From Nodularia sp. LEGE 06071 (GTDB lineage Bacteria > Cyanobacteriota > Cyanobacteriia > Cyanobacteriales > Nostocaceae): a stretch of DNA of 64,000 nt. A program made the position numbers and the translations under genes. The notes under the pieces were generated by a model. That model was not told the DNA's origin, searched no databases, and saw only the letters and a list, made by a program, of their open reading frames with translations. Location of the stretch: the NCBI RefSeq assembly GCF_015207755.1, contig NZ_JADEWH010000009.1, forward strand, positions 62,001 to 126,000, given 5' to 3'. The number at the start of each line of letters is the position of its first letter. The stretch's first letter is position 1. Of the stretch, positions 1 to 64,000 are shown one piece after another.

Positions 1-937
1 ACGCAGCACCATCTACCCCCTCAACACTGATATTTAAGTTTCCTGCTAGTCGCTGGGTAGGATGTCCATTCAGGTGAACCCCTGACAACTGCGAAAGTTG
101 TTCCCATAATCTTTGTCTGAGTTCAGTGAGGCGTTGATTTTCGGTTTCTTGTTCTACCAAAGCGATTTCGACAGCTTTTCCAAAACCAACAATTTGGGGT
201 GTGTACAAAGTCCCAGAACGCATTCCTCGTTCATGTCCACCGCCATGCTGCTGGGGTGCAATTTGGACTCTGGGGTTACGCCGACGCACGTATAAAGCCC
301 CGATACCCTTGGGACCATATACTTTATGTGCAGTTAGCGACATCAAGTCGATTTTCATCGCCTGTACATCTAAGGGAATTTTACCAATAGCTTGGGCTGC
401 ATCTGTATGAAAAATTATATTGTTTTCCCGACACATTTCCCCAATTTCTGCCAACGGTTGCAATACACCAATTTCATTATTTGCAGCCATCACCGAAACC
501 AAAATGGTTTCTGGACGAAAAGCTTTTTTTAACTCAGTTAAATCAATAATTCCATCTGGCTGAACTGGGAGAACAGTAATCTCAAATCCCAGAGATTTTA
601 AATAAGTACAAGGGTCAAGAACTGCACTATGTTCTGTCGCCACAGTAATAATATGCTGACCTTTGGAAAAATAAGCTTCAGCTACACCTTTAATAGCTAA
701 ATTATTCGCCTCAGTTGCACCACTTGTAAATACAACTTCTTCAGGTGTCGCGTTAATAGCTGCGGCTAAAATTTCCCGTGATTGTTTCACAGCCGCTTCT
801 GCTTCCCAACCGTAAACATGACCAATACTAGACGGATTACCAAAGTGTTCTGTAAAATAGGGAATCATTGCTGCTAATACCCGTTCATCTACAGGCGTAG
901 TAGCGTGACAATCGAGATATATAGGACGAATAGACAT
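1..937 (-). CDS. Cysteine desulfurase (class V aminotransferase fold), 3' end outside window
   Basis: PLP enzyme that takes sulfur from cysteine for Fe-S clusters, thiolated tRNA or cofactors. About 312 codons are visible from ATG at 937. I see the N-terminal YLDCHATTP motif, SGATEANN near residue 72, HTDAAQAIGK near 177 and the PLP lysine in TAHKVYG near 205, which together define the IscS/NifS family. The loop holding the catalytic Cys lies beyond the window edge, so the IscS-like versus SufS-like subgroup cannot be settled. The ATG sits three bases after the stop of the upstream nuclease-like gene, which suggests translational coupling. No clear Shine-Dalgarno sequence is seen. Confidence 0.93.
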   Translation of the reverse strand, partial: MSIRPIYLDCHATTPVDERVLAAMIPYFTEHFGNPSSIGHVYGWEAEAAVKQSREILAAAINATPEEVVFTSGATEANNLAIKGVAEAYFSKGQHIITVATEHSAVLDPCTYLKSLGFEITVLPVQPDGIIDLTELKKAFRPETILVSVMAANNEIGVLQPLAEIGEMCRENNIIFHTDAAQAIGKIPLDVQAMKIDLMSLTAHKVYGPKGIGALYVRRRNPRVQIAPQQHGGGHERGMRSGTLYTPQIVGFGKAVEIALVEQETENQRLTELRQRLWEQLSQLSGVHLNGHPTQRLAGNLNISVEGVDGAA

Positions 938-940
938 AAA

Positions 941-1567
941 TTAACTCAAAATTTTGCTGAAGTTTTTTAAAATACTTAGGACTTCGTACAATTCATTTTT
1001 TCTTTTTAATAAGGTAAATTGGTCAGACAGAGCATATTGGAGAATATTTTCTTGAATAAACTTTAGAAAAATAAACTCACTACCATTAGTCACACATCCA
1101 AACACAGGTTTTTCTGGATGAGGATTAGCTAACATATAAGTCAGTGCTTGGGGTATAGCTTCTAAAAGAGAAAAACTAGAGCGTTTAGACTCAATTACCA
1201 GTAACCAGAATTGTTCTTGAATTACCAGAACATCAATTCTACCTCGAATAATTTCTCCCTTATCCTCCGCCGAAATTTCAATTGATTGTTCACTTCTCAT
1301 AAAAAAAGGTTCGTCATAAAACCCAGCCAGATTCAGCAAAGGTGATAAAACAACTAATTTTACTGTTTCTTCGGATAAAGGAGGATATTTTGCTAAACGC
1401 AGAAAATGAGATTTTATTTTGTCTAACTCTTGTTTTTCTAAATCTGTAATTCCTGGTAAATTTTCCAACCATTCGGGAAAAAATGACTCATTTTTAGCCT
1501 GTTGCAGACCAAATTTTTCTTCTAAATAGGCGAGTCCAACATTTTGCGCTTGAATAAATTGAACCAT
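941..1567 (-). CDS. HsdR_N-like PD-(D/E)XK nuclease-fold protein, paralogue 2
   Basis: A 208-residue protein resembling the N-terminal nuclease domain of type I restriction R subunits. The motif order is Asp in GRIDVLVI, then Glu-x-Lys in IESKRSSF, then Gln-x3-Tyr in PQALTYM, as in the HSDR_N branch of PD-(D/E)XK enzymes. No helicase or specificity domain follows, so it is a stand-alone domain. It shares order, length and most motifs with the next gene upstream (1610-2269), so the two are a tandem duplication. It lies three bases ahead of the cysteine desulfurase start. Substrate and role are unknown; such short HsdR_N-like proteins are common in filamentous cyanobacteria. Confidence 0.75.
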   Translation of the reverse strand: MVQFIQAQNVGLAYLEEKFGLQQAKNESFFPEWLENLPGITDLEKQELDKIKSHFLRLAKYPPLSEETVKLVVLSPLLNLAGFYDEPFFMRSEQSIEISAEDKGEIIRGRIDVLVIQEQFWLLVIESKRSSFSLLEAIPQALTYMLANPHPEKPVFGCVTNGSEFIFLKFIQENILQYALSDQFTLLKRKNELYEVLSILKNFSKILS

Positions 1568-1609
1568 AGTTTTCTCACACTATATAATTGGCTTAATTAG
1601 AACAAACAA

Positions 1610-2269
1610 TCAGCTAAAGATTTTACCTAGTTTCATTAAAATTTGTAAAACTTTATATAATTCATTTTCACGTCTATATAAAGTAAATCTATCAGATAAG
1701 GCATATATTACGGCTTTATTTTGTTTAATTATTTTGATAAATTGGAAATCTTCCCCATTCATGATTAACGAATATACAGGATAATTAGAAGTAGGCGCAG
1801 CTATCATGTAAGTAAGTGCTTGAGGTATTGCTTTCGCTAAAGAAAAACTAGAGCGTTTAGATTCTATAATCAATATCCATAACTTATTTTGGATAACTAA
1901 TACATCAATTTTACCCTTAATAATTTCCTTAGATGTTTCTACTGCTTCTTCAAGCTTAATAATAATGGTTTCACTAATCTCTATAGATTCTTCTGTGGCG
2001 ATGTGAAAAGGATAACGATAAAACCCAGCTAAATCTAGTAAGGGAGACAGGACTACCATTTTTACTGCTTCTTCTAGAAGAGGAGTAGTTTCAAATAAGC
2101 TGAGATAGTGACTTTTAACTCTATCTAAGTATTGCTTTTCTAATTCGGAGATTTCAGGTAAAGAGTCAAACCACTCTGTAAAAAATTGCTGAACTTCAGA
2201 TTTCTCTAAAGCAAAATTTTCTTTTAAGTAAGCGAGGGTGATATTTTGTGCTGGAATAACTTGAACCAT
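1610..2269 (-). CDS. HsdR_N-like PD-(D/E)XK nuclease-fold protein, paralogue 1
   Basis: A 219-residue relative of the gene at 941-1567, starting MVQVIPAQNI against MVQFIQAQNV in its neighbour. It carries the same Asp (KIDVLVI), Glu-x-Lys (IESKRSSF) and Gln-x3-Tyr (PQALTYM) core. It has a roughly ten-residue insertion, rich in Glu and Ile, just before the catalytic core. It is the first gene of a likely three-gene minus-strand transcription unit ending in the cysteine desulfurase. The 42-bp gap to the next gene holds no obvious terminator. Biochemical function is unknown; an intact nuclease centre is inferred from the motif only. Confidence 0.75.
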   Translation of the reverse strand: MVQVIPAQNITLAYLKENFALEKSEVQQFFTEWFDSLPEISELEKQYLDRVKSHYLSLFETTPLLEEAVKMVVLSPLLDLAGFYRYPFHIATEESIEISETIIIKLEEAVETSKEIIKGKIDVLVIQNKLWILIIESKRSSFSLAKAIPQALTYMIAAPTSNYPVYSLIMNGEDFQFIKIIKQNKAVIYALSDRFTLYRRENELYKVLQILMKLGKIFS

Positions 2270-2326
2270 GTTTATTGCAACTGGCGAAAAGTGTTATACC
2301 CTAATTCGATGATAGCGCTGTTAGGC

Positions 2327-2818
2327 TCACTGGGGATTTGAAGTGGCTGCTAATTCTTGTAATTTAATTAATACTGCTTGTGCATGACCTTTAGTTTTGA
2401 CATTTGGCCAAGTGTAAGCAATTATCCCATCAGGTGAGATCAGAAATGTTGACCGGGCTACACCCATATATTCTTTACCCATGAATTTTTTCAAGCGCCA
2501 AGCACCATAGGCTTCTATGAGATGATGTTCAGGGTCACTTAACAGGGTGATGGATAAATTATGTTTGTTAATAAATTTACAATGGGTTTTTTCGGAATCT
2601 GGACTCACACCTAATATTTTTGCTCCCAGGGCGCTGAAGTCGGGAGACAAGTCTGTAAAGTCTTTGGCTTCGGTGGTACAGCCTGGGGTGTCATCTTTGG
2701 GATAAAAGTAAAGTACAACCCACTGACCGCTAAAATCACTGAGGCTAATGGGCTGATTATTTTGGTCTGGTGTGGGGAAATTAGGGGCGGTTTGTCCAGC
2801 TTCGGGAATGTTACTCAT
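2327..2818 (-). CDS. bcp: Peroxiredoxin, BCP/PrxQ family
   Basis: Thiol peroxidase that reduces hydrogen peroxide and alkyl hydroperoxides, probably with thioredoxin as the electron donor. The 163 residues carry FYPKDDTPGCT, with the peroxidatic Cys at 47. The resolving Cys five residues later, seen in many PrxQ proteins, is replaced by Lys (CTTEAK). A second Cys at position 80 (EKTHCKF) lies in the helix used for resolution by the other BCP subtype, so an atypical 2-Cys mechanism through C47 and C80 is likely. There is no signal peptide. It is a single gene, reading away from the Rieske gene at 3060. Confidence 0.93.
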   Translation of the reverse strand: MSNIPEAGQTAPNFPTPDQNNQPISLSDFSGQWVVLYFYPKDDTPGCTTEAKDFTDLSPDFSALGAKILGVSPDSEKTHCKFINKHNLSITLLSDPEHHLIEAYGAWRLKKFMGKEYMGVARSTFLISPDGIIAYTWPNVKTKGHAQAVLIKLQELAATSNPQ

Positions 2819-2905
2819 GATTGGTGTTAGATGGGGATGGCATCAAAATTTTACCTTGTGATGACTAGATTTTTTTTAACGTTCGCGCAGCGCATACCGC
2901 AAAGG

Positions 2906-3010
2906 CGCAGAGTACGCAGAGAAAGAGACGTATCTTTTGATCTCATGTCAAACTATTTATATCTTGACTTTTATATCTTGACTTTGCGTCTTTGCGCCTA
3001 CTCTGCGAGA
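2906..3010. repeat. Imperfect inverted repeat of CGCAGAGTA/GCGCAAAG type
   Basis: The left arm near 2906-2924 (CGCAGAGTACGCAGAGA) returns as an imperfect reverse complement near 2986-3008 (CTTTGCGCCTACTCTGCG). The space between is AT-rich. The element fills the divergent spacer between the peroxiredoxin and the Rieske gene and resembles short dispersed intergenic repeats of filamentous cyanobacteria. An open frame of 78 codons over it is an artefact of the repeat. Confidence 0.5.
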
Positions 3011-3059
3011 ACGCCTAACGGCGAATGCGTGAGATTTTCATCCAAATTTAAGCCTCGCC

Positions 3060-4406
3060 ATGATTAAAATGTCATCTGAATTTAACTTTTTCCAACAGTG
3101 GTATCCTCTCTCACCTGTAGAAGATATTGACCCCACACGACCAACTTCAGTCACTCTTTTAGGAATTCGTTTAGTTATCTGGAAGCCTAAATCGTCTGAG
3201 ACTTACCAGGTATTTTTAGACCAATGTCCCCACCGTCTCGCTCCTCTGAGTGAAGGACGTGTTGACGAAAAAACTGGTAATTTAATGTGTAGTTATCATG
3301 GTTGGCAATTTGATTCTCAAGGGATTTGTACTCACATTCCCCAAGGAGAGAATCCAGAAATTGTTACTAAAAATCAAGATAAATTCTGTGTAATTTCACT
3401 ACCAGTTCGCCAAGCTAATGATTTACTTTGGGTTTGGCCTGATGCTAAATCGGCAGAAGCAGCCGCCAATACGCCGTTACCACTTTCACCTCAAGTAGAT
3501 GCTGATAAGGGATATGTTTGGTCTTCTTATGTCCGCGATTTGGAATATGACTGGCAAACTTTAGTAGAAAATGTCGCAGACCCTAGTCATGTACCTTTTA
3601 CCCATCACGGGGTACAGGGTAAGAGAGAATATGCTACACCCATACTTATGGAGGTTGTGCAATCAACACCAAAGTTAATTGAGGTCATGACTGCTGGACG
3701 CTTCAAAACTACTATCACTTTTGAACCTCCTTGTCGGTTAGAGTATGCTATCAACTTTGGCGACTCTGGAGATAAAAAAATGGGACTGGTGACTTACTGC
3801 ATTCCGGTGTCTCCAGGTAAATCAAGAATTGTTGCCCAATTTCCCCGTAACTTTGCTAAAAAACTGCATAGGTTGACACCCCGGTGGTGGAGTCATATCA
3901 ATACCCGTAATCTGGTGCTGGATGGAGATATGATTGTTTTACATCAGCAAGAAAAGTTTCTACAACAAAGACAAGCAGTTGAAAGCTGGAAAACTATCTA
4001 CAAGTTACCGACAAGTGCAGACCGTTTGGTAATTGAGTTTCGTAATTGGTTTGATCAGCATTGTTTCGGTCAGCTACCGTGGAGAGAAGTGGGAATTATT
4101 GTTCCACCCAGCCCGCAAATTAATGATAACCGTTCTGTGTTGCTGGATCGTTATTCACAACATACCCAGCATTGTAGTAGTTGTCGCAATGCGCTAAAGG
4201 TTATACAGCGCTTACAGGTGGGACTTTTAATCTACAGCACAAGTATTATTGCTGGTGTGGCTTTACTTCCTGATGCACTGAGAATTAAGTTGGGTTTACC
4301 TTTGGTAATTACGGCTGCTTTAAGTATGGCTGCTTACTCTTGGCTGAAATTCCGGCTAATTCCTAAGTTCTACTTTGTAGACTATATCCATCCAGAAAAA
4401 CTATAG
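3060..4406 (+). CDS. Rieske non-haem iron oxygenase, PaO/Tic55-like
   Basis: Membrane-associated Rieske oxygenase of the pheophorbide a oxygenase-like family, 448 residues. The Rieske centre is C56-P-H58 and C77-S-Y-H80. The mononuclear iron site follows in NVADPSHVPFTHH (Asn/Asp, then two His). The C-terminal half has the CSSC motif typical of this family (about residue 375) followed by two hydrophobic segments, as in PaO and Tic55 proteins. Plant relatives act in chlorophyll breakdown, chlorophyll b synthesis or plastid import; the cyanobacterial substrate cannot be read from sequence. ATG codons at 3060 and 3069 are both plausible; no clear ribosome site distinguishes them. Confidence 0.88.
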   Translation: MIKMSSEFNFFQQWYPLSPVEDIDPTRPTSVTLLGIRLVIWKPKSSETYQVFLDQCPHRLAPLSEGRVDEKTGNLMCSYHGWQFDSQGICTHIPQGENPEIVTKNQDKFCVISLPVRQANDLLWVWPDAKSAEAAANTPLPLSPQVDADKGYVWSSYVRDLEYDWQTLVENVADPSHVPFTHHGVQGKREYATPILMEVVQSTPKLIEVMTAGRFKTTITFEPPCRLEYAINFGDSGDKKMGLVTYCIPVSPGKSRIVAQFPRNFAKKLHRLTPRWWSHINTRNLVLDGDMIVLHQQEKFLQQRQAVESWKTIYKLPTSADRLVIEFRNWFDQHCFGQLPWREVGIIVPPSPQINDNRSVLLDRYSQHTQHCSSCRNALKVIQRLQVGLLIYSTSIIAGVALLPDALRIKLGLPLVITAALSMAAYSWLKFRLIPKFYFVDYIHPEKL

Positions 4407-4407
4407 T

Positions 4408-4496
4408 TTTATCCCAATTCTATGTGAGGCTGCGCTATATTTTACCCTCAGAATAGAATTCTGGGGCTATACACACAAAGCCCACCTACGTGGGCT
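4408..4496. terminator. Repeat fragment and hairpin after the Rieske gene
   Basis: AGCCCAC (4479-4485) pairs with GTGGGCT (4490-4496) around a four-base loop and is followed by AATTAAT. It is a probable intrinsic terminator with a weak U tract. Just upstream, 4408-4450 resembles the left end of the element at 24583 (CCAATT, then TGTGAGGCTGC). Confidence 0.5.
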
Positions 4497-4544
4497 AATT
4501 AATGAGGCGCATTTTCATCAATCAGGAATTATGAATTAAAAAAT

Positions 4545-5387
4545 ATGCGACGTGATTTTACTAACCGCGATGAATTGATAGCTTACCTGCGGGAACAATT
4601 CCCCAATGCGGTAGAAAGGGATGATCATATTAGTGAAACTGTGGGAGGACGTAAGGCGGCTGAGAAAGCACTACAAAAAGTTAATCCTGTGGATTACGCA
4701 AAAACACGTAATTCTTTAACTGGCGCTGTAACGAGACTTTCGCCCTATATTCGTTATGGGGTTTTAAGCTTGCGAGAAATACGGGATCATGTCCTGGAAA
4801 AAGTAGAACACCCCAATGATGCTACTAAACTGATTAATGAATTGGGCTGGCGTGACTATTGGCAAAGATTATATGTCAAACTAGGCGATCGCATCTGGGA
4901 AGATCAAGAAGAATATAAAACTGGGTACACCCCAACAGATTACGCTGACAAACTACCAGCAGATATCACCGCCGGGACTACAGGAATGGTTTGCATTGAT
5001 AGTTTTAGCCATGAATTAGGTCAAACTGGCTACTTACACAACCATATCCGGATGTGGCTAGCCGCTTACATTGTCCACTGGCGGCGCATTCGTTGGCAAG
5101 CCGGAGCCAAATGGTTTCTAGAACACCTGCTAGATGGTGACCCAGCAAGTAATAATATGTCATGGCAGTGGGTCGCCAGCACTTTTAGCCATAAACCTTA
5201 TTTTTTCAATCGTGAGAACCTAGAACGCTATACCCAAGGAGTTTATTGTCGCCAATGTCCCCTTTACGGTCATTGTGATTTTGAAGGTAGCTACGAAGAA
5301 TTAGAACAACGACTATTTCCCCAAGGAGAATTTACCAAGAAACCCAATAGTCAAAGCTGGCAAAGAGGCAAAAAAAGTAAAAAATGA
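4545..5387 (+). CDS. Photolyase/cryptochrome FAD-binding domain as a separate protein, with Fe-S-type cysteines
   Basis: A 280-residue protein that is only the helical FAD domain of the photolyase/cryptochrome family; the N-terminal alpha/beta domain is absent. Family blocks are RLSPYIRYG (64-72), ELGWRDYW (99-106), GTTGMVC (144-150), GYLHNHIRMW (162-171) and DGDPASNNMSWQW (197-209). It has four Cys at 150, 235, 238 and 244. The first lies just before the GY-x-H helix and the others follow the FNREN segment, in the order C, CxxC, C known for [4Fe-4S] bacterial photolyases/cryptochromes. A basic tail ends the protein. Its stop overlaps the next start (ATGA), so coupled translation with the antenna-like partner is likely. 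It could repair DNA or act in signalling. Confidence 0.85.
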   Translation: MRRDFTNRDELIAYLREQFPNAVERDDHISETVGGRKAAEKALQKVNPVDYAKTRNSLTGAVTRLSPYIRYGVLSLREIRDHVLEKVEHPNDATKLINELGWRDYWQRLYVKLGDRIWEDQEEYKTGYTPTDYADKLPADITAGTTGMVCIDSFSHELGQTGYLHNHIRMWLAAYIVHWRRIRWQAGAKWFLEHLLDGDPASNNMSWQWVASTFSHKPYFFNRENLERYTQGVYCRQCPLYGHCDFEGSYEELEQRLFPQGEFTKKPNSQSWQRGKKSKK

Positions 5388-5800
5388 GTAAACCAATCGT
5401 TTGGGTACATGGAGACTCCCTGAGTCCCTACAACCCCGCATTACAAGAATACCCCGAAGCCCCAGCCATCTGGGTATGGGATGAAGCCTTAATTGCAGAA
5501 TGGCAACTCAGCCTCAAACGCATCACATTTATTTATGAATGCTTATTAGAATTACCCGTGATCATTCGCCGTGGTAATGTGGCACAAGAAGTTTTAGCAT
5601 TTGCCCAAGAAAACCATGCTGATTTAGTCGTAACATCCACCAGTCCCAGTCCCAGATTTAATCAGATTTGCGACCAAATAGAAAAAACCTTAACCCTAGA
5701 AACCTGGGAAACAGAACCATTCCTGGAATACGACGGTCACATCGACCTCAAAAGATTCTCCCGTTATTGGAAAATAGCCGAAAAACACCTCTTTAACTAA
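5384..5800 (+). CDS. Photolyase antenna-like alpha/beta domain as a separate protein
   Basis: A 138-residue protein that looks like the N-terminal Rossmann-like domain of photolyases. HGDSLSPYNPAL matches the usual RRDLRxxDNPAL start, followed by APAIWVWD, the helix FIYECLLEL, VIIRRGN, EVLAFAQENHADLVVTS and a C-terminal acidic/aromatic tail. It overlaps the FAD-domain gene by four bases (ATGA), so the pair probably makes a two-subunit enzyme with the gene order reversed relative to the domain order of ordinary photolyases. Whether it binds a folate, deazaflavin or lumazine antenna cannot be seen. The gene is followed by a short array of GCTCCCT heptamers before tldD. Confidence 0.75.
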   Translation: MSKPIVWVHGDSLSPYNPALQEYPEAPAIWVWDEALIAEWQLSLKRITFIYECLLELPVIIRRGNVAQEVLAFAQENHADLVVTSTSPSPRFNQICDQIEKTLTLETWETEPFLEYDGHIDLKRFSRYWKIAEKHLFN

Positions 5801-5848
5801 ATCCCCCCTGCTCCCTGCTCCCTGCTCCCCTGCCTCTTAATCCCCCAA

Positions 5849-7243
5849 ATGCTAACCACCCTCACCGACACCCAAAACATCCTCTCCGACCTCATCCGCC
5901 GCTACTCACCCCGTGTAGATTACCTAGTCATCCGCCTAGAACAAGCAGAAGGAACAGATATTATATTACGTGGCGACAAGTTAGAAACCCTCAGTGAAGG
6001 CATTTCCATTGGGGGACATATTCGCGCTTGTTATAAAGGTGGCTGGGGATTCAGTAGTTTTAACCAACTAGCGACAATTAAAGAACGCATTGAAGAAGCG
6101 ATCGCCGCAGCTAGGATGGTAGGTGATGAAAAAACTATCCTCGCCCCCATTGATCCAGTACAAGCAATTTGCCAACTACCCCTCACAGGAACTGATCCCC
6201 GCAAAATTCCGGTGAAGCAGAAAAAAGAATTGTGCGATCGCTATACTGATATATTGAAAAGTCTTGATCATCGCATCACCACCACTTCAGTCCGCTACGG
6301 TGACAGCGCCCAAAAAGTAATTATTGCTACCTCAGAAGGAACTTTCATCGAGCAATCTTGGGTAGATATGGAAATGCGTTTTGCCGCCACCGCCAGAAAT
6401 GGTGAAACTGTGCAAACAGGCAGGGAAACCACTGGTTCTCGCAAAGGCTATGAAGATTTAACCGCTTTGGATCAACAAGTTCAAAGTGCAGCCGAAAGAG
6501 CGATCGCTGCCTTAACTCTACCATCTGTCAAAGGCAATACCTACACAGTAGTCATTGACCCCATCCTTACTGGTTTATTTGTTCACGAAGCCTTTGGACA
6601 TCTTTCCGAAGCTGATATGGCTTACGAAAACCCCGATCTCTTGGAAGTGATGACCATTGGCCGGCGGTTTGGGTCAAAAGAACTACAAATTTTTGATGGG
6701 GCTGCCCCTGAAGGTCATCGCGGTAGCTATTTGTACGATGACGAAGGCACACCCAGTAGTACTACCCAATTAATTCAAGATGGCATTTTAGTAGGACGTT
6801 TACATTCCCGCGAAACCGCAGGCAAATTAAACGAAGCCCCTACTGGTAATGCACGTTGTCTAAATTATCACTTTAACCCCATTGTCCGGATGACAAATAC
6901 TTGGATTCAACGAGGTGAAACACCAGTTGCCGACTTATTCACAGATATAAAATCAGGAGTATATGCCCGTAACTGGCTAGGTGGCATGACAAACGGGGAA
7001 ATGTTCACCTTTAGTGCTGGGGAAGCGTGGATGATTAGAAACGGTGAAATAGCCGAACCTGTCAGAGATGTCACACTTTCGGGCAATGTTTTCCAAACCC
7101 TGGCCGATATTGAAGCCGTTGGTGATGATTTTTATTGGGATGAGTCTGGTGGTTGCGGTAAAGGTGGACAGAACGGTTTAGCTGTGGGTTGTGGTGGCCC
7201 CAGTCTGCGGATTCGGGATGTGGTAGTTGGGGGGGAAACTTGA
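5849..7243 (+). CDS. tldD: Metalloprotease TldD
   Basis: Catalytic subunit of the TldD/TldE heterodimeric protease, which degrades unfolded peptides and in some bacteria matures ribosomal peptides or antitoxins. The 464 residues include the zinc site HEAFGH (HExxxH) with the first His at 246, followed by DDEGTPS and the C-terminal Gly-rich GGPSLRI segment of the family. The non-catalytic partner TldE/PmbA is also in this window at 28814-30127 but on the other strand, so the two are not one operon. Only low-complexity heptamers separate it from the photolyase pair. No clear ribosome site precedes the ATG. Confidence 0.94.
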   Translation: MLTTLTDTQNILSDLIRRYSPRVDYLVIRLEQAEGTDIILRGDKLETLSEGISIGGHIRACYKGGWGFSSFNQLATIKERIEEAIAAARMVGDEKTILAPIDPVQAICQLPLTGTDPRKIPVKQKKELCDRYTDILKSLDHRITTTSVRYGDSAQKVIIATSEGTFIEQSWVDMEMRFAATARNGETVQTGRETTGSRKGYEDLTALDQQVQSAAERAIAALTLPSVKGNTYTVVIDPILTGLFVHEAFGHLSEADMAYENPDLLEVMTIGRRFGSKELQIFDGAAPEGHRGSYLYDDEGTPSSTTQLIQDGILVGRLHSRETAGKLNEAPTGNARCLNYHFNPIVRMTNTWIQRGETPVADLFTDIKSGVYARNWLGGMTNGEMFTFSAGEAWMIRNGEIAEPVRDVTLSGNVFQTLADIEAVGDDFYWDESGGCGKGGQNGLAVGCGGPSLRIRDVVVGGET

Positions 7244-7389
7244 AACAGAGGCAGTTTGAAGAGGCAGGGGGGCAGGGAGCAGTTTGAAGAGGCAGGGGGG
7301 CAGGGAGCAGGGAGCAGGGGGGAGTTTGAAATTACTTTAAACTTCCGCGACTTAACAACCATTCCTTATCTCCCCTGCACCCTTTCCTC
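7244..7389. repeat. G-rich heptamer-type low-complexity spacer
   Basis: Convergent spacer made of GGCAGGGGGGCAGGGAGCAG units. A block of about 33 bp (GAGGCAGGGGGGCAGGGAGCAG plus TTTGAA) is repeated almost exactly at about 7259-7285 and 7288-7320. It belongs to the same G-rich family seen at 31302, 35781 and, reversed, at 45930 and 61800. Confidence 0.75.
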
Positions 7390-8772
7390 TTAGTCGTCTC
7401 TTTCCTCTCGCACTTGGCGCAACTGTTGGATGAGTTTTTGACCAGATTCTAGAGTAGAAGACAGTGAATTGCTATCGGCTTTGGGTGTAGTTGATGGCTG
7501 GGGAATAACCACTGTTGCAGGTGCTGACTGTTGCGGCTGATTTTGGATTCGCAGTTGCGGTAATGGTTTGACAGTAGCTGTGGGTGTCTGCCCTGGAGTA
7601 AGGTCAGCCGCGTTGCCGTTGTTTTGAAAACGTAGATTAAATGGATAACTGCTGATTTGTTGATCTCCTTTAAGAGACCTGGTATTAAAATACTCTCTTG
7701 CCTTTAATTGCAAGTCCTGAGAAACTGATTGGTCTTGGAATTTAATATCTAAAACCTTGCCTTCAGGATCTACTACTAAGAAACCCAAGACTGTGCCTTG
7801 AAGATTCGGCTGACTTGCCGCAATGGTTTCTCGGATAACTGGTTTTTCTTGAGAGTTGGGGTATGCTTGCTGAATTTGTTTTCTTAGGCCTTCGTATGAG
7901 TTTAACTGGGCGATTAGTCCCTGTTGTTCATTGACTGTGACTGTCTTCAAGGGCAAATCAGGTGTTTTGGGCGCAGTTCCTGGCTGAAATTTGGGAAGAC
8001 TTTGATTTGCTAGGATTAACTCATCTTGAGCTTGAGGGGTTTGTTGGAGGCGCGCTATTAGCTCTTGGTTGCCAGCATTAGCAGTATTATTACCAGGCTG
8101 TGTCCTTTGTGGAGTAGTATTTGTTGCTCTGGTAGTGGGCTGCGGATTTGGCAAATCACCAGGTATTTGAGACGCGGTTAGTTTGGGCAATCTTTCTACA
8201 GATACTCCTTGAGTTGCCACTCTGACTTCGCTCTGATTAAAATTTGGAGTGGATGCGGTAAATCTTTGATTACCAGCATTGAAACCAGAGGTATCAAATC
8301 GCAATTCTGGTCTTTGAGCTATGGGCGCAGCCGCAGACGCACCCGCAGGTGTAGGTTGCCTTTGAGGGAAGGAAACATTGCGATTAGGAGAAATCCGACG
8401 ATAGTTAGCTGCGATGTTTGGCGGCAGTGTAGACTGCGTATACACAGGTGGTGGTAACGGGGGCAATAAAGTTCTCTGGGTATCCAGATTTGGCGGCAGA
8501 AGTTGTGGTTGTTGAGGCAGTTGCGGTTGCAGAGCGAGTTGGGATGGGAATGTATTTGGAGTTTCTGGCAGACGGTTTTGATCCGCTGGGCTTAATTCCA
8601 AGATTCCGACTGATGTTGGTGATGCTGAGACTTGAGATGAATCAGGATCTACAGGCATCAATGGCACAATCAACGCAATAGCACCGTGAATGCCAAGAGA
8701 GGCTATTGCTGCTATCCCAGTTGGTTGGCTGAGGATGTCTGGTATATTTTTTAGCAGGGAGACATAAGACAT
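7390..8772 (-). CDS. TonB-like periplasmic energy transducer candidate
   Basis: A 460-residue protein with one membrane segment near the N-terminus (about residues 17-38), then a long Pro/Gln/Asn-rich periplasmic linker, then a folded domain (about 315-400: LQGTVLGFLVVDPEGKVLDI to YPFNLRF). The layout of one anchor, a proline-rich spacer and a C-terminal alpha/beta domain is that of TonB and TonB-related proteins. The C-terminal LGFLVVDPEGKV pattern matches cyanobacterial TonB-like sequences. It is a single gene with no ExbB/ExbD or receptor nearby. A role in outer-membrane transport or envelope structure is inference only. Confidence 0.6.
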   Translation of the reverse strand: MSYVSLLKNIPDILSQPTGIAAIASLGIHGAIALIVPLMPVDPDSSQVSASPTSVGILELSPADQNRLPETPNTFPSQLALQPQLPQQPQLLPPNLDTQRTLLPPLPPPVYTQSTLPPNIAANYRRISPNRNVSFPQRQPTPAGASAAAPIAQRPELRFDTSGFNAGNQRFTASTPNFNQSEVRVATQGVSVERLPKLTASQIPGDLPNPQPTTRATNTTPQRTQPGNNTANAGNQELIARLQQTPQAQDELILANQSLPKFQPGTAPKTPDLPLKTVTVNEQQGLIAQLNSYEGLRKQIQQAYPNSQEKPVIRETIAASQPNLQGTVLGFLVVDPEGKVLDIKFQDQSVSQDLQLKAREYFNTRSLKGDQQISSYPFNLRFQNNGNAADLTPGQTPTATVKPLPQLRIQNQPQQSAPATVVIPQPSTTPKADSNSLSSTLESGQKLIQQLRQVREERDD

Positions 8773-9225
8773 AGCTGTTATCGTTCACTCGGCTCGGTTG
8801 CGGTTGACTAGCAAAGAAATTTTATCTTAATTACAACAAATGCATCCTGATAAAAATCATAATTTCCTATACTTTTACTCAAAATGCCAGGATAGGATTT
8901 TTGCAAGTTTTTAATTTTTCCATGAGAAAATGTTTCTCTTGCTCACTAGGCAGTGGAAAATGATCAGTTTTGAATTGCGATTTTTATGAGGAGTCGCACT
9001 ATATGGACTGGACTCTAGGATAGTTGCCATTGGTCGCGATCGCATCACTCTAAATGTATAACAACTATATCTGTTGCAGTTGCTGGCTTTGATTAGCCGA
9101 CTATCTTGGCTGGAGTTACGTTCCTCTCACTCGCTTTTAAAACAGAATATAGTTTCGTTTGATTTTATCACATTAGCCCAATTGACCACTGTAGCCAAAT
9201 TGGCTATTTACCCCCACATTCCCCA
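8773..9225. other. Divergent intergenic region, no gene seen
   Basis: A 453-bp spacer between the TonB-like gene (minus) and the hydrolase (plus). It must carry both promoters. One HIP1 site lies near 9036 (TCGCGATCGC). No RNA gene, terminator hairpin or credible open frame was recognised. Confidence 0.6.
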
Positions 9226-9918
9226 ATGCCATTACCCACCATTATTGTGCCTGGATATTTAGAAAGTGCGATCGCTTACCGTCAATTAGAACAATCTTTA
9301 CTGCACGTAGGTGTACCCACAGTCACAGTTCCACTGCGGCGACGTGACTGGTTACCTACCATTGGCAGACCTGTAACACCGATTATCCAGCAACTAGATC
9401 GCACAGTCAAACAGATGTTATACAAACATCAGGTGGCGCAAGTCAATTTAATTGGACACTCCGCCGGCGGTTGGGTTTCTCGCATTTATCTAGGAGACCA
9501 GCCTTATTCAGGACGGGGTAAAGTCACATCCTGCTGCTGGAAAGCTCACCCTTTGGTTGCGAGTTTGATCACCCTTGGTACACCCCATATTAGCCAAGAA
9601 CGTTGGACACGGGCGAATTTGGATTTTGTCACCCATACCTACCCCGGCGCTTTTTACAAAACTGTTCGTTACGTTTGTGTCGCCGGAAAAACTATCTTTG
9701 GTCAAAAAAGACCCGGCGCTTGGTTAGCTTACAACAGTTATCAACAAACCTGTGGTCAAGGTCACACCTGGGGAGATGGAATTACGCCCATTGCTGCTGC
9801 TCATCTAGAAGGCGCAGAAAATCTGGTAATTCCAGGTGTCCAACATTCTCCTCGCAGCCCTGGAATTTGGTATGGCTCACCAGAACCTTTAAAATCTTGG
9901 GTGCAGTATTTAGCTTAG
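9226..9918 (+). CDS. Alpha/beta hydrolase, lipase-like
   Basis: A 230-residue alpha/beta hydrolase. The nucleophile elbow is GHSAGG with the catalytic Ser. The oxyanion strand is the N-terminal TIIVPGYL, and the likely catalytic His is in GVQHSPRSPG near the C-terminus. It resembles PGAP1-like/lipase-type esterases widely conserved in cyanobacteria. No signal peptide is seen, so a cytoplasmic or membrane-peripheral enzyme is likely. The start follows a CCCCCACATTCCCCA tract with no Shine-Dalgarno sequence. The substrate cannot be predicted; membrane lipid turnover is one possibility. Confidence 0.8.
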   Translation: MPLPTIIVPGYLESAIAYRQLEQSLLHVGVPTVTVPLRRRDWLPTIGRPVTPIIQQLDRTVKQMLYKHQVAQVNLIGHSAGGWVSRIYLGDQPYSGRGKVTSCCWKAHPLVASLITLGTPHISQERWTRANLDFVTHTYPGAFYKTVRYVCVAGKTIFGQKRPGAWLAYNSYQQTCGQGHTWGDGITPIAAAHLEGAENLVIPGVQHSPRSPGIWYGSPEPLKSWVQYLA

Positions 9919-10018
9919 AGAAATTTGTCTTTCTTTGAGAAAAGTAAAATAAATTCATTTTTCTTCGTTAAGATCGTCATAAAAATACATATTTAGTAAA
10001 GAACAGGAAGGGGAAACG

Positions 10019-10636
10019 ATGCAAAGTACCCAGTTCGATAGAGTTGTTCGGCGACTGGCGACGATTTTAGCCGTAGCGATGCTGAGTTTGTGCTTGATTT
10101 ACATCACTACGGGAATTTTGCTTTCTTTTTACTACGAACCCACAGCAGGCGGTGCTTATCAATCTTTGAAAACCATTAATACACAAGTACCATACGGGTG
10201 GTTGTTCCGCCGAGCGCATGATTTAGCTGGTAATGCCGTCATTGTGGTCGCGTTGGTGCAAATTGTGGTGATGTTTTTAGGGCGGCAATTTAGCCTTAGT
10301 TGGCTGACAGCTTGGATTAGTGGGATTTTCTTAACTTTAAGCGTCATTGGTCTAGATTGGACAGCGATGCTTTTAGACTGGACTCAAGAAGGTTACTGGC
10401 GTTTTAGCATTGAGCTAGGAACCATCGAAGCAATTCCTTTAATCGGTGGGCAACTACGAGACATCCTCACAGGTGGTGGAGCCATTAGCACAGTCACTGT
10501 GGCACACCTTTACACCATCAACAGTGATATTCTGGCGGTGGCTGCAATGATCTTGGCTGTGGTACATTTATCTGCCCTCATTTGGCAAGAACAGCAAATG
10601 TTTCACTTTTTAGGAGCATCACCTGTAAAGAGTTGA
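10019..10636 (+). CDS. Cytochrome b6-like membrane protein lacking two axial His ligands
   Basis: A 205-residue integral membrane protein clearly homologous to cytochrome b6 (PetB). Conserved blocks are TTGILLSFYYEPT (b6: TGFAMTFYYKPT), YGWLFRRAH, GYW and EAIPLIGGQLRDIL (b6: EAIPVIGSPLVELL). By eye alignment, the b6 ligands H86, H100, H187 and H202 correspond to H67, Q81, N168 and H183, so each b haem has lost one His. The Cys that anchors haem c(n) is Leu17. AGGAAGGGG precedes the ATG as a good ribosome site. The 3' end overlaps the convergent antiporter gene by 34 bp. It may have a different haem arrangement or a non-redox role. Confidence 0.82.
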   Translation: MQSTQFDRVVRRLATILAVAMLSLCLIYITTGILLSFYYEPTAGGAYQSLKTINTQVPYGWLFRRAHDLAGNAVIVVALVQIVVMFLGRQFSLSWLTAWISGIFLTLSVIGLDWTAMLLDWTQEGYWRFSIELGTIEAIPLIGGQLRDILTGGGAISTVTVAHLYTINSDILAVAAMILAVVHLSALIWQEQQMFHFLGASPVKS

Positions 10637-12522
10637 GATAATTTCTCCAAGGGTAGTTCTTCCACCTCCGGTAAAGTTTCCAGAGACAGGCGAGTTGATT
10701 GGCTACCACCGGATAAACGCTTTAACAAGTTGGGTCTGGGATCATGCAATAAATATATAATGCGATCGCCTACTAACCACTCTTGACTTGCTGGCATTAC
10801 CTGTAGACGGTCTTCTCGCTCTACCAACAACGGAATCAAATCTCCAGTCTTAATCTTTTCTTGGATACGATCTTGTTGTTTACTAAATTCGGAATTATTC
10901 AGAGTAGTTGTCCCCAGCTTGACTCTGCCATCATTGAGATACTCATTCCAAGTCTTAATGACTAACTCTGTAGCAAAAGCTTGGTTGACTTTGTGATTGT
11001 TACTGGAATTAGCTTGGGGTGTCCGGGGAAAAACTGCCAAAACCCGCGGCGGACTAAATTCTTCAGCCGCTCGTTCAGCCAGGACAAAATTCACCTCACC
11101 ATTATTAGTCATAGCCAAGAAAGTTCCCAGAGAAGCCAGTCCAGCTTCTTCCAAAACAGAAACATCCAGCGCACTGCTAGAAATTACCCGAATATCTTGA
11201 GCAGCTGCTTTTTCACAACGTTCCGGGTCAGTGTCAATCATCACCACCGTTTCTCCCCGTTCTTGAAAGAAACGGGCAATTAACAAACTCAAGGGATTGC
11301 AACCCACAATCACCGCCCCAGTGGCATCCTTGGAAGTGATGCGTAGCCATTTAGCAATGGTTCCAGCCGTTAACCCTTGACAAACCACTGTCATGATAAT
11401 TGTCAAGAATACGAGGGCTTTGATGGCATCACCACCGTTAATACCTCGCTGTGTCAACGAAATAGCAAACAAAGAGGCCACAGAAGCCGAGACAATGCCC
11501 CTCGGAGCTACCCAGCTTAAAAATAGTTTCTGTCGCCAATTCAAATTACTGTTCCAAGTACAGCTGAGAATATTAATCGGGCGAACCACGAACATCAGGA
11601 CTAAAACAGTAAAGACACTGCCCCAACCCAAGGCAAACACACTCGCAATGGAAAGGTCAGCCGCGAGGAGAATGAATAGCACTGAGACACTGAGAATTGT
11701 CAGCTGACCTTTAAAGCTTCGCAATGAACGCTCTTCTGGTACTGAAGAGTTAGCAAATACCGCACCGGCAATCACTGTGGTCATAACTCCCGATTCACTC
11801 CGAATCGTCTGCGCCAGAGTAAATAGACCCCAAAGAATCGCCAGGACTACCAGGTTTTTTAACTCTGGTGAGAGAAAGTTGGCGCGTTTGAAAATCAAGC
11901 TCATTAAGTAGCCGCCTGCGCCACCAATTGCCGCACCAATTCCCAGACGCATCGCTAAACCGATGATGGCATTGATGGGGTCAGCATCACCATTCATAAT
12001 CGTGTCTAAAACAACGAAGGCCAGAATAGCGCCTACAGGGTCGATTAAAACTCCTTCTCCTTCTAAGATCGTTGCTACTTGACGATCTACGTTGATTTGT
12101 TTGAGCAGGGGACTGATCACAGTTGGCCCTGTGACGACAATGATCGAGCCGTAGAGAAAAGCTATATTCCAAGGAAACTCGCCCAGCCAGTGGGCAGCCA
12201 TACTACCACCAATTAAGGTGATCAGTGTTCCCAGAGTGACGAGCAATTGTAGGCTGACTGAAACTCTGCCCAGCTCCTGTACATCCAGGTTAAGTCCGCC
12301 TTCAAATAAAATTATTGCCGTTGCTAGGGCCACAATCACTTCTAGTCCAGAACCTAAGACATGAGGATGCAACACGCCCAGCCCATCGGAGCCAAGAAGA
12401 ATGCCTAGTAGCAATAACAAGACAATACTAGGTAAGCGGAAGTATGCAGCCAGCACCTGGGCGGTAATGCCTGCAACAACGACGCTCACTATCTGTAGGG
12501 TTATTTCAAAAGATGCTTCCAT
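10603..12522 (-). CDS. NhaP/Kef-type monovalent cation/proton antiporter with RCK domain
   Basis: A 639-residue CPA-family antiporter. Residues 1-390 hold about 12 membrane segments, including the ILFEGGLNLD and LEGEGVLIDPVGAI motifs of NhaP/CPA1 proteins (the Asp in VLIDP is the expected ion-binding residue). Then comes a TrkA-N/RCK nucleotide-binding domain (AVIVGCNPLSLLIARFF, about 395-510) and a TrkA-C-like end (about 530-600). It probably exchanges Na+ or K+ for H+, gated by NAD(H) or a nucleotide. It overlaps tail-to-tail with the cytochrome b6-like gene, so antisense effects between the two transcripts are possible. Confidence 0.9.
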   Translation of the reverse strand: MEASFEITLQIVSVVVAGITAQVLAAYFRLPSIVLLLLLGILLGSDGLGVLHPHVLGSGLEVIVALATAIILFEGGLNLDVQELGRVSVSLQLLVTLGTLITLIGGSMAAHWLGEFPWNIAFLYGSIIVVTGPTVISPLLKQINVDRQVATILEGEGVLIDPVGAILAFVVLDTIMNGDADPINAIIGLAMRLGIGAAIGGAGGYLMSLIFKRANFLSPELKNLVVLAILWGLFTLAQTIRSESGVMTTVIAGAVFANSSVPEERSLRSFKGQLTILSVSVLFILLAADLSIASVFALGWGSVFTVLVLMFVVRPINILSCTWNSNLNWRQKLFLSWVAPRGIVSASVASLFAISLTQRGINGGDAIKALVFLTIIMTVVCQGLTAGTIAKWLRITSKDATGAVIVGCNPLSLLIARFFQERGETVVMIDTDPERCEKAAAQDIRVISSSALDVSVLEEAGLASLGTFLAMTNNGEVNFVLAERAAEEFSPPRVLAVFPRTPQANSSNNHKVNQAFATELVIKTWNEYLNDGRVKLGTTTLNNSEFSKQQDRIQEKIKTGDLIPLLVEREDRLQVMPASQEWLVGDRIIYLLHDPRPNLLKRLSGGSQSTRLSLETLPEVEELPLEKLSQLFTGDAPKK

Positions 12523-13019
12523 GTTGTAGATTTTGAGCTATATATTTCAAAATCTTTTGTAAAGAATAGTAAATATCACTTCTACAGAGTACAACATCAC
12601 ATCCTCTGTCCCCAGCGAAATCCAGACTTTTTTCATACTGAGTTCTTTATGTGACAGTATTTCGGCATGATCGGGAGAAATATCTCATGGTGCTAGTACC
12701 GCAGGGCGGAAGTCAAAAGTCAAAAGTCAAAAGTCAAAAAGCTGACTCTATAGGCTTTTCATTGATTGCTGATGGTTGTTTTATTTACGCCGTGCTGTGC
12801 TAGGGCGGAAGTTAAGAGTTCTTTTGTGAGTATCAAACACCAGGAAAAATTTCACAGCTACATTCATCGCTGCTGATCATATTCCTTAGTGTGCCTGATG
12901 CACAAATTCAACCATAAGCTATGTGTTCCAGCCCATTTTAGCCGTCAAAAAATTATTTTTGCCAAAGGTATTGACATCAACTAGGAAATTAGTTATTTTA
13001 TAAAAGGTCTGAGACATAC
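12523..13019. other. Intergenic region upstream of tRNA-Glu, with a heptamer repeat
   Basis: No gene is seen. At 12711-12738 there are four perfect tandem copies of AGTCAAA, an STRR-type heptamer. The surrounding phrase GGGCGGAAGT occurs at 12704 and again near 12804. The last 60 bp (TTGACA at about 12970, TATAAAAGG near 13000) are a plausible tRNA promoter. Confidence 0.65.
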
Positions 13020-13092
13020 GCCCCCATCGTCTAGAGGCCTAGGACACCTCCCTTTCACGGAGGCGACGGGGATTCGAATTCCCCTGGGGGTA
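13020..13092 (+). tRNA. tRNA-Glu (anticodon TTC)
   Basis: 73 bases fold as a cloverleaf: acceptor GCCCCCA/TGGGGGT, D arm TCTAGAGGCCTAGGA, anticodon loop CTTTCAC with TTC, T loop GATTCGAATTC, discriminator A. CCA is not encoded. In cyanobacteria this tRNA also feeds tetrapyrrole synthesis through glutamyl-tRNA reductase. Confidence 0.96.
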
Positions 13093-13128
13093 TCTTCAGA
13101 ACAAAAAACTAAATAATGTATCTTTTAG

Positions 13129-13171
13129 ATAAGCCTTTTCTTTTGTGATTTATTCCGAAGAAAAGGCTTAT
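13129..13171. terminator. Bidirectional terminator between tRNA-Glu and the SRPBCC gene
   Basis: A perfect 14-bp stem: 13129-13142 (ATAAGCCTTTTCTT) pairs with 13158-13171, with a 15-base loop. T-rich DNA lies on both sides. The position between convergent genes fits termination of both. Confidence 0.8.
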
Positions 13172-13185
13172 TAGTTTTAAAAATA

Positions 13186-13776
13186 TCAGCTAGATAACTG
13201 GTCTACACGCTGGTGAATAGCTAAAAGGTTTAACCGCAGATCATTGCTGAGACGACGTTCAATGATGGTGATCGGCATTGTGAGTTTAGGCCAAACTTGA
13301 ATGGTGTAACACAGAATAGTTCCTAGATCCTCACCCTGAGAATAAGGTTCTAAACACCAGCTACCAGAAAAACCTTTGAAATCTCCCTCTACCATTGAGA
13401 AAATAATTTCTTTAGGAAAGTATTCTTGCAAATCCAAAACTACACGCGCAGAAAAGTTGAACTTGAGTAGGCGCTGAGAGCCGATTTGTTCGAGTCGTAT
13501 CCCACCGTCAGGATGCTCTAACAAACAACTTTTCGCCAAGTTGGGAATGAAGTCAGACAAGGCTTCATAATCTGTGAGGACTTTCCAGATGCGTTCAACA
13601 GGTTGAGGAATGTGGATTTGAGCGGTAATTTGCCGCTGTCTTTCGGCGATTTTCTCAACTTTAACGACTACATCTGGTAAACCCACTGCGTCAATAGCCA
13701 AGTTGTGTTCTAGCTTGATCTGACCACTAGTGGCGCTGGAATCAAGATTTTCTGTGATGTTGTATTGTTCAGTCAC
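13186..13776 (-). CDS. SRPBCC (START-like/polyketide cyclase) family protein
   Basis: A 196-residue protein with a START-like hydrophobic-pocket fold. The motif IPQPVERIWKVLTDYEALSDFIPN (written in part) is the typical start of the cyclase/dehydrase group, followed by LLEHPDGGIRLEQIG and a C-terminal helix. About 45 residues of polar sequence precede the domain. Its start overlaps the end of the sensor kinase gene by eight bases, so the two are cotranscribed and probably translationally coupled. Ligand and role are unknown; binding of a lipid or pigment is an inference from the fold. Confidence 0.8.
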   Translation of the reverse strand: MTEQYNITENLDSSATSGQIKLEHNLAIDAVGLPDVVVKVEKIAERQRQITAQIHIPQPVERIWKVLTDYEALSDFIPNLAKSCLLEHPDGGIRLEQIGSQRLLKFNFSARVVLDLQEYFPKEIIFSMVEGDFKGFSGSWCLEPYSQGEDLGTILCYTIQVWPKLTMPITIIERRLSNDLRLNLLAIHQRVDQLSS

Positions 13777-15895
13777 TGTCAGTATATGGTTTGCTTTGAT
13801 GGGAAAATTGAGGCAGAGTCAGGGTGAAAGTAACTTCGCTGAGTGGAGAATCTGAAATTTGCCTACTCTCAACTGCGATCGCCCCGTTCAAGTGCTGCAC
13901 TAAAGATTTGACTAAGGCCAGTCCCAGTCCAGTACCTGGGTGCCAACGTCCTTTACCACGACGGAATTTGTCGAAAATATAGGTGGCTTCCTCTTCAGAA
14001 ATGGCACGCCCTGTATTGGTCACCTTAATAATAACTTGATTGATTTGTGCTTCAAGTTGGTGAAATGCTTGCAGGTGAACAATAGTATCATGCTCAGAAT
14101 AGGTATAGGCGTTATTTAATAACTCTTGGAGGATGCGGTCAAAACTGTCTCGTTCGGTTTGTAGAATTACGGGCTTATCCGGTAAATCTACGGTAATGGT
14201 TAAACCTTTATCCACTAACCTGTCTTGGAAAGCTGCTCCTAATTCCTGAATCTTGCTATTTAAATCGATGGTCTCAAATTGCAGGGGTTCTTGATCAGAT
14301 TCAAGTTTCTGTAAGGTCAGTAAGTCATTAATTAAATTGATTTCCTTGGTACATTCTTGCTCTAAGATATCTAAGTATTTTACCTGACGCTCTGCGCTTA
14401 TTCCGGGGAGACGTAAATTTTTAATCGACATCAGCATATTTGTCAGGGGGTAGCGCAAGCGATCGCTCATGTTGCTCAAAAATTCATCTTTGAGTTCGTT
14501 GATTTCCCGCAGTTGTCCCACATATTGCCGCGTTTTTTCATGTAATTTGGCTTGGAGTTCCAGACTGCTGTTTAATTTTGCTGTCCGCTCATCTACTAGT
14601 GTCTGGACTTGCCTTAATGTCTGTGACTGAATGATGGCATTGCTCAGTTGGGCGCAGACCATTTCTACAAGGTTTAATTCTGCTGGTTCCCAATTGCGCG
14701 GTTCTGCTTGTTGTAACACCAGGAATCCTAAAACTTTGCCTTGATTCTCTAATGACATTAACAGCACTGTCGGTAAGGCCTCAACTTTAAACAATGGGGC
14801 TACTGTAGCCGCTTGCTCTAGGTTGATATAGTCATTGATGATCACTGGGTTACCAAACTCTGTAAACACGCGTTGACACAAACTACACTCGTCCAGGGAA
14901 AATGTCTGAGTTAAAGTATCGGGTTTAATCGTCTGTAAACTTGGTATTTCCCGGTTCCATTCCCCAAACACTGTAGCTTTGGCTTTGGGAATTTGTTTTT
15001 TAGGTTTAATTTTAAATAGTGGATCTGTGTATTTGAGTAATATCAACAACCCCCTATCTGCCTGTAGTGATTCAGCAGTAGAAGCGATCGCTAACTGGAG
15101 CATTTGATTTAATTCCAAGTTAGTCCGGCTCAGTAAAGTTAATTGCTTGATTAAGCGTTGATGATAGTTGCTTTTTTGTAGATACTCATGTTGAGTAGCA
15201 ATTAACTGGGCTTGTATGACTTGAGAAAAAGCGATCGCACAGGACAATTCTATGTCTTTTAGCAGTTGTTTTTCTGACTCTTGCCAATCATAAGTCTGGA
15301 ATTTGATCAAACAAATTACGCCGTTATTTTTTCCCCCCAACCGAGTCGGAATTGCCAAAACAGATTTCACCGGTAATGGCAGGTATTGACACCCAACTAA
15401 CAAACTGTTTTGAATAGTAGAAATATGCTCTATCGTTAATGGTTCAGCCGCACATTCCACTACTGGCAAGTCCATGATTAACTGTTCCATCGAAAACATC
15501 TGGCTAGGGTGCGGCATTTTCAGATACTCATCAGAACACCAATTAGCCGCAATTGCATTAGCTGAAGCTTCGTTAGTAACCGTCATTAAGCAGCAACAGT
15601 CTACATTGAAAGTAACTCCTAGCAATTTGGCAATCTCTGGCAGCATCAATGCCTTTACCGAACTGTTGGCAATGATTTGGTTGATGTTTTGTGCCAGATG
15701 GTGGACTAATTCTTCCTGATGCTGCATCAACTTAACTGAGTATGATTGTCTCCGCTCTAGATCATCAGGGTATTGTAGTGGCAATGATAGATAATTGTTC
15801 ATTATTGGCACGCTCTTGGATAATTCCCCCATTTTTCGTGTCCCCAATTTCTTGGTATATCCTTCACCGTTAATTAAGTTGCTACACCCTGACAA
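13769..15895 (-). CDS. GAF-domain sensor histidine kinase-like protein with Asp in place of the H-box His
   Basis: A protein of up to 708 residues: two GAF-like regions (about 75-230 and 250-430), a helical linker, a HisKA-like dimerisation region and a HATPase. The H-box reads FLSNMSDRLRYPLT, with Asp478 where the phospho-accepting His is expected (usual SHELRTPLT). The ATPase keeps the N box (ELLNNAYTY), F box (IFDKFRRG) and G2 (GTGLGLAL), but G1 is NTGRAIS, with Asn for the usual Asp. ATP binding may remain while autophosphorylation on this His is excluded. Internal starts at codon 22 or 32 (MNNYLSL) are possible. It is followed by the overlapping SRPBCC gene; no response regulator is adjacent. 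Confidence 0.87.
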   Translation of the reverse strand: MSGCSNLINGEGYTKKLGTRKMGELSKSVPIMNNYLSLPLQYPDDLERRQSYSVKLMQHQEELVHHLAQNINQIIANSSVKALMLPEIAKLLGVTFNVDCCCLMTVTNEASANAIAANWCSDEYLKMPHPSQMFSMEQLIMDLPVVECAAEPLTIEHISTIQNSLLVGCQYLPLPVKSVLAIPTRLGGKNNGVICLIKFQTYDWQESEKQLLKDIELSCAIAFSQVIQAQLIATQHEYLQKSNYHQRLIKQLTLLSRTNLELNQMLQLAIASTAESLQADRGLLILLKYTDPLFKIKPKKQIPKAKATVFGEWNREIPSLQTIKPDTLTQTFSLDECSLCQRVFTEFGNPVIINDYINLEQAATVAPLFKVEALPTVLLMSLENQGKVLGFLVLQQAEPRNWEPAELNLVEMVCAQLSNAIIQSQTLRQVQTLVDERTAKLNSSLELQAKLHEKTRQYVGQLREINELKDEFLSNMSDRLRYPLTNMLMSIKNLRLPGISAERQVKYLDILEQECTKEINLINDLLTLQKLESDQEPLQFETIDLNSKIQELGAAFQDRLVDKGLTITVDLPDKPVILQTERDSFDRILQELLNNAYTYSEHDTIVHLQAFHQLEAQINQVIIKVTNTGRAISEEEATYIFDKFRRGKGRWHPGTGLGLALVKSLVQHLNGAIAVESRQISDSPLSEVTFTLTLPQFSHQSKPYTDSD

Positions 15896-16495
15896 GTTGA
15901 AAATTTTTGATGAAGACTTTCTTTCACCTGTTATAGCCTTTTTCTATTTCAGATGACAAAATTACTGATATATGGAATTGATCTCTATATAAGCATAAAA
16001 ATATTTGAAATATTCTCAAATGATGCATCCAGATTTTGTTTAGATTTTCATGCAAATTTAATTAGCTAACTTAGGACTAGGATAACTTGTCTGTAACTAT
16101 ACATAAACCGTATTTTCTCTTGATTTTAGATAATAAGTCTCGAAATATAACTGTATTAACACTGCTTTTCCTGATAAAGTCATGTGTTTTTTGCTGAAGT
16201 TCTTTTTGGAGCCAAGTAAGTTTACTATTAGTGTTACCAACAGCCAAGTATGATGATGGCAGGGCTGTGGAACAAACTTTACAGAAAAACTGGCGACCAA
16301 GGCGCTGATTTAACCAAGAATTCTCTGCCCTTGCTTTTAGGAGGATCAACGAAACAGAAGTTTAGTCATAGCTGAGATAAATACTAAATCCGAATGGAAT
16401 GAGATTTTAATCTAATTTAATACAGACATAAAGTAGCAGATGTTTTGTTCCCCTAAAATCTACCCTATAGCAAGAATCCCGCGAAATTCTGAATA
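15896..16495. other. AT-rich intergenic region, no confident gene
   Basis: A 600-bp spacer between two minus-strand genes; it should contain the kinase promoter. A 90-codon minus-strand open frame (16077-16349) with two Cys (FFCKVCS) is present, but it has no ribosome site or recognisable domain and I do not call it as a gene. Confidence 0.45.
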
Positions 16496-16527
16496 CAGCC
16501 CATTGGGACTCGTAAGTAAATGGGCTG
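16496..16527. terminator. Hairpin downstream of the RHH-like gene
   Basis: CAGCCCAT (16496-16503) pairs with ATGGGCTG (16520-16527) around a 16-base loop, 20 bp past the stop of the minus-strand gene at 16547. The following U tract is weak. Confidence 0.5.
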
Positions 16528-16546
16528 CATTTACTGGAATCAAAGA

Positions 16547-16882
16547 CTAAGAGGCTAAACTTTGGACACTTAGAGGTACCATATCGCCATTACTCGTGAG
16601 TCCTAATAACATCGGTTGTTGGGGTGGAATTAATTGACCTGTAAGTACACAATGTTCTTCTTGCTCAGATGTCGCAGCTATACTAGCTCGAATATCGGCT
16701 CGCGAAAATCGGGGTTTCCACTCACCTGATTTTTGTTGGACATAATTCCAGAGGATATCTCTAATCAAAGCTTGATATCCCTGATTCCCGGAAATTTGTT
16801 TAAGTTTATCTTTGAGTTCCCGTTCCAGGCGGATGCTGGTAACTTCCATCTCGGTGGTGGGAGTGCGTGCGATTGTATGCAT
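16547..16882 (-). CDS. Small ribbon-helix-helix-like protein
   Basis: A 111-residue protein. Residues 13-50 (EVTSIRLERELKDKLKQI, then YQALIRDILWNYV) have the strand-helix-helix pattern of Arc/CopG-like DNA-binding proteins. The C-terminal half (SGEWKPRFSRADIRASIAAT, then TGQLIPPQQPMLLGLT) matches nothing I can name. It is probably a DNA-binding regulator conserved in cyanobacteria. There is no partner toxin next to it, so an antitoxin role is not supported. The start at 16882 is followed by a possible internal start at Met12. Confidence 0.6.
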   Translation of the reverse strand: MHTIARTPTTEMEVTSIRLERELKDKLKQISGNQGYQALIRDILWNYVQQKSGEWKPRFSRADIRASIAATSEQEEHCVLTGQLIPPQQPMLLGLTSNGDMVPLSVQSLAS

Positions 16883-17484
16883 AACTTTGACCCCTTTCAG
16901 GTATGGACAGTATAGTAATACAAGTGTAGTATGTTTGCAGAAATGTTCAAATAGGTGAAATTAGCGGTGAAATTCATCTATCGCTTTTGTCTACGCCAGC
17001 TTGACATTGAAGTATTTTGGCATCAACTTTGGTAAGAGGCGGAAACTGGAAATTCTGTGATCACCAGTAAAATTCCTAGACTCAGCATCACAGATCACCC
17101 TACTTAATTTTCCAGTTCATCTGTTCCACCAAAACCCAGTTAAGCAATTTATCTTGTGACTATCTACCTAAAGTTTGATTTAATTGCAAATATAAATAAT
17201 ATAAATTTCATTCTTCAGGTCGATACAAGTGTGAGTCATTTACAAGTAAAACTGTAAAAGATGAAATAGGCTTGAAGAACATTTGTGTCAAACACAATTA
17301 ATGAGGTATTTACAACTTGATTATTTCAGGCGAAAATACCCCAAAAAATCTTCCCTGTTTCATGGTTTAAGGAATGAAGAAAGCACATATTAATTTTTAA
17401 TGCCAATTTATTGCGAATCAAGGCATTGACTGATCATTAAATGTGCAAATCTGGCGTTGTTGAAGCTGTTATTGAGGATGAAGG
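16883..17484. promoter_or_regulatory. Divergent intergenic region with a ribosome site for 17485
   Basis: A 602-bp AT-rich spacer with promoters for both flanking genes. GAGGATGAAGG ends directly before the ATG at 17485 and holds the only good ribosome site. No RNA gene, repeat or coding remnant was recognised. Confidence 0.5.
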
Positions 17485-17844
17485 ATGAATATTTTTGATT
17501 TCGTGGGATCTATTTTACGCCCAGTGCGTTTTGTAATTGTGGCTTCTGCCTGCACGCTGCTATTTTTATCCAGCGTATCGCCGGCTTTTGCAATTAGTAG
17601 CTATCAAAGTGATCCACAGGAAGGCACAACACAACTTCTGGAAACGCAACGAAAAACTGACGCAGTGGCTAAATCTCAACCCTTGAAACTGAAAGAAGTT
17701 CAAAAAGAGTCAAACAAAGGACTTAATGAAGTTCAGGGAGATGCTGACATTAACAAGATGAAGAGACCCGAAAATTCCCAGAGTTCAACTTCAGTAGAAG
17801 AAAATGTCCAGAATTTCTTGGAAAAAGTGACAGGTAAAAATTAA
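17485..17844 (+). CDS. Small secreted protein of unknown function
   Basis: 119 residues. The N-terminus has a hydrophobic stretch (about 16-34: FVIVASACTLLFLSSVSPA) followed by AFA, a good signal-peptidase I site, so the protein is probably exported to the periplasm or thylakoid lumen. The mature part is short, polar and predicted to be helical or disordered (TQLLETQRKTDAVA, then SVEENVQNFLEKV). GAGGATGAAGG is a strong ribosome site and a hairpin terminator follows. It resembles small exported proteins of filamentous cyanobacteria, but I cannot assign a function. Confidence 0.72.
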   Translation: MNIFDFVGSILRPVRFVIVASACTLLFLSSVSPAFAISSYQSDPQEGTTQLLETQRKTDAVAKSQPLKLKEVQKESNKGLNEVQGDADINKMKRPENSQSSTSVEENVQNFLEKVTGKN

Positions 17845-17877
17845 GCTGTAAAAGTAATTAGAAATACTATCAGCTTC

Positions 17878-17920
17878 AGAACCCCGATGACTTGGAAAAG
17901 CCGGGGTTCTCTAATTTTTA
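17878..17920 (+). terminator. Intrinsic terminator after 17485-17844
   Basis: AGAACCCCG (17878-17886) pairs perfectly with CGGGGTTCT (17902-17910) and is followed by CTAATTTTTA. It is a classical Rho-independent terminator. Confidence 0.85.
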
Positions 17921-17930
17921 GATATACATT

Positions 17931-17992
17931 AAGTAGGTCGGCGTAAATAAAGCCTTAAGAATGGTGCGTTACGGACTTCATCCTAACGCACC
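17931..17992. repeat. Dispersed repeat fragment plus hairpin
   Basis: AAGTAGGTCGGCGTAAATAAAG (17931-17952) is a short copy of the repeat at 45859 and 61709. It is followed by a hairpin in which GGTGCGTTA (17963-17971) pairs with TAACGCACC (17984-17992), similar to the GGTGGGTTA hairpin at 38153. Confidence 0.7.
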
Positions 17993-17997
17993 CTACT

Positions 17998-18098
17998 GGC
18001 ATGGCAAGCTTAAAATAGTGCATTATGGAAAAGCTGAAAACATTGATTTATCTCAATTTTTTCAAAAATCTATTGCAACATTTTAGCCTTGACACGCC
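17998..18098. mobile_element. MITE-like element, copy A
   Basis: A 101-bp element about 90% identical by eye to 38046-38146. The ends are imperfect inverted repeats (GGCATGGCAAGCTTAAAAT against, reversed, GGCGTGTCAAGGCTAAAAT). It has no coding capacity. It lies directly upstream of a coding remnant. Confidence 0.7.
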
Positions 18099-18121
18099 AC
18101 TACTGGCTTATATTTACATAG

Positions 18122-18274
18122 TTTGGTTTACCAGAAGTCAATGATTATCGGCTATTTGGAACCAGTAGTGCTACTGCTGTGGCTGACTTGACAAACCTCA
18201 CCGCTTCTGCTATGGGAATCTTAACGATCACTGATGGTTCTGGTCAATTCACGGGTGCAACAGGCAATAAATAA
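18122..18274 (+). pseudogene. Remnant of a gene, last 50 codons, family not recognised
   Basis: An uninterrupted frame of 50 codons ends in TAA at 18272. It has no start codon of its own and is cut off upstream by a stop and by the MITE-like element 23 bp away. The translation contains FGLPEVNDYRLFGTS and TNLTASAMGILTITDGSGQF, a Thr/Ser/Gly-rich pattern typical of real extracellular or structural beta proteins and not of random DNA. I cannot name the parent family. Confidence 0.45.
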
Positions 18275-18325
18275 TCTGTCCTGGTTTCCTGCCGCTATAT
18301 TTGGGAATCAGATAGATAATGTAGT

Positions 18326-18505
18326 ATGATTGATAAAATTAGGAATTACGTGGCTCTTGTAGTTTTCAGTGCAAAAACAAAGACGGGTGAGCATTTACCA
18401 ATATTCACTATAGAAGTAATACCCCAATCCCCTACAGCAGTGTCTTCTACCATCATTACGCGAGAGCCAATCTTAATTAAGGGAAATTTCGGGGAGCAAA
18501 CTTAA
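18326..18505 (+). CDS. Short open frame, 59 codons, possible small protein or remnant
   Basis: ATG at 18326 to TAA at 18503. The translation (MIDKIRNYVALVVFSAK, then GEHLPIFTIEVIPQSPTAV, ending LIKGNFGEQT) has a protein-like composition, but there is no ribosome site and no recognised domain. It lies between the MITE-like element with its remnant and the kinase gene, so it may be further debris from the same disrupted locus. Confidence 0.35.
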   Translation: MIDKIRNYVALVVFSAKTKTGEHLPIFTIEVIPQSPTAVSSTIITREPILIKGNFGEQT

Positions 18506-18538
18506 AATAATTTATTGTGCAGTCGCGCCTGTCAGATG

Positions 18539-20587
18539 ATGATCTGCTGCTTAAATCCCGATTGCCCAAATCCCCTCAATTCTGACAACCAGAAGTTATG
18601 CCAAACTTGTAGCACTCCCTTGGTGCCACTTTTGCGAAATCGCTTCCGCGTCATTCGGGTACTTTCCGATGAGGGGGGATTTGGCAGAACCTATTTATCC
18701 GAAGATACAGATAAACTCAATGAACGTTGTGTAATCAAGCAATTAGCGCCGAAGTTTCAAGGAACTTGGTCGCAAAATAAAGCCGTAGAGTTATTTGCCG
18801 AAGAAGCAAAGCGTCTCCAAGAATTGGGAGAACATCCACAAATACCAACTCTGCTGGCTTATTTTGAGCAAGACAACTGTTTGTATTTGGTACAACAGTT
18901 TGTGAATGGGCAGAACTTGTTAAACGAGTTGCAACGGCGAAAAGTTTATCGCCCTGGGGAAATTGAAGCAATTTTGCGGCATTTATTGCCTGTCCTCAAG
19001 TTTATCCATGATCGTGGTGTGATTCACCGCGACATCAAACCAGAAAATATTATCCGACGACATGGTGATGGACGATTAAGCTTGATAGATTTTGGTTCCT
19101 CGAAGCAATTCACGACGAGAGTACAGAAGAAAATCGGTACATCCATTGGTTCTCATGGTTATTCACCATTGGAACAAATTAAAGACGGTAAGGCTTACCC
19201 AGCTAGTGATTTGTTTGGTTTGGGGGCGACTTGCTTTCATTTACTTACTGGAATTTCCCCGTTTCAGTTGTGGATGGAATATGGCTATGGCTGGGTGACT
19301 AATTGGCGACAATATTTGCGGAGTCCATTGAGTACTGAATTGGATTATGTTCTCGATCGCCTATTGAAAAAAGATATCCAGCAGCGTTACCAATCAGCAG
19401 ATGAAGTCATTAGAGACTTGACCCCAAAACAACCACTAGCACTACCGCCAGCAGGTAAGTCTTCGCGAAAACTCCCAGCAACTCAGATTTCGTCTTTGCC
19501 AATCAAATATACCTTACTGAAAAATCTCGTGTTGGTATGTGCTTTAATTCTGTTATTTGGCATTGAGGATTCTTGGTATCAGCAATATCGCCGTGTCCAA
19601 ACTGTTTTATTGTCTCAGCTGAGTCAACATCATCGGATTCCAGGTGGAGCTGTTGCTGATCAGTCGCCCAGTTTGACTTTAAATAATATTTCTTTAGCTA
19701 AAACCCTGCAAGGTCATGAACATTTGGTTTTATCTGTGGCTATTAGTCCCGATAGCCAGATTTTGGTTAGCAGTGGTGATGCTTACGGCGACAAGCTACG
19801 CCTGATCAAAGTTTGGAATCTGGCTACTGGAGAGGAAATTGCGACTCTCAAAAGCCATTTGCAAAGGGTAAATGTGGTGGCTCTCAGCCCAGATGGACGC
19901 ACTTTGGTGAGTGGTAGTGATGATAAAACCATCAAAATTTGGGATCTCACCACTGGTGAGTTAGTTCGGACGCTGAGGGGACATTCCGATTCAATTCAGG
20001 CGATCGCTATTAGTCCAGATGGTGCAACTGTGGTGAGTGGTAGCGATGATCAGACGATTAAACTGTGGAATATGGCTACGGGAAGGTTAAGAAGCACTCT
20101 CAGAGGGCATACATCTTGGGTGCGATCGCTGGCTATTAGCCCGGATGGTGTGACTTTGGTGAGTGGTAGTTTTGATAAAACGATTAAAATTTGGGATTTA
20201 AAAAAAGCTGTTTTTATTGACACACTGGGGTCAGATGCGGAAACGGTGACAGATGTGGCTTTTAGTCCGGATGGTTTGACTCTGGCTAGTGCTAGTCGCG
20301 ATCGCACAATTAAACTTTGGAATCTAGCTACAAAACAGAAAACTCACACCCTGCGAGAAAATTCGGAAACGGTGACATCGATTGCTTTTAGTCCAGATAA
20401 TACAACTCTGGTGAGTGGTGGTCGCGATCGCACGATTAAACTGTGGAATTTAGCCACCGGCGAAGAGATGCGTACACTTGTAGGACACGCCGAGACTGTC
20501 ACTTCCGTCGCTATCAGCCCCGATGGTCAAACCCTTGTCAGTGCTAGCGAAGACAACACGATCATGATTTGGCGGGTGTCTCTGTAA
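18539..20587 (+). CDS. Ser/Thr protein kinase with zinc ribbon and WD40 repeats
   Basis: About 682 residues from the MICCLNPDC start, which is the usual N-terminus of this cyanobacterial kinase family; an upstream TTG at 18515 is less likely. The order is: zinc ribbon (CCLNPDC then CQTC), kinase domain (DEGGFGRTYL glycine loop, CVIKQL lysine, VIHRDIKPEN catalytic loop, LIDFGSS), a membrane segment (LVLVCALILLFGIED), then about seven WD40 repeats of the VAISPDG, LVSGSDDKTIKIWDL type. All catalytic residues are present. The beta propeller would face the periplasm or lumen if the single membrane span is real. It is probably an envelope or light/stress signalling kinase; substrates are unknown. 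Confidence 0.93.
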   Translation: MICCLNPDCPNPLNSDNQKLCQTCSTPLVPLLRNRFRVIRVLSDEGGFGRTYLSEDTDKLNERCVIKQLAPKFQGTWSQNKAVELFAEEAKRLQELGEHPQIPTLLAYFEQDNCLYLVQQFVNGQNLLNELQRRKVYRPGEIEAILRHLLPVLKFIHDRGVIHRDIKPENIIRRHGDGRLSLIDFGSSKQFTTRVQKKIGTSIGSHGYSPLEQIKDGKAYPASDLFGLGATCFHLLTGISPFQLWMEYGYGWVTNWRQYLRSPLSTELDYVLDRLLKKDIQQRYQSADEVIRDLTPKQPLALPPAGKSSRKLPATQISSLPIKYTLLKNLVLVCALILLFGIEDSWYQQYRRVQTVLLSQLSQHHRIPGGAVADQSPSLTLNNISLAKTLQGHEHLVLSVAISPDSQILVSSGDAYGDKLRLIKVWNLATGEEIATLKSHLQRVNVVALSPDGRTLVSGSDDKTIKIWDLTTGELVRTLRGHSDSIQAIAISPDGATVVSGSDDQTIKLWNMATGRLRSTLRGHTSWVRSLAISPDGVTLVSGSFDKTIKIWDLKKAVFIDTLGSDAETVTDVAFSPDGLTLASASRDRTIKLWNLATKQKTHTLRENSETVTSIAFSPDNTTLVSGGRDRTIKLWNLATGEEMRTLVGHAETVTSVAISPDGQTLVSASEDNTIMIWRVSL

Positions 20588-20913
20588 TAGGTGTTGCATA
20601 TAGCTTGCAATTGAGATACTCAATTGCATAATATGAGTTCCAACAACAACACCAATGAGATAGCACAGTGTTGAAAACAACCAGCTATATGGGTTTTCAA
20701 CATTTACTTTAAATCATCAATTGTCACAAATGAAATAATGTGCATATAGCACGTTTACCAGGCTTTACTTAGTTCGGTAAAAAAGACTTTGTATGTACCC
20801 TAAAAACTCAGATATGGGAATCCGGTTTGATATCTGTAGCTTGCGTGGCGAAGCCATAATTATTTACGTAGGCATTCAAATTGCAAAAATTTTGGATTTT
20901 AGGATAGAAACAG
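20588..20913. other. Intergenic spacer with a hairpin
   Basis: TGCAATTGA (20606-20614) pairs perfectly with TCAATTGCA (20620-20628), just past the kinase stop. It is a hairpin without a U tract. The rest is AT-rich, with the dispersed phrase TTGCGTGGCGAAGCCA near 20840. No gene is seen. Confidence 0.5.
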
Positions 20914-21846
20914 ATGCTCGATGGTATCTTAAAGACCCAATTAGACAACGAACCAACCAGGAAAAAGCGTGTTCAATGTATAGTTTGTAATCACTCAATA
21001 AATGAAAATGATAAATCTGCATTGGCGACTTTCGCTTGTAATCTTAGAGCTTTTAGAAATGAAACCTTTAATGTTTGGCGATGCCCAAAATGTCAGACAA
21101 TTCATTGTCTAGATGTCGTTGATTTGCCACACTACTACGCCAAATATCCCATTACTCAGGCAAAACTAACATGGCAGTACCGTTTAATTTATAAAAATCT
21201 GACCCGAAGACTGACAACACATGGTTTTTCCAAAAATCATTCATTGCTCGATTATGGCTGTGCCAATGGTCTATTTCTAGAGTATCTGCGACAACAAGGC
21301 TTTAGCAATTGTCATGGTTATGACCTCTATGCTCCTGAAGACGGATTTGGCAATCGGACAACACTAAAGCATGGCCAATTCGATTACATCTTGCTCCAAG
21401 AAGTGATTGAACATGTTGAAGATCCTAATGAATTATTATCTGAATTAGATAGCTTGCTTGCACCTGGTGGACATATTCTCATTGGCACACCAAATGCTGC
21501 TCATCTTGATCTGACTCGACCCAATATATCCGACTTTTATAATCAGGTTCATGTTCCCTATCATCTTCATATCTACACTCGTGAAGCTCTTGAATCTCTA
21601 GGGCATCTCCAAGGATGGAAGCCTGTAGATTTCTTTGATCGATCTTATTACGATACACCCTGGTTTAGCATGAACACTCGTGCTTTTAATCAGTACCAAA
21701 ATCTTTTTGATGGATCAATTGACGTTGTTTATGAACCTATTCAACCTGGGAAAGCACTGAGTTCTTACAAATTCTGGTTCTACTCTCTTTTTGGTTATTG
21801 GTTGAGTTTCCGAACTGGAATGGCAGTTATGTTCCGTAAAAACTGA
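20914..21846 (+). CDS. SAM-dependent methyltransferase with N-terminal zinc ribbon
   Basis: 310 residues. A CxxC pair (CIVC, about 22-25) and a second one (CPKC, about 57-60) form a zinc-ribbon-like head, followed by a class I methyltransferase domain: motif I LLDYGCANGLFLEYL (about 108), DYILLQEVIEHVEDP (about 150) and GGHILIGTPN. This layout is common in methyltransferases of surface polysaccharide or lipid gene clusters. It is the first gene of a four-gene plus-strand accessory block. Its last 71 bp are repeated downstream at 22943. The start is ATG with GATAGAAACAG before it, a weak ribosome site. Substrate unknown. Confidence 0.85.
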   Translation: MLDGILKTQLDNEPTRKKRVQCIVCNHSINENDKSALATFACNLRAFRNETFNVWRCPKCQTIHCLDVVDLPHYYAKYPITQAKLTWQYRLIYKNLTRRLTTHGFSKNHSLLDYGCANGLFLEYLRQQGFSNCHGYDLYAPEDGFGNRTTLKHGQFDYILLQEVIEHVEDPNELLSELDSLLAPGGHILIGTPNAAHLDLTRPNISDFYNQVHVPYHLHIYTREALESLGHLQGWKPVDFFDRSYYDTPWFSMNTRAFNQYQNLFDGSIDVVYEPIQPGKALSSYKFWFYSLFGYWLSFRTGMAVMFRKN

Positions 21847-21920
21847 TAATAATTACTGTTAAACACAGGTTAGCTTTACCTGTATAGTTGCGATTTAGAT
21901 AATTAAAAGGTAAAGAAGGT

Positions 21921-22889
21921 ATGACCAATACTCTCTCGCAATCACAATTACTTCAGAATGTAAATCTTCCTTCTCCTTTGGTTAAACCGCTTGATGATAA
22001 TAACCATATTGTGAATTTAATTGCTGAAATCACGAACCAATCGGTTATATCAGTTCGGCAGAATCTCTACCAAGAGCAAATTTGCTGTGGTAGCAGACAA
22101 AGGCATGATTTTCTTGGACGGGGCTTAGTCCCACATATCTGGAGCAACGAAATAAACGAATTTTATCAGGATACGGATGCGTTTTTGTACGGTTGCATAG
22201 TGTGGAACCGGAATAAAATTAAGCTACAAATGCGTGAGTGGATTGGAAAGTATTTGAGCCGCGAAAAGAGTTCTTTTAAGATTCTGTGTCTGGGAGATGG
22301 GTTGGGCATAGATACTCTGTATCTAGCTCAGGCGGGACATCAACTTACTTATTATGATGTACCGGGGTATACAGAAAAATTCGCTCGCTTACTGTTTAAG
22401 GACTCAGCCCTGCCAATACAGATTTTGAACGATGCAGAGGCAATCCCCAAAGCAGCCTACGATGTAGTTTTATGCTTAGACGTACTAGAACATCTTCCTA
22501 GTCCATCCTCCTTAGTAGCTGAAATTGTTAGCTATCTTCGACCTAGTGGACGGGCTATAATACACGCCCCGTTCTATAATCTTTCCGAGAATTGTATGAC
22601 GCACCTGAAATCTAACCAAAAGTACAGTGGTAAATTGAATTTGTTTACTAAACACGGATTATGTTTGATTGATGGACAAGTTGGCTGGAACCCGATTGTA
22701 TTTCGTAAAGTTGACCAAAAAACAGAGATACCTAGTTGGTGGAATCCTCATCTGTTGGGTTTGCGGTTAATGGGGCTGTATATAGCAGTAGCCACTAGTC
22801 TATGGGGGAATCCTTTTGATTGGATTGTTGATAAGAACAATCAGTTTGACCATGCTCACTTATGTGGTCTTATTGATAGTCAAAGCTAA
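21921..22889 (+). CDS. SAM-dependent methyltransferase
   Basis: A 322-residue class I methyltransferase. Motif I is ILCLGDGLGIDTLYLAQAG (about 116-134), then YYDVPG (acidic motif II position), DVVLCLDVLEHLPSP (about 178) and RPSGRAIIHAP. The N-terminal 90 residues are a helical region without a recognised domain. AAAGGTAAAGAAGGT precedes the ATG. It lies 74 bp after the zinc-ribbon methyltransferase and probably belongs to the same transcription unit. The pairing of two methyltransferases with a family 2 glycosyltransferase suggests modification of a glycan or glycolipid. Confidence 0.82.
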   Translation: MTNTLSQSQLLQNVNLPSPLVKPLDDNNHIVNLIAEITNQSVISVRQNLYQEQICCGSRQRHDFLGRGLVPHIWSNEINEFYQDTDAFLYGCIVWNRNKIKLQMREWIGKYLSREKSSFKILCLGDGLGIDTLYLAQAGHQLTYYDVPGYTEKFARLLFKDSALPIQILNDAEAIPKAAYDVVLCLDVLEHLPSPSSLVAEIVSYLRPSGRAIIHAPFYNLSENCMTHLKSNQKYSGKLNLFTKHGLCLIDGQVGWNPIVFRKVDQKTEIPSWWNPHLLGLRLMGLYIAVATSLWGNPFDWIVDKNNQFDHAHLCGLIDSQS

Positions 22890-22942
22890 AGGCATTTAAA
22901 TATGATCTAGAGCTTTAAAAAGCACTGATTTTTGATAATTTC

Positions 22943-23013
22943 TGATTCTACTCTCTTCTGAGTAATTGGTTGAGTTTCCGCACTGGAATGGCAGTTATGT
23001 TCCGTAAAAGCTG
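22943..23013 (+). pseudogene. Duplicated 3' end of the methyltransferase gene
   Basis: 71 bp match 21775-21845 (the last codons of the first methyltransferase) with about eight differences: FYSLLSNWLSFRTGM here against FYSLFGYWLSFRTGM. The normal TGA is lost (TGT), the frame reads on for a few codons, and a TGA lies directly upstream, so it is non-coding debris. It implies that a third copy, or a duplication of the block, has been deleted. Confidence 0.8.
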
Positions 23014-23287
23014 TTTAGGCAAAAGCCTAAAACTCAGCTTTGCAGTACCCGTAATTTAAATTGGCGCAAAACGATTCATCACTATTCACACTTCTTGCCC
23101 TCAGCGTATTGCTTTTCTCAATCTAGTTTAAGCTAATAAATTTTCAGCTTGCATAATAACACAAGTCGGTAAGATACCCACCCCACAAAGATTTTGTGTC
23201 CAGACAAGATGCAAATTAAATGTTTTTCAGCTTAGTCCATAAGTTCTACGAACTTCTTTCAAGAAAGCTTCTATCTCAAAAACTTAG
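23014..23287. other. Spacer, no gene seen
   Basis: AT-rich region between the methyltransferase fragment and the glycosyltransferase. It is likely to hold the promoter of the latter. No repeat or RNA gene was recognised. Confidence 0.5.
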
Positions 23288-24562
23288 ATGATTATTGAAA
23301 ATATGAACGAATTAGCAATGATTATTTTTGGCGTTCTAGCGATTTTAGTGATTTACCCGACGCTAAAGGTACTGAATTTCATATCGTTATTTCATTCACC
23401 AAGTCTAGAACCTGTGCAGGATGAAGCATTGCCAAAAGCTGCAATTGTTCTTTCCCTGCGAGGTGCTGATCCGTTTTTAACTGATTGTGTCCATGCTCTG
23501 CTAAACCAGAATTACCCACAATATAAAGTACACATTGTTATCGATAGTCAGGAAGACCCCGCCTGGAAAATTGTCAATGATACGATTTTGCAGGAACAAG
23601 CAATAAATGTCCAAGTCAACCCTTTAATTTTTAGACATGATACTTGCAGTCTCAAATGTAGTGCATTAGTTCAAGCTATTTCACAACTAGACGATTCTTA
23701 TGAAGTAGTGGCACTATTAGATGCTGATGTTGTCGCTCATCCTAACTGGCTGCGTGAACTTGTAGCACCTTTGGCAGATAACCAAGTCGGAGCTACCACA
23801 GGAAATCGCTGGTATATACCGCAAATCGGAAAGTGGGGTTCGCTGGTTCGATATATGTGGAATGCGGCAGCTGTCATCTTCATGTATATCTACCAATGCC
23901 CTTGGGGAGGTTCAATGGCTTTGAAACTTTCCGTCTTACGCAAAGCGCAGTTGCTGGAAACATGGAAACAAGGAGTTTCAGTTGATACCCCTATTCATAA
24001 AGCATTGCGAGAAATTGGCTTAAAAGTAAAATTTGTACCCTCAGTCATGATGAGTAATCGTGAAGAGTGTAACTTTGCTCAATGCTTGCGCTTTATTACA
24101 CGCCAATTACTGGTGGCACGGCTCTACAATCCCAACTGGATTGTGATTGCTAGCGCAGTATTCATAAGTACATTAGCTTTGCTAATGATCCCGCCAATGC
24201 TATTGTTTGCCTTAATCAATAGCAACTTTGATACTGCAATTCTGATTGTCGGCGGAGCCGTAAGCTATATTTTGGGAATGGCTTTATTACTGGCATTAGG
24301 GGAGCAAGGCGTAAGACGAGTGCTTCGGGATAGGGGCGAACCAACGGAGAGTTATTCTGTCCTCATGATGGCAAAAATATTGATAGCGATTCCCTTAACA
24401 CAGTTGGTTTATGCTGTCACTACCATATCCGCGATCTTGGCACAAAGTGTCGAGTGGCGTGGTATTACCTATCAAATCAAAGATGCCTGGAATATTCGTT
24501 TAACCAAATACTATCCTTATCAAAACTCGAACAAACCTCTAGATACTAATGTTTCACTTTGA
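23288..24562 (+). CDS. Membrane glycosyltransferase, family 2
   Basis: 424 residues. It has an N-terminal membrane segment (about 8-30), a GT2 catalytic domain and two or three C-terminal membrane segments (about 290-390). Motifs are AIVLSLRGADP, the DxD-type ALLDADVVAHPNW, PWGGSMALKLSVL, VDTPIHKAL (catalytic Asp region) and RFITRQLLVAR, which takes the place of the QxxRW motif. The layout matches processive or lipid-linked glycosyltransferases such as ceramide glucosyltransferase-like or BcsA-like enzymes. The second start (MNELAMIIF, codon 6) is also possible. It is probably functionally linked to the neighbouring methyltransferases. Confidence 0.85.
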   Translation: MIIENMNELAMIIFGVLAILVIYPTLKVLNFISLFHSPSLEPVQDEALPKAAIVLSLRGADPFLTDCVHALLNQNYPQYKVHIVIDSQEDPAWKIVNDTILQEQAINVQVNPLIFRHDTCSLKCSALVQAISQLDDSYEVVALLDADVVAHPNWLRELVAPLADNQVGATTGNRWYIPQIGKWGSLVRYMWNAAAVIFMYIYQCPWGGSMALKLSVLRKAQLLETWKQGVSVDTPIHKALREIGLKVKFVPSVMMSNREECNFAQCLRFITRQLLVARLYNPNWIVIASAVFISTLALLMIPPMLLFALINSNFDTAILIVGGAVSYILGMALLLALGEQGVRRVLRDRGEPTESYSVLMMAKILIAIPLTQLVYAVTTISAILAQSVEWRGITYQIKDAWNIRLTKYYPYQNSNKPLDTNVSL

Positions 24563-24582
24563 GGTGTAAGTTTCTCAAGCTT

Positions 24583-24705
24583 ATACCAATTATTTGTGAG
24601 GCTGCATATTATTTTTACCCCACCCCTAACCCCTCCCCGCAGGCGAGGAGGGGAACTGGATTTCTGGTTAAATTCTATTTATGCATCTTTATATTAAATT
24701 GGTAT
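24583..24705. repeat. Repeat element with ATACCAATT/AATTGGTAT ends
   Basis: A 123-bp element with perfect 9-bp terminal inverted repeats (24583-24591 and 24697-24705). The core CCCACCCCTAACCCCTCCCC, followed by GCAGGCGAGGAGGGGAACTGGA, is a GC-rich hairpin that recurs inverted at 57569-57613. The left end resembles 4411-4436. Confidence 0.65.
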
Positions 24706-24843
24706 TAGATGTTGAATCATTGTTACTAAGTTAGGTATAAAGATGAAATTTGCAAGCTGTGTTGATTCAAGATTTCACAAATTTTTTAGAAGCAATGCAA
24801 CATCTGATTAGATAAGAATCCCCCACATTTTTTATCAAAATAA

Positions 24844-25680
24844 ATGATTAATCCAAACACTGTCAGCTTAGGTACTATTCAAGAAACACTGCTAATTACC
24901 CTGTGGGCAAGGGCATTTGAAATGAACCAAATCGACCCCATTATGGTTGATTCAGGGTCTGCTGATATCCTGGCTAAAATTGACTATGATTTTCAAAGAT
25001 TCTCCCAAGACAAAAGCTCTCAAGCGATAATATGTATTCGCAACAAAGCATTTGACGAGATAGTTAAACAGTTTTTGCAAACCTATTCACTAACTTCTAT
25101 TTTAGAAATTGGCACAGGTTTGAATAATAGATTTGAACGATTAGATGATGGTAATTTAAATTGGTTTGATCTAGATTTACCTGATACAATGGCTGTCAGA
25201 AAACGCTTTTTTCAGGAGAGTGATCGCCGTCGATTTATTTCGGCTTCTGTGTTAGAAACAGAGTGGATAGATGAGGTTAAAAGCTTAAGCAATAGTCCAA
25301 TGTTATTTATTGCAGAGGGTGTTTTACTTTATTTTTCTGAGCAGCAAGTGAAGAGGATATTTAAAACATTGGCAGAACACTTTCCGGGTTCGTGGATTTT
25401 ATTTGATGCCACTTCCCCATTCTTAATTAGCATTCGTCGTGGATTCGATGCAGTTAAATATACAAATGCTAAGTACCAGTGGGGAATTCGCAATATTCAG
25501 GAAATACAAGCTTGGGATTCAAGATATCAGGTGCATCGTTCGCTCTATATCCCAGCAGATTTTCCTCAATACTTAAACAGATTTCCTTTTATAGAACGGT
25601 TGATGATGTACTTATTTCCCAGATTTCAACGTATGTACGGGGTACATTTGATTAAATTATCAGATTTTAATGCTCAATGA
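24844..25680 (+). CDS. Leucine carboxyl methyltransferase-like (LCMT/PPM1) SAM O-methyltransferase
   Basis: 278 residues of the LCMT/PPM1 methyltransferase family. SILEIGTGLNNRFERL is motif I, NWFDLDLP follows with the acidic pair, and MLFIAEGVLLYFSEQQVK is the family signature. Bacterial members usually methylate carboxyl or hydroxyl groups in secondary metabolites or fatty-acid-like substrates. The upstream 280 bp hold a repeat element, so it may have its own promoter. It is the last gene of the accessory block; no polyketide synthase or peptide synthetase is next to it. Substrate unknown. Confidence 0.85.
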   Translation: MINPNTVSLGTIQETLLITLWARAFEMNQIDPIMVDSGSADILAKIDYDFQRFSQDKSSQAIICIRNKAFDEIVKQFLQTYSLTSILEIGTGLNNRFERLDDGNLNWFDLDLPDTMAVRKRFFQESDRRRFISASVLETEWIDEVKSLSNSPMLFIAEGVLLYFSEQQVKRIFKTLAEHFPGSWILFDATSPFLISIRRGFDAVKYTNAKYQWGIRNIQEIQAWDSRYQVHRSLYIPADFPQYLNRFPFIERLMMYLFPRFQRMYGVHLIKLSDFNAQ

Positions 25681-25719
25681 TTTGAATATTTATAAGGAAG
25701 ATTAAGATCAAGAAAATGC

Positions 25720-28458
25720 CTAACTACTAATTGCGCCTCTGACTAAAATGACTGTACAGTCCACACCAGAGGCGATCGCTTCGGGAATATTACCTTGAAC
25801 TGCTTGCTGTAATAATCCCTCACGAGAAGCCCCTACAACCACAACATCATAACCTTCGGTTTTCACGAGGTTAATCACTCCTTCCGCTACCGAATCTGCT
25901 TGGACTGGGATAGCAACTACATTGCTGGATAATTTGCGGCGACGCATCAGAATGCGGGTGGCTTGTTCTAAAACTGTCATGTCTGGTTTTAATTGAGATG
26001 GTTTAAACACCTGCGTCAGCCGAATGTATGGATCATTCCCCAATGTCACTAAGGCAGGTAATAATTTAATCGCTACCCTGACATTGGGGCCGCCAGCCAT
26101 TGTTACTAGCCAACGGTTGAATTGGGGAGTGGGTAGAGACGCGATTGATGCGCCAGCAGGTTGGGGAAATTCCCCCCGTTGTAGCGATTGGCGTTGCATC
26201 TCTTCAAGGGACTGAGGAAATTTAGTAGCAAATATTTTTTGTGCTTTTTGCCCCAGTTTTACTAGCATTACGTCGCAGGTGGCTTGGCGAATTATGGTGT
26301 CTACAACATTGCCAAAAATCCGTCCAGGTGTAGAAGTTTCACCTTTCCATCCCATTAAAATCAGGTTTATATGCCGTTCGTCGATGGTTTCCAATATTGC
26401 CTGGGCGGGGTCGTGGGCGACTCTAATTTGGGTGTGTAAGGGAATTTTCCACTTTTTTGCTAAAACTTCGGCTTGTCGGAGTAAGCGGCGACTTTTGGCG
26501 GTTCTGACTGGTGTTTCTGATGGCGAACTTTGACGCGATACTAAGATTATTTGCACGCATTCGATTTCATAATGGCGATCGCGTGCAATCGCTGCGGCCA
26601 TTTGTAAGAGGATAGCGGCGGTTTCGGGATTCGCTACTGGGACTAATAATCGACCTCTGCCAATATTAGGCGATCGCGTTTGATAAACTACATAAGAAGG
26701 TTCCGGCTGTGATTCTGGGGTAACGTTGCCATAATTAAGATGTTCAGCCTGGGCGCGGATGATGTCTGCACGGGTAATAATCCCAACTAATTTCCGCCCT
26801 TCGACTACTGGTAAGCGGCTGATTTGATAGCGATCGAGCAAATACAGGACATTACTGAGGTTATGTTTGGATTTTACCGTCATTGGCGAGTGGATCATAA
26901 TCTCCCTTAATGAGACATCCTTTGGTGACTGGCTATTACCCAGGATGTACGAATCACTATCGCGTTGGGTGACAAAATCCGATTGGGTGATAATTCCTAC
27001 TAGCTTGCCGTTTTCTACCACTGGAAAGCCCCGATGATGGGAACGAGAAAATACTTGCATTGCTTCTTCTAATGTCATATCTGCATCCAGAGTTTCGACT
27101 CGATGCTGCATCACATCGTGGGCTGTTAACTTGGTTAATATCCCCTCGGCGGAAACTGCTTTCGTAATTGTGATGCCTTTTAGCTGTAATAGTTTGTCAT
27201 ATAACGATCCAGGCATTACTTTGTCAGAAACCAAGTAAGCGGCTACAGAGACAATCATCAATGGTAGTACCAAATTGAAATCTGTAGTCATTTCAAACAC
27301 AATCACAATGGCTGTGATTGGGACTTTAGAAACGGCACTAAAAAAACCTCCCATACCGGCTAAAGCGTAAGTCGTGGGAGAATCCACTGCTAAGAAATAA
27401 GAGGAAGTTACACCAACCAGGTGTCCTAAACAAGAACCTAAAATCAGACTAGGTGCAAATAACCCCCCAGGCGCACCGGAACCAAAGGCGATCAGGGTAA
27501 GAATAAATTGAGAAAAAAAGGCGATCGCGGCAAAAGACACATTGGCTTCACTGATAATCATGTACTCCCGTAAACCTGCATAATTACGGAAAGATTCTGG
27601 GAGTATTGCCACGACTAGACCGGAAATGCATCCAGCTAAAGCCATTTTTAGGGGTAAGCTGAGGTGGAAAGTTTGATAAATTTTGATACTAGCAATTAGA
27701 CCACGATTAAATAATGCCCCCAGAAAACCTGCTAAAATCCCCAACAACACAAAAAAGGGAATTTCTGGCAAGGTGAAATTACTAGAGTATTGCATCAACT
27801 CCAAATTTAGTTGCAAACTACCGCCACCTAATAGTCGGGAGACTACACCACCAATAAAGGAAGCGATAATGGCAGTTCCTAAAGTCAGCCCTGATAAATC
27901 CTGGAGTAATTCTTCAACAATAAATAATACTCCGGCGATTGGGGCATTGAAAGCTGCGGCTAAACCCGCACCCGCACCCGCCGCAATCATCTGTCGTCGA
28001 TGATCTGGGGAAGTGGGAACCCAGCTACTCATTCCTGCGGCTAAACCCGCCCCTACATGAACGGTGGGGCCTTGTCGCCCTAAAGCCATTCCTGAACCAA
28101 GGGTGATGATGGCACTGATTAACTTTATAATTGCGACTCGCCAAGATAATGTAATTGGGACATTAGCCAGGGTGGCTTTCACTTGAGGGATACCGCTACC
28201 TGAAGCCTCTGGGGCAAATCTATTAACTAACCAACCAGCTATCAACCCAAAACTCAGACCAATTCCTGGTAAGACTAACCATGCTGGTGAGATTTGGCTA
28301 GTCTGGACTCGCCATGTCCCCAACCATCCTGATCCAGATTTGAGGAATACCGCAGATAGGGCGGCGACAAGACCAATAATACAAGCTTCGGCGATCGCTA
28401 AACCTTTTCTCGGTTGCAACCAGAAGCGAAAGCGCTGATTTAGAGCAGAAAGCGCCAT
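25720..28458 (-). CDS. ClC-type chloride channel/transporter fused to CBS pair and two Usp domains
   Basis: A 912-residue membrane protein. The ClC core (about 20-420) keeps GSGIPQVK, GRQGPTVHVGA and the LFIVEEL motif. The gating Glu of GREGP is Gln here (Gln129, codon CAA at 28072-28074), a change that removes gating and proton coupling in studied ClC proteins. Two CBS domains (about 440-570) and two UspA-like domains (about 605-740 and 770-905) follow in the cytoplasm, giving possible nucleotide control. The ClC-CBS-Usp-Usp order occurs in other cyanobacteria as far as I recall. It is a single gene, probably an anion channel or a modified transporter. Confidence 0.92.
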   Translation of the reverse strand: MALSALNQRFRFWLQPRKGLAIAEACIIGLVAALSAVFLKSGSGWLGTWRVQTSQISPAWLVLPGIGLSFGLIAGWLVNRFAPEASGSGIPQVKATLANVPITLSWRVAIIKLISAIITLGSGMALGRQGPTVHVGAGLAAGMSSWVPTSPDHRRQMIAAGAGAGLAAAFNAPIAGVLFIVEELLQDLSGLTLGTAIIASFIGGVVSRLLGGGSLQLNLELMQYSSNFTLPEIPFFVLLGILAGFLGALFNRGLIASIKIYQTFHLSLPLKMALAGCISGLVVAILPESFRNYAGLREYMIISEANVSFAAIAFFSQFILTLIAFGSGAPGGLFAPSLILGSCLGHLVGVTSSYFLAVDSPTTYALAGMGGFFSAVSKVPITAIVIVFEMTTDFNLVLPLMIVSVAAYLVSDKVMPGSLYDKLLQLKGITITKAVSAEGILTKLTAHDVMQHRVETLDADMTLEEAMQVFSRSHHRGFPVVENGKLVGIITQSDFVTQRDSDSYILGNSQSPKDVSLREIMIHSPMTVKSKHNLSNVLYLLDRYQISRLPVVEGRKLVGIITRADIIRAQAEHLNYGNVTPESQPEPSYVVYQTRSPNIGRGRLLVPVANPETAAILLQMAAAIARDRHYEIECVQIILVSRQSSPSETPVRTAKSRRLLRQAEVLAKKWKIPLHTQIRVAHDPAQAILETIDERHINLILMGWKGETSTPGRIFGNVVDTIIRQATCDVMLVKLGQKAQKIFATKFPQSLEEMQRQSLQRGEFPQPAGASIASLPTPQFNRWLVTMAGGPNVRVAIKLLPALVTLGNDPYIRLTQVFKPSQLKPDMTVLEQATRILMRRRKLSSNVVAIPVQADSVAEGVINLVKTEGYDVVVVGASREGLLQQAVQGNIPEAIASGVDCTVILVRGAISS

Positions 28459-28813
28459 AATAATTAAAAATTCATCTGATCAAAACAACCAAAGTTGACC
28501 TAAAAAAGCCAGTTTTAAAAAAAGCATATCTATTCAACATATTGCTAGAAATAGTTCTGTTAGCACAGAAGAAGTCTTCTCTGATCAGATGCTTCGCATT
28601 CGCACAGCGTCTTTGCAGGAGAAGAAGGCCAAGTTAAGAGAGGGTTTTTTCCAGATACTGAGTTAGACGCAAGTTTATAGATAATTTTTTACAAACTAAC
28701 TTACCAGAAAATCCCACATATGTTTATTTTCCCTGGTTATAGTTATAGCCTGAGAAAGCGCATTTTTAATTAATCAGAAGTGATAAATTAAGCTGGGATG
28801 CTAGCTGGAATTT
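28459..28813. other. Intergenic region with small palindromes
   Basis: AGAAGTCTTCT near 28568 is a perfect short palindrome, followed by the dispersed phrase GCTTCGCATTCGCACAGCGTCTTTGC. No gene is seen; the promoter of the ClC gene should lie close to 28459. Confidence 0.45.
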
Positions 28814-30127
28814 TTAAGAAATTCTCCCAGTTACAGACAATCCTTCTACTATCAGTGATGGTGTATAACAAGACCCATTCCAATCAGCATCGTTACCTAA
28901 TGCTACTAATTGTTTGAGAACTGTGTAGACGTTACCTGCGACCATCGTATCTTTAACACGCCCAATTATCTGACCGTTTTTGACACGATAGCCCAAATCA
29001 ATATTGATGGAAAAGTCGCCAGAAATACCGTTGCCACCACCTAGCATTTGATCGACAATTAAGCCATCATCCATTTGGTGAATTAAATCTTGGAGTGATG
29101 CTGAACCAGGCTGGATCAAGAAATTAAATAAGCCAGGGCTAGGATAACTGCCAAAACTAGGGCGAAAACCGTTACCAGTCGTGTTAATACCTAGTTGTTT
29201 TCCTGTGGTGCGATCGCAATAAAAATTTTGTAAAATTCCGTCTTGGATAAATACTAAAGCAGTTGTGGGAGTACCTTCATCATCAAAAGGACAACTGTAA
29301 GGGCCAGCCTGTGGGTCTTGGTAAAGGGTGAGGCTGGGTGACATCACTGGTTTACCCAGACGTTCTACCCAAGGAGAAGCTACTTCCAGAATCCGCTTAC
29401 CATTTAACGCTGCTTGTGCAGTCCCCCAAAGCATATCAGCCGCTTTAGATGTAAATAAAACTGGAACGCGACCGGTGGGGGGTGGGACGTTTTCTCTAGA
29501 CCAATCTAATCTTTGTAAAATTTGATGGGCTAATTTCTCAGGGTGGAGAATATCCCGTTGGGTTTGTCCATCCGCAACGCTTAAAAAATCATCACCCCTG
29601 ACCCATTCGGCAGCCATGTAGCAACTGAGGGTTGTATCACTGTAGTAACAATCTAAACCTTGACTATTGGAAAGTCTAGTAGTTTCCACATCACATTCCC
29701 AGTCACTGTTGCACAGCACATCTGGATAGACATCACGAATGAGAGCGATCGCTTCTTTGCCCCAGTTGACCAATAGTTCTAAGGGTACAGATGACCCGAT
29801 GTCTGGATAAGATGGCTGAGAATTCTTGACTAACTCCACTGCTTCTGGTTGATTCAGCTGAGTCAAAGCCAAAGCTCGTTCCACCATTGTTTGGGCGGCG
29901 ACAGAACCATAAGCTACCGTCAGTCCTGGTCGCCCGTTGCGCCATAGTCGTAGTGCTGTGCCTTCAGATTGGCTAGTTTCTAGCTGTTTGAGACGGTTAG
30001 CCTCAAAAAATACGGGACGAGAAAGCGATCGCGACTGATAAACTTCCGCAGCTTCAGCTCCCGATTTGATAGCTAGTTCCAGCAGTTGTTCTGCTAGTGT
30101 ATCTTGTGTCAAGTTTTCAGAACCCAT
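28814..30127 (-). CDS. pmbA: TldE/PmbA, non-catalytic partner of TldD
   Basis: A 437-residue member of the TldD/PmbA family without the HExxxH zinc motif, as expected of the TldE subunit. Family segments are SQSEGTALRLWRNGRPG (N-terminal domain), PFDDEGTPTTALVFIQDG, GNGFRPSFGSYPSPG, MLGGGNGISGDFSI and the C-terminal GNDADWNGSCYTPSL. It would form a heterodimer with TldD (5849-7243), where TldE shapes the substrate tunnel. It is a single gene with its own spacer on both sides. Confidence 0.92.
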   Translation of the reverse strand: MGSENLTQDTLAEQLLELAIKSGAEAAEVYQSRSLSRPVFFEANRLKQLETSQSEGTALRLWRNGRPGLTVAYGSVAAQTMVERALALTQLNQPEAVELVKNSQPSYPDIGSSVPLELLVNWGKEAIALIRDVYPDVLCNSDWECDVETTRLSNSQGLDCYYSDTTLSCYMAAEWVRGDDFLSVADGQTQRDILHPEKLAHQILQRLDWSRENVPPPTGRVPVLFTSKAADMLWGTAQAALNGKRILEVASPWVERLGKPVMSPSLTLYQDPQAGPYSCPFDDEGTPTTALVFIQDGILQNFYCDRTTGKQLGINTTGNGFRPSFGSYPSPGLFNFLIQPGSASLQDLIHQMDDGLIVDQMLGGGNGISGDFSINIDLGYRVKNGQIIGRVKDTMVAGNVYTVLKQLVALGNDADWNGSCYTPSLIVEGLSVTGRIS

Positions 30128-30175
30128 GACCCTCGGTGAATTGTGGATTTTGGATTTTCAGCTGCAAATCAATCA

Positions 30176-30276
30176 ACGCAGATAATTATCCCTAATCATT
30201 GGTGTCTATCGGCATATATTGGCAAAAGCCATTTGAAAATGCAGATGGACGCAGACAATTATCCCAAATCATTGGT
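30176..30276. repeat. Direct repeat ACGCAGATAATTATCCC...ATCATTGGT
   Basis: 28 bp at 30176-30203 recur at 30249-30276 with about two differences, 73 bp apart, in the divergent spacer upstream of pmbA. A third related phrase (ATCATCGGTATGTATTAGTCTG) follows near 30317. They may be decayed dispersed repeats. Confidence 0.6.
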
Positions 30277-30379
30277 AACTATCCGCGTTTCATCCACCAA
30301 AAAAATTCTCCGAAAATCATCGGTATGTATTAGTCTGTATCAGTATTGGGCATTTGACTAACTGATCACTCCTCTCTAC

Positions 30380-31243
30380 TTACGCAATATTTAAATTTTG
30401 GAGAAGCCAGAATCCGGTGAAAGATTCTGCTTGAGGATCAGACTGAACACCAATAAAATGCACTCCATTAGCTTCTTCTTTGGCTTTCTCATAACCTTTG
30501 GCTTCTGCTAAAGTTTGGGGATTTTTGATATTAGCCAAAATCCAACTTTCCGTAGCACCAGTTTCTAAAACCAATCTTTCCCCTTGTTTAGTGTCAAAGT
30601 TCAAGCAAGCCAATTCCAAACCCGACAGCCACCCGGCTATAGGTAAGGCTCTAGGTGAGAAAATTAACACACCAGGAATGCGAGTTTCAGGAGACACATT
30701 AGCCAACTCCAGGGGAAAAGCTTCACCAAAGCCAATCTCCCATTCTGACATTTCGGCAAAATCAGCAGCTTGTAGGCTAACAAATGCCCACTGCTTACCT
30801 TCTAAAGCATCTGGTAAACGTTGAGGTAAAGGGCTGTCTAAGCGCACCGAGAGATTAGTACCGCCTTGATACCCTGGTTCTTGAGGATAAACTTCCTCCA
30901 TGCGCTGTTTCAACCATTGATTGAGAACTAAAATACGGCGGCTAGGTTGAGCAGGGATACCCACATCCTGGCAAGCTTTAGTAATCATGTTGCTCATTTG
31001 ACGGCGGAAAAAGCGGATTCTGATTGGTGCTTCCCCTGCCTTTTCGATGGCTTCCTGTAACGCCCTCCGCAACCAACCCGAATTTACCTGAGTGCTGGGG
31101 CAATATTGTGCATAACGAAACAAAGATTCCGGTTTGGTGCGGATATCCGAAGGACTTTCGCAAACTAAGACTTCCCAAACTTTTTTCTGATTTTCGTCCA
31201 AAATTGGACGAGAGTAAAAATCGATTTCCCAAATACTACCCAT
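30380..31243 (-). CDS. Tab2/Atab2-like RNA-binding protein (DUF1092)
   Basis: 287 residues of the Tab2/Atab2 family (DUF1092), which spans cyanobacteria and plastids. In algae and plants the homologues bind the psaB mRNA leader and promote translation and assembly of photosystem I. Recognisable parts are IWEIDFYSRPI at the N-terminus, RFFRRQMSNMI (about 104), GVLIFSPRALPIAGWLSG (about 190) and the family-typical end GFWLLQNLN. It is soluble, and length and start agree with the family. A role in photosystem biogenesis is by homology only. Confidence 0.88.
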   Translation of the reverse strand: MGSIWEIDFYSRPILDENQKKVWEVLVCESPSDIRTKPESLFRYAQYCPSTQVNSGWLRRALQEAIEKAGEAPIRIRFFRRQMSNMITKACQDVGIPAQPSRRILVLNQWLKQRMEEVYPQEPGYQGGTNLSVRLDSPLPQRLPDALEGKQWAFVSLQAADFAEMSEWEIGFGEAFPLELANVSPETRIPGVLIFSPRALPIAGWLSGLELACLNFDTKQGERLVLETGATESWILANIKNPQTLAEAKGYEKAKEEANGVHFIGVQSDPQAESFTGFWLLQNLNIA

Positions 31244-31301
31244 GTTTTGCCGTGAGATTCTGGCGACTTGATATTTTCTTATATTTTCATGATAGGAGGA
31301 A

Positions 31302-31436
31302 ATGGGGAGTGGGGAGTAGGGAGTGGGGAGTGGGGAGCAGGGGGAGAAGAGGCAAGGGGGCAGGGAGCAGGGAGCAGGGGGGAAAGATTATGAATGACTA
31401 ATGACCAATGACCAATGACTAATGACTAATGACTAA
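31302..31436. repeat. Composite heptamer array: GGGGAGT type then AATGACY type
   Basis: The first half is TGGGGAG/CAGGGAG heptamers, then the joint GGGGGGAAAGATTATG, then AATGACT/AATGACC heptamers up to the stop codon of the Usp gene. The same order occurs at 35781-35903, and reversed at 45901-45968 and 61750-61822. Confidence 0.85.
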
Positions 31437-32315
31437 TTAATCTGAGAATGGGAAAAAGAGTACAGGATACCAGCTTTGACGCAATAGTTCCGCTGCAAAA
31501 CTGGAAACTAACCATTCTTGGAGTTTACCGATTGTTCCTGAAGACACGGCGATCGCGCTAATATCAGCCATGACAGCTGTATCTAACACCTGGGTGACAT
31601 AGTTCCCCTCTAGGACTTCTGTCTCCACCTGTAAATTTACCTCCTCCAACTCAGCTTTAATCTGAGACAGGGTTTCTTTCGCCTGCTGTGGGAGGATTTT
31701 TCTGAGTGTTTCTTTGGGACTTTTATTCTCTAAAACCCAGCAAAGCTGACATTGTTGGAGATATTTATCAGATTGTTTTTGGGCTAAATGTTTAACCTGT
31801 TGCACCAGATAATGCGAGACTTTACTATCGTTATAGGGAATTAGCAAAGAGCGAAAAAGGTGCTGACAACGCAGTGTTAATTCTTCTGTAGTGTAGGCAG
31901 AAAATAACTGAGGACGCACTACTAGTAGAGGAATCTTGGTTTGGCGGGATAACTCAGCCATCGTACTACCGACTAGTTTCTCCGTCAGTATGCTGCGAGT
32001 TGGAGAACCCAGGATAATCAGTTCAGATTGATATGCTTGGGCTACCTTCAAGATTGTCTCAACTGGCTTGCCTGATTGAACTTCTATTTTTACTTCTACA
32101 TCAGTCGGACTTTGCTCAATCGCTTTTGCCAATCGGGTTTGAGCTTGTGCTATTTTTTCACTATCCACTTGGGGAATAATGCCTTTTTCCCACAATGGCA
32201 CAACGTGGAGAAAAACAATTTGCTTGATTCCTGCCAGTTTTAGACTGGAAATAAATTGTGATAGACGATGCAACCCGTCAGAAAAATCTGTGCAAATTAA
32301 AATTCGTTCAAACAT
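31437..32315 (-). CDS. Universal stress protein, two Usp domains
   Basis: 292 residues with two UspA folds in tandem (about 1-140 and 155-290). The first domain has ILICTDFSDG at the start and the ATP-type motif GSPTRSILTEKLVGSTMAEL (G-2x-G-9x-G-S/T pattern), so it probably binds ATP. The second domain has ISAIAVSSGTIGKLQEWL and SFAAELLRQSWYPVL but a weaker nucleotide motif. It is soluble and conserved in cyanobacteria. Its 3' end abuts a heptamer repeat array. A stress or energy-status role is inferred from the family. Confidence 0.88.
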   Translation of the reverse strand: MFERILICTDFSDGLHRLSQFISSLKLAGIKQIVFLHVVPLWEKGIIPQVDSEKIAQAQTRLAKAIEQSPTDVEVKIEVQSGKPVETILKVAQAYQSELIILGSPTRSILTEKLVGSTMAELSRQTKIPLLVVRPQLFSAYTTEELTLRCQHLFRSLLIPYNDSKVSHYLVQQVKHLAQKQSDKYLQQCQLCWVLENKSPKETLRKILPQQAKETLSQIKAELEEVNLQVETEVLEGNYVTQVLDTAVMADISAIAVSSGTIGKLQEWLVSSFAAELLRQSWYPVLFFPFSD

Positions 32316-32645
32316 AGATATTGAATAAATAATTTTAAGTGTCGGACTTCTAGATTTTCATCTAGCACCATGATATGAATTATGGTGCTGAAATTTTACT
32401 GGTTGAAATTTTATGGTTAATTGCGGCAAAGTTATTTAAATTGTCTCACATTTTTAATGATGGTTTCAATATGGCAGAAATCAATAAAATTTCCAGATTT
32501 GATAGAGCGATGGCTCAGAGCGCTGTGCCGGAGGCGATCGCATCTAATTTTTTCTGGAGGAAGATGTGATCTTTGCTCGTCTACGATTCCCACCAACCCA
32601 GGGACGGTAGAATAGGTCATATTTCTTAGCCTGAACTGAAAAACT
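32316..32645. other. Divergent intergenic region, no gene seen
   Basis: A 330-bp spacer between the Usp gene and ycf23, containing one HIP1 site near 32535 and promoters for both genes. The short open frames here have no ribosome site and no protein-like pattern. Confidence 0.5.
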
Positions 32646-33389
32646 ATGACAATGCATTCTCATCTCCAACGTGCATTTGCTGACCGCCGCGTTCTGAAAG
32701 TGATTAGCGGCTTGAACAACTTTGATCGCGATCGCGTGGCTGCTACTATTAAAGCTGCGGAACTTGGTGGTGCGACCTTTGTCGATATCGCCGCCGATGC
32801 TGCTTTAGTGCAGATGGCGAAAAAATTGATTAATTTACCGATTTGTGTATCAGCCGTCGAACCAGAAAAATTTGTGGAAGCTGTCAACGCTGGTGCAGAT
32901 TTGATTGAAATCGGTAACTTTGATAGTTTTTACGCCCAAGGACGTAAATTTGAAGCCGAGGAAGTTTTAGCACTAACTCACCAAACCCGCGCCCTGCTGC
33001 CAGAAATCACCCTATCTGTGACAGTTCCTCACATCCTGGAACTAGATCAACAGGTACAACTAGCTGAGGAACTGGTAAAAGCTGGAGCCGATATTATTCA
33101 AACCGAAGGCGGTACTAGCAGCCAGCCAGCACACCCTGGAACCTTGGGATTAATTGAAAAAGCCGCCCCCACCTTAGCAGCAGCTTATGAAATTGCTCGT
33201 GTGGTTTCCGTACCTGTACTGTGTGCTTCCGGTATTTCTAGCGTCACCGCCCCCCTAGCGATCGCCTCTGGTGCAGCTGGCGTTGGTGTTGGTTCGGCGA
33301 TTAATCAACTCAATAGCGAAGTAGCCATGATTGCTGCTGTGCGTGGCTTAGTAGAAGCTTTAGCCATTGCTAACAGAGCGATCGCTTAG
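32646..33389 (+). CDS. ycf23: Ycf23 (DUF561) TIM-barrel protein
   Basis: 247 residues, homologous to the plastid-encoded Ycf23 of red algae. The beta/alpha barrel pattern is clear: LKVISGLNNFD, FVDIAADAAL, PICVSAVEP, GADLIEIGNFD, LSVTVPHIL, GADIIQTEGGTSSQPAHPGTLGLIE and VPVLCASGISSVTAPLAIASGA. The last segments look like a phosphate-binding site of the kind found in NanE or ThiG-like barrels. The biochemical function of Ycf23 is not established to my knowledge. ATG codons at 32646 and 32652 are both possible. Confidence 0.9.
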   Translation: MTMHSHLQRAFADRRVLKVISGLNNFDRDRVAATIKAAELGGATFVDIAADAALVQMAKKLINLPICVSAVEPEKFVEAVNAGADLIEIGNFDSFYAQGRKFEAEEVLALTHQTRALLPEITLSVTVPHILELDQQVQLAEELVKAGADIIQTEGGTSSQPAHPGTLGLIEKAAPTLAAAYEIARVVSVPVLCASGISSVTAPLAIASGAAGVGVGSAINQLNSEVAMIAAVRGLVEALAIANRAIA

Positions 33390-33429
33390 TTGACCAGGGG
33401 AATGGGGACTGAGGCATTTATTATTTCCA

Positions 33430-33573
33430 CAACTCCCTACTCCCCACTCCCTACTCCCTACTCCCTACTCCCCACTCCCTACTCCCTACTCCCCACTCCC
33501 TACTCCCTACTCCCCACTCCCCACTCCCTACTCCCTACTCCCCACTCCCCACTCCCCACTCCCCACTCCCTAC
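33430..33573. repeat. STRR heptamer array (ACTCCCY)n
   Basis: About 20 tandem copies of ACTCCCT/ACTCCCC fill the convergent space between ycf23 and the aminotransferase and reach the stop codon of the latter. The two variants alternate irregularly (CCTACTCCCCACTCCCTACT). Heptamer STRR sequences of this type are known from heterocystous cyanobacteria. Confidence 0.92.
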
Positions 33574-34718
33574 CCCAAGCTATCTTTTAGAGCATAAATC
33601 ACCTGATCTTGCTGTTCCTGTGTCAATTCGGGGAACATCGGCAAAGATAGAACCTCGTGAGCTGCTAACTCGGCTACTGGTAACTGTCCTGGCTGATAAC
33701 CCAGGGTTTGATAAACAGGCTGCAAATGTAAAGGGTGGGGATAGTAAACCATTGAACTTACTCCCCTTTCTTGCAGTTGATGACGCACTGAGTCTCGGTA
33801 GGTGGTGCTAGCACCATTTCGTCCGGCGCTGGAGATGCGAATAGTGTATTGATTCCAGACACCAGCGCCCCCGGCTAATTCTTGTGGTGTAACAATACCG
33901 GGAATTTGACTCAGAAATTGTTGGTAATAAGCTGCGATCGCCTGTCGTTGATTGTTCCAAGTATCGAGATAACGCAGTTTAATTTGGAGAATAGCGGCTT
34001 GCAAACTATCCAAGCGACTATTTACCCCAATTTCTTCGTAGTAATAACGATTTTTCTGCCCATGTTCTTTGAGTACCCGCAGTTTCGCCGCCAATTCCGG
34101 ATCATTAGTGGTAATAGCTCCACCATCACCGCAACCACCCAAATTCTTGGTAGGGTAGAAACTAAAGCAACCAATATGTCCGATGCTGCCGACTTTTTGA
34201 TGGTTCCAAGTTGCACCTGTGGATTGAGCGCAATCTTCAATAACTGCTAAATTTTTGGAGTTAGCGATCGCCATCAATGCTGTCATATCCACAGGTTGTC
34301 CAAATAAGTGAACCGGGATAATAGCTTTGGTTTTAGGTGTAATGGCTGCGGCTACTTGCTGCAAATCAAGATTAAAAGTATTAGTGTCAATATCAACAAA
34401 AATTGGTTTTGCACCCACAGCACTAATGACTTCGGCTGTGGCTACAAAGGTAAAAGGTGTGGTAATAACTTCATCACCTGGACCAATTTCCAAAGCGCGT
34501 AAAGCTAAGTAAAGTGCATCAGTTCCAGAGTTGCAACCTATACAATTACTTACATGATGATAGGCGGCAAACTGTTGCTCAAAGCTTTCAACTAAAGGAC
34601 CGCCAATATAACGCCCAGAAGCCAAAACTTCTAAAACGGCTGCACTCACTTCTGCGGCAATGGTGGCGTATTGTTGCTTAATATCAAAGGCAGGAATAGA
34701 ATTTACACTTTGGATCAT
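33570..34718 (-). CDS. DegT/DnrJ/EryC1-family PLP sugar aminotransferase
   Basis: 382 residues of the sugar 3- or 4-aminotransferase family. Features are GCNSGTDALYLALRAL, GDEVITTPFTFVATAEVI, VIEDCAQSTGA (PLP-binding Asp and Gln) and SFYPTKNLGGCGDGGAI, with the Schiff-base Lys in PTKNLG. The C-terminus has the substrate-binding NQYTIRI and SMVYYPHPLHLQP. It would transfer an amino group to a keto-deoxy sugar nucleotide for surface polysaccharide or glycan. No other sugar nucleotide gene is directly adjacent, though galE and a sugar transferase lie 16-20 kb away. Confidence 0.9.
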   Translation of the reverse strand: MIQSVNSIPAFDIKQQYATIAAEVSAAVLEVLASGRYIGGPLVESFEQQFAAYHHVSNCIGCNSGTDALYLALRALEIGPGDEVITTPFTFVATAEVISAVGAKPIFVDIDTNTFNLDLQQVAAAITPKTKAIIPVHLFGQPVDMTALMAIANSKNLAVIEDCAQSTGATWNHQKVGSIGHIGCFSFYPTKNLGGCGDGGAITTNDPELAAKLRVLKEHGQKNRYYYEEIGVNSRLDSLQAAILQIKLRYLDTWNNQRQAIAAYYQQFLSQIPGIVTPQELAGGAGVWNQYTIRISSAGRNGASTTYRDSVRHQLQERGVSSMVYYPHPLHLQPVYQTLGYQPGQLPVAELAAHEVLSLPMFPELTQEQQDQVIYALKDSLG

Positions 34719-35001
34719 GAGTTTTCATTTTATCTGAAGATACAAAGGATGCACTGCGACTGCCAATTTTTGCTGATGGAATTTTTATCAAAAAGCTTTG
34801 CAAAGACTGTCGCCCCGGATACGCATCAAATTTGGGTTTTTACTGTAATTATTTTATGGTTAAGGATACCATTGGTTGGTAGAAAATGTGATGCATATCA
34901 ACCAAGATCCCAGACTGGGAATTAAAGTTCCAAGGGAGTAGGGAGTGGGGAGTGGTCAAAAATATGAAAATATTTTTTTGTGAGCAGGATATGGAAAAAT
35001 C
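34719..35001. other. Divergent intergenic spacer
   Basis: No gene is seen. It ends in a short GGGAGTAGGGAGTGGGGAGTGG stretch (34935-34956) of the G-rich heptamer family, just upstream of the permease gene. Confidence 0.5.
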
Positions 35002-35778
35002 ATGCAGGATTTAATCAAGTTGGATTTCGTTGATTTAGCTATTGCTGTGGGATTGATGGCGATCGCTATTGGTTTATCAGCTTGGGAAAAGTTAGGACTA
35101 GAATTAAACTTAGCGATCGCCACAGGCAGAACCATCTTACAACTACTCGTATTAGGATACGTTTTAGACTTCATTTTTGCTTTAGACAATGTTTGGGGAG
35201 TTTTGGCGATTTTAGCAGTAATCTTGACAGTTGCAGCAATTGTTGCCCGAAATCGTATCAGTCCCAAAATTCCCCAAGTTTTACCCTTGGTATGGGGAGC
35301 AATTTTAATTAGTACTGCTGTGACAGTTCTTTATGCCAATTTCTTAATTATTCAACCAGACAGGTGGTATGAACCACGTTATGTAATTCCTCTAGCAGGA
35401 ATAGTATTGGGTAATGCCATGAATGCAGCTGCGATCGCCGGTGAACGTCTTGTCAGTACCATGAATGCCCAGTCTGTGGAAATAGAAACACACTTAAGCT
35501 TAGGTGCAACTCCCCAGCAAGCAGTCACCCAGTACCGCAAAGAAGCCATTAGAGCCGCATTTCTCCCCACTCTCAATCAAATGATGCTTGTGGGTATGGT
35601 AGCTATCCCCGGAATTACCACAGGTCAGTTAATCGCCGGGATTAGACCCCTTGATGCTATTTCCTACGAAATTTTAATTATTTTCATGGTTGCGATCGCT
35701 AATTTGCTGACAACTATATTAGTCACCAGAGGATTGTACCGTCAGTTCTTTAATTCCGCCGCCCAGTTAGTCAGGTGA
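35002..35778 (+). CDS. FetB/YbbM-like ABC permease (UPF0014)
   Basis: A 258-residue integral membrane protein with about seven hydrophobic segments. Family signatures are ARNRISPKIP, the central RYVIPLAGIVLGNAMNAAAIAGERL, LSLGATPQQAV and FLPTLNQMMLVGMVAIPGITTGQLIAG. The E. coli homologue FetB works with the ATPase FetA to resist iron and oxidative stress. No FetA-like ATPase gene is adjacent, so a partner must be elsewhere or the protein acts differently. GCAGGATATGG upstream is a possible but distant ribosome site. Confidence 0.88.
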   Translation: MQDLIKLDFVDLAIAVGLMAIAIGLSAWEKLGLELNLAIATGRTILQLLVLGYVLDFIFALDNVWGVLAILAVILTVAAIVARNRISPKIPQVLPLVWGAILISTAVTVLYANFLIIQPDRWYEPRYVIPLAGIVLGNAMNAAAIAGERLVSTMNAQSVEIETHLSLGATPQQAVTQYRKEAIRAAFLPTLNQMMLVGMVAIPGITTGQLIAGIRPLDAISYEILIIFMVAIANLLTTILVTRGLYRQFFNSAAQLVR

Positions 35779-35780
35779 GG

Positions 35781-35903
35781 CGTGGGGAAGAGGCAGGGGG
35801 GCAGGGGGCAGGGTGCAGGGGGAGAAGAGGCAGGGGGGCAGGGTGCAGGGAGCAGGGGGGAAAGATTATGAATGACCAATGACTAATGACCAATGACTAA
35901 TGC
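35781..35903. repeat. Composite heptamer array, second copy
   Basis: GGCAGGGGGGCAGGGTGCAG units, then GGGGGGAAAGATTATGAATGACC, then AATGACT/AATGACC heptamers. About 70 bp are nearly identical to 31343-31420. It separates the permease and the TPR gene. Confidence 0.85.
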
Positions 35904-35938
35904 CCTAAAATGGAAATTGACGTTCCCTAGCCGCTACT

Positions 35939-37780
35939 GTGTCTGAATCTTTGCCAATCCGCGATCGCTATCTTGCTTTCATCGATGAAATTATTGAATC
36001 CACCCTCAAGGGCAAAATTAGCTCTGTAGAGATGGTGTACCAAATGCTGCAAAAAAATCTAATTTCCGGGACTGGGGAAGTCTTTGAATTAGTTTTGAGC
36101 GATCGCCTCAGTAGCATTCAAAGCCAAGTGGATGGTGAAACCGACGAACTCAAGCAAGCCAAAGCCAACCGGAAATTGAGAGCGATTAAAACCATTCAAA
36201 GCCAATGGCAAAGATATTCTCAGCAAAATCAAGCTACAGAAGCGATCGCCTCAGCCGTTAGAGAAATTACTACAGCTTCTACAGATGAACGTCTGACTAT
36301 ATTTTTACGTGTGATCGACCCCAATCAGAAGCACCCGCCGAATGTTCAACAACTACAACAGTTAGCCAAAGCTTTACAACAATTTGCTCAGGTAGATCCA
36401 GATTTACCAGAAATATCCCAAGGAATTACCCGTGGTTTAGCCACTTGGCAAAGACTACAAGAACACTTGGTCAGCTGGATGTATGAAAAAAATCAGCAAT
36501 TGGGTTTTGGTGGCGTTCCCGGAGAAAGTGGCCCTTGGGCAACTTGGGCAAAGCAGATTAATAGTAATGTCCCCCAATCCCTGTTTCGCGCCTTAGCAAT
36601 GGGAGAATCTGCCATTGAATTTGCCGAAAAACAAAGCAATATTACCCTGAGTGACTGGGTAGAAATAGCATTAATTTTACAATACCTGCAACGAGGTTTA
36701 GTCAACTGGTTCGACCAACAAGCCTACAACATCCAAGCCGGCTCAAAAATGTCAATTTCCACATTCTTGACCTTTGCAGTGATTTGGAGTCAGTTAGCCA
36801 GTGGTTTCCAGAGTAGAGCCGCATACAGTAATGGCTGTTCTCAAATTATGCTCCAGATTTTACGCACCTTTGCTCAACGTCCATATTTTCCGCTTTATGG
36901 CGGTATTTTCGCCTCTTTTGCCGGAAATTCTCTACGGGATGCCCTAGATTATCTCGATGAGCCATTGCGACGAGTAGAGGGAACCCAAGAAAAAGCCAGA
37001 ATCCTTACACTGTTAGGCTATTCACAGCGTGCATTAGGGCAGTATCAGCGTTCTATCAACTTTCATCAGCAAGCTTTGGAGATAGCGAGAAACGCAGGCG
37101 ATCGCCCCTGTGAAATTGCCAATCTCAACCACCTCAGCCGTACCTATGTACAAGAAAAAAATTATACTGAAGCGATTAATAATAGTCAACGCGCCTTAAT
37201 GCTGAGTCGGCAAACAGGAGAACGCACAGCAGAAGCCAATGCCCTCGTAAACTTAGGTTACAGCGAAGTCATGCAGGCGCAAAAGCTGGAACAAGTAGAA
37301 ACAGAAGTCTATGAAACAGCTATTAACTATTTAAAACAAGGGCTAAAGTTATCAGAACAATTAGGAGATATTCAAAGCCAAGCTTTATGTTTTAATAGTT
37401 TAGGAATTGCCTATCTAGTTATAGGTCAATCACAAGCAGCAATTCCCTATTTAGAAAATGGTTTTAAAACAGCCCAAGTATCCGGAGACTTATATCTTCA
37501 AGGGCGAAATTTAGCTTATTTATCAGAAGCTTATTATAACTTACAAAACTCAGAAAAAGCTATTTATACTGGTGGCTTAGGAATGTATCTGTTAGAGCAA
37601 ATTGCTTCTAATGAATGGCGACAATCAGCAGGTTTACTGACAATTTTACAAGGACAAATGGGAGCCGAAGCTTTCCAAAGTTTATTACAGCAACATCGCC
37701 CGAAAATGATTGCGATTATTGGTGTAGATGGATATGATTACATTCCCAAATTATTGGAAATTTACAAAGAAAGTATTTGA
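35939..37780 (+). CDS. TPR-repeat protein with cyanobacterial N-terminal domain
   Basis: A 613-residue soluble protein with a GTG start (VSESLPIRDRYLAF). Residues 1-340 are a helical region of unknown function (DRLSSIQSQVDGETDELKQA, then GVPGESGPWATWAKQI). The C-terminal part has about five TPR repeats (ILTLLGYSQRALGQYQRSI, ANLNHLSRTYVQEKNYTEAI, ANALVNLGYSEVM, ALCFNSLGIAYLVIGQSQAAI, RNLAYLSEAYYNL), a protein-interaction scaffold. ATG is absent near the N-terminus, and the GTG frame opens directly after the repeat array. Function unknown; similar proteins occur only in cyanobacteria as far as I recognise. Confidence 0.8.
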   Translation: MSESLPIRDRYLAFIDEIIESTLKGKISSVEMVYQMLQKNLISGTGEVFELVLSDRLSSIQSQVDGETDELKQAKANRKLRAIKTIQSQWQRYSQQNQATEAIASAVREITTASTDERLTIFLRVIDPNQKHPPNVQQLQQLAKALQQFAQVDPDLPEISQGITRGLATWQRLQEHLVSWMYEKNQQLGFGGVPGESGPWATWAKQINSNVPQSLFRALAMGESAIEFAEKQSNITLSDWVEIALILQYLQRGLVNWFDQQAYNIQAGSKMSISTFLTFAVIWSQLASGFQSRAAYSNGCSQIMLQILRTFAQRPYFPLYGGIFASFAGNSLRDALDYLDEPLRRVEGTQEKARILTLLGYSQRALGQYQRSINFHQQALEIARNAGDRPCEIANLNHLSRTYVQEKNYTEAINNSQRALMLSRQTGERTAEANALVNLGYSEVMQAQKLEQVETEVYETAINYLKQGLKLSEQLGDIQSQALCFNSLGIAYLVIGQSQAAIPYLENGFKTAQVSGDLYLQGRNLAYLSEAYYNLQNSEKAIYTGGLGMYLLEQIASNEWRQSAGLLTILQGQMGAEAFQSLLQQHRPKMIAIIGVDGYDYIPKLLEIYKESI

Positions 37781-37825
37781 CATACTCTCCAGAATTCGAT
37801 TCGGGTGATTCTGGGGTCAAACAGT

Positions 37826-37893
37826 AAATAGGTGGGCGTAAATAAAGTTAACTGGCGGGGGTCGTCATTTGTCCTTTGTCATTGGTCATTGGT
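37826..37893. repeat. Dispersed repeat, partial copy
   Basis: AATAGGTGGGCGTAAATAAAG, then TTAACTGG, then GTCGTCATTTGTC and TCATTGGTCATTGG. This is a shortened copy of the elements at 45821-45968 and 61673-61822. Confidence 0.75.
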
Positions 37894-38045
37894 AAGGGTT
37901 TCATGGGTGTTTACGAGTCGTAATATAGTTTGGTTTTTCCATACTCACCTACTTAATTGTAGGTATAGCCTGTCTTAAATCGCCTCAGAGGATGTTTGAA
38001 AAGTCTAATTTAGGGAACACCAAAAAATAAATTACCCAATGTAGT

Positions 38046-38146
38046 GGCGTGGCAAGCTTAAAATAGTGCATTAGAGAAAAAGCTGAAAACATCGATTCAT
38101 CTCAATTTTCTCAAAAATATATTGCAACATTTTAGCCTTGCCACGC
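38046..38146. mobile_element. MITE-like element, copy B
   Basis: A 101-bp near-copy of 17998-18098. The inverted ends are better preserved here: GCGTGGCAAGCTTAAAAT at the left and, reversed, GCGTGGCAAGGCTAAAAT at the right. A second palindrome family member (38153-38178) adjoins it. Confidence 0.75.
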
Positions 38147-38152
38147 TAGTAG

Positions 38153-38178
38153 GGTGGGTTAGCGCAGCGTAACCCACC
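38153..38178. repeat. GGTGGGTTA...TAACCCACC hairpin
   Basis: A perfect 9-bp stem with an eight-base loop. A half copy (GGTGGGTTACGG) follows at about 38197. It is typical of the short palindromes scattered in Nostocales genomes. Confidence 0.75.
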
Positions 38179-38180
38179 AT

Positions 38181-38828
38181 TATCCTTAAGTTTCTGGTGG
38201 GTTACGGACTAATTGTTCTCAGTATTTCCTGATCTTGAGATAGTTTAGTTTTTTCGTGCCTACCTACTTATCTTTTACCACTTCTTTTAAAATACAAGGT
38301 TGGTTTGACATCAGGAAACCCAACAACATTTGCCAAGTTTTGTTGAGTAATACCTACGTACTGCTCTCGTCAGGGATACGTTCCAAATCTTTGGGGAAGC
38401 AACCTTTAATATGACCCAGCAACAATGGGTTTTGTCTCAGCGAAATTACGGTTTTCTATCTTAGTCAAATATATTACTATCTTATTTATACTTCAACTTG
38501 TTTGTATAACGACTAGCGCTATTTCATGACTCTGATGAAGAAGAAAATGTCAGTTGGGTTGTAGCTTACTTCCCTGTAGGGGTACAAACTGAAACCTCAC
38601 AAAACCAAGGTTTTCGGTGTTATTTTATGCCCTCTGCACACTATGTGAACGTACCATTGCTCCGCAACCCTGACGCGAACAACTCAACCTACTCCTAAAT
38701 TTATAAAAGCCTAGAAATATACAGGTTTCTAATTTTTATTTAAAGAGATTAATAGAAAAGCGCTAGTAAAAATTAGTTTCAATGCAATAGGAAATTACAT
38801 TATTTTATCAGGTGAAAAAATTATCAAA
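38181..38828. other. Long AT-rich spacer before the RTX gene
   Basis: No gene is seen in about 650 bp. The last 120 bp (TATAAAAG near 38702, AAATATAC) probably hold the promoter of the large RTX gene. No ribosome site precedes its ATG. Confidence 0.45.
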
Positions 38829-41800
38829 ATGTTAAATAAATCTTTGTTCTCGCAAACAAATACAGTTGTCTTTATTGATTCCTCTGTTCCCGACTACAAA
38901 ACCCTACAGAACGGAATTCTTGAGGGAGCGAAAACATTTATTCTTTCACGAGAAAGAGACGGGATTGCAGAAATTACAGAACTCTTACAACAAAATTCCC
39001 AAATTACCACCTTACATATCATTTCTCACGGTTCTCCAAAATCTTTGTATTTAGGTAATACGCAACTGAGTTTGGATAATTTACAGAATTATCAATCACT
39101 AACTACAACTTGGAATGTTGAGTCGATTCTGCTTCATAACAGCAACAGCAGTATCAATACTAGATATAGCACAGGCGATCGCATAGCTTATGTAGGGCTA
39201 ATCGGCAAACCCACCAGCACCAATAAAATTAATCTATCAGATACTTTAATTACAACTTCCACACCAGAAGCGGGAAGTGCTGTTCTGCCAGAAATCAATC
39301 AGACAGATATACGTAGAGATGAAAAGGCGATTTTTGCTAGATTTTCACTAGCGAATAACGTAACTGAACGAGAAATCACATCTGTGCAGCCGAATATCAA
39401 CCAAGCTGTAGACCCTGTTATCCCTACAACACATCCACGCATTTTAGGGTGTAGCTGCTCATCTTGTGCGCGTCCTTTAGTGGATCTAAATCGCATCAAT
39501 AATGAACCCCAACAGTTAACAGCACCTGTATCAGCAGCTTTAGATTTATCCCAAACTTTCTTCCTAAACAGCCTAGCAGGAGCCAACCAGACAATTTATT
39601 TAGATTTCAATGGGCATACCACCTCTGGTACTGCATGGAATCAAAACTTTACAAATGGGGCTAATATTGTTACCCCTGCCTTTGACTTAGATGGCAATCC
39701 AGCCTCCTTTAGCTCGACTGAACTGGAAAGAATTCAGTATATTTGGCAGCGTGTCGCTGAAGATTTTATCCCCTTTAATGTTAATGTCACAACCCAAGCA
39801 CCAACAGATATTAACGATCTGATTAAGAGTGGTGCTAACGATACTCGTTGGGGTGTGCGTGCTGTTATTGGTGGTAGCGGCTTGGACTGGATTGGTCAGA
39901 GATTATCAGGAATCGCCTACTTTGGTTCTTTCAATTGGAATACTGATACTCCCACTTTTATGTTTAGTGAGGATATGTCCGAACAGGAGAAACCTACGGC
40001 TGAGACTATCTCCCATGAAGTAGGTCATACTCTAGGACTTAGCCATGATGGACGTATTAGCCCATCTGAGGAATACTACTATGGACATGGTAGCGGTGAC
40101 ACAGGCTGGGCACCAATTATGGGATTCTCCGACTTCCAGAACGTAACCCAGTGGAGCAAAGGCCAGTATGCTTCCGCTAAGAATACTGAAGATGATTTGC
40201 AAATTATTACGACCCAAAATGGTTTTGGCTACCGAACAGATGATACTGGGAATACAATTGCTACAGCAAAGGCATTAACCGTTTCTGGTACAACTTTCAG
40301 TGGTAGTGGCATCATCGAACGTAATACAGATATTGATTTCTATAGTTTTTATACTGGTGCTGGTGCAATTAGCTTAACCGTGAATCCCTTTACTCGCGGA
40401 CCAAACCTAGATATTTTAGCAGAGCTATACAATTCTGTTGGTACATTACTTGTATCCTCCAATCCAACAGAGTCCCTATTTGCAATTATCGACACAAGTG
40501 TGGATGCTGGAACGTATTACCTCAAAATTGATGGTGTAGGTAAAGGAAATCCTCTTGGTACTGGCTACACAGATTATGGCAGTTTAGGTCAATATTTTAT
40601 CAGTGGTAATATTGCCGCTAGTATTACTGAACCCCCTGTAGTCACCCCTACCAGCACCGCTTTATCCTACATTGAGAATGCGACTACAATTATTGACCCA
40701 GCTATCACCGTCAGTGATGTCGATTCACCTAACCTAGCTAGCGCTACCGTCAGGATTACTTCTGGCTTCGTTTCTAGTCAAGATATCCTCAGTTTTACGA
40801 ATCAAAACGGAATTACAGGCAATTACAACAACAGTATAGGGGTTTTAACCTTAACTGGTGCGGCTACAGTTGCTAATTACCAAACCGCTTTACGTTCCAT
40901 TACCTATACCAACAGCAGCGATAGCCCAAATACTACACCTCGCACTATCAGTTTTCAAGTTAATGATGGTGGTTTAAACAGTACCACTGTTAACCGTAAT
41001 ATCAACGTGACTGCGGTTAACGATGCTCCCACAAATCTCAATCTGAGTAATAACGCCGTTGCGGACAATCAAGCTGTTGGTACAATAATTGGTAATCTCA
41101 GCACCACAGATCCCGATATTGGTGACTCCTTTACCTATAGTCTAGTGACAGGTACAGGTGCAACTGATAACGCATCTTTTACTATCAGTGGCAATCAACT
41201 GCAAACAAACGCCATTTTCAACTATGCAACCAAAAATATCTACAGCGTTCTAGTTCGCACCACTGACCAAGGTGGCTTATCCTATGATCGACAGTTCACG
41301 ATTAATATCAATCCCAACAACCAAGATAACGTCGTCACAGGAACAGCAAATAACGAAAACTTCACCACCACAGCCCAAAAAGATATCATAAACGCTCAAG
41401 GTGGAAATGACACCATCACTAGCACCTTTGATAATTTACAACAAAACGATACTTTGAACGGTGGTACAGAAATTGATACTCTGATTATTACCGGAGGAAC
41501 TAGTGCCAATGCCATTACTATTAATAGCAATAATGCTAATCAATTTAATATTCCTGGTACAACCATCATCGGATTTGAACGCTTTGATTTAAGTGGATTT
41601 ACTGGTAAAATCAGTTTTGTAGGTAATAGCGGTGATGATTGGATTCAAGCAGGTGCAGGAAACGATAATTTAACCGGTGGTAATGGTAATGATTACCTGA
41701 ACGGCGGAACAGGTGCAGATACCATGATTGGTGGTGCTGGTAATGATTTCTACTATGTTGATAATGTGGGAGATAAAATCACAGAAAATTTTGGTCAGGG

Positions 41801-42806
41801 AACTGATACTGCTTTCAGCACTATTAGTTACACATTAGGAAATAACTTAGAAAACCTGACTTTAGAAGGCACATCTGCTATCAATGGTACTGGTAATAGT
41901 TTAAATAATATTCTCATAGGTAACAGTGGGAATAATGTCCTCAATGGTCAAGCAGGTGCAGATACCATGATTGGGGGTGAGGGTAATGATTCCTACTATG
42001 TTAATAATGCAGGAGATACGATCACAGAAATTGCTGATCAGGGAACTGATACTGTTTTCAGCACTATTAGTTACACATTAGAAAATCACGTAGAAAACCT
42101 AACTTTAGAAGGCACATCTGCTATCAATGGTACTGGTAATGACCTCAATAATATCCTCACAGGTAACAGTCGTAATAATGTCCTCAATGGTCAAGCAGGT
42201 GCAGATACCATGATTGGTGGTGCTGGTAATGATTCCTACTATGTTGATTATGTCGGAGATACCATCATAGAATTGGCTGGTCAGGGAACTGATAATGTTT
42301 TCAGCACTATTAGTTACACATTGGAAAATAACCTAGAAAACCTGACTTTAGAAGGCACATCTGCTATCAATGGTACTGGTAATGACCTGATTAATATCCT
42401 CACAGGTAACGCCGCAGCTAACACTCTAACAGGTGATGCAGGTGCAGATACACTCATTGGTAATGCAGGTGCAGATACTCTCATTGGTGGAACTGGTAAT
42501 GATAAACTCTATTTGGGTTTGAATGATGGTGCGGTAGATATTGTCAATTATGCTTTGAATGATGGTGCAGATACGGTTTATCAGTTTGTGCGTGGTGCCG
42601 GTGGTGATCAAATCCAATTTACAGGCATTCCGAATATTGATGTGGTGAGATCATTTAGTAATACTTTACTGCGTTTGGGTGATGGTATTGCTGGTAATAG
42701 TGGTTTTGGAAGTGGTCAGTTATTAGTGACATTATCCGCGACAACTGGCTTTATTGGTGCTGATGTGAATGTTAACTTGTTTGGTGCTAATTTCTTGTTT
42801 ACGTGA
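38829..42806 (+). CDS. Large secreted metzincin-type protease with DUF4347 and RTX repeats
   Basis: 1325 residues. Order: DUF4347 (about 12-130, with TLHIISHGSP); metzincin-like protease with zinc motif HEVGHTLGLSH starting at His396 and an IMG Met-turn; a pre-peptidase C-terminal-like beta domain (about 480-600); cadherin-like repeats (about 600-840); then glycine/aspartate RTX nonapeptides (GGNGNDYLNGG, GGAGND) that bind Ca2+. There is no signal peptide, which fits type I secretion through a C-terminal signal. DNA from about 41.7 to 42.4 kb is a tandem 243-bp repeat, three copies. It is probably an extracellular, calcium-dependent protease or adhesin. No exporter genes are adjacent. Confidence 0.92.
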   Translation: MLNKSLFSQTNTVVFIDSSVPDYKTLQNGILEGAKTFILSRERDGIAEITELLQQNSQITTLHIISHGSPKSLYLGNTQLSLDNLQNYQSLTTTWNVESILLHNSNSSINTRYSTGDRIAYVGLIGKPTSTNKINLSDTLITTSTPEAGSAVLPEINQTDIRRDEKAIFARFSLANNVTEREITSVQPNINQAVDPVIPTTHPRILGCSCSSCARPLVDLNRINNEPQQLTAPVSAALDLSQTFFLNSLAGANQTIYLDFNGHTTSGTAWNQNFTNGANIVTPAFDLDGNPASFSSTELERIQYIWQRVAEDFIPFNVNVTTQAPTDINDLIKSGANDTRWGVRAVIGGSGLDWIGQRLSGIAYFGSFNWNTDTPTFMFSEDMSEQEKPTAETISHEVGHTLGLSHDGRISPSEEYYYGHGSGDTGWAPIMGFSDFQNVTQWSKGQYASAKNTEDDLQIITTQNGFGYRTDDTGNTIATAKALTVSGTTFSGSGIIERNTDIDFYSFYTGAGAISLTVNPFTRGPNLDILAELYNSVGTLLVSSNPTESLFAIIDTSVDAGTYYLKIDGVGKGNPLGTGYTDYGSLGQYFISGNIAASITEPPVVTPTSTALSYIENATTIIDPAITVSDVDSPNLASATVRITSGFVSSQDILSFTNQNGITGNYNNSIGVLTLTGAATVANYQTALRSITYTNSSDSPNTTPRTISFQVNDGGLNSTTVNRNINVTAVNDAPTNLNLSNNAVADNQAVGTIIGNLSTTDPDIGDSFTYSLVTGTGATDNASFTISGNQLQTNAIFNYATKNIYSVLVRTTDQGGLSYDRQFTININPNNQDNVVTGTANNENFTTTAQKDIINAQGGNDTITSTFDNLQQNDTLNGGTEIDTLIITGGTSANAITINSNNANQFNIPGTTIIGFERFDLSGFTGKISFVGNSGDDWIQAGAGNDNLTGGNGNDYLNGGTGADTMIGGAGNDFYYVDNVGDKITENFGQGTDTAFSTISYTLGNNLENLTLEGTSAINGTGNSLNNILIGNSGNNVLNGQAGADTMIGGEGNDSYYVNNAGDTITEIADQGTDTVFSTISYTLENHVENLTLEGTSAINGTGNDLNNILTGNSRNNVLNGQAGADTMIGGAGNDSYYVDYVGDTIIELAGQGTDNVFSTISYTLENNLENLTLEGTSAINGTGNDLINILTGNAAANTLTGDAGADTLIGNAGADTLIGGTGNDKLYLGLNDGAVDIVNYALNDGADTVYQFVRGAGGDQIQFTGIPNIDVVRSFSNTLLRLGDGIAGNSGFGSGQLLVTLSATTGFIGADVNVNLFGANFLFT

Positions 42807-42831
42807 GTTCGATGGATATTGTTTGAGGACG

Positions 42832-42862
42832 AAACCCCTATCCATGATTTATGTAGGGGTTT
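42832..42862. terminator. Hairpin between the RTX and SucD-like genes
   Basis: AAACCCCTA (42832-42840) pairs with TAGGGGTTT (42854-42862). It lies 26 bp past the RTX stop, between convergent genes, so it can serve both. The U tract is weak. Confidence 0.65.
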
Positions 42863-42925
42863 AGCCTGGTTCAAGGCATCATGTCAATAACCTCAAAGAT
42901 AGTCGCATTAATACCTGCTGATTAA

Positions 42926-43846
42926 CTACGAACTTTTAACTAATTTAATTCCCTTTTTTACCAGTTCTGGAATTAGAGAAGGACGTTCCGCGACTGGAAT
43001 TTTTGCTTCTTTAAAAGCAGCTAATTTACTTTGTGCTGTGCCAAAATTAGGGTCACGTCCGATAACTGTGGCTAAAGTCCCGCTTTGTCGCCAATTTTTG
43101 GCGGCTGGTGCGTGTCTACCGGCAATATAGGCAATTACTGGTTTATCAATGGCTTCAGTAATGTACCGCGCTGCGGCTTCTTCACTATCACCGCCTGGTT
43201 GACCGACTAAAACGATCGCTTCTGTGGTTTCATCTTCATCGAGAATTTGCAGCCATTGCAGAAATGATGAACCAACGATCGCATCACTACCAATACTGAC
43301 ACTAATTGATTGCCCTAAACCAGCTTTGGTTAATTCCCACGCCACTTCATAAGTCAGGGTACTACTACGGCTCACAATCCCCACAGGGCCAGGTGTATAC
43401 AATTCGCTCGGTTGAGTCCCCAAGAGGATTTTTCCCGGTACAATAATTCCGGGACTGTTCGGCCCTACTATCAAAGTTTCACCGGCTTCGGCTTTGCGAA
43501 GTAATTTCACCATATCCAACGGTGGTACACCACCAGTAATGATGATAATCTGGCTGATATTGCAGGCGATCGCTTCTAATGCTGCATCTAAAACTTGGTA
43601 TGGGTGTACGCAGATAATCGCTGTGTCAATTACGCCAAATTTCGCCACTACCTCTTCCACCAAGTCGAATACTGGCAGATTGTAGCGTTGCTGTCCACCA
43701 CATCCGGGATTGACACCAGCAACCAAATTTGTACCATAAGCTTTCATTTGAGCAATATGAGTTGCTGTGATAAATTCAGAAAAGCCCTGGATTAATACTT
43801 TGCTGTCTGGTGTTAGGTTCATAAAACGTTTTGGTAGATGGAGCAA
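42926..43846 (-). CDS. Succinyl-CoA synthetase alpha-like protein lacking the phospho-His
   Basis: 306 residues with the SucD fold: CoA-binding KVLIQGF, GVNPGCGGQ, TGGVPPLDM, GPNSPGI and GIVSRSSTLTYE align closely with E. coli SucD. The catalytic His246 (GHAG) is Gln254 here (RQSG; CAA at 43085-43087), its partner Glu208 (GEIGG) is Gln216 (GQPGG), and the conserved Cys in GPNCPG is Ser131. Ordinary phosphoryl transfer should therefore be impossible. The SucC-like partner lies upstream on the same strand. A possible start at codon 9 (MNLTPD) is nearer the family start. It may be a regulatory or CoA-binding protein. Confidence 0.85.
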   Translation of the reverse strand: MLHLPKRFMNLTPDSKVLIQGFSEFITATHIAQMKAYGTNLVAGVNPGCGGQQRYNLPVFDLVEEVVAKFGVIDTAIICVHPYQVLDAALEAIACNISQIIIITGGVPPLDMVKLLRKAEAGETLIVGPNSPGIIVPGKILLGTQPSELYTPGPVGIVSRSSTLTYEVAWELTKAGLGQSISVSIGSDAIVGSSFLQWLQILDEDETTEAIVLVGQPGGDSEEAAARYITEAIDKPVIAYIAGRHAPAAKNWRQSGTLATVIGRDPNFGTAQSKLAAFKEAKIPVAERPSLIPELVKKGIKLVKSS

Positions 43847-43880
43847 ATTACGGAATAAGTTTATTATTACGTATGAGGAT

Positions 43881-44155
43881 TAGTATCCTCTTAATATTCC
43901 TTGTTGCTTGGCTTTGCCTTCAGCTTGACGAAATATCTATAATCCTACGGCAAAATATACTGCGCCATTGATGAAAGCGATTAATAACTTGGTTAAATTC
44001 AAACCTTGACGCAGTAATTCAGCACCAGGAGTCATGGGAAGCAATGGTGCCAAAATTCTTGCTGATCCTGTCCAACTTTCGGAGGGTATGGTCAGTAAAA
44101 TGCTGCTAATGTTTTCATGAACAACTACTTTGTTGGGAAAATTTGAAAAATTGGC
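43881..44155 (-). pseudogene. C-terminal remnant of an ABC-2-type permease, with in-frame stop
   Basis: On the minus strand, a frame directly continuing the SucC-like reading frame after its stop gives NFPNKVVVHENISSILLTIP, then PMTPGAELLRQGLN, LLIAFINGAVYFAVG, a TAG (43938-43940), IFRQAEGKAKQQGILRGY and a final TAA at 43881. This looks like the last membrane helices and tail of a cyanobacterial ABC-2 family permease. It has no start and one internal stop, so it is a relic of a gene that once stood between the two Suc-like genes or was inserted there. Confidence 0.5.
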
Positions 44156-45382
44156 TCAAACTTTTTTGTAAGCAGTTGGCTTGGCCAGACGAACAGCTTC
44201 TGCGACCGCTTCATCTAAATTTTCTACTACTATCAAAGCATCAGTTTGAGTGTTTAAGGTAGCTAAAACATTCTGAGCAACATTGAACTCAGAACCAGCA
44301 ATCCGGACAACCAATCGCGGAAAATGAGACTCTCGGCGAGTTCTGCTGCTAACTCTTATAGTCTGAGATTTGATTTCGTGGTGGTCTTGCTGGACAAAAT
44401 TGCTAATGATGTCCGACACTTCCTCAGTCTGAGGGACACTACCAAGAAGGTTAAGCAGTATGACTTGAATGCTTTTGTCAGCGGCTAAAATGTTCAAACC
44501 TTTGGCGAGGCGATCGCAAAAAGTCGTCGGCGACACATCTGTGAGGAAAGCATGGCGCAAATTCAGACAACTACCTGGTTTACCACCTGCACTGGTGACT
44601 AAATCTAAGGTAGCCATCATGGAACCAGTACCATTACCCAAGATGCCAATTTTACCGTGTAATTCTAAACCATCCCAATCGCCTAAATGACCGTTGATTG
44701 AACTTCTGCTATGACGGTTAGCTATTTTTACGGCGATCTCTGCTAAGTCTGGATGGCGGCCAATGGCGCGTTCGTTGATACTGACTTTACCATTGAGAGC
44801 CATAACTTGACCTGACGCACTCACGGCCAAGGGATTAATTTCCACCAAGTCTAAATCTTTCTGCACAAACAACTGATACATCTTCTCGACAACCGAGCTA
44901 ACAGACTGCATTAATGTACCTTGCAAACCCATTTTTAACGCCAGTCGCCGGGCATAGAAAGGAGAAAATTCTTGTTCAACAACAACGTGATGCATTTTCT
45001 CTCCTGCGGATTCCCAATCAATATCGGGTTCTGTGCAGCCTAGAAGCACTGGTCGGCAGACAGCTGTATCTAAAACTACTGCTAGATAAAATTCTTTTTG
45101 ACCGACATACTTAGATTCTGCCAGTAAAACTTCCGGTAACTCGCCCCAAATCGGCAAATTAAAGATATTTTGTGCCGCTGCGATCGCATCAATGGTGGTT
45201 TCGACAAACCTAACTCCGCCTGCTTTGGCTCTTTCGCCTGCATAGACCTGCGACTTGAGTACAATCGGATAGCGAATTTTTAACCGTTTCAAATCTGTAG
45301 GATGGTCAATTCGTTGGGAAGGCAAGACGGGAATGCCTATTTTCCCAAACCATTCTTTAACTTGATACTCTAATAAATCCAT
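44156..45382 (-). CDS. Succinyl-CoA synthetase beta-like protein with altered ATP/metal site
   Basis: A 408-residue ATP-grasp protein aligned with SucC: LLEYQVKEWFGKIGIPVLPS at the start, AGERAKAGGVRFV, LVEINPLAV and the C-terminal flavodoxin-like domain. Several catalytic positions differ from E. coli SucC. The metal-binding Asp in LDGKL is Asn197 (LNGKV), LDVGGGA is LNLRHAF, and VNIFGGI is LNLLGSV. Together with the His loss in the alpha-like partner, this argues against normal succinyl-CoA synthesis. The two genes are on one strand, about 310 bp apart with a permease relic between. Confidence 0.83.
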   Translation of the reverse strand: MDLLEYQVKEWFGKIGIPVLPSQRIDHPTDLKRLKIRYPIVLKSQVYAGERAKAGGVRFVETTIDAIAAAQNIFNLPIWGELPEVLLAESKYVGQKEFYLAVVLDTAVCRPVLLGCTEPDIDWESAGEKMHHVVVEQEFSPFYARRLALKMGLQGTLMQSVSSVVEKMYQLFVQKDLDLVEINPLAVSASGQVMALNGKVSINERAIGRHPDLAEIAVKIANRHSRSSINGHLGDWDGLELHGKIGILGNGTGSMMATLDLVTSAGGKPGSCLNLRHAFLTDVSPTTFCDRLAKGLNILAADKSIQVILLNLLGSVPQTEEVSDIISNFVQQDHHEIKSQTIRVSSRTRRESHFPRLVVRIAGSEFNVAQNVLATLNTQTDALIVVENLDEAVAEAVRLAKPTAYKKV

Positions 45383-45820
45383 TTACTTGCACCTTGTATT
45401 TACACTTCCAAAAGGATTTCTCTGGTGCTGTTTTTAACTTTTTTTAGCACGATGATTACACAATTGAGTTTTCTGCGTCTATAATAAATAATTTATTTTT
45501 TATGTATTAATTCTATCGAATTCGGTAAAGGATGCAAATTAGTTTCGCGGATGAAAAAACGACTACTATAATTACTAAAACTTATTAATATCATCCGTAA
45601 GTTTGCCAGCATATAACAAAACCAGCATTCATGTCAAAAAAAATTGATACATTCTTTTTTCTCACCTCAGACGTGCTGGAGACGCTTTTGTGGCCGCAGC
45701 TTGCAGCTAGCACTTGAACTGGCTTCAGTTTGGGCTTTACCGAAGAGGGAGTGGGGAATGGGGGAAGAAGCAGGGGAGCGGGGTGCAGGGTGCAAGGGGG
45801 AGTTTGAAACATAATTGCAC
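45383..45820. other. Intergenic region with G-rich repeat fragment
   Basis: AT-rich promoter region of the SucC-like gene, then from about 45750 a GAGTGGGGAATGGGGG/GCAGGGTGCAGG stretch of the heptamer family. The phrase CTTGCAGCTAGCACTTGAACTGG lies near 45700. No gene is seen. Confidence 0.5.
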
Positions 45821-45968
45821 TTATAGCAACCGCCAAGGAGGTTAAGACCTAAACGGATAAGTAGGTCGGCGTAAATAAAGTTAACTGGCTAGGGTCGTAA
45901 TTGGTCATTAGTCACATTGGGAAGTCACAATTTTTCCCCCCTGCTCCCTGCTCCCTGCACCCCTGCCC
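45821..45968. repeat. Dispersed composite repeat, copy 3
   Basis: It begins TTATAGCAACCGCCAAGGAG, contains GGATAAGTAGGTCGGCG and TTAACTGGCTAGGGTCG, then reversed AATGAC-type heptamers, TCACATTGGGAAGTCACAA, TTTTTCCCCCC and GCTCCCT heptamers. It is nearly identical to 61673-61822. Confidence 0.88.
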
Positions 45969-46180
45969 CTTTCGTCTTTTTTAACCCGTATTCACCATGT
46001 GAATAATTATCAAAATGTAACAATTTGCTAAAAAATCATAATTTGTGCTAAAAAGTTGGTCTATTTGATTTTCTGATTGTAGTTAATGAAACTGTGCATC
46101 TACATTTCATCAACGTAAATCCTTGATTTTCAGCTTTCCCAGATCAACACAACAATATAGAAAATCAGCAGTAACTCTCT

Positions 46181-47878
46181 ATGAAAGTAGCAGTTCAGCC
46201 GGAAGACTTACAAGTTTTAACTAGAACGTTGCAGGAAAAACTTCTTGCAGAAGTCCCCTCTGGTGAAGTCTTCCAAATTAAGTGTGCTGTCAAAAACAAA
46301 GAGTTAATGGTTTTAACTCAACATCCAGTTGGTGTGACTGTTGACACTGAATATCTTTTCTTCGTGCTGTCAGAAGCACTCCACTCCTCACCAACCGACC
46401 GGGAACAGCGCGTACAGTGCTTTATCAGAATATTTGGGGAAGAACTTCCTTATGCTAGACGTTCTTTGATGATCAAGCAAAAGAAGGAAATGAGGCGAGC
46501 AATACCTCTTTCATCTTCTCTAACCTATACTCCATCTATCATCGAGAATGAACCAGAAGCAGCTTTTGATCCTTTCATAGATACACCAGATTTGTTGACT
46601 ACCCAGTCACACCGCCCCGTGAAATCTCTACTGATAGGGATAACTTTGGTGGGAATTTGTGTGTTTGGTAGTGGCGTTTATTTGGTAACTCGTCCTTGTG
46701 TGATGTCTGAGTGCAAAGAACTCCAAACTGCTCAACAATTGAACGGGGAATTTAGACAACGGATGCGTGATGCTAATTCCGCAAATCAATTAATTGCTGC
46801 ACAACAGCAACTAATAACAGCCAGTACCGACCTGTCAATTATTCCCCATTGGTCACCGCGCTACCAACAAGCCCAGGAGTTAAAAGCTCGTTTGTCTATG
46901 CAGTCAGACGAAATTAACCAGGTGGTAATGGCTTTACAGGCGGGTGACATGGCAGAGACAAAAACTCAAAGAACGGCAAATAGTCTTGAAGAATTACAAG
47001 ATATACAATATTCATGGCGAGGGGCGATCGCACCTTTGGAGGCTGTATCCTCTAGTAGTGAACTCTATGAGCTAGTACAACCGAGATTATCAAAATATCG
47101 TGTGAGTTTACAAGCTGTAAATCAGCAGTTACTTGCCCAAGAACAATGGCTAAAAAAACTCAATGATGCCAAGGCTGTAGTCATTGTCGCCCAAGAGCGT
47201 GAAGCCAATGCTAAATCCTTAAATGACTGGCAAAAGTCACAGACTACGTGGCAAGTAGTAATTAATGCTTTGAATATTATTCCCCCTACTAGCCCAGCCT
47301 ACCCAGAAGCACAAAAACTGTTATTAGAGTATAAACCTCGACTAGCAAGGACACGCGATCGCGCCACCACAGAACAATTAGCAGCTAGAAGTTATCAACA
47401 AGCCATCAGCACAGCCAATCAAGCCCAAACATATGAGCAAAAAAACCAGTGGCACGTAGCAGTGACATACTGGAGTCAGGCTTTACAGAATGCTCAACAA
47501 ACTTCTCAAGATAGTGTTTACTACAATCAATCTCAGAGTCTGATTGAACCTTACTCCACCGCCCTCAAACAAGCACAAGCAAAGCTTCAAGTCAATATTA
47601 ATTTGCAACAAGTTCGTAATGACCTAGAGCAAACTTGTTCTAGAGAAATTCGGATTTGCACTTTTACGATCAATAACACCGGAATTGCTGTCTCGCTCAC
47701 TCCTGAGTATGAACAAATGCTACAGACAACATTATCTGAAGCCGACCTTCAGACTCCAAATTATTGGCAAATTTTACAAGAGACTTTAGGCGTAATTGGT
47801 AATCATGTGAATCTGCCAGTATTTATTTACGATACCCAAGGTCAAGGATTATATACCCATCTACCGCAAGGGTCTTGA
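46181..47878 (+). CDS. Membrane-anchored coiled-coil protein of unknown function
   Basis: 565 residues. The N-terminal 100 residues are a small cytoplasmic alpha/beta-like region (MKVAVQPEDLQVLTRTLQEK, then VFQIKCAVKNKELMVL). A single membrane segment lies at about 150-168 (SLLIGITLVGICVFGSGVYLV), followed by a long helical, Gln/Ala-rich periplasmic part with likely coiled coils (LIAAQQQLITAST, YQQAISTANQAQTYEQKNQW) and a small C-terminal domain (about 500-565). The motif of paired W in helical repeats suggests repeating modules. Not recognised; it is probably confined to filamentous cyanobacteria and may have an envelope or cell-junction role, which is conjecture. Confidence 0.65.
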   Translation: MKVAVQPEDLQVLTRTLQEKLLAEVPSGEVFQIKCAVKNKELMVLTQHPVGVTVDTEYLFFVLSEALHSSPTDREQRVQCFIRIFGEELPYARRSLMIKQKKEMRRAIPLSSSLTYTPSIIENEPEAAFDPFIDTPDLLTTQSHRPVKSLLIGITLVGICVFGSGVYLVTRPCVMSECKELQTAQQLNGEFRQRMRDANSANQLIAAQQQLITASTDLSIIPHWSPRYQQAQELKARLSMQSDEINQVVMALQAGDMAETKTQRTANSLEELQDIQYSWRGAIAPLEAVSSSSELYELVQPRLSKYRVSLQAVNQQLLAQEQWLKKLNDAKAVVIVAQEREANAKSLNDWQKSQTTWQVVINALNIIPPTSPAYPEAQKLLLEYKPRLARTRDRATTEQLAARSYQQAISTANQAQTYEQKNQWHVAVTYWSQALQNAQQTSQDSVYYNQSQSLIEPYSTALKQAQAKLQVNINLQQVRNDLEQTCSREIRICTFTINNTGIAVSLTPEYEQMLQTTLSEADLQTPNYWQILQETLGVIGNHVNLPVFIYDTQGQGLYTHLPQGS

Positions 47879-48088
47879 GCGAATGGCATTTAGGCGGAGT
47901 CAAACAATTTGAGATTTGGGTTCGACCCCAGAGATAAATCTAGGGCTGGATAGCGTTTGCGTAGCGTATCGTAGAGCAGCGTTAGGGAGTAATCGAACGT
48001 CGAATTTTAGATTTGGCTTTCGTCTGTGTGTTGCTGTTGCCAAAAAGACTGAAACAATGGAAGTATAAGCCCGATTCAAATATAAACT

Positions 48089-48823
48089 ATGCCTGAACTT
48101 CCCAATAGTCTAGAACAAGCGATCGCCCAATCTCGCATAGCTACCCAAGCAGCCCTTGCAGATGGTTACACTCGCTTACAAGTTGATTTCCTGTTCCCAG
48201 AACTGAAACTGATGCCGGTAGCAGAACAATTTTTGCCCCTGTTTGCCGAATATGATTCCCGCCTGAAAATTTTCTTTCCTGACGCTGGTGGTGCAGCCCT
48301 AGCTATCCGTGATTGGGCAGGTACACCATTTAAAATTTTGGATATCGGCACAGGGAGGGCGGCTTCCCTACAGTCGAAAATTCAGCCAGAGGACGAAATT
48401 TTCTTATTTATTGCCCCAACTTCTATAGAAGTTCCCCAAGTGGAAAAGCTATGTGAAAATATAGGCGATCGCCCTTTTGTGATGTTAAATCCCCGCCTGG
48501 AAGATTCTGGGGTTGTGGGTATTGGCTATACAGCCAGACAAACCCGCCAGCGTTTCATTAGTACTCTGGAATCTTGTTACTACCTGCGTCCTGTAGATGA
48601 TACAACGGCTGTATTTCGCTGCTATCCCGGATTATGGGAAGTATGGGTAGAAACAAACGGCAAGTATGAAAAAGTTACCGAATTACCGACAAGGCCAACA
48701 GGTGATGAGTTGGATCTGATTGTCATGCAAGGACAACCACAAACAGGTAAAGATGCTACACCAGGGAAAAAGCCCAGTGTTTTCAAGAGTTTGCAACGTT
48801 TTTTCAAAGCGTTGAGTAGCTAA
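48089..48823 (+). CDS. DUF1995 family protein
   Basis: 244 residues matching the DUF1995 family shared by cyanobacteria and chloroplasts. The pattern is LEQAIAQSRIATQAALADGY at the N-terminus, RLQVDFLFPEL, FPDAGGAALA, IFLFIAPTSIEVPQVEKLC, MLNPRLED, then YYLRPVDDTTAVFRCYPGLWEVW. Plant relatives include LPA3-type proteins linked to photosystem II accumulation. The C-terminal basic tail (KKPSVFKSLQRFFKALSS) may contact membranes. It is a single gene. Confidence 0.82.
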   Translation: MPELPNSLEQAIAQSRIATQAALADGYTRLQVDFLFPELKLMPVAEQFLPLFAEYDSRLKIFFPDAGGAALAIRDWAGTPFKILDIGTGRAASLQSKIQPEDEIFLFIAPTSIEVPQVEKLCENIGDRPFVMLNPRLEDSGVVGIGYTARQTRQRFISTLESCYYLRPVDDTTAVFRCYPGLWEVWVETNGKYEKVTELPTRPTGDELDLIVMQGQPQTGKDATPGKKPSVFKSLQRFFKALSS

Positions 48824-48840
48824 CTGCAATCCCAGAACAA

Positions 48841-48973
48841 TTAACCACAGATAAACACAGATCAGAGAAATCAAGTACACATCTTCATACTATAAATCTT
48901 GTGGGGTGAGCATCCTGCCCTTTTGTCCCGAAATTAGATGAAATATCCTCTATTTGTGTCTATCTGTGGTTTA
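48841..48973. repeat. Inverted repeat AACCACAGATAAACACAGAT plus nested repeat
   Basis: AACCACAGATAAACACAGAT (about 48842-48861) returns as ATTTGTGTCTATCTGTGGTT (about 48952-48971), a near-perfect 20-bp inverted repeat. Within it, TAAATCTTGTGGGGTGAGCATCCTGCCC (about 48893) recurs at 55384. A relative with the same ends lies at 53159-53243. Confidence 0.7.
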
Positions 48974-49045
48974 AATTCACTTTTGCTAAAGTTCTCAAGC
49001 ACACAGCACAATTGTATTGATGTTTTTTATGTAAATGGGCTATAT

Positions 49046-49726
49046 ATGACCATAATGTTGACCAATGATGACGGGATTGACGCTCCCGGTATTCAAGCCC
49101 TGTTTCAGGCTATAAATGGTAAAAAAACAATTATTGCCGCCCCTAAAGACCATCAATCTGGATGTGGGCATCAAGTCACTACAACTCGTGCGATTAATCT
49201 CCAACGGCGTTCTGAAAGTGAGTATGCGATTGCCGGGACTCCCGCCGATTGTGTGAGAATCGCCACCACCCAAATTTGCCCAGATATTAAATTTGTGCTT
49301 TCAGGGATTAATGCTGGGGGAAACTTGGGAGTAGATGCGTATATTTCCGGTACTGTGGCGGCTGTGCGCGAAGCTGCGACACAAAATATTCCCGGAATTG
49401 CGATTTCTCAATATCGCAAAGGTAAGCAAACTCTGGATTGGGATCTAGCTGCTAAGTTGACTGCTGAAGTTTTAGCTGACTTATTCCCGCGTTTCTTAGA
49501 ACCTGGAAGCTTCTGGAATGTGAATTTGCCACATCTGCAACCAGGGGATGCCGATCCTCAGATCGTGTTTTGCCAACCCTGTACTAAACCTTTACCGATT
49601 AACTATCGCATTGACGGCGACGATTTTTATTATGTGGGGGAATATGGCAAACGCTATCGCACTCCTGGCAGTGATGTTGATGTCTGTTTTTCCGGTAATA
49701 TCGCCGTAACTCAGTTAAAGGTTTAG
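49046..49726 (+). CDS. surE: 5'/3'-nucleotidase SurE
   Basis: 226 residues from MTIMLTNDDG, the normal SurE start; the open frame extends upstream to 48938, but those 36 codons match nothing and are unlikely to be translated. Metal ligands Asp-Asp are in TNDDGIDAPG, and other family motifs are HQSGCGHQVTTT, GTPADCVRI, LSGINAGGNLG and YISGTVAAVREAA. SurE removes phosphate from nucleoside monophosphates and short polyphosphate in a divalent-metal-dependent reaction. It is cytoplasmic. No pcm or rpoS neighbours are present, unlike in enterobacteria. Confidence 0.93.
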   Translation: MTIMLTNDDGIDAPGIQALFQAINGKKTIIAAPKDHQSGCGHQVTTTRAINLQRRSESEYAIAGTPADCVRIATTQICPDIKFVLSGINAGGNLGVDAYISGTVAAVREAATQNIPGIAISQYRKGKQTLDWDLAAKLTAEVLADLFPRFLEPGSFWNVNLPHLQPGDADPQIVFCQPCTKPLPINYRIDGDDFYYVGEYGKRYRTPGSDVDVCFSGNIAVTQLKV

Positions 49727-49748
49727 TTCGTAATTGCAGGTGCTGGCT

Positions 49749-50027
49749 TTACACTGTGCTTTGTGATCCTTGAATTAATAACGTCAGCCTATTTAAAGTT
49801 TGGGTGAGTTGGGTGATTTGTTGCCGTGAATCTTCCTGAGATTCAGCCAGGCTCTGGACAGCATCACATAATGCAAAAATTTGGTATCCTTGTTGCTCCA
49901 CCTGCTTTCCCTGTGCTTCAACTTGCACACTGAGATTTTCTAATCCTTCAGCGAGCTGTTCAATTGTCTCAGTCGTTGAGAGGACAGCTTCCCCAATTTG
50001 TTCAAGAATGGATTCCACTCGACTCAT
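49749..50027 (-). CDS. Small coiled-coil protein of unknown function
   Basis: 92 residues from Met at 50027 (MSRVESILEQIGEAV); an upstream start at 50054 adds nine residues. Nearly the whole chain is amphipathic helix with heptads (IEQLAEGLENLSVQVEAQ, then QITQLTQTLNRLTLLI), so it is probably a coiled-coil oligomer. It is convergent with surE, 22 bp apart. Function unknown. Similar short heptad proteins are frequent in Nostocales genomes. Confidence 0.55.
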   Translation of the reverse strand: MSRVESILEQIGEAVLSTTETIEQLAEGLENLSVQVEAQGKQVEQQGYQIFALCDAVQSLAESQEDSRQQITQLTQTLNRLTLLIQGSQSTV

Positions 50028-50054
50028 TTTAACCTGGACACCAGATGAAATCAT

Positions 50055-50453
50055 TTATTTACCATCCTTGAATATAGGGTCGCTGATCATCCTGGAATAT
50101 TTGAATAAATATAGCTCTTATAATATTGACGATTTTGTTGTTTCATGCTTCCATCAAAGGATAGAGGCATTTTTAGTCAATGCTTTTTATTTTGGGGAAT
50201 TTGCTGATTCATTCTTGCCCCTTGACATCCCAATTATGTGTGCAATCTTTAAGACATATTGCTTTTGATTACCCATTTCCTCTAAGCTATATTAGCTACA
50301 TTTATCTTATCTTTATAAAACCTCATATTAACTAGGTTTTGATGAAGATCCAGTAAACATAACGGAAACAGGGATTGATTGTACTAAAACAAAGTTTATA
50401 TTCAGATAGATGATCAGTAATTATACTTCATTATTTTAATATTCGGCTAGAAA
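50055..50453. promoter_or_regulatory. AT-rich divergent region upstream of the sugar transferase
   Basis: About 400 bp with no confident gene. It holds the promoters for 49749-50027 and 50454. The TTTTAATATT stretch near 50435 is a candidate -10 area; no clear regulator site is recognised. Confidence 0.4.
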
Positions 50454-51128
50454 ATGTACCATACACCCATAAGAAGCGTTTTGCAAGGTACTTATAAAGC
50501 TTGGGAGTTGGAATTTACTCCCCACTCCTCTGTAGAGTCTAAATTCAAACGTACTTTGGACATCGTAGGAAGCTTGGTGGGGCTGTTAATTCTAGCTATT
50601 GTGTTTGTCCCAATAGCGATCGCGATTAAGATTGACAATCCAGGGCCAATTTTCTTCACACAAGAAAGATATGGACTCCAGGGAAATACCTTTCGGATTT
50701 GGAAATTCCGTTCAATGGTTAGTGATGCGGAAAAACTCAAATCTCTGGTGAACAACGAAGCCAAAGGACTGATCTTTAAAAATAAAAATGACTTCCGAGT
50801 CACGAAGGTAGGACGTTGCTTGCGAAGGACGAGTTTGGATGAACTACCTCAGTTTTGGAATGTCCTCATCGGTGAAATGAGTTTAGTGGGAACTCGTCCG
50901 CCCACTCATGATGAAGTCATAAAATATACCCCCCGTCACTGGCAACGTTTAAATGTCAAGCCAGGGCTAACTGGTGAATGGCAAGTTAACGGTCGTTCTC
51001 AGGTGGATGATTTTGAACAAATCGTTGATTTAGACCTGGGATACCAAAAAAAATGGCATCCACTGTATGATTTGATATTGATTGTGAAAACTGTCTATGT
51101 CATCTTTAGGCGCATTGGAGCTTGGTAA
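50454..51128 (+). CDS. Undecaprenyl-phosphate sugar (initiating) transferase
   Basis: A 224-residue bacterial sugar transferase of the WcaJ/PglC-like superfamily, which starts glycan synthesis by moving a sugar phosphate to undecaprenyl phosphate. It has the short form: one membrane segment (about 36-60: IVGSLVGLLILAIVFVPIA), then KIDNPGPIFFTQERYG, FRIWKFRSMV, the catalytic LRRTSLDELPQFWNVL and MSLVGTRPP, and PGLTGEWQVNGRS. The larger N-terminal domain of WcaJ is missing, as in PglC and many exopolysaccharide enzymes. No other polysaccharide genes are adjacent; galE and the aminotransferase in the window could supply precursors. Confidence 0.92.
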   Translation: MYHTPIRSVLQGTYKAWELEFTPHSSVESKFKRTLDIVGSLVGLLILAIVFVPIAIAIKIDNPGPIFFTQERYGLQGNTFRIWKFRSMVSDAEKLKSLVNNEAKGLIFKNKNDFRVTKVGRCLRRTSLDELPQFWNVLIGEMSLVGTRPPTHDEVIKYTPRHWQRLNVKPGLTGEWQVNGRSQVDDFEQIVDLDLGYQKKWHPLYDLILIVKTVYVIFRRIGAW

Positions 51129-51212
51129 ATGCAGTGAAAAAGAATGTAGAGACAATTTATCTGTAGTCTCTACAAGGGTTATGGAACAAGCAAATTTGAT
51201 TTTTTGGGATGT

Positions 51213-52964
51213 CTATCGCAGTAACTCTTCCACTTGATGCTGACTCCACAAAGTTCTATAAAGACCCTCTGTTTGCAATAATTCTAAATGTTTGCCTATC
51301 TGGACAATGTGGCCTTTATCCATCACAAAAATTCGGTCAGCAGCAGCAGCAGCAGATAGCTGATGAGTAATAAAAATTATGGTTTTGCGCCTCGAACCAC
51401 TGCCAAGATTATTGAGAATTTGTGTGGCGGTTTGATTATCCACACTAGAAAGAGCATCATCCAAAATTAATATTGGGGCTTCTACCAGCATCGCCCTAGC
51501 CAAGGCTGTACGTTGTCGTTGACCACCAGACAGAGTGATGCCGCGTTCGCCAACAATGGTTTCATATTGATGGGGAAAATTGCTAATTTCGGCATCAATT
51601 TGAGCTAGTTTGGCTACATACTCTACATCTTGTAGCTCACTAACTGGGTCACCGTAGCGGATATTATTCTTAATTGTAGTGCTAAACAAAAAGCTATCTT
51701 GAGGAACGTAAGCGATCGCTTGACGTAAATCTGTCAATGATATCTTGGTAATATCCCAACCATCCAGAAACAATTGCCCTGGTGCAATATCTAACAAACG
51801 CGGTAAAGCATTGGCCAAAGTTGATTTACCAGAACCAATAGCCCCGACAATAGAGACTGTTTCCCCAGGGAAAATCGTAAAGTTGACATTTTCTAAAGCC
51901 GAAGTAGTCGCACCGGGATAAGTGTAGCTGAGATTTTCGGCTGTGAGTTTTCCTTGAACGTCAACCAAAGGCAAATGTACAGTATCCGCTTCGTCTTGAA
52001 TCTTCGGTGTGACAGAAAGAATCGACTCCAAGCGGTCAATACTCACTTCACCACGTTGATAAGCTGTAATTGTGAAACCTAATAAAGCTGTGGGGAAAAC
52101 TAGACGTTCTACATAAATTAGTAGCGCCAAAAAATCTCCAACAGCCAGGGTTCCAGTGGATATTTGTGTCGCCCCCAGCCAGATAATTACCAGAGAACTG
52201 AGATTAGCTAAACCACCAATTAAAGGAAACAGGATATTTCGGCTTTTAGCCAGTTGTAGGTTAGCCGCCAATAGCTGCTGATTCTTGTGAGCAAAAGCTC
52301 GACGCTCATTTTCTTCTTGGGCGTAGATTTTAATTAGCGCCATACCGCTGACATCTTCTTGAATGAGTTCACTGATGTCAGATAGTTCCTCTTGGACTAC
52401 AGCTTGCTCTTTGCGGAGGCGATTGCTAAACAGATGCACTAACAAGAACATGAAGGGATACACAGCCAAAGAAGCTAGTGTCAGATTCACACTAATTGTC
52501 AGCATCACTGGTAACGTCAGAGCATAGGCAAATAGAGTATTTGCCAAACTCAGGACAGCAAAACCCACCAACCGCTTGACATTTTCCACATCACTGGTAG
52601 CACGATTAATTAAATCTCCAGCAGTGTTAATGGCAAAATAACCAGGCTCCAGCTTGAGTAAATGTTCAAAAATACGTTGTTTCAGGTCAAATTCTACCTG
52701 TCTTCCTACCCCAAACAGCCAGATGCGGGAAGCCATACGGATCAGCCACATCGCCGAACTGAGCAAGACAATCGGCACTACGTAAGATAATATGCTGTTG
52801 AAATTAAAGCTGGCCGAAAGTTGGTCAACGGCTGAACGAATCAACCAGGGGATATAAACACCCAGCCCATTGACAGATAATAAAGCGAGAATGCCTAATG
52901 TCGTTTCCCGCCAATGGGGGCGTAAATAAGCACCGAGTTTAGCAAGTCGTCGAGATTCTGCCAT
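51213..52964 (-). CDS. ABC exporter, fused membrane and ATPase domains (MsbA/HepA-like)
   Basis: A 583-residue half-transporter. It has six membrane helices (about 20-310), then the nucleotide-binding domain: Walker A GAIGSGKST, Q loop AYVPQDSFLF, signature LSGGQRQRTALARAML and Walker B LILDDALSSVD. The residue after the Walker B Asp, normally the catalytic Glu, is Asp here, which in other exporters marks a slow or degenerate ATP site. The closest types move lipids or lipid-linked glycans, or drugs. It is convergent with the sugar transferase, so joint function is possible but not shown. Confidence 0.9.
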   Translation of the reverse strand: MAESRRLAKLGAYLRPHWRETTLGILALLSVNGLGVYIPWLIRSAVDQLSASFNFNSILSYVVPIVLLSSAMWLIRMASRIWLFGVGRQVEFDLKQRIFEHLLKLEPGYFAINTAGDLINRATSDVENVKRLVGFAVLSLANTLFAYALTLPVMLTISVNLTLASLAVYPFMFLLVHLFSNRLRKEQAVVQEELSDISELIQEDVSGMALIKIYAQEENERRAFAHKNQQLLAANLQLAKSRNILFPLIGGLANLSSLVIIWLGATQISTGTLAVGDFLALLIYVERLVFPTALLGFTITAYQRGEVSIDRLESILSVTPKIQDEADTVHLPLVDVQGKLTAENLSYTYPGATTSALENVNFTIFPGETVSIVGAIGSGKSTLANALPRLLDIAPGQLFLDGWDITKISLTDLRQAIAYVPQDSFLFSTTIKNNIRYGDPVSELQDVEYVAKLAQIDAEISNFPHQYETIVGERGITLSGGQRQRTALARAMLVEAPILILDDALSSVDNQTATQILNNLGSGSRRKTIIFITHQLSAAAAADRIFVMDKGHIVQIGKHLELLQTEGLYRTLWSQHQVEELLR

Positions 52965-53158
52965 TAAAGCGATATTGCAACTTAATCATCTGAGGTATAA
53001 CTGCTGATCAGTCTGGATTTGGTGACGACGCTCACCGCTACAAGCAATGTAGCGGGAGTATCCCGGAGTTTTATAGGGGAATTTCAGCAGTTCGCCCTAT
53101 CTTACTTTAACTAATAGGGAAGCCCATATAGCAGCAAGTTGTCAATGTTTTTGAGATT

Positions 53159-53243
53159 CAACCACAGCAGCAGATAGATGAACACCGATCAAACATCTGT
53201 GTAGCCTACGGCAAGCCGCTAACGCGTCTACATCTGTGGTTGA
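53159..53243. repeat. Inverted repeat AACCACAG...CTGTGGTT
   Basis: AACCACAGCAGCAGATAGATGAACAC at the left and ACATCTGTGGTT at the right, with ACATCTGTGTAGCC inside. The outer ends are related to those of the repeat at 48841-48973. Confidence 0.55.
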
Positions 53244-53294
53244 TTTTTCAGATGCGTATTTGGGACAGTCGTCTCAACTGTTAATGTAACTTTT

Positions 53295-54041
53295 TTAGTT
53301 AGGTGTCCGGTTACCACGTAGGAAAAAGTAAATCTGGTTCAGATAACTTTCCCATACTTGGGTTGTGAGTTGCAGAGTTTCTGCACTGGGTACAAAGTCT
53401 TCAATTCGCAATCCGCGATTGGCAATGTCTTGAGGAGGAGTTTGGGATAGGTAAGGTGGAACTTTCACACCCAAAGAATTGAATGCTATAGTTGCACGAC
53501 CCTGTTGTTGATTCAGCAAGATACTATTGCCCACAACATCGGAAATGAGCGTGGGCGTAGTTGCTGGTCCCAATGCCACAAGCGCTTCTGGGTAGGAACT
53601 GTCAGGTCTGAGAGACGACACCAGCCAATCATCCTGAATCATTTGCTGTGTTGCTAAGTTGGTATCACCCACCATTGCTATGGGTACCCTGACCAGAAAG
53701 TAAGCGATCGCAGGTGTACTGGACAACAGTAAAATGGTCAAAGACCAACCGACCAAATAACCACCTGGTTGTTCTATCCCGCCGCCCTTAATCTTCTGAG
53801 CCGCCAACATCATCAGCAACACCGAAGCTCCCAGAGGTTTGAGCGGAAATGATACAACTCTCCATAAAGATGCCACAGCCGGTTCATTAGGGTTAATAAA
53901 CGACAAAGCTAGGACAAACAACACAATCGCTAAAATTAATCTCCCGACAAAGGTTCCTTTTGGATAAAATCTCTGAAACAGAGAGTATATAACAGTGCCA
54001 ATCAGCAGCCACAGCAGGACTCGGCTTAGTAATAGAAACAT
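53295..54041 (-). CDS. Cyanobacterial membrane protein of unknown function
   Basis: 248 residues. There are four hydrophobic segments in the first half (about 1-22, 32-50, 65-82 and 92-118), then a roughly 125-residue soluble part (about 120-248). The N-terminal layout (LLSRVLLWLLIGTVIY, INPNEPAVASLWRVVSFPLKP) reminds me of the membrane part of cyanobacterial YdcF/DUF218 proteins, but I see no clear DUF218 motifs in the soluble part (EALVALGPATTP is the only hint). It may be a diverged relative. No operon partner. Function unknown. Confidence 0.6.
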   Translation of the reverse strand: MFLLLSRVLLWLLIGTVIYSLFQRFYPKGTFVGRLILAIVLFVLALSFINPNEPAVASLWRVVSFPLKPLGASVLLMMLAAQKIKGGGIEQPGGYLVGWSLTILLLSSTPAIAYFLVRVPIAMVGDTNLATQQMIQDDWLVSSLRPDSSYPEALVALGPATTPTLISDVVGNSILLNQQQGRATIAFNSLGVKVPPYLSQTPPQDIANRGLRIEDFVPSAETLQLTTQVWESYLNQIYFFLRGNRTPN

Positions 54042-54345
54042 AGATTAACTCTCAAATTTTATTGTGCTGTGAGCCAGTTTAAAACAGGAGTTTCCCCCAT
54101 GAGCAACTGACACACCCGTAAGCATCAGCCTAGAGATTGGTGGCAGAAGATGTATTTTCTCGTCAAATTGTAATCGCACTATTACTTGAGAGCAAATACC
54201 TCCCGCCCAAGAGCAAAGACTACCGTCGTAGTGATTTTAGTGCAATTTTTTGACTCTGCGTCTATTATTTCTCATGTTTCGGATGAGTAATGTGGCACCA
54301 GTAAAATAAATTAATTGAATCGTTGTCAACTCCAAAGGAAAAACT
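54042..54345. other. Divergent intergenic spacer
   Basis: About 300 bp with no gene or repeat recognised. It carries the promoters of the membrane protein gene and galE; AAAATAAATTAATTG lies about 50 bp before galE. Confidence 0.45.
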
Positions 54346-55344
54346 ATGTCTTCTGGAAAGCCCAGCATCTTAGTCACGGGGGGAGCTGGATATATTGGTT
54401 CCCATACTGTACTTGCTCTCAAGCAAGCGGGTTATGAAGTCGTCATCCTCGATAATCTGGTTTATGGGCATCAAGACTTGGTAGAAAAGGTTTTGCAGGT
54501 AGAATTGGTAGTAGGAGATACAGGCGATCGCGCCTTGTTGGATGACTTATTTAAAAGTCGGAATATTACCGCAGTTATGCACTTTTCCGCCTATGCCTAC
54601 GTAGGAGAATCCGTAACTGATCCAGCTAAATATTACCGTAATAATGTTGTGGGTACACTGACGCTATTAGAAGCGATGGTAGCTGCATCTATTGAGAAAT
54701 TTGTTTTTTCTTCCACTTGTGCCACCTATGGAGTCCCAGAAATCGTACCCATTCCCGAAAACCACCCCCAAAACCCCATTAATCCCTATGGGGCTACCAA
54801 GCTGATGGTAGAGCGGATTCTGTCTGATTTTGATGTCGCTTACGGTTTGAAATCAGTCCGTTTTCGCTACTTTAATGCCGCAGGCGCTCATCCGGGTGGT
54901 TTACTAGGCGAGGATCATCAACCAGAAACCCACTTAATTCCCTTAGTACTGCTCACAGCTTTAGGCAAAAGAAAATCTATTGCCATTTTTGGCACAGATT
55001 ACCCCACCCCTGATGGTACTTGTATTCGCGATTATATTCACGTTAACGACTTAGCCGATGCCCATGTTTTGGGGTTGAAATATTTATTAGAAAATGGAGA
55101 CAGTGAAGTATTTAACTTAGGTAACGGCAATGGTTTTTCCGTCAGAGAAGTGATTGCAGCTGCGGCAGAAGTCACTGGACTAACCATACCAGTTGAAGAG
55201 TGCGATCGCCGCCCCGGTGATCCGCCATCTCTAATTGGTAGTGGAGAGAAAGCCAGAAAAATCCTCAACTGGCAACCTCAATACCCAGGCATCAAAGATA
55301 TTGTCACTCATGCCTGGCAGTGGCATCAAAAGCGACATCTGTAA
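54346..55344 (+). CDS. galE: UDP-glucose 4-epimerase GalE
   Basis: A 332-residue extended short-chain dehydrogenase. NAD-binding GGAGYIGSH is at the N-terminus, DNLVYGH follows, the catalytic Ser is in FSSTCATYG and the Tyr-x3-Lys in YGATK; RYFNAAGAHPGG and GTCIRDYIHVNDLADAHV are family signatures. It interconverts UDP-glucose and UDP-galactose (perhaps also the N-acetyl forms), providing precursors for galactolipids and surface polysaccharides. CCAAAGGAAAAACT precedes the ATG as a ribosome site. An aldose 1-epimerase gene at the right edge acts in related sugar metabolism but is not linked. Confidence 0.96.
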   Translation: MSSGKPSILVTGGAGYIGSHTVLALKQAGYEVVILDNLVYGHQDLVEKVLQVELVVGDTGDRALLDDLFKSRNITAVMHFSAYAYVGESVTDPAKYYRNNVVGTLTLLEAMVAASIEKFVFSSTCATYGVPEIVPIPENHPQNPINPYGATKLMVERILSDFDVAYGLKSVRFRYFNAAGAHPGGLLGEDHQPETHLIPLVLLTALGKRKSIAIFGTDYPTPDGTCIRDYIHVNDLADAHVLGLKYLLENGDSEVFNLGNGNGFSVREVIAAAAEVTGLTIPVEECDRRPGDPPSLIGSGEKARKILNWQPQYPGIKDIVTHAWQWHQKRHL

Positions 55345-55383
55345 TTACCGAAATTTTTCGGATTAAACTAAACATCCACTGTG

Positions 55384-55416
55384 ATAAATCTTGTGGGGTG
55401 GGCATCCTGCCCGCCT
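55384..55416. repeat. Dispersed repeat AAATCTTGTGGGGTGGGCATCCTGCCCGCC
   Basis: It matches about 48893-48926 almost exactly. The internal GGGCATCCTGCCC is a small hairpin. It lies between convergent galE and the exported protein gene and may act as a terminator. Confidence 0.7.
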
Positions 55417-55426
55417 GACTGTAAAT

Positions 55427-56065
55427 CTATTCCCGCCCTTTCTTCATCCGTAGTATAAAAAAGACAATACCCAAAGCCAGAATAATTGCCAGCGCTAGCA
55501 CCGTCATAGTCAACCCAGACCTGAAATTCATATCTTGACTCGGTGCATTATTGACATTTGGCACATTTTCTGAATTTCTAGCTGTTCCAGTTGCCACAGT
55601 CACTTCAAACTCAAATTGAAACGGTTTAAAACTGGCCTCAGATGCCGGTTTACCACTTAGCTGTAACTGATACCGTCCTGGCTTAGGAAAATTAATTTCT
55701 GCACCGGGAATACCTTGATAACGTTCAACGGCTACAGGTGCTAAAGATGGCTCGATTAGGGCTGGTTCTCCTGGTGTATGGGGTTCGGCATAAATCACTA
55801 ATTCACAATCGCACTCCGCCAGGGTAATCACCTGTCCACCTTTACGAGTCAGAGCAAACCAAGCTTGAGTAGGTTCTCCAGCACGAGGATTATCATTCGG
55901 CTCAATGTGGATAGTAGCACCGACATCCTCAGATATTTCCACCTGATGGGCAGAAGTAGGATCAGCCGTAATTATTGATATGACTAAGCAACTCAAAAAT
56001 AATAAATAATAGATGATCCTTCGAGTCTGACCATGCCTGTTACTAAGATTTGGTTGGGGGTACAT
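55427..56065 (-). CDS. Exported membrane-anchored protein with YtkA/FixH-like beta domain
   Basis: 212 residues. There is an N-terminal hydrophobic signal (about 16-38), a beta-rich exported domain (about 40-155: HQVEISEDVGATIHIEPNDN, then GEPTQAWFALTRKGG, CDCELVIYAEPHTPGEP and PGRYQLQLSG) and a C-terminal membrane helix (about 182-205) followed by RMKKGRE. The domain looks like YtkA-like/copper-chaperone immunoglobulin folds; the CDC motif and His may bind metal. Its start overlaps the SafE-like gene by 23 bp, so they are one operon. A role in metal handling or respiratory enzyme assembly is inference. Confidence 0.72.
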   Translation of the reverse strand: MYPQPNLSNRHGQTRRIIYYLLFLSCLVISIITADPTSAHQVEISEDVGATIHIEPNDNPRAGEPTQAWFALTRKGGQVITLAECDCELVIYAEPHTPGEPALIEPSLAPVAVERYQGIPGAEINFPKPGRYQLQLSGKPASEASFKPFQFEFEVTVATGTARNSENVPNVNNAPSQDMNFRSGLTMTVLALAIILALGIVFFILRMKKGRE

Positions 56066-57332
56066 AAAACTTCTCTATATTTAACATTGACCAAAACAAA
56101 GGTGACCGCAGCAATAACACGCTGAAGGTGACAATTCCTATTAGCACTACCGCTAATTTATTTCCCCATGTTGATTGCAAGGAACCCAAGTAATGGGAAC
56201 CAATCAATACAGCATGAATGGCACTTAATAGTAAAGCTGGTACACTCAAAAGATGAATCTGTCGCCAACCCTTACCCAAATATTTTTGCAGTGATTCAAA
56301 ACTTGTGAAAGCTGCTGGGGTAATTAAGACTAATGCTACAGCACCCGCAGCCATGCCCCACTGAAAATCCGGCGGTAAAAAGAAGAAAGCCGCAAATTGC
56401 CACTGGAATGAATGTTCGATCATGTGGGTTGTATGAACCACAGCCAGTACAAAAGCCGCCACACCCAAACCTCGGCGGTAACGCAACGGTGAAGCCCACA
56501 GGCGGCTAATGGGACGGGCAATGAGTGCCAATATTAAGCAGACCAACGTCGCGTGTCCACTGTAATCTACCATTGTGTCACCAGTCCGCAGCAAAGTAAG
56601 TACGCCAATGGTGAGTGTTACCCAACCGCCTAAGCGAAATAACTGACTGCGCCGATCTTTATTTACCAAAGACGTGGAGACACCCACACCTAGCATCGTG
56701 GGTAGGGTTCCCAGCCCAAAAGCTAGCATCGTTGCTGCACCCATCCATAAATTACCAGTTTCCGCCGCTTTAATTTGGGCAGCATATAAAAAACCACAAG
56801 GCATTAAACCCCAAGTCATGCCTAAAAGCATGGGTGTCCACCATCTCGTTTGGTAGGAAAGCTTGAGCATTCCTGTACTCAAGCGCTCATGTAAACGTCC
56901 TTGTAGTAAGGGATGTAATACAGGTATGCGCGGCAGCAAATCGGGTGTTACTTGCCCTAGCCCAAACCAAATTAGCATTAAGCCGGTAATAATTGCCATC
57001 CAGCGCCGGAAATCACTGCCTACACCCGCAAACTGACCACCTTGAAGTAATACCGAACCCAGCGCCCCTATGCCAGCACCGACTAAAGCATAGCTGAACA
57101 TTCGCCCTAGATTCAGTAATAGATGAAATTTTAATTGTTCTTGCCAGGAGTTGGGTATTTTATGAGGTGGTATCTGTTCACCCTCAGCTGTTTGTGGAAT
57201 TGATTGCTGCTGGGAAAGGGAAAAGGCCACAGTTAGGGGGCCACACATCCCAAAGCAATGTCCAAAACTGCCCAGGAACCCCAGGATGGTGATGAGTGAC
57301 AAATCTAGCATTCTGATCAATTCCTGCGGCAC
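56043..57332 (-). CDS. SafE/DsbD_2-type membrane protein fused to a ferric-reductase-like haem domain
   Basis: A 429-residue integral membrane protein. The first half (about 10-265) is a SafE/DsbD_2-type transporter domain with HCFGMCGP in the first helix and LMPCGFLYAA in the middle, Cys motifs typical of copper or thiol transfer proteins linked to cytochrome assembly. The second half (about 285-415) has paired His helices (VVHTTHMIEH, then HLLSVPALLLSAIHAVL), like the haem-binding ferric reductase-like/YedZ domain. The fusion suggests electron transfer coupled to metal or thiol transport across the membrane. It is followed, with overlap, by the exported YtkA-like gene. Confidence 0.8.
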   Translation of the reverse strand: MPQELIRMLDLSLITILGFLGSFGHCFGMCGPLTVAFSLSQQQSIPQTAEGEQIPPHKIPNSWQEQLKFHLLLNLGRMFSYALVGAGIGALGSVLLQGGQFAGVGSDFRRWMAIITGLMLIWFGLGQVTPDLLPRIPVLHPLLQGRLHERLSTGMLKLSYQTRWWTPMLLGMTWGLMPCGFLYAAQIKAAETGNLWMGAATMLAFGLGTLPTMLGVGVSTSLVNKDRRSQLFRLGGWVTLTIGVLTLLRTGDTMVDYSGHATLVCLILALIARPISRLWASPLRYRRGLGVAAFVLAVVHTTHMIEHSFQWQFAAFFFLPPDFQWGMAAGAVALVLITPAAFTSFESLQKYLGKGWRQIHLLSVPALLLSAIHAVLIGSHYLGSLQSTWGNKLAVVLIGIVTFSVLLLRSPLFWSMLNIEKFYVPPTKS

Positions 57333-57764
57333 GTTTCTAGTGCGGAAATTTACCCTAAGTTCTGGGATTTGTCAAAAGACGAGTTGTCAAACTTAGGCTC
57401 TCGCTCAGGGCAATTTTCCATCGGCGTTCTTCTTCAGCCAGGTATACAAACACATACTCAGTTGAAATTAGTGTGTCAAAGTCTCCCCTCTCCTTAGCAA
57501 GCCTACCGTGTACACACATCCTGAATTAAAGAGATTTTCCAGCCCTATAAACCGAATTTCACTGTAAATCCAGTTCCCCTCCTCGCTTGCGGGGAGGGGC
57601 TAGGGGTGGGGTCTTATGACACAAACGAGAATTTACCGACTTCTGTGTACACCGTACTCCCTTTGCAAGGAGAGGGGCTGGGGGTGAGGTTCTATATTTG
57701 ATTGATAGGATCAAGCCATATGCTGGGGGAATTAAACCCAATTATGTCTCTTAACAGTTAACTG
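57333..57764. repeat. Intergenic region with GC-rich hairpin repeats
   Basis: 57569-57613 is an inverted copy of the core at 24617-24660 (TCCAGTTCCCCTCCTCGC, then GGGGAGGGGCTAGGGGTGGGG). A partial copy follows at 57666-57692 (AAGGAGAGGGGCTGGGGGTGAGG) and a fragment at 57482-57500 (CTCCCCTCTCCTTAGCAAGCC). No gene is supported. Confidence 0.7.
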
Positions 57765-58895
57765 TTAAAGTGTCACTGGTGAATCTACATAAATTGTCGG
57801 TTCTTGCATGGTAAACTCAATGCCAAAAGTAACTAGTTTTTTAGAAATTTTCTCATTTGCTAACTCTAATAGACGTTTACGTAATTGTAGAGAGTTATCG
57901 CTAGAACCCAAAATAAAGAACGTCACTCTGGTTCGAGTTGTCTGCTTTTCAGAATTATGATTTAAAAAAGTAATACTGGTGCTTCCGGGATCTATACCAA
58001 ACAGTGAGTTAGTACTTTCGGCTACCACCTGCTCCACTAAAGCTTGTTCTTGATGTTCTAGCAGGGTGACAAAATCGAGGTAGAGTAAAACCATTACTTT
58101 TTTACCTCGCGTAATATTTTCAATTTCTAAGTTTGCTAATATCGAATTGGGAATAATGAATAACGTACTTTTAGCAGCCGTCCGAATTTTACTGGAACGA
58201 ATCCCAATTGATTCAACTCGTCCAAATAAGCCTTCAGGGATTTGTGCAGATTTCTGTAAACGAATATATTCTCCTGGAATAAAGGGTCGATCTAAATACA
58301 ACACAATGGTTCCTAACAACTGCTCTAGTGTCTTTTGAGCCGCAAAAGCGATCGCTAATCCACCGATACCAAAACCAGTTAATAAACCAATTAAATTAAA
58401 TTGTTGACTTTGAGCAAAAGCAATAATAGCAATAAATCCAATCATCACATTTGCTAAAGTTTCAAATACTAAAAGCAATTCGTCTACTTCTCGCCCCAAT
58501 TTCCGCACTAATTCAATGCCATATACTCGAATAAATTGCCGAAATAACCGAGAAAATAGCCAAGCTAGACTACTAATAACAGCTAAGTCTACAATGGGTG
58601 CAAGAAATCTATATATCGATTGATATTCGATAATCCATGCTAAGGATAACGAGATCAGAATTAAACTTCCAGCTATTCTAAATAAGTTTCTAATCGGTTC
58701 GATTAAATTGTTATAAATACTAGCTACCTGTTGCGGTGCAAAACGTTGAATCACAATTCGCAAAAATGTAGGAGTATATCGTCCTACTAGTACAGATAGC
58801 AGGATAAACAATAAAAATAACCCAAATCTAGATAGGAATAATATTGTAGTGTCACGCTGGAAAAAGTCCAGGATTATCTGTGAAATATTTGTCAT
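57765..58895 (-). CDS. MscS-family mechanosensitive channel, paralogue 2
   Basis: 376 residues. There are about five hydrophobic segments in the first 200 residues, then the MscS core: a Gly/Ala-rich pore helix GLLTGFGIGGLAIAFAAQKTLEQLLG and the beta domain IVLYLDRPFIPGEYI, then GRVESIGIRSSKIRT and FIIPNSILANLEIENITRG. It probably releases solutes on osmotic down-shock. It shares motifs and the C-terminal end (EPTIYVDSP) with the gene directly upstream (58901-59998), five bases away, so they are an operon of tandem duplicates. Confidence 0.92.
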   Translation of the reverse strand: MTNISQIILDFFQRDTTILFLSRFGLFLLFILLSVLVGRYTPTFLRIVIQRFAPQQVASIYNNLIEPIRNLFRIAGSLILISLSLAWIIEYQSIYRFLAPIVDLAVISSLAWLFSRLFRQFIRVYGIELVRKLGREVDELLLVFETLANVMIGFIAIIAFAQSQQFNLIGLLTGFGIGGLAIAFAAQKTLEQLLGTIVLYLDRPFIPGEYIRLQKSAQIPEGLFGRVESIGIRSSKIRTAAKSTLFIIPNSILANLEIENITRGKKVMVLLYLDFVTLLEHQEQALVEQVVAESTNSLFGIDPGSTSITFLNHNSEKQTTRTRVTFFILGSSDNSLQLRKRLLELANEKISKKLVTFGIEFTMQEPTIYVDSPVTL

Positions 58896-58900
58896 TATAT

Positions 58901-59998
58901 CTAAATGGTAATCGGTGAGTCAACATAAATTGTTGGTTCTTCTATCTCAAATGCAATACCATATTCTTTTAAATATTCAGTCATGCTTTGAGTAGCCAAA
59001 TCTAAAAGTTGACGACGTAATTCCATTGAAACATCTCCAGAACCCAAAATAAAGAAAGAAACTTGCGCTTGACTTTTATCTGGATCTACTAAATTATTGA
59101 TATTCTTAAAACTTACGTCCGTATTACGTGAATCCAGTCCAAAAATCCCGTTTGTACTTTCTAAAATAACTTGACGAATCAGCGCTCTTTCTTCACTGCT
59201 GATGGCTTTATAAAAGGTCAAATAAAGTATGGACATGACTTTTTTCGCTCCAGTAAAGTTTTCAATATTTACTTGAGTCAAGGAACTATTGGGAACTATC
59301 ACAACGGTTCCTTTACCAGAGGTACGAATACGAGTCGATCTCAAGCCGATAGATTCTACTCTGCCAAAAGTCCCGTCGGGTAGTCCGATATAATCATCAA
59401 TGACAAAGGGACGGTCTAGATAAATAACAATACCACCTAAAACTTGCTCTAACGTCTTTTGAGCCGCAAAGGCTACTGCTAATCCACCAATTCCTAAACT
59501 GGCTAGCAATCCTAAAAGATTAATTTGATGACTTTGAGCATAGAGCAGAATAGCTACAACAATAATGATGATATTAGCTATCCATTTAAACAGGATGAGG
59601 AATTCACTGCTAATTTTTTGCCCAGTTTTAAAAGCAGCATTTAATAAATAAAAGTCAAAAAAATTCTTAAATAATCTCGAAGCTAATAAACTTGTGGCGA
59701 TGGCTAAAGTTAAACTAATAATGATTTCTAATGATTGAGTCCAGCTATTTTTCGGGAGTAAAAAGGAAATAAATTCAACGCAAAAAATGACAAATACAGA
59801 AAATATGATAATTTCATTAGGCTTAATTAATTTTTGGTAAATATCTTGATTTTGGAAAAATGTTAATTGTTTCAAGAGTAATTTTAACCATATAAAAGTT
59901 AACCGGCTAATTACAAAGATTAAAGCTCCAACTACTAATCCTAGTGAGGCAATTGTGATTTCTTTAATCGTAATTATTTCTGGTAAATAATCTAACAT
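58901..59998 (-). CDS. MscS-family mechanosensitive channel, paralogue 1
   Basis: 365 residues with the same layout as its neighbour: N-terminal membrane helices, pore helix GLLASLGIGGLAVAFAAQKTLEQVLG, IVIYLDRPFVIDDYI, GRVESIGLRSTRIRT, VVIVPNSSLTQVNIENFTG, and the end EPTIYVDSPITI. It is the first gene of the two-gene unit; the second starts five bases after its stop. The two probably arose by duplication and may form mixed channels or respond to different tensions. Upstream lies a 960-bp non-coding region. Confidence 0.92.
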   Translation of the reverse strand: MLDYLPEIITIKEITIASLGLVVGALIFVISRLTFIWLKLLLKQLTFFQNQDIYQKLIKPNEIIIFSVFVIFCVEFISFLLPKNSWTQSLEIIISLTLAIATSLLASRLFKNFFDFYLLNAAFKTGQKISSEFLILFKWIANIIIIVVAILLYAQSHQINLLGLLASLGIGGLAVAFAAQKTLEQVLGGIVIYLDRPFVIDDYIGLPDGTFGRVESIGLRSTRIRTSGKGTVVIVPNSSLTQVNIENFTGAKKVMSILYLTFYKAISSEERALIRQVILESTNGIFGLDSRNTDVSFKNINNLVDPDKSQAQVSFFILGSGDVSMELRRQLLDLATQSMTEYLKEYGIAFEIEEPTIYVDSPITI

Positions 59999-60958
59999 TT
60001 ATCCCATGAATGATGCAATTTTCTCTTTGACTCAATCTGCACACGAATCAGTGCTGACTACCTCTTACAGACGCGCCTCTAGTTATTGATTAGTTTCGCT
60101 CTCAGAGGCTTAGTCAACGACTAAAATTAATTTTTCAATCAATATTACAATAATTAGTCACTCATTGGAGTGCTGAGAAAACGCTATCCACAAGTAAATA
60201 CTGGATAGATAAGCTACTGATAGAATGCAGATATTTAATATACAATCAAAGTCTTTCATGTTACTGAACTCAAGGTAAAAGTGTGCGAGAAGCTGGAGAA
60301 TTTTAGCCGATAAACCTTAACGTCAACATCCAAAGAATCAGATGCTGGAAAAATACATTGGTGTACAAATGCTTAAACTAAGCAAAGTTAATGAGGTCGG
60401 TTAATAGATGAAACTACAAATTAAGGGCAGATTAGACACGGCTAACTCCCAGTAGTTATTTATCCACAATCAATGTACAAACGAATACACTTTTCTACCT
60501 GACCTCAATTCATCTGAGGTAGTTGGCTAAAGAACTGTGATGAATTAAACTGGTCTAATCTTTGACTAGCTTTTCACCAAAGCCTTGTTTCTGCTGCTAG
60601 CCCCACACTGCTGTACAGAACAGCAGCAATAACCAGCTAGCTAGCATTGGTTAGCCTATGAGTTTATTATTATGTACGCTATTCTGTTCTTTGTTATATA
60701 TTATAAATCTAAACTAGACTAAAGCCCAAAAAATAGTCAGAAAATTTAGTCTTTAAAGCAGTTGTGCAGAATCTTTGATGAATTTATTTGTCATCAAGAT
60801 CGGAAAAAGTCTGTATTTGTCAGGCGATCGCTATGAAGAACTAGTAACATATACTCATAGCATTATTTGTGTAGTTTTATAAAAAGCTAAGTTCCAATCC
60901 CTTTCTCTGTGGGGTTTAGCTTGTAAATGCAAGTTATAGATCCTGATGGCGCTTTTGG
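59999..60958. other. Long non-coding region with several hairpins
   Basis: No gene is seen in 960 bp. Hairpins: CTGCTGT/ACAGCAG (60608-60626); TTGATGA/TCATCAA (60775-60797); CCTCA/TGAGG around 60503-60520; GCCTCT/AGAGGC around 60075-60110. One HIP1 site lies near 60823. The density of hairpins in so long a gap leaves room for a small RNA or a long leader, but no RNA family is recognised. Confidence 0.4.
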
Positions 60959-61621
60959 TCATTCCGATTCAAATTCAGGACTTGTACTTGAGCCGTTCCC
61001 GCTTGCCTGGGGGTCAAATGGTAAGGAAATCTGCGGTGTTCTAGAATCGAGTTGGGGTGCGCTCTCAAGCATAAACTGTTGAGTGCGCCCAAAGGACTTG
61101 TTTAAACGTCGCGCCACCTGGAAAGCCTTGAGTGCATTAATTTCTAGGCGTTCACTGGGATAAGCAGCAATAAAATTGAGTAGAGAAAGACCCTGGGGTT
61201 TAGTCGCACCTAATACAAATGCGGCTCTGAGTGCTTGTACCCCCGCCTGATCCTTTCTGACTAAAGCCTCGGAGAGGTTACTAAGAATCGTTGTGCCAAT
61301 CTGAGTATTAAGTAAACTACTGAGGGTGACAACATCAATTGGTACTCGGGTTCTCAGCGTTTCCAAGAACAAGCGGCGTTGTTCTTCAGATATTCTCCCG
61401 GTGTAAAGTTCTAAACCCCTGGGAAATTCCCCAGTATCCGCAGCCTTTTGTAACTCGGAGAGAGAAATTGATTCGGCAAAGGGGCCAAAACGCACAACAA
61501 CTGTATCAGCAGCCCAGACAGAGGTATTTGACCCACAAAACTGTGTCAAAGCGATCGCACCCCAGAAACTTGCGACTATCTTCAAGTTTTTCCAGTTTCT
61601 TCCCATGAAATTTTCACCCAT
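60959..61621 (-). CDS. Exported DUF1400 protein without hydrolase domain
   Basis: 220 residues. There is a signal-like hydrophobic segment (about 14-32, VASFWGAIALTQFCG) ending near VWAAD, then a DUF1400 domain (about 40-165: VVVRFGPFAESISLSELQKAA, TGEFPRGLELY, then GLSLLNFIAAYPSERLEI). In many cyanobacterial proteins DUF1400 precedes an alpha/beta hydrolase; here it stands alone with a short, polar, Ser/Pro-rich tail. Start choices are 61621 or 61606 (MGRNWKN). It is probably periplasmic. Function unknown. Confidence 0.78.
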   Translation of the reverse strand: MGENFMGRNWKNLKIVASFWGAIALTQFCGSNTSVWAADTVVVRFGPFAESISLSELQKAADTGEFPRGLELYTGRISEEQRRLFLETLRTRVPIDVVTLSSLLNTQIGTTILSNLSEALVRKDQAGVQALRAAFVLGATKPQGLSLLNFIAAYPSERLEINALKAFQVARRLNKSFGRTQQFMLESAPQLDSRTPQISLPFDPQASGNGSSTSPEFESE

Positions 61622-61672
61622 GAATGCTTAGGGGAATATGACGGAAATTTGTTTACTTGACTACCCCAGCAG

Positions 61673-61822
61673 TTATAGCAACCGCCAAGGAGGTTAAAAC
61701 ATAAACGGATAAGTAGGTCGGCGTAAATAAAGTTAACTGGCTAGGGTCGTCATTTGTCATTGGTCATTGGTCATTAGTCACATTGGGAAGTCACAATTTT
61801 TCCCCCCTGCTCCCTGCTCCCC
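61673..61822. repeat. Dispersed composite repeat, copy 4
   Basis: It starts TTATAGCAACCGCCAAGGAG and continues with the same blocks as 45821-45968, differing by two extra GTCATTG heptamers. It ends in GCTCCCT, then ACTCCCT heptamers. Confidence 0.88.
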
Positions 61823-61853
61823 CACTCCCTACTCCCTACTCCCCATCAGATAA

Positions 61854-61923
61854 ATTAAAAGAGCATAGCAGTGCTATGCCCCTATTTAATTAAAAGAGCA
61901 TAGCAGTGCTATGCCCCTATTTA
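61854..61923. terminator. Tandem 35-bp palindromic unit, likely double terminator of fba
   Basis: Two exact copies of a 35-bp unit (61854-61888 and 61889-61923). Each contains the palindrome GCATAGCAGTGCTATGC flanked by AATTAAAAGA and CCCCTATTTA. On the minus strand it lies seven bases after the fba stop, so it probably terminates fba transcription. Confidence 0.8.
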
Positions 61924-61930
61924 ATTGTTG

Positions 61931-63010
61931 TTACACTTTAGCAGATGCCTTAGTTACCATATTCAGTTCGCCCTTGGCATACTTAGCAGCAAAATCTTCC
62001 AAAGAAATTTGCTTAATCTTGCTAGCATTGCCGGCAGTGCCAAATTGCTCATAGCGGTCAGAACAAACCTTCTGCATATATTTAATCGAAGGCTTGAGGA
62101 AGTGACGGGGGTCAAATTCCTTGGGGTTTGCTGCCAAAGCTTCACGCACGGCGGCGGTGATAGCTAGACGGTTATCGGTGTCAATGTTAACCTTACGCAC
62201 ACCACACTTGATACCTTTTTGAATTTCTTCTACAGGTACACCGTAGGTTTCGGGAATTGCACCACCATATTGGTTAATTAGTGCCAATAAATCTTCAGGC
62301 ACAGAAGAGGAACCGTGCATTACCAAGTGGGTGTTAGGCAGACGGCGGTGAATTTCTTCAATGCGACTAATTGCCAAAATTTCGCCTGTGGGCTTGCGAG
62401 TAAACTTGTAAGCACCGTGACTGGTACCGATAGCTACAGCCAAAGCATCTACCTGGGTTTGCTCTACAAAGTCTGCTGCTTCGTCTGGGTCAGTCAGCAA
62501 TTGAGAGTGGTCGAGTGTACCTTCAAAACCGTGACCATCTTCAGCTTCACCAGCACCAGTTTCCAGAGAACCCAAGCAACCAAGTTCACCTTCAACGCTG
62601 ACACCCAAGGAATGAGCGACTTTAACTACTTCACGAGTGACATTGGCATTGTACTCAAAGCTAGCGGGAGTTTTGGCATCAGCTTCCAGAGAACCATCCA
62701 TCATCACGCTGGTAAAGCCATTCTTGATTGCTGAGTAGCAAGTAGAAGGAGCATTACCATGATCTTGGTGCATGACAATGGGAATCTCAGGATAAGTTTC
62801 CACTGCTGCCAAAATCAGGTGGCGCAGAAAGTTTTCTCCAGCATAAGCACGAGCGCCACGAGAAGCTTGTAAAATTACAGGGCTGTCTGTTTCGGCTGCT
62901 GCCTTCAGAATTGCCTGAATTTGCTCCAAATTGTTAACGTTAAAAGCAGGAATGCCGTAACCGTTTTCAGCCGCGTGATCCAAAAGCAGCCGCATTGGTA
63001 CGAGCGCCAT
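61931..63010 (-). CDS. fba: Fructose-bisphosphate aldolase, class II
   Basis: A 359-residue zinc aldolase that splits or forms fructose 1,6-bisphosphate and, in the Calvin cycle, sedoheptulose 1,7-bisphosphate. Visible sites are the catalytic Asp and zinc His in [57 protein letters not shown] and [11 protein letters not shown]. It is the usual cyanobacterial class II enzyme of glycolysis, gluconeogenesis and carbon fixation. A strong ribosome site AGGAGG (63018-63023 on the other strand) precedes the ATG, suggesting high expression. A duplicated palindromic terminator follows. Confidence 0.97.
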
Positions 63011-63017
63011 ATATAGT

Positions 63018-63023
63018 CCTCCT
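63018..63023 (-). promoter_or_regulatory. Ribosome-binding site of fba
   Basis: AGGAGG on the minus strand, seven bases before the ATG. It is the best Shine-Dalgarno match of any gene in this window, which fits high expression of aldolase. Confidence 0.85.
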
Positions 63024-63149
63024 AATTTATTTTTCAGCTAATCGACGTGAGAAAAGCGTTATTATTACGCTAATCTTAATACTTTTTTCAACTTATAGGA
63101 AATTATAACTAGTGATGGGTGTTTATGTTGAAGAACTTGACGCTATCTT

Positions 63150-63341
63150 TCATAAAGATGCCCTATACCTGCCATATACTACTGTGCAGTCAGCTACGCT
63201 ACGAATAATGGCTTTGGTAGCCCTGTATCCTAGATACCAACTTTGTTCATACTTCGGCAAGAGCGATCGCATCTCTTCTTGATGATCATCTAAATAAGCC
63301 AGCGGTATCTTAAATTCTGGCGATCGCGCACCATACCAAAA
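63150..63341 (-). other. Open stretch upstream of fba, possible coding remnant
   Basis: On the minus strand 63 codons are open between two stops. The translation (PEFKIPLAYLDDHQEEMRS, then LLPKYEQSWYLGYRATKAII) looks protein-like, but it has no usable start and no known family. It sits between tRNA-Lys and fba and includes two HIP1-type sites. It could be a relic or chance. Confidence 0.25.
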
Positions 63342-63359
63342 TTACATTAACCTTAAAAG

Positions 63360-63431
63360 TGGGTCGCCCGAGATTCGAACTCGGAACAAATCGGTTAAAA
63401 GCCGAGTACTCTACCATTGAGTTAGCGACCC
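63360..63431 (-). tRNA. tRNA-Lys (anticodon TTT)
   Basis: 72 bases on the minus strand: acceptor GGGTCGC/GCGACCC, D loop CTCAATGGTAGAG, anticodon loop CTTTTAA with TTT, T arm CCGAGTTCGAATCTCGG, discriminator A. CCA is not encoded. Confidence 0.96.
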
Positions 63432-63491
63432 TTTTATTTTGTTTTGCAACTTTGCCATCATAGCATGAGCATCTGAGATTTGCAAACAATT

Positions 63492-64000
63492 TTATAAAAG
63501 ATTCACTCTCAAGCTTACAGATGCCGTGCAGCTAGCTTTTGGAGCTAAGACAGTCAGGTTTTCTCCAGTATTGAGGGCATTACGAGGGGCTGTCCAAGGT
63601 TCTAGACAGTAGAAGTCTTTGCCTTTGACTGTCCAAAACACCAGATGAGAATAGATCGGATCGTAATCTAAAGTCAGTTTGAGCGAACGGCTAGGATCTA
63701 TAACTGTGGCAGATTGGCTAGTCAAATCTTTAAAAGCAACATCAATTTCATCGCGGTTGAAATCAAAACTACCGTCAAATGAGTGAATTTCCTTAGTATT
63801 TTGGTCTTGATACTGCACAGAAGGAATTTGAAACTCTAGCTGACTCTTATCACTACCAGTCAGAAAGTAAGGATGGAAACCAGCCGAAAAAGGCATTGGG
63901 GTGGATGACAAATTTTTATATTCCTGCCGAATTGCTAAAGTATTACCTTGCAATTCATAGGTAAAAATGAGTTGAAAGTCAAAAGGATAAACTGCCTTAG
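63492..64000 (-). CDS. Aldose 1-epimerase-like protein, N-terminal part outside window
   Basis: The last about 169 codons of a galactose mutarotase-like protein; the frame is open to the window edge. FTYELQGNTLAIRQEYKN, then MPFSAGFHPYF (with the His typical of the sugar pocket), DLTSQSATVIDP, DYDPIYSHLVFWTVKGKDFY and CLEPWTAPRNALNTGE are features of the YeaD/LacX-like branch. The enzyme would interconvert alpha and beta anomers of a hexose or hexose phosphate. A Met inside the fragment is not the real start, since the family sequence continues upstream. Confidence 0.88.
   Translation of the reverse strand, partial: KAVYPFDFQLIFTYELQGNTLAIRQEYKNLSSTPMPFSAGFHPYFLTGSDKSQLEFQIPSVQYQDQNTKEIHSFDGSFDFNRDEIDVAFKDLTSQSATVIDPSRSLKLTLDYDPIYSHLVFWTVKGKDFYCLEPWTAPRNALNTGENLTVLAPKASCTASVSLRVNLL

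What the first reader, a model, noticed from the sequence alone, without database searches (positions are those of the whole stretch)
4545..5800. Photolyase split into two coupled genes, FAD domain first, with a four-Cys Fe-S-type pattern
Seen: the upstream gene encodes only the photolyase FAD domain, the downstream gene only an antenna-like alpha/beta domain, and start and stop overlap as ATGA. Gene order is the reverse of the domain order in ordinary photolyases. Cys150, 235, 238 and 244 have spacing 85/3/6. From memory of the family, [4Fe-4S] photolyases/cryptochromes (PhrB/CryB type) have Cys at about 88/3/13, with the first Cys at the same distance before the GY-x-H helix. Inference: a two-subunit, possibly Fe-S-containing flavoprotein for DNA repair or light sensing that deserves its own family name.
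Basis: partly seen in the sequence, partly recalled or inferred. Interest (0 to 1): 0.85.

Follow-up and report, generated by a model that had tools for sequence, protein, structure and literature searches.

The report
Two-gene iron-sulfur photolyase, already described
Two overlapping cyanobacterial genes seem to encode the two halves of one light-driven DNA-repair enzyme; this arrangement is already published, and what is added here is that, in the genomes examined, the two halves are nearly always present together even when their genes lie far apart, and that the active site resembles that of enzymes for the commonest kind of UV damage.

Summary
Window 4545-5387 (A, 280 aa) is a photolyase FAD domain; 5384-5800 (B, 138 aa) is a diverged photolyase antenna-type domain; they overlap as ATGA; Cys150/235/238/244 are spaced 85/3/6. 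It is not new in kind. Haney et al. 2022 (PMC9426592, sections read) describe it as phr4/phr5 in marine Synechococcus and Cyanobium: reversed domain order, the same four Cys, a fused form (phr6), UV-C phenotypes, and a note on Nostoc punctiforme. A 2012 paper (PMC3441193, passages read) proposed a heterodimer. Added here: (1) 122 of 130 distinct A sequences keep all four Cys. (2) In 386 cyanobacterial genomes strong A and B matches occur together in 81, A alone in 1, B alone in 2; in 23 of the 81 they are unlinked. (3) Pairs or fusions also occur in Chloroflexota, Alphaproteobacteria and Deinococcus. (4) Varying gaps and frames speak against a general programmed frameshift. (5) The Cys align with FeS-BCP (6-4) photolyases, but the active site is CPD-type, against the published (6-4) guess. 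Activity, cluster and complex were not measured.

The parts
4545..5387 (+). gene A: stand-alone photolyase FAD domain (280 aa), Phr4-like / SPL-like
5384..5800 (+). gene B: stand-alone photolyase antenna-type alpha/beta domain (138 aa), Phr5-like
5384..5387 (+). ATGA: start of B overlaps stop of A (translational coupling inferred)
   Evidence: a -4 spacing is found in 23 of 88 adjacent pairs
4992..4994 (+). Cys150 codon, proposed [4Fe-4S] ligand
5247..5249 (+). Cys235 codon, proposed [4Fe-4S] ligand
5256..5258 (+). Cys238 codon, proposed [4Fe-4S] ligand
5274..5276 (+). Cys244 codon, proposed [4Fe-4S] ligand
4839..4850 (+). E99 and W102, equivalent to E283 and W286 of the A. nidulans CPD photolyase (equivalence from the alignment; their role recalled)
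   Evidence: E in 117 of 122 (Q in 5), W in 122 of 122
5040..5054 (+). N166 and M170, equivalent to N349 and M353; PF04244-type rows have His and Leu here
   Evidence: N in 122 of 122, M in 115 of 122 (L in 7); comparison rows
5163..5171 (+). W207 and W209, equivalent to W390 and W392
   Evidence: 122 of 122 each
5753..5770 (+). RFSRYW stretch near the C-terminus of B, conserved in the B family; resembles the YxVYGPFW stretch after the antenna domain of class I photolyases by eye only

Best explanation
A and B are the two subunits of one photolyase. A binds FAD and, very probably, a [4Fe-4S] cluster held by Cys150/235/238/244; B is the detached antenna-type domain that docks on A and may carry a light-harvesting chromophore. 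Light excites the flavin (directly or through B), and reduced FAD gives an electron to a pyrimidine dimer in a pocket of class I CPD type. Shown by sequence: domains, Cys, CPD-type residues, co-occurrence, natural fusion. Inferred: the cluster, docking, chromophore, substrate (CPD, possibly in single-stranded DNA), light dependence.
Confidence: 0.68

Rival explanations
1. It is a (6-4) photolyase, as Haney et al. suggest from the Fe-S Cys and the UV-C phenotype.
For: Four Cys shared with PF04244-type (FeS-BCP) rows; UV-C-only phenotype of phr4; the window genome has no PF04244 gene, so the pair could fill that role there.
Against: The His-His-x-x-Arg-Leu stretch of the seven PF04244-type rows is absent; A has His-Asn-x-x-Arg-Met as in six class I rows. 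53 of 82 genomes with A also have PF04244, so it does not simply replace PhrB.
Confidence: 0.15
2. It is a cryptochrome-like light or redox sensor, not a repair enzyme.
For: phr4/phr5 protection in E. coli was light independent.
Against: Substrate-pocket residues fully or nearly conserved; UV-C survival phenotype and UV induction of orthologues.
Confidence: 0.1
3. A and B are made as one polypeptide by programmed ribosomal frameshifting (possibility raised by Haney et al.).
For: Short, conserved junction in marine Synechococcus; fused genes exist.
Against: In 88 adjacent pairs the spacing (B start chosen by script) runs from -47 to +2279 and all three relative frames occur (45/28/15); in 23 of 81 genomes the genes are unlinked.
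Confidence: 0.04
4. A is an SPL-type enzyme that works alone, and B is an unrelated accessory protein.
For: Xu et al. report a Rhodococcus SPL with FAD, Fe-S and CPD activity (species and details recalled; the class itself seen in passages of citing papers).
Against: A and B co-occur with three exceptions in 386 genomes and in 24 of 24 others, and are fused in 6 of 130 distinct A loci.
Confidence: 0.1

Closest known systems
Phr4/Phr5 and fused Phr6 of marine Synechococcus/Cyanobium (Haney et al. 2022, PMC9426592, sections 5, 8, 9, 10 read; heterodimer proposed in PMC3441193, passages read)
   Same: FAD-domain gene then antenna-domain gene, reversed domain order, four Cys with the same 85/3/6 spacing (C169/254/257/263 in RS9916), fused versions, same complement noted in Nostoc punctiforme.
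   Different: Here the junction is an ATGA overlap, as in 23 of 88 adjacent pairs, not the 7-bp spacer reported for marine strains. The active site points to CPD, where Haney et al. guess (6-4).
Short photolyase-like proteins, SPL (Xu et al. 2021; paper not held, seen through passages of PMC9178010, PMC9649867 and PMC9498864)
   Same: FAD domain without N-terminal alpha/beta domain; close to CPD photolyases; Fe-S reported.
   Different: SPLs are described as lacking the alpha/beta domain; here that domain is a separate, co-occurring gene. That A is an SPL by clade was not tested.
FeS-BCP (PhrB/CryB, prokaryotic 6-4 photolyases)
   Same: Four Cys in the same alignment columns.
   Different: FeS-BCP rows have a PF04244 N-terminal domain on the same chain and a His-His active site; A has neither.
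NewPHL / Phr7 (Emmerich et al. 2020; paper not held, seen through PMC9426592 and PMC13274461)
   Same: FAD domain first, further domain C-terminal; CPD-type residues in three rows taken as Phr7-like by their length and source.
   Different: No Cys set; the C-terminal region shows no significant profile match to B, one of five rows excepted.
Class I CPD photolyase
   Same: Most FAD-site and the CPD-site residues.
   Different: One chain, antenna first, no Cys set.

Membership tests
Phr4/Phr5 | stand-alone FAD-domain gene followed by stand-alone photolyase alpha/beta-domain gene | tested here: met
Phr4/Phr5 | four Cys with 85/3/6 spacing | tested here: met
   reference positions
Phr4/Phr5 | UV-C survival phenotype | not testable with these tools
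   published for RS9916 only
SPL | no alpha/beta antenna domain on the same chain | tested here: met
SPL | falls in the published SPL clade | not tested
   paper not held and no named SPL sequence in hand
SPL | CPD repair activity, FAD and Fe-S in the purified protein | not testable with these tools
   needs biochemistry
FeS-BCP (prokaryotic 6-4 photolyase) | four cluster Cys | tested here: met
FeS-BCP (prokaryotic 6-4 photolyase) | His-His-x-x-Arg-Leu active-site stretch | tested here: not met
   window has HNHIRM; all seven PF04244-type rows have HHIERL
FeS-BCP (prokaryotic 6-4 photolyase) | PF04244 N-terminal domain | tested here: not met
   no PF04244 match in the window genome; 1 of 23 B members hits PF04244 (E 0.0028), 19 hit PF00875
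NewPHL / Phr7 | FAD domain N-terminal of a further domain | tested here: met
   gene order A then B; fusions
NewPHL / Phr7 | C-terminal Z-domain | tested here: inconclusive
   no significant hhalign match of B to five such C-terminal regions taken together (E 0.37); one of them, L047, alone gives E 3.5e-4
Class I CPD photolyase | CPD pocket residues E283, W286, N349, M353, W392 | tested here: met
Class I CPD photolyase | antenna and FAD domains on one chain, antenna first | tested here: not met
Cryptochrome DASH | curated model TIGR02765 over cut-off | tested here: not met
   104.5 bits against 317.05; the model spans both domains, so this alone is a weak test

The most novel reading that the evidence does not exclude
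Fe-S short photolyases that look antenna-less are half-enzymes whose antenna domain is a separate subunit acting in trans, often from a distant locus. The same module is found split or fused FAD-first in four phyla, and dispersed in cyanobacteria. If so, the argument that SPLs are ancestral because they lack the antenna domain weakens, and an enzyme combining a [4Fe-4S] cluster with a class I-type CPD pocket becomes directly testable as a link between CPD and FeS-BCP lineages.
Probability: 0.45. Interest if true: 0.6.

Novelty: already known. Interest (0 to 1): 0.38.

Why it matters
The pair itself is known, so its discovery value is modest. The added results bear on two questions left open in the paper that I read: whether the two ORFs are made as one protein by frameshifting (unlinked genes and mixed frames say no, in general), and whether the enzyme is a (6-4) or a CPD photolyase (the active site says CPD). 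They also question the description of short Fe-S photolyases as lacking an antenna domain, which underlies a proposal about the family's ancestor.

Tried and rejected
A tree of 48 FAD domains kept class I, PF04244-type and NewPHL-like rows each on one side of a branch, but did not resolve where A attaches: long branches, weak central nodes, and the Cys-bearing A rows needing 3 changes. One Cys-bearing A row (L057, Deinococcus QL22) even joined the PF04244-type rows with starred support (95/93). I draw no ancestry from it.

A first mixed alignment (A3) placed B rows on the FAD domain and was dropped; A4 replaced it.

A match of B to the NewPHL Z-domain was sought and not found, apart from L047. 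Phage records gave 10 matches (E <= 1e-5), all below 60% identity and none covering 80% of A.

Rows left out of counts: 18 genomes have a weaker A match (1e-24 to 5e-29) in frames of 378-406 aa, taken as Phr7-like; none of them has a B match. Seven A rows identical to others were dropped; the window stayed in twice, and one search corrects this (130 distinct, 122 with four Cys).

I wanted to test whether the Rhodococcus SPL has a B partner; no actinobacterial genome could be reached, so this is open. That SePhrC of S. elongatus is an A orthologue with an unlinked B is only a guess from genome size and gene complement of an unnamed genus (G089, G179, G245, G385) and is not counted as a result.

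Full report
WHAT IS THERE. A (4545-5387, 280 aa) matches the FAD-binding domain of photolyases (PF03441, E 2.4e-24) and, in solved structures, residues 61-222 match a photolyase FAD domain (best E 9.1e-20). B (5384-5800, 138 aa) is a sub-cut-off match to the photolyase antenna-type domain PF00875 (E 6.8e-4) and had no convincing solved relative by sequence (best E 0.42). Family-level tests support the assignment: 19 of 23 B members hit PF00875 at E <= 0.01; profile comparison with six class I antenna domains gives probability 93.8 and E 1.8e-7 over 73 columns; and the B profile has nine weak matches (5e-9 to 9e-6) in photolyase-length frames, N-terminal of the FAD domain in the two compared (G183, G366). 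The window genome holds one other photolyase gene (PF03441 and PF00875 in one 492-aa frame) and no PF04244 gene.

PRIOR ART. Haney et al. 2022 (PMC9426592; outline, sections 5, 8, 9, 10 and passages read; [quoted passage not shown] They leave open frameshifting against two proteins, and guess (6-4) activity. Disruption of phr4 lowered UV-C survival 20-30 fold but had no UV-B effect; in E. coli, phr4/phr5 gave UV-C protection that did not differ significantly between light and dark. A 2012 paper (PMC3441193, passages read) already proposed a heterodimeric photolyase. Xu et al. 2021 on SPLs is not held; what I say of it comes from passages in PMC9178010, PMC9649867 and PMC9498864 and from memory. 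Emmerich et al. 2020 is not held. Papers were searched; the library holds open-licence PubMed Central papers only.

CYSTEINES. Of 130 distinct A-family sequences, window included, 122 have all four Cys, with spacing 85/3/6 in 109, 85/3/7 in 10, and three singletons (one search counts the window twice). The eight others are L044 (frame broken before the CxxC; its remainder with CxxC and a further Cys lies in another frame), L050 (partial copy with three of four in view) and six sequences lacking the set (L046, L047, L048, L049, L058, L059; L048 keeps the first Cys only). The family was gathered with a profile built mostly from Cys-bearing members, so Cys-less relatives are under-sampled. In an alignment with seven PF04244-type rows (PF04244 confirmed in all seven), six have Cys in all four columns; the seventh, from genome G137, lacks them, as do the six class I rows.

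ACTIVE SITE. Against A. nidulans photolyase (equivalences), Y228, L243, S244, R287, N349, D380, D382 and N386 are kept in 122 of 122; T240 is Val or Ile, S241 is Thr or Ser, A385 is Ser in 121. W280 has no counterpart in that alignment. The CPD-pocket residues (their role recalled) are E283 (117 of 122, Q in 5), W286 (122), N349 (122), M353 (115, L in 7) and W392 (122). The PF04244-type rows have Q, W, H, L, W. W390 and W367 of the reduction chain are invariant; W314 is not conserved, though Tyr133, two residues on, is present in 121 of 122. So A combines FeS-BCP-like Cys with a class I-like CPD pocket. This contradicts the published (6-4) guess but is not proof of activity.

A AND B OCCUR TOGETHER. 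In the same 386 cyanobacterial genomes (same handles), strong A matches (E <= 3e-54) occur in 82 and strong B matches (E <= 1.3e-35) in 83: both in 81, A only in G026 (a Cys-less long protein), B only in G340 (match starts at the first base of a contig) and G383 (B in two broken pieces), neither in 302. The lines were drawn after seeing the gaps in the lists: the next A matches are at 5e-29 (18 genomes, Phr7-like frames, no B), the next B matches at 5e-9. The Fisher p (4e-80) ignores shared ancestry and is descriptive only. Of the 81, 58 have the genes within 5 kb (at most 1.8 kb) or fused, and 23 have them unlinked, 12 of these on one contig 25 kb to 4.9 Mb apart and 11 on different contigs. 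In a second set, 24 of 24 genomes chosen because they hold A have B (in one, G386, only a partial match); 17 of these had no adjacent B in the fetched locus, though L129 has it just beyond my limit and L065, L110 and L128 were cut short.

NEIGHBOURHOOD. Among 130 distinct A loci, 88 have B downstream on the same strand (L044 and the partial copy L050 included), 6 are fused, 1 has B just beyond my limit and 35 show none in the stretch held (for 31 of these at least 1.4 kb downstream was held). Spacings run from -47 to +2279, 23 are -4, and all three relative frames occur (45/28/15); the B start was chosen by script, so single spacings may be off. A programmed frameshift is therefore not the general mechanism. 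In this window the ATGA overlap suggests translational coupling (inference).

DISTRIBUTION. The pair or fusion is also in Chloroflexota and Alphaproteobacteria genomes (classified) and on Deinococcus plasmids: D. wulumuqiensis, D. psychrotolerans and strain AJ005 fused, strain QL22 split with a 4-base overlap. Several loci are metagenome bins, and the one named Tatlockia (L111) groups with cyanobacteria and may be mis-binned.

VERDICT. Observation confirmed; interpretation partly supported; arrangement already published. Most likely a two-subunit FAD and [4Fe-4S] photolyase with a CPD-type pocket.

Noticed in passing
L061, L066, L072, L084, L087, L106, L132 upstream of A: In seven Chloroflexota loci a PF04244 (PhrB-type) photolyase gene lies upstream of A on the same strand, within about 1.4 kb, so two kinds of Fe-S photolyase may share an operon.
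   Followed up: partly
G383:C1:3526673-3527069: A same-family genome without a strong A match has B broken into two pieces in different frames (107 and 97 aa), as expected if B decays once A is lost.
   Followed up: no
L050 (G282:C1:288500-299000): A same-genus genome carries a second, partial copy of the A-B pair: A from residue 171 on, B to position 119.
   Followed up: no
L044 5274-6277: In G239 the A gene is interrupted: its C-terminal part with CxxC and a further Cys is in another frame; sequencing error or pseudogene.
   Followed up: no
window 941-2269, - strand: Two adjacent ORFs (208 and 219 aa) look alike by eye and may be a tandem duplication.
   Followed up: no
L047 (G026) 4316-5641: A 441-aa Cys-less protein with the FAD domain first and a C-terminal region only weakly like B; it may bridge this family and NewPHL.
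   Followed up: partly
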